In this document: in pieces, positions 1-21,182 of the stretch
Layout: each line of letters opens with the position of its first letter
How positions within the stretch are numbered: position 1 is the stretch's first letter
Source: a virus
Strand: one strand, 5' to 3'
IMG/VR virus record: IMGVR_UViG_3300010397_000097
Location: 1 to 21,182 of that record
DNA length: 21,182 nucleotides
The notes under the pieces: model-generated
Told to the model about the DNA's origin: nothing
Seen by the model: only the letters and a program-made list of their open reading frames with translations
The model's database searches: none
Translations under genes and position numbers: made by a program

Positions 1-73
1 CGCGCAGCAGGCCGATCTCCTCGATCAACGAGCGCGCGGCGCGGTGCCCGATACCGGCGCTGCGGTCACTCAT
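1..73 (-). CDS. Small phage protein, truncated by the window edge
   Basis: The reverse strand opens with ATG at 73 and reads MSDRSAGIGHRAARSLIEE and on to the window edge with no stop, so only about 24 N-terminal residues are visible. Its start overlaps the TGA of the upstream gene (66-68), the same tight coupling seen through the whole minus-strand array. No family can be recognised from so short a piece. The coupling makes a real gene likely. Confidence 0.55.
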   Translation of the reverse strand, partial: MSDRSAGIGHRAARSLIEEIGLLR

Positions 74-293
74 GGTTTAGTTCCTCTTCTGGACAGGGTT
101 CGTAGGCGTCGCGGTGCGGGATGATGGGCGCGAGCCCATTCTTGACCCGCGCCGGGTTCACGCGATGGACGCAATCGAGGCAGACCGGCTCGCGCTGGCC
201 ATTGATCCGCAATGACGGCACCCGCATCGGATTGTAGGCGAAGATGCGCCCGCATCCGACGCAGGGGCTTTGCCCCATGACGTAGCCGGTCAT
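66..293 (-). CDS. 75-aa Cys-pair (zinc-ribbon-like) phage protein
   Basis: A 75-aa protein with two cysteine pairs, C11-x2-C14 and C38-x2-C41, separated by a stretch with basic residues (residues 22-34, around PSLRINGQREP). The pattern fits a small zinc ribbon, which in phages commonly binds DNA or protein; the actual partner is unknown. The C-terminus is acidic (PCPEEELNHE). It belongs to a run of minus-strand genes with overlapping ends: its ATG at 293 overlaps the TGA of the gene upstream (290-292), and its own stop overlaps the next start. ATG at 278 (Met6) is an alternative start. Zinc binding is inferred from cysteine spacing only. Confidence 0.75.
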   Translation of the reverse strand: MTGYVMGQSPCVGCGRIFAYNPMRVPSLRINGQREPVCLDCVHRVNPARVKNGLAPIIPHRDAYEPCPEEELNHE

Positions 294-490
294 TGCCGCA
301 GTCCGGTGCGGTAGGTGGACAGGCCGGCGAGGCGGGCGTGCAGCTTGCGCATGGCGGTGGCTCTGCGGTCATGCGGGCCTGCGCCACGGGGGTTGAACCG
401 CGCCATGCTGTCGTGGCGTGCGGCGCGGGCCTGCAGCGCCTCGACCAGCAGGGCGATCTCCTCCTCGTTGAGGGCGACGGTGAGCGGCAT
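290..490 (-). CDS. 66-aa helical phage protein of unknown function
   Basis: A 66-aa protein beginning MPLTVALNEEEIALLVEAL. The open frame extends upstream, but ATG at 490 is preferred because it overlaps the stop of the gene upstream as TGATG, the junction style of this array. Residues 8-24 form a likely amphipathic helix (EEEIALLVEALQARAAR) and the second half is rich in Arg and His (RFNPRGAGPHDRRATAMRK), which would suit nucleic-acid binding, although this is only inference. No named family is recognised. No membrane segment or signal peptide is present. Confidence 0.7.
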   Translation of the reverse strand: MPLTVALNEEEIALLVEALQARAARHDSMARFNPRGAGPHDRRATAMRKLHARLAGLSTYRTGLRQ

Positions 491-669
491 CAGTAATCCT
501 CCTCGATTTGCTCGTCGGTGTCGTACTGGGTGAAGATGTCGTCGCGGAACTTGGCGAGCTGGGCGGCGACGCATTTGTCACATGTGAAACACATGAAGAT
601 GCCGTAGCCGTCGTGCTCGGCCCAGCATGGTTCGCCCGATCCACATGGGCAGGTGTGTGGGGTTGCCAT
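490..669 (-). CDS. 59-aa cysteine-rich (zinc-finger-like) phage protein
   Basis: A 59-aa protein with six cysteines: C7-x-C9 and C15 near the start (HTCPCGSGEPC) and C27, C30, C33 in the middle (MCFTCDKC). This looks like a small zinc-binding fold. The C-terminus is strongly acidic (YDTDEQIEEDY). The frame is open further upstream, but the ATG at 669 overlaps the upstream gene's stop (669-671) as TGATG and starts exactly at the cysteine-rich region, so it is chosen. The stop in turn overlaps the start of the downstream gene. Function unknown. Confidence 0.7.
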   Translation of the reverse strand: MATPHTCPCGSGEPCWAEHDGYGIFMCFTCDKCVAAQLAKFRDDIFTQYDTDEQIEEDY

Positions 670-833
670 CAGTGCAGCTCCTCGGGATCGCGCGGCTGCA
701 GCAGGACGCCAGAGCCATCGCTCTGGACATCGATCAGCCGCCAGCCGTCCCTGATCAGCTGGCGGATTTCGTCCGCATGGGTGTCGGGATGAAGTATCTT
801 GATCACGACCTTGTCGCCGGGTCTGAGTGCCAT
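669..833 (-). CDS. 54-aa small phage protein of unknown function
   Basis: This 54-aa gene reads MALRPGDKVVIKILHPDTH onward and ends PRDPEELH. It has strand-like segments (KVVIKIL, WRLIDVQ, GVLLQ) around a helix (ADEIRQLIRDG), so a compact alpha/beta mini-domain is plausible. The start at 833 has an excellent ribosome site, GGAGG six bases upstream, inside the junction sequence GGAGGTGAGTGATG that recurs in this array. Its TGA overlaps the next ATG. It is real by coupling and ribosome site; no family is recognised. Confidence 0.65.
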   Translation of the reverse strand: MALRPGDKVVIKILHPDTHADEIRQLIRDGWRLIDVQSDGSGVLLQPRDPEELH

Positions 834-1072
834 CACTCACCTCCGCTGGTGCCGTTGGCGTTGATCCATGCGGTCAGATCGGCGATGGCCTGCCGGTATT
901 GACCGCGCTTGTAGGTTTTGCCGGTGATCTGGCCGGCGGTGCGCAGCATGGCTGTAGGGGTCCATGCGCGATTGGGCTTCATGCCGGTGTCGGCATAGAG
1001 CTTCAGCCCATGCTTGAGCGCGATGGCGCGGTAGGTGGTGACGCCGGCCTCGCCTGTGAACATGATGGTCAT
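833..1072 (-). CDS. 79-aa phage protein of unknown function
   Basis: A 79-aa basic protein (MTIMFTGEAGVTTYRAIALK...) with a C-terminal helical part (GQYRQAIADLTAWINA). ATG at 1072 is chosen over GTG at 1078 because a GGAGG lies nine bases upstream of the ATG but only three from the GTG. The last codons, encoding GGE and stop, are also the ribosome site of the next gene. The KHGLKLYADTGMKPNRAWTP stretch gives no match I can name with confidence. It sits in the middle of the nine-gene minus-strand array. Confidence 0.7.
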   Translation of the reverse strand: MTIMFTGEAGVTTYRAIALKHGLKLYADTGMKPNRAWTPTAMLRTAGQITGKTYKRGQYRQAIADLTAWINANGTSGGE

Positions 1073-1074
1073 GG

Positions 1075-1284
1075 TCACTCACCTCCCGGCTTGTATGCGA
1101 CGATCGTCACCTTCCATTGCCTGTTGGCACACAGTGATTGCACCTCGTTTTTGTGCAGCAGCTGTCCTGGCGTGTATTCGACGGTGTCGGTGAGGCGCTC
1201 GATGCGATAATGATTGCATTCGCCCACGACATTGTTGGTCCAGCCGCTGGTGAGCGTGATGGTCTTGATTTTGCTGCTCATCAT
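1075..1284 (-). CDS. 69-aa phage protein of unknown function
   Basis: A 69-aa protein with alternating beta-like segments (KIKTITLTSGW, NHYRIERLTDTVEY, QWKVTIVAY), probably a small all-beta or SH3-like domain. Two cysteines are too far apart to call a metal site. ATG at 1284 overlaps the upstream stop as TGATG and has GAGG six bases before it; GTG at 1287 and ATG at 1281 are alternatives. It ends PGGE, the third-from-last codons again doubling as the next ribosome site. Unknown function. Confidence 0.68.
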   Translation of the reverse strand: MMSSKIKTITLTSGWTNNVVGECNHYRIERLTDTVEYTPGQLLHKNEVQSLCANRQWKVTIVAYKPGGE

Positions 1285-1511
1285 CACTCACCTCGCTTGA
1301 ATGCGTCGTGCTTGCTGCGACCTTCGACATACCCCTGCAGGAATGCGATCTGCAGATGGGTATCGTTGCCGTAGGCCATGGCGGCGTAGCGGGCGATGGT
1401 GACCAGCATCTGGTCGGGTTCTTGCTTGAAGTAGTCGCGGCCGTTGTCGCGGGCCACTTCGACCGCTGCGAGCTTGGCCTGCAGCTCGGCCTGGGCTTTT
1501 TTGCTGGTCAT
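1284..1511 (-). CDS. 75-aa helical phage protein of unknown function
   Basis: A 75-aa, largely helical protein: a coiled-coil-like N-terminus (KKAQAELQAKLAAVEVARDNG) is followed by a second helical part (QMLVTIARYAAMAYGN) and a basic end (VEGRSKHDAFKRGE). The frame is open to 1610, but ATG at 1511 overlaps the upstream gene's TGA (1508-1510) as ATGA and begins the well-formed part. Composition resembles small phage accessory proteins; I cannot name a family. Confidence 0.68.
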   Translation of the reverse strand: MTSKKAQAELQAKLAAVEVARDNGRDYFKQEPDQMLVTIARYAAMAYGNDTHLQIAFLQGYVEGRSKHDAFKRGE

Positions 1512-1711
1512 CGTGCGATCCCCGGCAGCAGGCCGGCCTCGATGATGCCGGCGATGAGATCGCTGGCGAGGCGCTGATCCACCCACAGGGTGTCGCCCAG
1601 CCATTGCCATTCGCTGGTTTCGACATTGCGCCGGAACCAGTCCTGGGCGGCCTCGGTGAGCGGCGCAAAGCCGATCACGCTGCCGCTGTCGTAGAGTGCA
1701 ACGTCAGTCAT
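1508..1711 (-). CDS. 67-aa phage protein, first gene of the minus-strand array
   Basis: This 67-aa acidic, tryptophan-containing protein (MTDVALYDSGSVIGFAPLTE...) is the promoter-proximal gene of the left minus-strand operon. The segment EAAQDWFRRNVETSEWQWLGDTLWVDQR looks like a helix followed by strands, a pattern I recall only loosely from small phage proteins of unknown function. An AAAGG lies about eight bases before the ATG at 1711. Forty-five bases upstream is one of the three CAGGAAACCTGAA motifs, between this gene and the divergent gene at 1781, so regulation through that motif is plausible. Confidence 0.7.
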   Translation of the reverse strand: MTDVALYDSGSVIGFAPLTEAAQDWFRRNVETSEWQWLGDTLWVDQRLASDLIAGIIEAGLLPGIAR

Positions 1712-1756
1712 GGTTTAGCCTTTCGGTGTCGGCGGGATTGCCGGCACCTCTCATAT

Positions 1757-1769
1757 CAGGAAACCTGAA
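1757..1769. promoter_or_regulatory. Palindromic motif CAGGAAACCTGAA, copy 1
   Basis: The motif lies in the 69-bp gap between divergent genes starting at 1711 (minus) and 1781 (plus). Its core CAGG-AAA-CCTG is an inverted repeat; this copy extends to TCAGG/CCTGA. The same 13 bases recur at 5888 and 12154, also between divergent genes. This copy is 11 bases before the plus-strand ATG, and a separate GAGG ribosome site follows it, so it is not just a ribosome site. Operator or promoter role is inferred. Confidence 0.6.
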
Positions 1770-1780
1770 CGAGGCACAAG

Positions 1781-1954
1781 ATGCCAGTAGCCAAGGGACC
1801 GAAGGGCGTCGAGCAGGAGATGCGCAAGTTCAAGCAGGGCAAGCTGCATTCCGGCAGCAAGAAGGGTCCGGTGGTGACCAGCCCGAAGCAGGCGATTGCG
1901 ATCTCGCTGTCGGAGGCCGGCATGAGCAAGCGCAAGCGTGCGCGCGGGCGCTGA
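1781..1954 (+). CDS. DUF6496 family protein
   Basis: A 57-aa very basic protein. The central stretch, EMRKFKQGKLHSG followed by SKKGPVVTSPKQAIAISL, matches my recollection of the DUF6496 family: Lys-rich, a Gly-Ser-Lys-Lys-Gly loop and a PKQAIAI-LSEAG helix, found in bacteria and phages with unknown function. The C-terminus (KRKRARGR) is almost all basic, suggesting nucleic-acid binding (inference). ATG at 1781 has GAGG six bases upstream and follows the first CAGGAAACCTGAA motif, so this is the first gene of the plus-strand unit. Confidence 0.8.
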   Translation: MPVAKGPKGVEQEMRKFKQGKLHSGSKKGPVVTSPKQAIAISLSEAGMSKRKRARGR

Positions 1955-1989
1955 TCCATGCAGACGCCTGTGAACAGGCTGTCGGTGTG

Positions 1990-2202
1990 ATGATGAGCGC
2001 GCCCTGCGACGGCTGCGGCGCGCAGCGGGCCTATGGCCGGCCGCTGCATGAGGAGCGGGTGATCGAGTGGCCGGGGCCGCGCCAGCGTATTATCTTCCTG
2101 TGCGAGGTCTGCAGCGAGGAGCGCAACATTGCGCTGTGGCCCGAGGACTGGGAGCCGTATCAGCCGACGATGCATCCGCCGCACCGCAAGTCGATGCAAT
2201 AG
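1990..2202 (+). CDS. 70-aa Cys-pair (zinc-ribbon-like) phage protein
   Basis: A 70-aa protein with C6-x2-C9 and C38-x2-C41, the spacing of a four-cysteine zinc ribbon, followed by a Trp/Pro-rich tail (LWPEDWEPYQPTMHPPHRK). Between the pairs lies a strand-forming segment (ERVIEWPGPRQRIIFLCEV). The frame is open upstream to 1696, but that part reads like a shadow of the DUF6496 gene; the ATG ATG at 1990 starts the domain cleanly. It resembles in layout the cysteine-pair proteins at 66-293 and 8307-8522, with little sequence identity apart from the cysteines. Role unknown. Confidence 0.72.
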   Translation: MMSAPCDGCGAQRAYGRPLHEERVIEWPGPRQRIIFLCEVCSEERNIALWPEDWEPYQPTMHPPHRKSMQ

Positions 2203-2208
2203 GCACGA

Positions 2209-2397
2209 ATGCTTCACATGAAACACGAAGACGCGCGTGAACGCGCTGGTGTGAAACCATGCGCCGTGCGAACCTGTCGCCAGCGCGCGGCCGGCGCTGA
2301 TATGTTCTGCGCGCGCTGCCGCCGGATTATCGATTACATGGTCCGCACTTCACTTGATCAGCTAACGCGAAACAGCCAGGCCCATGACACGAAATAG
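2209..2397 (+). CDS. 62-aa basic Cys-containing phage protein
   Basis: A 62-aa, Arg-rich protein with C18, C23, C34 and C37 (PCAVRTC ... FCARC), a possible small zinc site. ATG at 2209 is seven bases after the previous stop; ATG at 2218 (Met4) is an alternative. The first codons coincide with a 16-bp parS-like palindrome (2210-2225), so the start region may have a second, DNA-level role. The 3' end overlaps the DUF5681 gene by 14 bases in another frame, which supports a compact operon. No named family. Confidence 0.62.
   Translation: MLHMKHEDARERAGVKPCAVRTCRQRAAGADMFCARCRRIIDYMVRTSLDQLTRNSQAHDTK
2210..2225. promoter_or_regulatory. parS-like palindrome
   Basis: The 16-mer TGCTTCACATGAAACA matches the bacterial chromosomal parS consensus TGTTTCACGTGAAACA at 14 of 16 positions. 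It spans the start codon region of the gene at 2209. ParB-family proteins bind parS to segregate chromosomes and plasmids. Whether this site is bound by host ParB, or is a chance result of coding LHMKH, cannot be decided from sequence. Confidence 0.3.
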
Positions 2398-2809
2398 CAC
2401 CGCCAGGGCGCTCACTGATGCCGGTGAAAATACAGCGGCCGATCATCGGCACCCAGGCTCGGAAAATCTGCTGCCGGCTTGGCAGAAGGGCCAGTCGGGT
2501 AATCCCGCCGGCCGTCCGCGCGGCGCGCGCAGCAAGCTCACCGAGCTTGCGCTGGTGAAGCTGCTGCAGGATTTCGAAACCCACGGCGAAGATGTCATCC
2601 GACAGGTCCGCGAGAAGCTGCCGCAGAATTATCTCGCCGCCGTCGTCTCGCTGATGCCAAAACAGCAGGAGAAAATCGAGAGCCCGTTCTCCGATCTCAC
2701 CGACGACGAACTCGAGCAGCTCGAGCACTGGCTCGCCGCATCACGCGCCAAACAGGTCGAGGCGCTCCCCGACGACACGACCGATCCACTCAAAGGACGC
2801 GACGCATGA
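2384..2809 (+). CDS. DUF5681 domain protein, candidate small terminase subunit
   Basis: A 141-aa protein. Residues about 33-52 carry the DUF5681 signature, with core KGQSGNPAGRPRG, a Gly/Arg-rich motif known from phage and bacterial proteins of poorly defined function that are often found near terminase genes. A helical stretch follows (ELALVKLLQDFETHGEDVIRQ), and an acidic C-terminal helix (LTDDELEQLEHWLAAS) ends the protein. P22 gp3, the small terminase, is 162 aa, and the gene lies upstream of the large terminase, so a DNA-recognition role in packaging is a reasonable inference, not a proven one. ATG at 2384 lies within the previous gene's end; the next gene overlaps by ATGA. Confidence 0.78.
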   Translation: MTRNSTARALTDAGENTAADHRHPGSENLLPAWQKGQSGNPAGRPRGARSKLTELALVKLLQDFETHGEDVIRQVREKLPQNYLAAVVSLMPKQQEKIESPFSDLTDDELEQLEHWLAASRAKQVEALPDDTTDPLKGRDA

Positions 2810-3048
2810 ACCGCGACCAAGCCGAAACCGCCATCGCAACCGCGCTCAATAATCTCGGCGCGCTCACCAACACACTCTCGCCAGAGGCGCACGCACAGCG
2901 CATCGCAGCCGCCCTCGATGCGGTCGGCCTGCTCATGCTCGCCACCGATCCGCTCGCCCCGCGCCTGCATCCGCCAGGACAGGAGCCGGAAGACATCTCG
3001 CGCGATCCAGCAACAACAGCCTGGGCCGCGCAGCGCGACCGCAGCTGA
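2806..3048 (+). CDS. 80-aa helical phage protein of unknown function
   Basis: An 80-aa protein whose first 47 residues form two predicted helices (QAETAIATALNNLGALTNT and AHAQRIAAALDAVGLLMLA), followed by a Pro-rich acidic tail. It overlaps the DUF5681 gene by ATGA and the next gene by TGATG, so the three are probably translated together. No membrane segment is evident despite the hydrophobic second helix. No family is recognised; a partner role for either neighbour is only suggested by the coupling. Confidence 0.68.
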   Translation: MNRDQAETAIATALNNLGALTNTLSPEAHAQRIAAALDAVGLLMLATDPLAPRLHPPGQEPEDISRDPATTAWAAQRDRS

Positions 3049-3278
3049 TGCCGCGCAGATACCGGACCTTCCGCGTCCGCAACTCGCTCGATCAGCGCCT
3101 CATCCAGGCCGCACGCCGCAACCACCGAACCGTCTCCGAAGAGATCGAAGCCCGCCTCGAACGCGCCTTCCTGCTGCAGCCCTGCACGCCCGCGCGCAGC
3201 ACCGAGCAAGACCAACCAAAGAACGAAGAGGCACCGATCGGAATGAACCTCGATCGGGCGGCATTTCCGAGCGGATAG
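3048..3278 (+). CDS. Arc-like ribbon-helix-helix DNA-binding protein
   Basis: A 76-aa protein. Residues about 5-42 fit the Arc/MetJ ribbon-helix-helix layout: a short basic strand (RTFRVRN), first helix (LDQRLIQAARRN), turn (HRT) and second helix (VSEEIEARLERAF). Such proteins bind palindromic operators as dimers or tetramers through the strand. The C-terminal 34 residues are polar and unrecognised. It overlaps the preceding gene by TGATG and is the last plus-strand gene before the 690-bp gene-free region. It is the only clear DNA-binding regulator seen in the window, so it is a candidate for binding the CAGGAAACCTGAA motifs or its own neighbourhood (inference). Confidence 0.82.
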   Translation: MPRRYRTFRVRNSLDQRLIQAARRNHRTVSEEIEARLERAFLLQPCTPARSTEQDQPKNEEAPIGMNLDRAAFPSG

Positions 3279-3967
3279 CCGCTGGGAGACGCCGGCTAAT
3301 CTCTGCGGCGAACGGATGGTTCGCCTTCTGCCCTCGGCCAGTGGCCTACCTGCCCTCGACGGTAAGCACGTACCCTCCGCGGTGCTTGCCGATGTCTGAG
3401 ATCGCATCAGTCCGTTGATATTGCTGGTCTTTCCGCCTCGCTTGTGCCGCGCTTGTGCCGTTGCCTCGTTCCGCCCTCGCCTCTGCCCTGGCTGGTCCCA
3501 GGCCCAGCGGTACCCACCCACCATCGTGCAGTGCAATATGGTACCCCGGTGGGTAGCGGGGTCGAAGGCGATCGGGAGGAGCCAGCATGGCCCATGCAGT
3601 ACCCACGGGGCATGTGCCGCCCCTCTGTTGTGGGTGCTGTGTGGGCGGGGGCCCCATGCGGGCTGGTTTTTTTGGGCCGGGCGCTTTCGGGGATGTTTCG
3701 TGTTGTCCGGTCAAGGGGCAAACCGGACGGTGGTAATTGCAGTGAGGCCCCATCGCACCGTGGGGGCGACGGGGCCATTGGGTACGGGGAGTGCGCGTTC
3801 CACTGCTCTAGCGACAACCGTGTGTTGCGGCGATCTGGGAGAGAAGGAAGAGAGAGTGCGCGCGCGTAGTGGCGCAGTGATTTGCGGAACTTGTCAAGGC
3901 ACAGTGCAGCATGCGTGCCGGTGTTCCGCTGGTGTTCGCACTGCAACATATCCACAGGGGTTTTGCC
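3279..3967. other. Gene-free region with several inverted repeats
   Basis: About 690 bp with no ORF that looks like a protein. It holds inverted repeats: GGTAAGCAC at 3361-3369 with GTGCTTGCC at 3382-3390; TACCCACC at 3511-3518 with GGTGGGTA at 3548-3555; GTCCGGT at 3705-3711 with ACCGGAC at 3722-3728; GGCCCC at 3746-3751 with GGGGCC at 3771-3776. Variants of TACCCAC or its complement recur near 3511, 3548, 3600 and 3630. A T7 run at 3667-3673 has no good stem in front. A packaging site, replication origin, structured RNA or regulatory region are all possible; the sequence does not choose. Confidence 0.5.
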
Positions 3968-4192
3968 ATGGGCAGGCCTGGGGCTGCCATCAGCGAGAGC
4001 GAGCGCGCGGACCTGATGTCTTGCCGGCAGCAGGACTTGGCGTTTCAGGCGGCGTTGCGCCGCGAGGTGATGGCAGGTCGCGAGCAAGTGACTGCATGTC
4101 CCGCACCAGCTGCCAGTACCAGCGCGGCCGGCGGGCAAAGGCCGCCAGCCGCAGCGGCTGCACAGGCCGCCGCGCGCTCGGCCGGCTCGTGA
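3968..4192 (+). CDS. 74-aa Ala-rich small protein, uncertain
   Basis: A 74-aa frame beginning MGRPGAAISESERADLMSC. A helical, charged first half (QQDLAFQAALRREVMAGREQ) is followed by an Ala/Pro low-complexity tail. The ATG at 3968 has an AGGGG about nine bases upstream. It stands alone, converging with the minus-strand array that ends at 4214. The frame is open further upstream to 3911 but that part does not look like protein. No family is recognised; it could be a regulatory mini-protein or a chance frame in GC-rich DNA. Confidence 0.45.
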   Translation: MGRPGAAISESERADLMSCRQQDLAFQAALRREVMAGREQVTACPAPAASTSAAGGQRPPAAAAAQAAARSAGS

Positions 4193-4213
4193 TGCAGGTC
4201 AGGTGCGTGAGCA

Positions 4214-4315
4214 TCAGCGTAACGGCGTTTCGCAGGCGGTCAGCAGGATCAGCAGCACGACCGTGATCGCCAGCGCCAGCAGGGCGTAGAGCAGCGCCTC
4301 GCGGTGGCTAGTCAT
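4214..4315 (-). CDS. 33-aa peptide with lipobox-like end
   Basis: A 33-aa peptide, MTSHREALLYALLALAITVV and on, with one hydrophobic segment (about residues 9-25) ending in L25-T26-A27-C28, a good lipobox for signal peptidase II. If processed, the mature lipopeptide would be only Cys-ETPLR. It starts with ATGA overlap on the coiled-coil gene upstream and is the last gene of that minus-strand array. Phage outer-membrane spanins (Rz1 type) are small lipoproteins, but this mature part is far shorter than usual, so a simple membrane-anchored peptide is equally possible. Confidence 0.6.
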   Translation of the reverse strand: MTSHREALLYALLALAITVVLLILLTACETPLR

Positions 4316-4686
4316 CGCAAGACCCCAGCCTCGGTCAGATCGGCGCGCAGCTTGGCGATCTCCTGCTTCGCGTCGGCCAGATGCTGCTCGCACTTGAGTA
4401 CGAGGCGATCCGCCGCCACGATCGCGGCGGCCTGATCGTTGATGGTGGCGCGCAGCCGATCGATCTCGGCCTGCATCAGGTCTTGCGTCTCGACATGCAT
4501 GCGAGAGCTTTCGTGCATGGCACTCTGCAGCCGCACGATCTCGCGCAGGTCGCAGTCGCGCAGCTCGCGTACCACCGTGACCTGCTCGCGTAGCCGCTCG
4601 ATCTCGGCCCGCAGGCAAATAGGGCACGAACCATCGGCCGTCACGTCGCTCTCGCGTTCCCATATCTCGTGCGGGCATTCGTTCAT
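4312..4686 (-). CDS. Coiled-coil protein with N-terminal Cys motif
   Basis: A 124-aa protein. The N-terminus has C4, H6, C21 and C24 (NECPHE ... GSCPIC), possibly a small zinc site. Residues about 27-120 are heptad-rich coiled coil: AEIERLREQ, REIVRLQSAM, AEIDRLRATI, QEIAKLRADL. Two of these heptads are encoded by copies of the 18-bp repeat found through this array. It overlaps both neighbours by ATGA. It is one of four coiled-coil genes in a row that look related at their repeats and junctions. Function unknown; an oligomeric scaffold or decoy role would be speculation. Confidence 0.75.
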   Translation of the reverse strand: MNECPHEIWERESDVTADGSCPICLRAEIERLREQVTVVRELRDCDLREIVRLQSAMHESSRMHVETQDLMQAEIDRLRATINDQAAAIVAADRLVLKCEQHLADAKQEIAKLRADLTEAGVLR

Positions 4687-4958
4687 GGCTGGGGCCCCAG
4701 GGCACGGATTTTCGCATACAGCCCATTGAGGTAGTGGGGGTCTTCTAGCTCGGCGATACGCTGCCGCAGCCGTTCGATCTCGGCGTCCTTCGCGGCAATA
4801 ATCTCTTCCCTGCTGAGGGGCGCGTTGGGTGCAAGGTTGTAATGCCGTTTCAGGATATTTAGGTCAGCAGTCAGCCGCTCGATCTCGTCGGCGGCCTCCC
4901 AACAATGCGGGTAGCTGTCCTTGTTCCAAGCGCGCAGCCGCTCCACGATGTCGCTCAT
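4683..4958 (-). CDS. Coiled-coil protein with IVERLRAW and EAADEIERL motifs
   Basis: A 91-aa protein starting MSDIVERLRAWNKDSYPHC, then EAADEIERLTADL and AKDAEIERLRQRIAELE. The SDIVERLR ... EAADEIERL layout recurs, from memory, in many small phage and prophage proteins of unknown function. The protein ends RALGPQP, resembling the ALETKP/ALDTKP ends of its upstream paralogues. It overlaps both neighbours by four bases. Three copies of the 18-bp repeat, one weaker, lie in it. Cytoplasmic and probably oligomeric; role unknown. Confidence 0.78.
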   Translation of the reverse strand: MSDIVERLRAWNKDSYPHCWEAADEIERLTADLNILKRHYNLAPNAPLSREEIIAAKDAEIERLRQRIAELEDPHYLNGLYAKIRALGPQP

Positions 4959-5128
4959 GGTGTGGTGTCCTTGAGGGCGGCGCTAGCCCTCGGTGGCCCG
5001 AACCGGCGACCAATGCAATTCCCTATCCAGTAGAGCAGGCTTGGTAGTAAGCCGTCCGGTGGCACATAGCCGCCACAAGCGCCCTCAAAACGCCCATACC
5101 AGAACCAAGATGCGTGTCTGTCGGTCAT
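4955..5128 (-). CDS. 57-aa protein with Trp/Tyr-rich start
   Basis: A 57-aa gene reading MTDRHASWFWYGRFEGAC onward. It is the only member of this array without heptads. It is Gly/aromatic-rich (WFWYGRFEGACGGYVPP), with a short hydrophobic part (LLPSLLYWIGNCIG) that could touch a membrane. Its last residues, AALKDTTP, and their DNA resemble the RAALDTKP end of the upstream gene, so the junction seems to have been duplicated with different gene bodies. ATG at 5128 overlaps the previous stop; its stop overlaps the next ATG. No family is recognised. Confidence 0.65.
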   Translation of the reverse strand: MTDRHASWFWYGRFEGACGGYVPPDGLLPSLLYWIGNCIGRRFGPPRASAALKDTTP

Positions 5129-5607
5129 GGCTTGGTGTCCAAGGCGGCGCGGGCTATCCTTATGAGATCGGCTGCGCTGTCGTATTTTGTGCCACCGCTC
5201 GCGATCAGAACCACCGCCGCCCGCAGCCGATCGACCTCGCGGTTCAGCTTCGAAAGTTCGCCATCGCGCGGGTCAAAGGCGTAATCGTTCGCCGTTTGCA
5301 GCCGCATGTTTTCGTGCTGCAGCCGCTCGATCTCGGCCTCCTGTGCCCGCAGCGTGACGCCAGCGGCGTTGTTGATGTCCACCCAGCTATCAACAACCCC
5401 ATTCAGCCGCTCGATCTCGGCACGCAACTGTTCGCACTCGCGCTCTGACCCCTGCCACATGCCCTTGAAGATGCCAGCTGTGTCGCGGTCTACACTCGTG
5501 TCTGCAAGTGCCCGCATGTGTCCCTGCAGCCGCTCGACCTCGGCGCGCAGTGTTTCGTTTTCCCGTGCTAGGTCATGCGTCTGTGTATCGTCGCCAAACT
5601 GCATCAT
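5125..5607 (-). CDS. 160-aa coiled-coil protein
   Basis: A 160-aa protein dominated by heptads: RAEVERLQ (about 21-28), RAEIERLNG (62-70), EAEIERLQHENMRLQ (90-104) and NREVDRLRAAV (122-132), followed by a C-terminal region ending ADLIRIARAALDTKP. Four heptad units are encoded by near-identical 18-bp repeats. The end is clearly similar to that of the upstream paralogue (HTIARRALETKP). The ATG at 5607 overlaps the upstream stop as ATGA; a second ATG at 5604 is possible. There are no membrane or signal sequences. Function unknown. Confidence 0.78.
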   Translation of the reverse strand: MMQFGDDTQTHDLARENETLRAEVERLQGHMRALADTSVDRDTAGIFKGMWQGSERECEQLRAEIERLNGVVDSWVDINNAAGVTLRAQEAEIERLQHENMRLQTANDYAFDPRDGELSKLNREVDRLRAAVVLIASGGTKYDSAADLIRIARAALDTKP

Positions 5608-5858
5608 GGCTTCGTCTCCAGGGCGCGGCGGGCAATGGTGTGGGCTCGCATTGCCTTGCCTGCCTCCGAGATCACACGGTCCTGTAGCGCGATGATTTCT
5701 TGCAGCGCCGTCTTCAGTCGCTCGATCTCGGCGTGCTTGGTGTCGATGTCGGCGTTCAGGGCGTCGATCATGCTTTTGGAGTGAGTTTGCAGCCGCTCGA
5801 TCTCGGCATCGCGCTCGCGCAATCTGCGGGCAAACCGTTGCCGTTCTTCGTCGGTCAT
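5604..5858 (-). CDS. 84-aa coiled-coil protein, first gene of the array
   Basis: An 84-aa protein beginning MTDEERQRFARRLRERDAEI and ending TIARRALETKP. Two heptad blocks, DAEIERLQTHS and HAEIERLKTALQEI, are encoded by the 18-bp repeat. The frame is open to 5906, but ATG at 5858 is chosen because GGAGG lies seven bases upstream, while the more distal start would overlap the terminase start and the palindromic motif. Being promoter-proximal, it probably shares a control region with the divergent terminase gene; the CAGGAAACCTGAA copy at 5888 is 29 bases upstream. Function unknown. Confidence 0.76.
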   Translation of the reverse strand: MTDEERQRFARRLRERDAEIERLQTHSKSMIDALNADIDTKHAEIERLKTALQEIIALQDRVISEAGKAMRAHTIARRALETKP

Positions 5859-5887
5859 ATAAGCCTCCGCTGTGAAATCCCAGCCTA

Positions 5888-5900
5888 CAGGAAACCTGAA
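5888..5900. promoter_or_regulatory. Palindromic motif CAGGAAACCTGAA, copy 2
   Basis: The motif lies between the divergent coiled-coil gene (start 5858) and the large terminase (start 5900). The last A of the motif is the first base of the terminase ATG. AGGA within it sits seven bases before the ATG, so here the motif may also act as ribosome site, and a bound protein could block translation-region DNA or transcription. The identical 13 bases at 1757 and 12154 argue for a shared regulatory role. Confidence 0.6.
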
Positions 5901-7396
5901 TGGCACGTAAAGTCCCCAGGAAGGCGGTCGTCGCCAAGCCGGCGCTCACCGCCGAGCAGGAAATGGCGCTGCGCCAGGAAGTCGCCGCCAAGGATGTGAT
6001 GATCCGCCGCCTCGCACGCGAAAAGGAACGGCGCGGCGCACTCAACAAGCTCAATGCTTACGTGCCATACGCGAAACAACGCGAGTTCCACGAGGCCGGC
6101 GCACTCTATCGCGAGCGCGCCATGATGGCCGGCAACCAATTGGGCAAAACCACTGCAGGAGCCGCCGAGGCCTGCATGCATCTCACCGGCCGATACCCAC
6201 CCTGGTGGAAAGGCCGCGTGTTCGACCGGCCAATCCGCGCCGTCGCCGGCTCCGAAAGCGCGGAATTGACCCGCGACGGCGTGCAACGCCTCATCGTCGG
6301 TAACCCGCGCGACGAAAGCGCATGGGGCACCGGCTTGTTGCCGCGCGATACGCTCAAGAACTGGACCCGGCGCAACGGCGTCAGCGACGCCCTCGACGGC
6401 ATACTGGTCGAATGGGGCGGCGGCGGCGACGTTCAGGTCGAACATAGCTCGCTCAACTTCAAATCCTACGACCAAGGACGCGGAAAATGGCAGGCCGACA
6501 CGGTCAACTGGGTCTGGTTCGATGAAGAACCGCCGCTCGACATCTATTCCGAAGGCTTGACCCGCGTGTCGTCGACCGGCGGCATGGTGTTTTCGACTTT
6601 CACACCGCTGCTCGGAATGTCGGAGGTCTGCCGGCGGTTTTTATTGGAGCCGTCGCCCGATCGCGCCCTCGTCACCATGACAATTGATGACGCGCCGCAC
6701 TACACCGAGGAGCAGCGCGCCAAAATCATCGCCGGATTTCCCGCCCACGAACGCGATGCCCGCGCCAAAGGCATTCCGACGCTCGGCAGCGGCCGAATTT
6801 TCCCGATTGCCGACGAGGACATCGCAATTCCGGCGAGAATTTTTCCCAAACAGTTCGCGCGCATTCGCGGATTGGATTTCGGCTGGGATCACCCGTTCGC
6901 TTGCGTCGAATTGGTGCATGATCGCGACGAAGACGTGATCTACGTCGTCAAATGTCACAAGCAACGACAGGCAACGCCGGTTTTGCACGCCGCCGCCATC
7001 CGGGGATGGGGCAACGAGTGGGTGCCGATCGCGTGGCCGCACGATGGTCTGCAGGCCGACAAGGGATCAGGCGACGAACTCGCCACGCAATACCGAAATC
7101 AGCATCTCAACATGCTGCCCGAGCGCGCAACCTTCGTGGACGGCGGTTCCGGCGTCGAAGCCGGCCTGATGGAGATGCTCGGCCGCATGCAGACCGGAAA
7201 ATTGAAGGTGTTTGCGCATCTCAACGAGTGGTTCGAGGAGTTCAGGCTGTACCATCGCAAGGATGGCAAGGTCGTGAAGGAATTTGACGACCTGATGGCC
7301 GCCACACGCTACGCCCTGATGATGCTGCGCTACGCCGACACCGAGCCGGTGAAGCGCGTGCGCCTGCCACCCGGCGGCTCCTGGCAGGCGGCATAG
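5900..7396 (+). CDS. terL: Terminase large subunit (packaging ATPase and nuclease)
   Basis: A 498-aa protein, nearly the same length as P22 gp2 (499 aa). The N-terminal ATPase has Walker A at A77-T84 (AGNQLGKT), Walker B at V205-E210 (VWFDEE) with the catalytic glutamate, and a coupling motif near STFTP (232-236). The C-terminal RNase H-like nuclease shows candidate metal-binding acids at D326 (GLDFGWDH), D382 (WPHDG) and D463/D464 (EFDDLMAATRYA). It cuts concatemeric DNA and pumps it through the portal into the procapsid, acting with a small subunit (perhaps the DUF5681 protein). The N-terminal 50 residues are charged and helical. ATG at 5900 has AGGA seven bases upstream, inside the palindromic motif. 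Confidence 0.95.
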   Translation: MARKVPRKAVVAKPALTAEQEMALRQEVAAKDVMIRRLAREKERRGALNKLNAYVPYAKQREFHEAGALYRERAMMAGNQLGKTTAGAAEACMHLTGRYPPWWKGRVFDRPIRAVAGSESAELTRDGVQRLIVGNPRDESAWGTGLLPRDTLKNWTRRNGVSDALDGILVEWGGGGDVQVEHSSLNFKSYDQGRGKWQADTVNWVWFDEEPPLDIYSEGLTRVSSTGGMVFSTFTPLLGMSEVCRRFLLEPSPDRALVTMTIDDAPHYTEEQRAKIIAGFPAHERDARAKGIPTLGSGRIFPIADEDIAIPARIFPKQFARIRGLDFGWDHPFACVELVHDRDEDVIYVVKCHKQRQATPVLHAAAIRGWGNEWVPIAWPHDGLQADKGSGDELATQYRNQHLNMLPERATFVDGGSGVEAGLMEMLGRMQTGKLKVFAHLNEWFEEFRLYHRKDGKVVKEFDDLMAATRYALMMLRYADTEPVKRVRLPPGGSWQAA

Positions 7397-7405
7397 GAGG
7401 ATCAC

Positions 7406-7621
7406 ATGATCGGCACGCTGATCTCGATCATCATCACCCTCATTGTCGTCGGTGTCATCTGGTGGGCAATCCAGCAGCTGCTGCCGCTGCTGCCGCTGCC
7501 CGAGCCGTTCCGCAAGATCATCTACGTGCTGCTGGTCGTCGTGCTGGTGTTCATCGTGCTGTGGGTGATCCTGACATTACTGGGAGCGGTCGGTGGCATA
7601 CACGTCCCACTCTGGCGATAG
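7406..7621 (+). CDS. Small two-TM membrane protein, Thivi_2564-like
   Basis: A 71-aa very hydrophobic protein with two membrane segments, about residues 4-22 (TLISIIITLIVVGVIWWAI) and 39-62, joined by a Pro-rich loop with PFRKII. It resembles the Thivi_2564 family of small phage and bacterial membrane proteins, from memory. A holin-type role is possible, but no endolysin is adjacent to support it. GGAGG lies five bases before the ATG at 7406. It follows terminase by nine bases, so it is probably in the same transcript. Confidence 0.75.
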   Translation: MIGTLISIIITLIVVGVIWWAIQQLLPLLPLPEPFRKIIYVLLVVVLVFIVLWVILTLLGAVGGIHVPLWR

Positions 7622-7634
7622 CACAGCGGAAGCA

Positions 7635-7739
7635 ATGATGGACCGTCAAACCAAGGTCGCGTTCGCGGCGCTCGCCGCGCTGATCGCGTTCGTCGTGACG
7701 CTGTGGCTCTACGGCACGTTCAGCGGCTGGTATGATTGA
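7635..7739 (+). CDS. 34-aa single-TM peptide
   Basis: A 34-aa peptide, MMDRQTKVAFAALAALIAFV and on, with a basic N-terminus (RQTK), one membrane segment (about residues 8-27) and a short aromatic end (SGWYD). Its TGA overlaps the next ATG as TGATG, and a GGAAG precedes the start, which supports translation. With the two-TM protein before it, it could form a small membrane cassette; lysis timing or superinfection control are possible but unproven. Confidence 0.62.
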   Translation: MMDRQTKVAFAALAALIAFVVTLWLYGTFSGWYD

Positions 7740-8026
7740 TGCCGCAAAAACAGAACACGCTCGCAACGCTCGGCGACACGCCGGTTGATCCTTACCAGAG
7801 CTTCGCGCCGCCGGACCCGTATGGCTTCGCGCCGCCGCAGCTGCCGCAAATGACCTTCGATCTGCAGACGCAACACCCGCTGCACAACATCCCGTATGCG
7901 CAGGGCGGCGTCACGCTGCCGTTCCTCAGCAACGATCTGCAGCTGCAGTACGGACAGCAGCGCAATGTCAGCCCCTACGAGCCAACCATGCATGATTTCC
8001 GCGCCACGTTCCGCAGGCAATTCTGA
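7739..8026 (+). CDS. 95-aa Pro/Gln-rich phage protein of unknown function
   Basis: A 95-aa protein rich in Pro, Gln, Phe and Tyr, for example DPYQSFAPPDPYGFAPPQLP, with a basic end (HDFRATFRRQF). It looks partly disordered and lacks any domain I can name. The ATG at 7739 overlaps the upstream stop as TGATG and its own TGA overlaps the next ATG likewise, so translation is probably coupled along this group. Location between terminase and portal suggests a virion or head-associated role, as for its neighbours, by position only. Confidence 0.68.
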   Translation: MPQKQNTLATLGDTPVDPYQSFAPPDPYGFAPPQLPQMTFDLQTQHPLHNIPYAQGGVTLPFLSNDLQLQYGQQRNVSPYEPTMHDFRATFRRQF

Positions 8027-8457
8027 TGGACCCGCGCTATCACGCGACGCTCGCGTCGCTCGGGCAGCGATATCAGGACATGCCGCCGGCAACGTTCGAT
8101 CAACGCTTCGGCCCATACGACACGCCGCGTCCCGATGTGCCACCCGAGGCCAAGGAGCAGCTGCGCCGCCTGTTCGAAGAGCAGATGCTGCGCGATACGC
8201 CGGAAGGGATCATCCCAGGCCAGCGGACATGGCCATACGGTTTTATTCAAACGCAAGCGCCCAGGCCGACATTGCAGCAGCTTGCAGGAGATGTGGTGCA
8301 AGGACCATGGGGAAACACACCGAGGCAAGAACCTGCGTCATCTGCTCCGCTCAATTACATGGACATTCTCAGGAGACAGCGGACGGGTGGCCCACCAATC
8401 ACGCCGATCATGCCGAGCAGCGGAACGATCATTCCGCTGATCAACCCAAAGGGCTGA
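8026..8457 (+). CDS. 143-aa Pro-rich phage protein of unknown function
   Basis: A 143-aa protein with a helical, charged middle (PPEAKEQLRRLFEEQMLRDT) between Pro-rich parts; its start, YHATLASLGQRYQD, resembles the beginning of the preceding protein (NTLATLGDTPVDPYQ) enough to suggest a weak relationship. Coupled to it by TGATG at 8024-8028. The last 151 bases are shared with another gene in a different frame (8307-8522), so this protein's Pro/Ile-rich C-terminus (TPIMPSSGTIIPLINPKG) may be shaped by that overlap. No named family. Confidence 0.68.
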   Translation: MDPRYHATLASLGQRYQDMPPATFDQRFGPYDTPRPDVPPEAKEQLRRLFEEQMLRDTPEGIIPGQRTWPYGFIQTQAPRPTLQQLAGDVVQGPWGNTPRQEPASSAPLNYMDILRRQRTGGPPITPIMPSSGTIIPLINPKG

Positions 8458-8522
8458 CGGCTGGTCCCGCTGCGGAACCGATCTGCGAGGAGTGTTATCG
8501 GGAAATGATGGTGGACCTCTGA
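8307..8522 (+). CDS. 71-aa Cys-pair (zinc-ribbon-like) protein, overlapping gene
   Basis: A 71-aa protein with C10-x2-C13 (ARTCVICSA) and C60-x2-C63 (EPICEECYREM), a split zinc-ribbon layout with a His/Asp/Gln-rich centre (NHADHAEQRNDHSAD). It overlaps the 3' end of the preceding gene by 151 bases in a different frame. Two points support it: both cysteine pairs are intact, and its TGA overlaps the next gene's ATG at 8522 as TGATG, the standard junction of this operon; without it that start would stand 64 bases from the previous stop. AAGGA sits very close to the ATG at 8307; AGGAG is further off. Function unknown. Confidence 0.65.
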   Translation: MGKHTEARTCVICSAQLHGHSQETADGWPTNHADHAEQRNDHSADQPKGLTAGPAAEPICEECYREMMVDL

Positions 8523-9517
8523 TGCCGACGCTGAAGCAGCTGGGCTTCGACAACAACGCAAATCTTCTCGGCACCGCCGCCGGCACGTTCCCGCCGCCTC
8601 CGATGTTCAAGGTGCTCGGCAACCTGGGCGATCCCGAACCCACCGCACCCTATATCGGCGCATTCGGCCCGCGCAGCGTCACCGGGCCAGGACGCGGCTC
8701 GCCAGGAGGCCTGCCCATCCAGGCGCGCGATGCGCCCAACCTCGCATTGGTGCGCGAGCGCATGCAGCGTGCCCTGGAAGACTATCCGGGGCTGGCAGCA
8801 ACACTCGCGCGCAATCGCTCCGCAGAGATCGGCCCGCAGGCCGCGCCCGAAAAGCGCGCATGGTACGACGCCCTGGTGTTCGATCGTGCCGCCGCCAGGG
8901 GCGAGCCGCTCGACTACACGCTCACCAACCCGGCATACTTCCCGTCGACCACGACCGGCTATCGTGGCGCGGTCGGCAATTACGCCAGCGATCCGGCGCT
9001 GTTCGCGGGCGCTAACCCGGCGAACTATGCGACCGGCAACGCCAGCAACGACCCCAGGACCGGCCGTCCGGTCGGCTTTGCCGGCGGCCCGCAGACCGGC
9101 TCGATCGGCACCGGCAGCAACCCGGAGCGCGGCGGCGTCGAGCGCCAGGATCTGCCGTTCGCGCGCGCCATGGGCTACACCGGGCCGGCCGTGACGCCGA
9201 TCGGCGTCGTCCCCGGCGCACCGCTCGGCATGGACGCCACCGATCTCACCTCCGGTGGCTGGAACACCACTGTGAGCGCCGCCCCCGGCCTGCCAGGAGG
9301 CGCTGGATACGTTAATCCCGCCAGGGTGGCTCAAGGTGCCACGACCAACCCGGCAGAGCTTGTGCGGCCTCCTGAAGAGGCCGGCTTCGATTGGACGAAG
9401 CTCATCAGCGGCCTGAAATACAATCCGAAGCAAATCGCCTCCTCCAAGCCTTTCACTTTCGATGCCCCGCTGATGCGGATGACACCGATCGGACGCCGCC
9501 GTGCCAAATCCCCTTAA
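8522..9517 (+). CDS. 331-aa Gly/Pro-rich phage protein, possibly virion-associated
   Basis: A 331-aa protein. After a Pro-rich start (TFPPPPMFKVLGN) comes a helical part (LALVRERMQRALEDYPGLA), then a segment with DALVFDRAA, YTLTNPAYFPS, and a Gly/Asn/Ala-rich stretch (NPANYATGNASNDP, GFAGGPQTG). The latter reminds me of segments in phage cell-wall-degrading virion proteins, but no catalytic motif is clear, so I do not assign activity. ATG at 8522 is preferred over GTG at 8492 because of TGATG coupling. The end overlaps the next gene by 17 bases. Location between terminase and portal suggests an injected or structural protein. Confidence 0.72.
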   Translation: MPTLKQLGFDNNANLLGTAAGTFPPPPMFKVLGNLGDPEPTAPYIGAFGPRSVTGPGRGSPGGLPIQARDAPNLALVRERMQRALEDYPGLAATLARNRSAEIGPQAAPEKRAWYDALVFDRAAARGEPLDYTLTNPAYFPSTTTGYRGAVGNYASDPALFAGANPANYATGNASNDPRTGRPVGFAGGPQTGSIGTGSNPERGGVERQDLPFARAMGYTGPAVTPIGVVPGAPLGMDATDLTSGGWNTTVSAAPGLPGGAGYVNPARVAQGATTNPAELVRPPEEAGFDWTKLISGLKYNPKQIASSKPFTFDAPLMRMTPIGRRRAKSP

Positions 9518-10436
9518 TACGCTGCTCACGCTCGGCGAGCGCATCGCGCAGCGCCGCATGCTGAAAGCAGCCGGCGGCCAAGCGCCGATCAAGGGCTTGC
9601 CGCAAGCGCCGCTACAGGTCGGCGGCGAGCCGTTCATCCCAGGCCCGAGCCGCGCCGTGCGAGAGGCGGCCGAAGACTACATGCGCGGCACCGGGCGCGA
9701 ATATGTCCCGCTGCAGAACTACGTTCCGGTCGATGTCCCGCGCGCGCAGCAGATCGCCAGGGAGTTCGATGTCATGCGGCACACCCCCGGCGACCCGGCG
9801 GTGATGCGCTCCTACGAGGCAATGGCGAAGGAAACCCGCGACCAGTACGAGCAGCTGAAGAAGCTCGGCGTGAAGTTCGAACCGTTCCCCGAGCTGCCGC
9901 CCGGTGTGCCCGATCCCTACGCCGCCACACCTCGGCTGGCGCAGAAAGACTTCCTGCAGAACAAGCATATGTACTACTTCCCGTCCGAGCAGGGTTTCGG
10001 CACCGAGGCCAGCGGACAGGCCGCCATCAATCTTCTGGAGCAACCCATGCTCGCCGGCAGCGGCGTCAAGATCGCCGGCAAGGAAGTCCCGTTCAACGAC
10101 CTGTTCCGCATCGTTCACGATGTCTTCGGGCACCACAAGGAAGGCGTCGGCTTCCGCGCAGCCGGCGAGGAGAATGCGTGGCGCTCGCACGCGCGCATGT
10201 ACTCACCCGAGGCACTGCCGGCGATGACGGCGGAAACGCGCGGGCAGAACTCCTGGGTGAACTACGGGCCGTTCGCCGAGCAGAACAAGGGCGCGAGCGG
10301 CGCAGCAACAATCTACGCGCCGCAGAAGATCGGAATGTTGCCGGACTGGGTGGTGCAGTCGGGCCGCATGACGCCGCTCGGCATTGCCGGCGGTGGCGTC
10401 ACGCTCGGCGCGCTCGGGGATCGCTATGGCGAATGA
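9501..10436 (+). CDS. 311-aa protein with HDVFGHH motif, polyvalent-protein-like
   Basis: A 311-aa protein with a GTG start at 9501, overlapping the previous gene. The conserved-looking core runs from about residue 55 to 285: YMRGTGREYVPLQNYVPVD, KHMYYFPSEQGFGTEASG, then RIVHDVFGHHKEGVGF (203-218), GEENAWRSH (222-230) and AETRGQNSWVNYGP (244-257). I recall this set of motifs from phage 'polyvalent' proteins injected with DNA. The invariant-looking H206, D207, H211, E223, E245 suggest a metal-binding enzyme; the HDxFGH part resembles the iron-binding motif of aromatic amino acid hydroxylases, without wider similarity seen. The reaction is unknown. No good ribosome site precedes GTG. Confidence 0.75.
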   Translation: MPNPLNTLLTLGERIAQRRMLKAAGGQAPIKGLPQAPLQVGGEPFIPGPSRAVREAAEDYMRGTGREYVPLQNYVPVDVPRAQQIAREFDVMRHTPGDPAVMRSYEAMAKETRDQYEQLKKLGVKFEPFPELPPGVPDPYAATPRLAQKDFLQNKHMYYFPSEQGFGTEASGQAAINLLEQPMLAGSGVKIAGKEVPFNDLFRIVHDVFGHHKEGVGFRAAGEENAWRSHARMYSPEALPAMTAETRGQNSWVNYGPFAEQNKGASGAATIYAPQKIGMLPDWVVQSGRMTPLGIAGGGVTLGALGDRYGE

Positions 10437-11967
10437 CAACGTCTTCCTGCGCAACCTGGGCGGTCGTGTTCCCGATTGGTTGAACGATGCGCAGTACATG
10501 TTGCCGCAGCAGGAAGCTGAGTTTCCTGCTGCGCTTGTTGCTGATCCATTCGAGCGAGCGGCTTATGCAATGCGACGCAGTGCATCCGGCAGTCGCGAGG
10601 AAGGGCCGGGGACAGCGTTTATCGAAGAGACTTTCGGTCTGCCGAAGACGCCGCTGGAAGCCGGCATGCGGGTGGCGTTTGGTCCCTTCGGCAAGGCCGG
10701 GGCGAAGCTCGGCGCACTCACGCTCGGCGGCCTGCTGCAGAGCACTGGAACCGAGGCCGGTCCTGTCGGCGCAGTTCGCAAGGGCGTGAAGACACTCACT
10801 GATCTCGGCCGCGATGTCGTCGGCATCGGGCACAACAATCCACCCGGCAGTCAGGCATGGCGCGATGCGCCCAATCCGAATGCGCAGTTCCCGCAATACA
10901 CAACGGAATATCCGCCGGTCGGCCCGCCGGAAATGGTGATCTTCAAAGACACCGGAAAGGAAGGACCGTCGAAGCTGCTCACGCCCGAGGCCAAAGTGTT
11001 TGAAAAGGCACGCCAGAAAATAATGACCAACATGAACAAGAAGGGTTTCGATCCGTACTTTGATCCTGAAGCCCGCACCCTGGTAGACCAAAGCAACTAT
11101 CCCGCACGCGCCACCGATACCTCGATGCTTGCGCCGGCAAGGCAAGAGGCGGCGCAGAAATACTGGGACGTGACCGGCGGTTCGCCGGCAACGCGCGAGC
11201 GGCTGCAGCAGGCTATCGCCAGCGGTGAGAACCTCGGTGACAGCAAGAACTGGTACTACATGGCGCAGCTGGAGCAGGAATACATCAAGGAGCTTGGACC
11301 CCAGGCCGGTCGCGCCGCGTTCTTGGATGAGTTCGCCAGACCAATGGCGGCGACAACATCAGGACAGCGACCGGGGCCAAACCTGATGACGGCGCATTAT
11401 CTCGAATTTCTGCGCAAGCAGGGTCTGTCGCCCCCAGCGGAAGCACATCAACTGCCAACGCCAATCGGCGGTCGTTACGCTGCGACCAATCTTTCAGACT
11501 ACAGTGCAATGCGAGCGCGACAGGCTGCGGGCGAAGCGCCATTCGGTCCTGATCAACCCAAGATGCTCGATTTCGAACGCTCGATGATCGGAGATCTCAG
11601 CCGCCCGGTGATGGATGAGCAGATGGCGGAAGGAATGATGGCAGGATCGCCGAAGAAGATCATCGAGGGTGCGCGCAAGACTGCATATGGAATGTTGCAG
11701 AAGCCGGTGATGGACGAGGCAGCTGCGCGCGGTGTGCTGCCAGGACAAATTCAGGATATCGCATGGGCCGGCTTCAAGGGTGAAGAAGGCAAGTCGATGA
11801 TCCAGATCGTCAACGAAGCAATCGAGCGCACCCACCGGCTGACCGGCATGGCGCGCTCGGAGATCGTGCGGCGTGCGCTGGTGCGCAAGGAAATCCCGCT
11901 CTACGTGGCGACTGGATTGCTGGGCAAGGAGAGCCTGCGCAATCTGCAACAGCCTACGGGCGAGTAG
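10426..11967 (+). CDS. 513-aa phage protein, polyvalent-protein-like
   Basis: A 513-aa protein. ATG at 10426, with GGGGA seven bases upstream and 11 bases of overlap with the previous gene, is preferred over the frame's earlier start. Features: a Gly/Ala-rich hydrophobic part (about 80-105), the short motif GIGHNNPP (133-140), which I recall from other alphaproteobacterial phage proteins, a long helical middle with ETFG, KNWYYMAQLEQEYIKELG, and a C-terminal module QIQDIAWAGFKGEEGKS through IERTHRLTG (about 440-475) like that of large phage polyvalent proteins. With its upstream partner it may be a split version of such an injected multidomain protein. The 3' end overlaps a convergent gene by 14 bases. 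Confidence 0.72.
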   Translation: MANDNVFLRNLGGRVPDWLNDAQYMLPQQEAEFPAALVADPFERAAYAMRRSASGSREEGPGTAFIEETFGLPKTPLEAGMRVAFGPFGKAGAKLGALTLGGLLQSTGTEAGPVGAVRKGVKTLTDLGRDVVGIGHNNPPGSQAWRDAPNPNAQFPQYTTEYPPVGPPEMVIFKDTGKEGPSKLLTPEAKVFEKARQKIMTNMNKKGFDPYFDPEARTLVDQSNYPARATDTSMLAPARQEAAQKYWDVTGGSPATRERLQQAIASGENLGDSKNWYYMAQLEQEYIKELGPQAGRAAFLDEFARPMAATTSGQRPGPNLMTAHYLEFLRKQGLSPPAEAHQLPTPIGGRYAATNLSDYSAMRARQAAGEAPFGPDQPKMLDFERSMIGDLSRPVMDEQMAEGMMAGSPKKIIEGARKTAYGMLQKPVMDEAAARGVLPGQIQDIAWAGFKGEEGKSMIQIVNEAIERTHRLTGMARSEIVRRALVRKEIPLYVATGLLGKESLRNLQQPTGE

Positions 11968-12136
11968 CGCCCCAGCAGTCGTCCAGGCCTTCCCAGATCG
12001 GGCCTGCCATCTCGTACTGATAACGCAAGCCGTTCAGCACGCGATTGATGAACTCGATCTCGGCATCGCTGGTCGAGACATCCCACTTCCGCTTCACCAG
12101 CGGAGCGATGATCGCTTCGAGTTGTTCTTCGGTCAT
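11954..12136 (-). CDS. 60-aa protein antisense to the late operon
   Basis: A 60-aa protein, MTEEQLEAIIAPLVKRKWDV onward, with good protein-like composition: a helix (EEQLEAIIAPLVKRK), SDAEIEFINRVLNGLRY, and an aromatic end (GPIWEGLDDCWGA). It is the only minus-strand gene between terminase and coat. Its stop lies inside the previous plus-strand gene (14-base convergent overlap) and its start is 18 bases from the third CAGGAAACCTGAA motif, so it is divergent from the gene at 12183. No strong ribosome site is visible. A small regulator is a tempting but unproven idea. Confidence 0.6.
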   Translation of the reverse strand: MTEEQLEAIIAPLVKRKWDVSTSDAEIEFINRVLNGLRYQYEMAGPIWEGLDDCWGATRP

Positions 12137-12153
12137 ACGGCAAATCTACCATA

Positions 12154-12166
12154 CAGGAAACCTGAA
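12154..12166. promoter_or_regulatory. Palindromic motif CAGGAAACCTGAA, copy 3
   Basis: The third exact copy lies in the 46-bp gap between the minus-strand gene starting at 12136 and the plus-strand gene starting at 12183. Like copy 2 it is preceded by TA, and like copy 1 it is followed by C. The plus-strand ribosome site (GGAGG, 12173-12177) is separate and downstream, so the motif is not simply a ribosome site. Operator or promoter function is inferred from position and repetition. Confidence 0.62.
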
Positions 12167-12182
12167 CCGCAAGGAGGCCAGG

Positions 12183-12521
12183 ATGGCCGACGAGGTCAAG
12201 CTACGCACACTGCCGCTGCAGCCACTGCCGCCGGACGAGGCGTTCACGCCCGGTCGTGATCCCGGTGACGATGCGCATCCGCCAGAGGACGATTTCTGGC
12301 AGAACATCATGTACGAGGACAATCGCTACAAGGTCGATCACTACCGCGCCGCCGCGCAGCTGATGGCCAATGAACTGGATTGCGCCGTGCTGCTGCACTT
12401 CTATGCGCTGCCGGGTTTTCAGCACAACAATTCAACCATGATGGCCGCATTCATTCCGGCCGACGAAGGTGCGGTCAGCGCGCCGACGCCGCCCGCATCC
12501 CGCAGCTACAAGGGTGACTGA
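12183..12521 (+). CDS. 112-aa acidic phage protein upstream of portal
   Basis: A 112-aa acidic protein beginning MADEVKLRTLPLQPLPPDEA. A Pro/Asp-rich first third (FTPGRDPGDDAHPPEDDFW) is followed by a helical segment (YKVDHYRAAAQLMANELDCAVLLHFYALPGF) and a Pro-rich end. The ATG at 12183 has a perfect GGAGG five bases upstream, so it should be well translated. It ends two bases before the portal's TTG start. It is first in the unit with the portal, under the third palindromic motif. No family is recognised; a small head or portal-associated protein is possible by position. Confidence 0.72.
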   Translation: MADEVKLRTLPLQPLPPDEAFTPGRDPGDDAHPPEDDFWQNIMYEDNRYKVDHYRAAAQLMANELDCAVLLHFYALPGFQHNNSTMMAAFIPADEGAVSAPTPPASRSYKGD

Positions 12522-12523
12522 CT

Positions 12524-15352
12524 TTGGCCTATCGTAGAAAACGCAGAAGGCGGGCGCGTAATCTCGACAACGCGCCCGACGTTGCGCGCGCCACTGCGAG
12601 TGACGATACCACTGACGGCACGCAGGACGGCGACACCAGTGTGCCGGCGGGGCAGAGCGATCTGCCGCCGCAAGGTGCCGACACCGAAGACCTCGCCGAG
12701 GTTCACAAGGAAGCCGTCAAACGCTACGAGCAATCATGGGAGAGAGAACGAGATAATCAGGAGAAGGCCTACGACGATCTCAGATTTCTCTGTGAGGAGG
12801 AGGCGCAGTGGGACGGTAAGGCGCTGCAGGATCGGCGCGATCAACAGCGACCCATTCTCACCGTCAACAAAATCCCTCAGTTCATCCGACAGGTCACGGG
12901 TGACATCCGGCAGCTGCGGCCATCGATCCATGTTGTGCCGGTCGATGAGAAGGCAAACGATAGTCTCGCTGTCGATGTGCTGCCGGAAATGGTGCGCTAC
13001 ATCGAGCGCCGCAGCGATGCCAAGGGCGCGTATTTCAGCGCCGCCGATCAGATGGTCAGCGCCGGCATCGGGCATTGCCGTGTGTTCACAGAATATGCCG
13101 CCGGCTCCACGCTCAATCAGGAGATAGCGATCGGCCTGATACAGGACGGCGTCGCCGTGCTGTGGGATTGCGACAGCATCCATCTGACGCGCAAGGATGC
13201 AAATTATTGCTTCGTGCCGATCGATATGAACCGGCACGCCGCCGAATTGCGCTGGCCGAATAAGTCATTCGATGCGCCGATGCTGCATGAATGCTGGCAG
13301 GGTTGGTACACCGACGATTTCGTTCGCGTCACCGAGTACTGGCGCAAGACGCCGGTCGAGAAGGAAATCGCGGTCTATCCCGATGGTAAGATCGTTGACC
13401 TATCCGACGACACCTACGAGTACGGCCAGGAGGACGACCTCGGCTACGACGGCGACGTGCCCTACAACGACATGGGCGATTATGGTCCCGATCAAGCGGA
13501 CAAGCCTGACAAGGAAGACGCTAATTACCGGATGGCGGAAGGTGACCGCGCTTGCGCCAATTGCACGATGTTCCAGGGACCGAGCCATTGCACCGCGATC
13601 CAAGACCCGGTGCGGGCCAACATGCTGTGCGATTATTTCGAGCCGCTCAATCTGCTCGCCGGCTTTGGCAACAACATCATTCCGTTTCCAGCACGCCCGC
13701 CGCTCGGTCCCAACATGGGACCAAAGCGCGCCGATGCTATTGCCGGCAATGCACGCATCGAGAAGCGCGACAGCTATCAGGTCGAACGCTTCGTCATGTC
13801 GGCGACCGAAATGCTCGAGGAGCCGGACATCTGGCCGGGGATGGAAATCCCGATCATTCCGTTTCTCGGCGAGGAAATCAAAATCGGTCGTCAGGTCGTG
13901 CGCCGCGGAGTTGTGCGTTCGCTCAAGGATGTGCAACGGCTCTACAACTATGCAATCAGCGCCGACGCTGAAGCTGTCGCGCTGCAGCCCAAAAGCCCAT
14001 TCAAAGGAACCAGAAAGAACTTCGACAATTCCAGGGATCAATGGGAGTCGGCCAACAGCAGAAATTGGCCGTATCTGGAGTATGACCCAGATCCATTAAA
14101 CGGCGGTCGTCCACCCGAGCGCGAGCCGCCGCCGGTCGCATCGAGTGGCATCAAGGAATTGCTCGGTGTCGCCAGCACAGACATGAGTGCGGTCACCGGC
14201 ATCTATCCATCATCGCTCGGTGCGCCGGCACAGGAAACCTCGGGCCGCGCCATCGTCGCGCGTCAACGTGAAGGCGACACCGGCACGTTCGTGTATGTCG
14301 AGAGTTTCGGTCGAGCCATCGAGCGCATTGGGCAGATCATTGTCGATCTGATCCCTCATGTCTACGACACCGAGCGCACGCTGCGCGTTGTCGGCGACGA
14401 CGGCCGGATGTCGCAAGTGATGATCAACAAGTCCGAGATCGATCCGAACGGCGACGGCATCGCGACCCGACTGCTCAATGACGTGACCATCGGTTCCTAT
14501 CAGGTGTCGGTCGAGATGGGACCGAGCTATTCAACGAAACGAGAGGAAGCGCGCGACGGCATGCAAACGCTGATGCAGGCGCTCGGCCCGCAGTCCGCGC
14601 CGCTGCTGGCTGATCTGTTCGTGCAGGGGCAAGACTTTCCGCTCGCCGATCGCATTGCGGAGCGCATGCAGCTGCTGCTGCCGCCCCAGGTCGCCGCCAA
14701 GGAAGCGGAGAGGTCCGGTCAGCCGCCGGCACCGCCACAGCCGCCGCCGCCGCCGACACCGGAGCAGCAAATCCAGGCCGAGGAACTGAAGATCAAGCAG
14801 GGCGAGCTAACGCTCAAGCAACAGGAAATCCAGAGTAAGGCTCTCCTGGCGCAATCGCAGCAGCAACTTGATCAGAAGAAGATCGAGCTTGAACTGGTCA
14901 AGGTCAATGCCGAGCTTGAGAAGGCGCGCATGGCTGCGCAGAGCAGCGTCATCACACATGCCGCCAAGTTCCATCAGAGTGGCCTGGATATGGCCAACGC
15001 CGATGCGCAGCGCGCGCATGAGGTCAACGTCGCGACCATCGACGGGGCCTCCAGCATGGGCACGGCATTGGCGTCTGCAGTGCCGTCCGATGAGCAGCAG
15101 CAGAAGCAGATCGAGGCGCTGATCGAGGCTGTCAGTCAGCTGCAGAAGGCCGTCGGGCAGATCGCCGAGATGAACAGTAGCGGTGGGGTGCCCCAGCCGC
15201 CCGGACCTCCTCCTCCGGGGCCGCCGCCGGGGCCAACGCCGCCGCCGCCGCCAGGGCTGGATGAGTTCATAGAACCGCCCCCTGGCGGCCCGCCACCCAG
15301 CGAGCCGCCGCCTGGAGCGCCTCCGCAAGGGCAGGGAGGGCCGTTTGGCTAA
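12524..15352 (+). CDS. P22-type portal protein with Cys4 insertion
   Basis: A 942-aa protein versus about 725 aa for P22 gp1. The N-terminal part has the P22-portal look: YEQSWERERDNQEKAYDDL, then RPILTVNKIPQFIRQVTGDI and RQLRPSIHVVPVD. The portal is the dodecameric ring through which DNA enters and leaves the capsid. Additions: an acidic segment (about 300-335), then C344-x2-C347-x8-C356-x12-C369 followed by Asp-Tyr-Phe, a pattern like a high-potential iron-sulfur protein motif; a long Gln/Lys/Glu coiled coil (about 745-870); and a poly-Pro/Gly tail (about 889-942). It starts with TTG at 12524, preceded by AAGG. The stop overlaps the next gene's TTG by eight bases. Confidence 0.92.
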   Translation: MAYRRKRRRRARNLDNAPDVARATASDDTTDGTQDGDTSVPAGQSDLPPQGADTEDLAEVHKEAVKRYEQSWERERDNQEKAYDDLRFLCEEEAQWDGKALQDRRDQQRPILTVNKIPQFIRQVTGDIRQLRPSIHVVPVDEKANDSLAVDVLPEMVRYIERRSDAKGAYFSAADQMVSAGIGHCRVFTEYAAGSTLNQEIAIGLIQDGVAVLWDCDSIHLTRKDANYCFVPIDMNRHAAELRWPNKSFDAPMLHECWQGWYTDDFVRVTEYWRKTPVEKEIAVYPDGKIVDLSDDTYEYGQEDDLGYDGDVPYNDMGDYGPDQADKPDKEDANYRMAEGDRACANCTMFQGPSHCTAIQDPVRANMLCDYFEPLNLLAGFGNNIIPFPARPPLGPNMGPKRADAIAGNARIEKRDSYQVERFVMSATEMLEEPDIWPGMEIPIIPFLGEEIKIGRQVVRRGVVRSLKDVQRLYNYAISADAEAVALQPKSPFKGTRKNFDNSRDQWESANSRNWPYLEYDPDPLNGGRPPEREPPPVASSGIKELLGVASTDMSAVTGIYPSSLGAPAQETSGRAIVARQREGDTGTFVYVESFGRAIERIGQIIVDLIPHVYDTERTLRVVGDDGRMSQVMINKSEIDPNGDGIATRLLNDVTIGSYQVSVEMGPSYSTKREEARDGMQTLMQALGPQSAPLLADLFVQGQDFPLADRIAERMQLLLPPQVAAKEAERSGQPPAPPQPPPPPTPEQQIQAEELKIKQGELTLKQQEIQSKALLAQSQQQLDQKKIELELVKVNAELEKARMAAQSSVITHAAKFHQSGLDMANADAQRAHEVNVATIDGASSMGTALASAVPSDEQQQKQIEALIEAVSQLQKAVGQIAEMNSSGGVPQPPGPPPPGPPPGPTPPPPPGLDEFIEPPPGGPPPSEPPPGAPPQGQGGPFG

Positions 15353-18300
15353 TCAAGAACAACAAGCCTTCCTGCAGCAGCTGGAAGACGACTACGAGGA
15401 ACCCGGCCCGATGCTCTTCTTCGTGGCCGGCGGTGGCTTGACGGTGTCCGTTGCGCGCGCGGCGGGTCAGGGCGATCCGGTCAATGCTGGACCGATCAAC
15501 TTCACTGTGACGTTCAGCGCGCCCGCGACCGGCTTCACGAATACTGACGTGACCTTCAGCGGTAGCACCGTGGGCGGCACGCTTGCCGCAGCTGTCACCG
15601 GCACCGGGCCGTCATACAACGTCGCCGTGACTGGCATGACCGGCAGCGGCTTGGTGCAAGTCAGCATCCCCGCAGCAGCGGCGACCAACGCAACAGGCAC
15701 TCCGTTTCCGGCGTCCAATTCAATCACCGTGATGTTCGACACCACGCAGCCGAGCGTGACGATCAATAAGGCCGCCACCCAGGACGACCCAACCAGTATG
15801 CCGACGATCATGTTCACGGCGGTCTTTAGTGAAGCAGTCATCGGCTTTACAGCCGCCGACGTAAGCACCGCAGGCAGCACAGCGACAGGAACGCTCGCAG
15901 TCTCCCTCATGGGTTCAGGTCCAACCTACAGCGTCATCGTGACCGGAGCGACGGGGAGCGGCAATGTCGTGGCCAGTATCCCCGCAGGTGCGGTAACCGA
16001 TGCTGCGGGCAACACCAGCTTGGCGTCCACAAGCACAGACAACGTCGTAGCTTTCAATACCAGCATCATCTCTGACTATCCCGATCAGACAAACACGGGC
16101 TTTATTCCCGGTTCGACACTGACGCCCTCTGGTAGCGTCAATACATCGGCTGATGGTCAACTGATCCAGAACCTAGACATCTCGGGGGGAATGAGCATCG
16201 ATCATAACAATGTCACAGTGCGTAACTGCCGGATACGAGGCACTACTGGCGCACACCTCATTTGGGTTCATGACACGGTTACTGGAACCACCCAATTCAT
16301 CGACTGCACTGTTGATGGACTGAATAACACACCTAATACGTTTTTCCTTGGCAGCAATGGTCCCGTTACAATTCTTCGCTGCAACATCTTTGGCTCTGAG
16401 AATGGCGTTAACATTGGCCAGAATAACGTCACGGTCAAAGACAGTTACGTTCACAATCTCCAGACTACCGGCTCCGATCCACACTACGACGTGATAGAAA
16501 TTAATTCAGGGTGTGACAATCTTCTGATAGATCACTGTACTCTGGTCTTGGACAACCAAACGGCAACTGCCTGCGTAAATTACAATAACTTTTTTGGAAC
16601 CCCATCCCCAAGCAACAGCCTTATCATTCAGAATAGCAAGATTATTGATGGCGGCGCCTTTCCCATTCTTGCGGATGGACGGTTCCAAGCAACTCCACTG
16701 AGTAATATCACAGTTCAAAATAACCTTATTCGAAAAGCCACGTCGACAGGTTTTTTCTATTTCTTCCCCAACGTCAGAAATCTGACGTGGACAAATAATA
16801 CTGACATCGACACCAGCACCTTGATACCCAACCCTGGCACTGACTTTGACAACAGCGGCAACCCATTTAGCAATTCGTTTGCAGCCCTCGACGGTCGCCA
16901 GAATGCGCCAATCGCCGCGCCGCAGTATCCGACGCTGCTTGCTGGCTATGCAACGCGCCCGCCGTGGCAAGTCGCTGGCGTGGACTACGCCGTTGGCTAT
17001 CCGAGTGGAACCGTACTCAAGAACCCAAACACGATTGCTCTGGCTGGAACGTCGATCAATACCACCACCCACGAGGTGTTTATCAGCGGCGCTGGCGTGA
17101 CGCTCGATGCCTATGATTTTTCTCTCAACAACGGTTGGGGAATTGTCGTCGATGCCGCCAACTTCACCGTCACAAACTCCAAATTCATAGTCGGCTCCAA
17201 CAACCTCGTACCCATCGACGGTACTGACAACGGCACAAACATCCGCGTCGCCTACTGCATCATCGACGGCCAAGATCACAACCCTGGAACCGGCGCGCTG
17301 ATCAACTCCGACGCTGGCAACCTAACCGTCGAGTACTGTCAGATCGAGAACTCAGGCGGCGACATCATTCAGTACTCGCCACTCAACGGCACTCTGCTAC
17401 TACGCTGGAGCATTCTGGGCGATGCCGGAATGGCCGCTGGCGCACACGGCGACTACATTCAGAGTGTCTCCGACACCGGCTCGATAACCTTCACAACTAA
17501 ATTCTGTCTCGGCCTCCAGAACAGGGTCGTCGTCGCCACGCAGGGCTTTATGGCCGAGCCCAGCGGCATCAGCATCGCAGGCGTCGAGCTTGGCAATTGC
17601 ACCCTCATTGCCCGCCCCGTAGGCGCGGCGGAAACCCTGACGTTCTGGATTGGCATCACCTGTCCCGATCTCACAGGCGCAGCAACAATTCACGACAACT
17701 ACATGGACCTGACAGGCGCATTCGGGCTTTCGCCGGGAAGCATCCGGGGCGGTCCAGACGACGCCTTCCCGCTGACGACCTACACTGGCAACATCAATAT
17801 GGTCACCGGCCTATCGACGGGTCTGAACGACACCGGCCCGCCTCCTCCAGTCACGGCTACCGACAACTTCAACCGTGCCAACGGAGCACTCGGCGCAAAC
17901 TGGAGCACTGACCGCGATCCAATCACCATCGTCAGTAATCAAGCCAAATCCTCAACGAGCGCCAACTCTGTCGCCATTCGCACCGCCGAGACTTTCGCCG
18001 CCAACCAATACTCTCAGGTTGTTTGGCAGGGCGGCCTCAACAACGGTGGCGGACCCCTAGTGCGTCACAACGGCTCTAACCCTGGCAGCTATTACCTCGC
18101 CTTCCTCAACGCCGGCACCGAGGCACTCAACATCTACAGCGTCACCGCAGGCAGCTACTCCAGCATCGGCCTCGCCGGATCGGTCACAATTGCTAACGGT
18201 GATGTGCTGCGCCTCGAAGCGAGTGGCACCACGATAAGAGCCCTTCTCAATGGTGTGGAGAAGCTGTCAGTGACCAACACAGACCGCGCGACCGGACGCC

Positions 18301-18362
18301 CCGGCTTCGAAATCTTCAACACCACCGTCGCCATAGACGACTGGGGAGGCGGCGAACTCTAG
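15345..18362 (+). CDS. 1005-aa Ig-like / beta-helix / lectin-like surface protein
   Basis: Modules in order: a Gln/Glu-rich head (1-22); two Ig-like repeats (about 31-135 and 136-238) sharing INFTVTFS/IMFTAVFS, GF(T)..DV, GTL, GTGPSYNV/GSGPTYSV and a TGMTGSG/TGATGSG end; a right-handed beta-helix (about 270-490) with repeated N-x-(T/L)-(V/I) strands; a spacer; a second beta-helix (about 545-830); and a C-terminal concanavalin-like domain (about 840-1005) opening DNFNRANGALGANW. Such proteins act as adhesins, fibres or polysaccharide-binding spikes; no catalytic residues are evident. TTG at 15345 has a strong GGGAGG upstream and overlaps the portal stop. Bases 16180-16860 look more AT-rich than the rest. 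Two terminators follow. Confidence 0.82.
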   Translation: MANQEQQAFLQQLEDDYEEPGPMLFFVAGGGLTVSVARAAGQGDPVNAGPINFTVTFSAPATGFTNTDVTFSGSTVGGTLAAAVTGTGPSYNVAVTGMTGSGLVQVSIPAAAATNATGTPFPASNSITVMFDTTQPSVTINKAATQDDPTSMPTIMFTAVFSEAVIGFTAADVSTAGSTATGTLAVSLMGSGPTYSVIVTGATGSGNVVASIPAGAVTDAAGNTSLASTSTDNVVAFNTSIISDYPDQTNTGFIPGSTLTPSGSVNTSADGQLIQNLDISGGMSIDHNNVTVRNCRIRGTTGAHLIWVHDTVTGTTQFIDCTVDGLNNTPNTFFLGSNGPVTILRCNIFGSENGVNIGQNNVTVKDSYVHNLQTTGSDPHYDVIEINSGCDNLLIDHCTLVLDNQTATACVNYNNFFGTPSPSNSLIIQNSKIIDGGAFPILADGRFQATPLSNITVQNNLIRKATSTGFFYFFPNVRNLTWTNNTDIDTSTLIPNPGTDFDNSGNPFSNSFAALDGRQNAPIAAPQYPTLLAGYATRPPWQVAGVDYAVGYPSGTVLKNPNTIALAGTSINTTTHEVFISGAGVTLDAYDFSLNNGWGIVVDAANFTVTNSKFIVGSNNLVPIDGTDNGTNIRVAYCIIDGQDHNPGTGALINSDAGNLTVEYCQIENSGGDIIQYSPLNGTLLLRWSILGDAGMAAGAHGDYIQSVSDTGSITFTTKFCLGLQNRVVVATQGFMAEPSGISIAGVELGNCTLIARPVGAAETLTFWIGITCPDLTGAATIHDNYMDLTGAFGLSPGSIRGGPDDAFPLTTYTGNINMVTGLSTGLNDTGPPPPVTATDNFNRANGALGANWSTDRDPITIVSNQAKSSTSANSVAIRTAETFAANQYSQVVWQGGLNNGGGPLVRHNGSNPGSYYLAFLNAGTEALNIYSVTAGSYSSIGLAGSVTIANGDVLRLEASGTTIRALLNGVEKLSVTNTDRATGRPGFEIFNTTVAIDDWGGGEL

Positions 18363-18387
18363 CGCCGTCGATAGACACCGACATTCC

Positions 18388-18409
18388 AGCCGCCTTCGGG
18401 CGGCTTTTT
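18388..18409 (+). terminator. Intrinsic terminator 1 after the Ig/beta-helix gene
   Basis: A perfect 7-bp stem AGCCGCC / GGCGGCT closes a TTCG loop at 18395-18398 and runs into five T residues (18405-18409). It starts 26 bases after the stop at 18362. This is a textbook Rho-independent terminator on the plus strand. Confidence 0.9.
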
Positions 18410-18456
18410 AGTTTCGAACGAGCCAGCCGATACCCGGCCAGCAGTTCGATTGCCTG

Positions 18457-18479
18457 CCGCCCTACTGGGCGGTTTTTTT
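18457..18479 (+). terminator. Intrinsic terminator 2, directly before scaffold gene
   Basis: A perfect 6-bp stem CCGCCC / GGGCGG with TACT loop is followed by seven T residues (18473-18479). Only 17 bases separate the T run from the scaffold ATG, too few for a promoter. Transcripts reaching the scaffold and coat genes must therefore read through this terminator or start between the two terminators (18410-18456). Confidence 0.88.
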
Positions 18480-18496
18480 ATGAGGAACGAACGACA

Positions 18497-19405
18497 ATGG
18501 TTGACGAAACTGATCCGAACGCCGCGCCAGCCGGAAACGAGCCAGCAGGCAATCAGACAGCGGAAGTCCCGGTCGAGCCGTCACCGCCGGCAACAGAAGC
18601 CGATGGTGACCAGCAAACAGAGACTGAAGCCCCAACCGAGTTAGACCTCGGCGATGGAGTTATCGAAGACGAGCAAGCTGACGAAGATGGTGGCGACGAA
18701 GAGCAAGAAGAAAGCGACAAGAGCCGCCTGCAACGGTATCGCGAAAGACAAGCCCAGCTGAGAGCCGAGAACGAGGCACTGCGTGCGCGCGTAGAGCAAA
18801 GCACAGGCACGCCATCGGATGCGGCACAACTGCAACGCCAGTTCGATTACGAGGTGTGGCAGGAAATCGGCAATCCACCGGATGAAAACGATCCGCGATA
18901 CCAGGGCAACTACGTCAAGCTGGAACGCGACAGGCAAGTCTGGGAGTTCAGCCGCGTACAGGTCGAGCGCGAAGTCCGCAAAAGCATGATCGAGCGCATC
19001 AAGCATGCGCAAGAGAGTGTTCGAACACAAGTTGCGGCTCACAAAGAGCGCGCGGCCAAGCTGGCAACCCAAGTCAAAGACTACAACGAGGTCATGGCAA
19101 AGTCGAAAATGCAAGTCTCGGAGCATGTCGAACGCCTGTTGCTGGCAAGCAAGAAATCCGAACGTCTCGGATACGTGCTCGCCAAAAACGAAAACAAGCT
19201 CGCACAACTCAATCGCATGTCAGTCGAGGAAGCCGCCCGTGAGATCGGGCGACTTGAGGGCCGTTTGTCTCTGCCGCCATCCGCCAGAACACAAACCAAG
19301 GCCCGCAAGCCCATCACGCCTCTGAAAGGTACCGGCGCAGCGCCGGCATCTGGATTGGGTGCCGTCAATGCTTGGCTAAAAAAAGAATACGGCGACCGCG
19401 CGTGA
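18497..19405 (+). CDS. P22-like scaffolding protein
   Basis: A 302-aa protein, almost the length of P22 gp8 (303 aa). The first 75 residues are very acidic and disordered (DLGDGVIEDEQADEDGGDEE), then come long charged helices (SRLQRYRERQAQLRAENEAL, and the region 140-240), and a basic C-terminus (RTQTKARKPITPLKG ... WLKKEYGDRA) as expected for the coat-binding end of scaffolds. It directs coat assembly into a procapsid and leaves before packaging. The gene lies directly before the coat gene, 26 bases apart, which is the P22 order. ATG at 18497 has GAGG eleven bases upstream. Identification rests on order, length and composition rather than sequence identity. Confidence 0.85.
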   Translation: MVDETDPNAAPAGNEPAGNQTAEVPVEPSPPATEADGDQQTETEAPTELDLGDGVIEDEQADEDGGDEEQEESDKSRLQRYRERQAQLRAENEALRARVEQSTGTPSDAAQLQRQFDYEVWQEIGNPPDENDPRYQGNYVKLERDRQVWEFSRVQVEREVRKSMIERIKHAQESVRTQVAAHKERAAKLATQVKDYNEVMAKSKMQVSEHVERLLLASKKSERLGYVLAKNENKLAQLNRMSVEEAAREIGRLEGRLSLPPSARTQTKARKPITPLKGTGAAPASGLGAVNAWLKKEYGDRA

Positions 19406-19431
19406 TTGGCAGGGCCGCATAGGAGCGGCAC

Positions 19432-20742
19432 ATGCCGAATACCGTTCTCAACCCGACTATCATCGCCCAGACGGCGGTGCGCATTCTCGAAAACGAATTG
19501 GTGATGGGCCGCAGGGTCTATCGCGGGTTCGAAGATGAGTTCGACAAGAAGATCAACGGATACGAGGTGGGTGACACCATCTCCATCCGCAAGCCGCAGA
19601 ACTTCTCGGTGCGCAGCGGCGCTGTTGCCGTCATCCAAGATGTCACCGAGGGTAAGCTGACGCTCTCTGTTAATCTGCAGAAGGGCGTCGATTTCAAGTT
19701 CAGCGGCGCTGAGTTAACGCTCAAGATCGATCAGCTGGCCGATCGGGTGATCAAGCCCGCGATGGTGCGGCTGGCCAATCAGGTCGATACTGATCTGATG
19801 AACCTGTTCGTCGGCATCCCCAACTGGGTGGGTCAGCCGGCGACGGGTGCAGATGCTCCAATCTCTACGTTCCAGCAGTTCGCCAGGGCGGCAGAGAGAC
19901 TGGATCAGATGGCATGTCCGCAAGACATGCGGTCTGCGGTGCTCGCCCCTGACAGCTACTGGGCGCTGGCCGGCGGCTCGCTCACGCAGTTCGTGCCGCA
20001 AGTCAACGCGCAGTCCTACCGGCAAGGCGAGATCGGTAAGATCGGCGGTGTCGATACCTACATGTCGCAAAACGTGCCGACGTTCGTTGGACCCGGCAAC
20101 CTCGACAGTGCTGCCACCGTCACGGGTGCGCAGAGCACGACCTACGCTGCCGTGATGAATACGGAAGCAACACCCGGCACGATGCAGCTTGTTGTGGGCG
20201 GCATCTCTCCCGCCACCAGTGTGGTGAAGGCCGGCACGGTGTTCACCATCGGTACGGCGGGCACTGCGGTCAGGGCCGTCAACCCGGTCACCAAGGCCGT
20301 GTTGCCGTTCCAGCAGATGTTCACTGTCGTGTCGGACAGTGCGGCAGCGGTTGCTGGTGCGGTCACGTTGACCATCACACCTCCGATCATTCCGATTGGT
20401 GGGGCGGATGGCCCGCAGTGGGGCACTGTTGATCAGGCGGCTGGTGCCGGCGCAACCATACAGATCGTCGGCGACGCCAGCGGTTCCTATCGCCAGAACC
20501 TGATGTTCCATCGCGATGCATTCGCGCTGGTGATGGTGCCGATGATCAAACCACCCGGCGCTGTTGATGTTTCGCGTGAGACATACAAGGGGACGAGCGT
20601 TCGCCTCATCCCGTACTACGACGGCACCAACGACGTGTCGAACTACAGGCTCGACATCCTCTACGGCATCAAGGTGGTCGACAACAGGCTCGCTGTCAGA
20701 ATGTCGGGCGGCTCTGCCACGCTCGGCAACCCGGCGCAGTAG
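19432..20742 (+). CDS. P22-type major coat protein
   Basis: A 436-aa protein (P22 gp5 is 430 aa) with the expected N-terminus of this family: MPNTVLNPTIIAQTAVRILE, then FDKKINGYEVGDTISIRKP and a HK97-fold pattern (LTLSVNLQKGVDFKFSGAEL; SYWALAGGSL; GVDTYMSQNVPTF). A Val/Ala/Thr-rich beta segment (about 220-345) lies where P22 carries its I-domain, and the end (SVRLIPYYDGTNDVSNYRLDILYGIKVVD) is typical of the family. It forms the icosahedral shell with help from the scaffold. AGGAG is seven bases before the ATG at 19432, and a strong hairpin follows the stop, both fitting high expression. Confidence 0.94.
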   Translation: MPNTVLNPTIIAQTAVRILENELVMGRRVYRGFEDEFDKKINGYEVGDTISIRKPQNFSVRSGAVAVIQDVTEGKLTLSVNLQKGVDFKFSGAELTLKIDQLADRVIKPAMVRLANQVDTDLMNLFVGIPNWVGQPATGADAPISTFQQFARAAERLDQMACPQDMRSAVLAPDSYWALAGGSLTQFVPQVNAQSYRQGEIGKIGGVDTYMSQNVPTFVGPGNLDSAATVTGAQSTTYAAVMNTEATPGTMQLVVGGISPATSVVKAGTVFTIGTAGTAVRAVNPVTKAVLPFQQMFTVVSDSAAAVAGAVTLTITPPIIPIGGADGPQWGTVDQAAGAGATIQIVGDASGSYRQNLMFHRDAFALVMVPMIKPPGAVDVSRETYKGTSVRLIPYYDGTNDVSNYRLDILYGIKVVDNRLAVRMSGGSATLGNPAQ

Positions 20743-20752
20743 TACCCGGTGA

Positions 20753-20772
20753 CCCGCCTCTTCGGAGGCGGG
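20753..20772 (+). terminator. Strong UUCG hairpin after coat gene
   Basis: CCCGCCTC and GAGGCGGG form a perfect 8-bp stem closed by a TTCG loop, 10 bases after the coat stop. No T run follows (next bases CCACCTCTT), so it is a poor terminator. It may instead protect the 3' end of the coat message or mark a processing site (inference). Confidence 0.5.
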
Positions 20773-20801
20773 CCACCTCTTACCAAACAAGGAGTAATTC
20801 A

Positions 20802-21182
20802 ATGACGAAGAAGCCGGCAAAGAAGCAGCGCAAAGGCGCAACGACGAAGGAGGCGACAGAGGGTGTGATCCTGGGAACAACATCAATCCCGGTGCAATGC
20901 TCTGTCGATGTCTCCGAAGCTGTTGGGTTCAACGAGGTCGTTATTGAGTGGGCCTGCCTCGGCCTGAGTGAGGAACCCGATAGCGTCCACGAGGTTTCGG
21001 GCAACTCCTTCATGCTCGATAAAAAGCGTGCTCCGCGCACTGACGAAGAAGGCCTGCATGTCTTCTTTGATCCGCCACTCAACGGCGGCAGATACGGTTT
21101 CCAGTTCGTGTTCACCTACAACGAAGCCTCCGAGGCGCGTTCGTCGGCCACACCAACAGACGAAGAGCGCGCGAAAGAAGAA
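20802..21182 (+). CDS. Phage protein downstream of coat, cut by window end
   Basis: At least 127 residues, open at the window edge. AAGGAG lies eight bases before ATG at 20802. The N-terminus is very basic (MTKKPAKKQRKGATTKEATE), followed by a beta-rich domain: EGVILGTTSIPVQCSVD, NEVVIEWACLGLSEEPDSVH, GRYGFQFVFTYNEASEARS, and an acidic end so far (TDEERAKEE). Position after the coat, in the place where P22-like phages keep head-completion or decoration genes, suggests a virion part, but the fold is not recognised. A shadow frame on the other strand is not credible. Confidence 0.78.
   Translation, partial: MTKKPAKKQRKGATTKEATEGVILGTTSIPVQCSVDVSEAVGFNEVVIEWACLGLSEEPDSVHEVSGNSFMLDKKRAPRTDEEGLHVFFDPPLNGGRYGFQFVFTYNEASEARSSATPTDEERAKEE

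Follow-up and report, generated by a model that had tools for sequence, protein, structure and literature searches.

A domain related to high-potential iron-sulfur proteins inserted in the P22-type portal protein of an uncultured phage clade

The virus record IMGVR_UViG_3300010397_000097 from IMG/VR (positions 1 to 21,182, the 21-kb stretch analyzed in full here and referred to as the window) contains an open reading frame (ORF) predicted to encode a portal protein with four closely spaced cysteines inside an insert. This locus raises the question of whether the cysteines resemble the cluster-binding pattern of high-potential iron-sulfur proteins (HiPIPs) by chance or by descent, and what such a domain could do in a portal ring.

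The portal gene and its insert

The ORF starts with TTG and was predicted to encode a P22-type portal protein of 942 residues. The protein matched PF16510 in two stretches with an insert between them (E = 3e-158; 528 bits, with the cut-off at 26) and was also assigned to phrog_156 (E = 5e-127), and the top Foldseek matches of the full-length model were the portals of Sf6 and P22. Genes for terminase, scaffolding protein, and coat protein in the window provide the expected context of a portal gene (Table 1). The likeness to P22 gp1 and Sf6 gp3, both PF16510 proteins, covers the portal fold, the gene order with scaffold and coat, and a wing with a trigger loop; an extra domain in this loop is present in the window portal but in neither P22 nor Sf6.

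The cysteines are arranged as C344-x2-C347-x8-C356-x12-C369 (13553 to 13630) with CANC and CDYF as flanks. Four elements of the original prediction, made from the sequence alone, could be compared with the translated ORF and the family searches. The motif, with its 2-8-12 spacing and both flanks, held exactly, as did the acidic insertion said to precede it (residues 297 to 325) and the otherwise P22-like character of the portal. The claim that P22 gp1 is about 220 residues shorter also held (725 residues, or about 217 fewer), but only about 104 of the extra residues (297 to 400) belong to the insert, the rest forming an N- and a C-terminal extension.

The insert most probably lies in the trigger-loop region of the portal wing, a placement that rests on alignment and not on a solved structure. 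It follows from the phmmer pairing of window residue 287 with P22 residue 237 and of window residue 418 with P22 residue 274, which brackets P22 residues 237 to 274. The P22 trigger loop (residues 226 to 277) faces outward from the wing. In the procapsid it covers the cleft that holds scaffolding protein, and it has to swing to avoid a clash with the spooled DNA (PMC5290284, PMC13386823). A DNA-sensing role has been proposed for this loop in P22.

Several other features of the window were observed. Portal residues 730 to 942 form a C-terminal extension with a coiled coil and proline-rich repeats that replaces, or lies beyond, the P22 barrel. A 1,005-residue ORF with bacterial Ig-like repeats (PF19078; 15345 to 18362, + strand) overlaps the portal stop codon and separates portal and scaffold, unlike the related locus L002, where the scaffold gene directly follows the portal. 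A 311-residue protein with an HDVFGHH stretch (9501 to 10436, + strand; phrog_3170, unknown function) is conserved in L002. On the - strand, two small cysteine-rich ORFs with CxxC pairs (66 to 293 and 490 to 840) appeared zinc-ribbon-like, and several neighboring ORFs at 4312 to 6054 have the coiled-coil phrase AEIERLR/IERLQ in common, a pattern that would fit duplication of one small gene.

Table 1. Features of the portal gene and its neighbors in the window
Feature	Position	Strand	Basis
Portal protein with insert	12524..15352	+	PF16510, phrog_156, Foldseek Sf6/P22
Whole insert, residues ~297-400 (~104 residues)	13412..13723	+	Insert-region listing; phmmer pairing with P22
Acidic linker ahead of domain, residues ~297-325	13412..13498	+	Fast evolving (pN/pS 0.72 for residues 297-329)
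HiPIP-type domain, residues 326-374 (DKPDKEDANY...CDYFEP)	13499..13645	+	PDB profile matches to PioC; AF2 model
Tyr335, conserved HiPIP Tyr upstream of first Cys	13526..13528	+	Invariant in A3 and A5; >=90% in 42 phage domains
Cys344, predicted cluster ligand 1	13553..13555	+	Invariant; aligns with PioC Cys22
Cys347, predicted cluster ligand 2	13562..13564	+	Invariant; PioC Cys25
Cys356, predicted cluster ligand 3	13589..13591	+	Invariant; PioC Cys34
Cys369, predicted cluster ligand 4	13628..13630	+	Invariant; PioC Cys47
Scaffolding protein, expected portal-wing partner in procapsid	18497..19405	+	phrog_8865, E = 1e-33
P22-type coat protein	19432..20742	+	PF11651, E = 5e-44
Large terminase	5900..7396	+	PF03237 and PF17289

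Homology of the insert to HiPIPs

Comparison of 59 residues around the motif with the PDB (phmmer) recovered PioC of Rhodopseudomonas palustris TIE-1 (PDB 6xyv) at an E of 5e-4 over 40 residues, with the cysteine spacing unshifted. PioC is the smallest known HiPIP, with a solved structure and a [4Fe-4S] cluster. Its cluster ligands have been assigned experimentally as Cys22, 25, 34, and 47 (PMC7462912), a 2-8-12 spacing shared by Iro of Acidithiobacillus (Cys24/27/36/49; PMC10654088). Another seemingly strong phmmer match, PDB 8h2i, was rejected because it was made up of numerous very short repeats in a repetitive protein and included no significant single stretch.

A DNA pattern common to the window and PioC was then scanned through IMG/VR, and 75 of the 80 listed matches translated in frame as members of one domain family. 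The profile built from 42 of these sequences (A2) matched PioC (9e-18), the Rhodothermus marinus HiPIP (1.6e-7), and the R. tenuis HiPIP (1isu; 4e-3) in the PDB. As this set was fetched with the window/PioC pattern, its cysteine, phenylalanine, and proline columns were forced, and a portal-only profile (A3) was therefore tested separately. A3 comprised seven portal inserts recruited through portal peptides outside the insert, without any cysteine pattern; the one exception, L002, came from an earlier scan and was found again in the portal-peptide recruitment as L004. A3 matched PioC (1e-7), then a HiPIP at 0.06, and nothing else, and no zinc domain was among the PDB matches of A2 or A3 at an E of 1 or less. 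The phenylalanine three residues after the second cysteine was part of the IMG/VR search pattern; in A3, where it lay outside the recruitment criteria, this residue (F350) and Tyr335 were both invariant. Roles of the conserved HiPIP Tyr and Phe have been described (PMC10654088).

Before the fourth cysteine, the portal clade has Leu or Val where PioC has Gly-Trp and most other phage modules have Trp. An aromatic residue directly before this cysteine is common, though not universal, in HiPIPs. Some TAT-exported bacterial relatives also lacked it (GTC in L210 and CSC in L252). On the Pfam HIPIP model (PF01355), the window domain scored 14.3 bits against a gathering score of 22, a threshold that PioC, a true HiPIP, also failed to reach (14.8). 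The NCBIfam Iro model matched phage members at 6e-10 and 2e-4, under its own strict cut-off, and PHROGs contained no family for these domains at an E of 0.001 or better.

The domain is predicted to have a HiPIP fold. Modeling with AF2 without templates gave a pLDDT of 84, and 16 of the 17 PDB matches of this model in Foldseek were HiPIPs, with PioC at an rmsd of 1.4 and a TM score of 0.74 by PioC length. Three HiPIPs reached VIA Z scores of 6.5 to 6.6, which are modest alone, but the match list was nearly pure and consistent with the sequence result. The insert was poorly determined in the full-length portal model (pLDDT mostly 36 to 60), since most alignment rows are gaps there, and its pose on the ring is undetermined.

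Given the PDB sequence and profile matches, the 2-8-12 spacing as in PioC, and the HiPIP fold of the model, the resemblance to HiPIPs represents homology and not chance spacing. The original prediction of a HiPIP-like cluster-binding pattern was accordingly upheld; for its proposed [4Fe-4S] or zinc site, the HiPIP relation is supported, while the cluster itself remains a prediction without metal data. The likeness to PioC and Iro includes the spacing, the upstream Tyr, the Phe after the second cysteine, alignment over the whole length, and the predicted fold. PioC and its bacterial kin differ in being exported, free periplasmic electron carriers, whereas the portal domain is embedded, has no leader, and has lost the Gly-Trp before the fourth cysteine. 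Because the domain lies inside the portal ORF and does not meet the criterion of a TAT leader and periplasmic location, it was classed as a HiPIP-type domain and not as a HiPIP electron carrier.

Conservation of the domain and its occurrence elsewhere

Nine distinct insert-bearing portals, 65 to 88% identical to that of the window, were found, with the four cysteines and Tyr335 invariant; a fragment (L016) had His in place of Tyr335. Failure of the cysteines to be conserved as a set would have refuted the original prediction. Every distinct insert-bearing portal, recruited through peptides outside the insert, kept all four, so the set is conserved wherever the insert is present. The HiPIP-type domain is under purifying selection, with a pN/pS of 0.38 that is close to the 0.25 to 0.32 of the portal core, against 0.72 in the linker (residues 297 to 329).

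The nearest portals without the insert, L017 (71% identity) and L019 (61%), have an empty site, reading DLTDDEDGAKR and DLTDDDDGTKR, respectively, where the window has DLSDD-insert-MGPKRADA. On a portal tree built without the insert, the insert label needed a single change (support, 92/90). With the empty sites, this one change makes a single origin of the insert in the portal clade the likely history. A tree of the domain itself (60 columns) was mostly unresolved; the portal domains grouped beside phage modules L076, L069, L081, and L096 (88/88), which is no more than a hint of possible kinship. Alignment of the portal against 84,980 bacterial and archaeal genomes found no relative, and no prophage or host could be named. 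Overall, this portal clade acquired a HiPIP-type domain of the PioC/Iro branch once and has kept it; the insertion site, in the trigger-loop region, is known by alignment and the fold by prediction.

Elsewhere in uncultured phages, the domain was found as a separate gene of 57 to 95 residues, at the C terminus of a second portal type (L116; phrog_146, E = 3e-120), within XkdF-type prohead protease proteins (L110 and L139, Pfam PF14550; L127, PHROGs head maturation protease), and at the N terminus of tail proteins (L087 and L123). In L098, L147, and L152, whose P22-type portals have no insert, the separate gene stood between those for terminase and portal; nine further records (L141, L080, L144, L073, L117, L111, L092, L129, and L099) had it close to one or the other. 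Where phrog_2 detected a terminase, the domain was within 4 kb of it in 11 of 15 records, on the same strand in all 11. Among the ten records longer than 20 kb, six had the domain within 4 kb of the terminase, against 1.8 expected (P = 0.003); this simple test assumed uniform placement, and the records are incomplete. Four records (G018, G029, G033, and G035) did not fit the association, with the domain far from the terminase. The module thus recurs in head-packaging gene clusters. Since it also sits far from terminase and in tail proteins, a trigger-loop role cannot be its general function.

Two arrangements were observed in addition. A near-identical N-terminal domain (MSFVVHRVSKSAARY...) was present in ORFs of 380 to 870 residues in L087, L123, L104, L065, and about 20 similar loci, with L087 and L123 matching tail protein phrog_5939. 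A single ORF in L110 (6870 to 9488) combined the HiPIP-type domain with a histidine phosphatase (PF00300, 2e-36), a ChaB-like stretch, and an XkdF-type protease.

Searching with a phage-only profile recovered 26 bacterial genes for PioC-like proteins, nearly all from Alphaproteobacteria and mostly with TAT-type twin-arginine leaders; judged by these leaders, they are probably free, exported relatives of the phage domain. A tblastn search with several family members in 50,697 phage records returned only Synechococcus phage S-SRM01 and a weak match in one uncultured large phage, and the portal form was absent from isolates among these known phage genomes. The S-SRM01 protein (QPX48026.1; L161, 2947 to 3150), annotated as hypothetical, exceeded the Pfam HIPIP cut-off (23.0 against 22).

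Putative role in the portal and competing readings

The favored explanation is that the clade captured a small HiPIP-type domain that carries one [4Fe-4S] cluster per subunit and serves in the trigger loop as a cluster-stabilized element of assembly or maturation. This reading is considered likely, with cluster and function inferred and no metal data. Binding of a [4Fe-4S] cluster by the domain is itself expected by inference, in the absence of metal, redox, or functional data. Under this model, the host iron-sulfur machinery would load the cluster in the host cytoplasm, and the cluster would keep the small domain, which has little secondary structure, together and rigid. With one cluster per subunit, a portal ring would carry up to twelve, and the domains would decorate its perimeter. 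At the tip of the trigger loop, each would act as a contact element in procapsid assembly and maturation, its surface touching scaffold, coat, or DNA; a redox-dependent change in this contact would be possible but not needed. The cluster might differ in its properties from those of HiPIPs, as Leu or Val replaces the Gly-Trp of PioC before the fourth cysteine. The original prediction had offered a structural staple or a redox-sensitive switch, both of which remain inference. The structural role is favored because no observation calls for redox chemistry and the module turns up in assembly proteins that are unrelated to one another; a switch is not excluded.

The main rival regarding the metal is that the four cysteines bind zinc, the loop being stabilized simply by a zinc knuckle of HiPIP or convergent origin. 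Four cysteines with CxxC are also a zinc pattern, the HiPIP aromatic before the fourth cysteine was lost in the portal clade, and single members gave stray Pfam zinc-ribbon matches (E of about 0.05). This reading is nevertheless unlikely, as the PDB profile searches returned HiPIPs without zinc domains, conservation extends beyond the cysteines to the Tyr, Phe, and Pro framework of HiPIPs, and the predicted fold matches HiPIPs. Still less likely is a former HiPIP that has lost its cluster and persists as a disordered or disulfide-bonded surface decoration. The low-confidence region in the full-length model and the altered Gly-Trp would agree with it; against it stand four cysteines and a Tyr invariant down to about 65% portal identity, the low pN/pS of the domain, and its well-folded prediction when a deep alignment is given.

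A redox switch is a possibility that cannot be dismissed. The cluster would be reduced in the host cytoplasm and oxidized in the free virion, altering trigger-loop behavior and, through it, headful sensing or readiness for ejection. The HiPIP cluster alternates between its 2+ and 3+ states at potentials of +50 to +500 mV, the insertion falls within the loop suggested to sense DNA in P22, and the module recurs in head-packaging loci. However, the residue adjoining ligand 4 is changed, there are no redox data, many sister phages manage without the domain, and a domain inside the capsid may meet no redox partner. A bolder reading, also only conceivable at present, is that head building in uncultured phages makes repeated use of a HiPIP-type [4Fe-4S] module and that a twelve-cluster ring in the DNA-sensing trigger loop of this clade makes packaging or maturation cluster or redox dependent.

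Iron-sulfur clusters in phage structural proteins have precedent in the lambda gpL-type tail-tip proteins and the hubs of RcGTA and roseophage R4C, in which four cysteines coordinate the cluster, and the tail-tip cluster was reported to be essential for tail assembly (Tam 2013, as cited). Those clusters are at the tail tip and not in the head, and no HiPIP-type domain has been reported there. The literature searched, from which subscription papers and preprints were excluded, contained no account of a phage HiPIP-type domain. The HiPIP domain family and tail-tip clusters were already known, and the location and use in a portal appear to be new. The finding suggests that phages carry a broader, still unannotated range of HiPIP-type modules next to terminase and portal genes; among phage HiPIPs, the S-SRM01 protein, from an isolated cyanophage, is well suited to laboratory study. 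If the favored explanation is true, an electron-carrier-type cluster domain in the portal, at the loop proposed to register a full head, would be a new type of component in one of the most thoroughly studied molecular machines.
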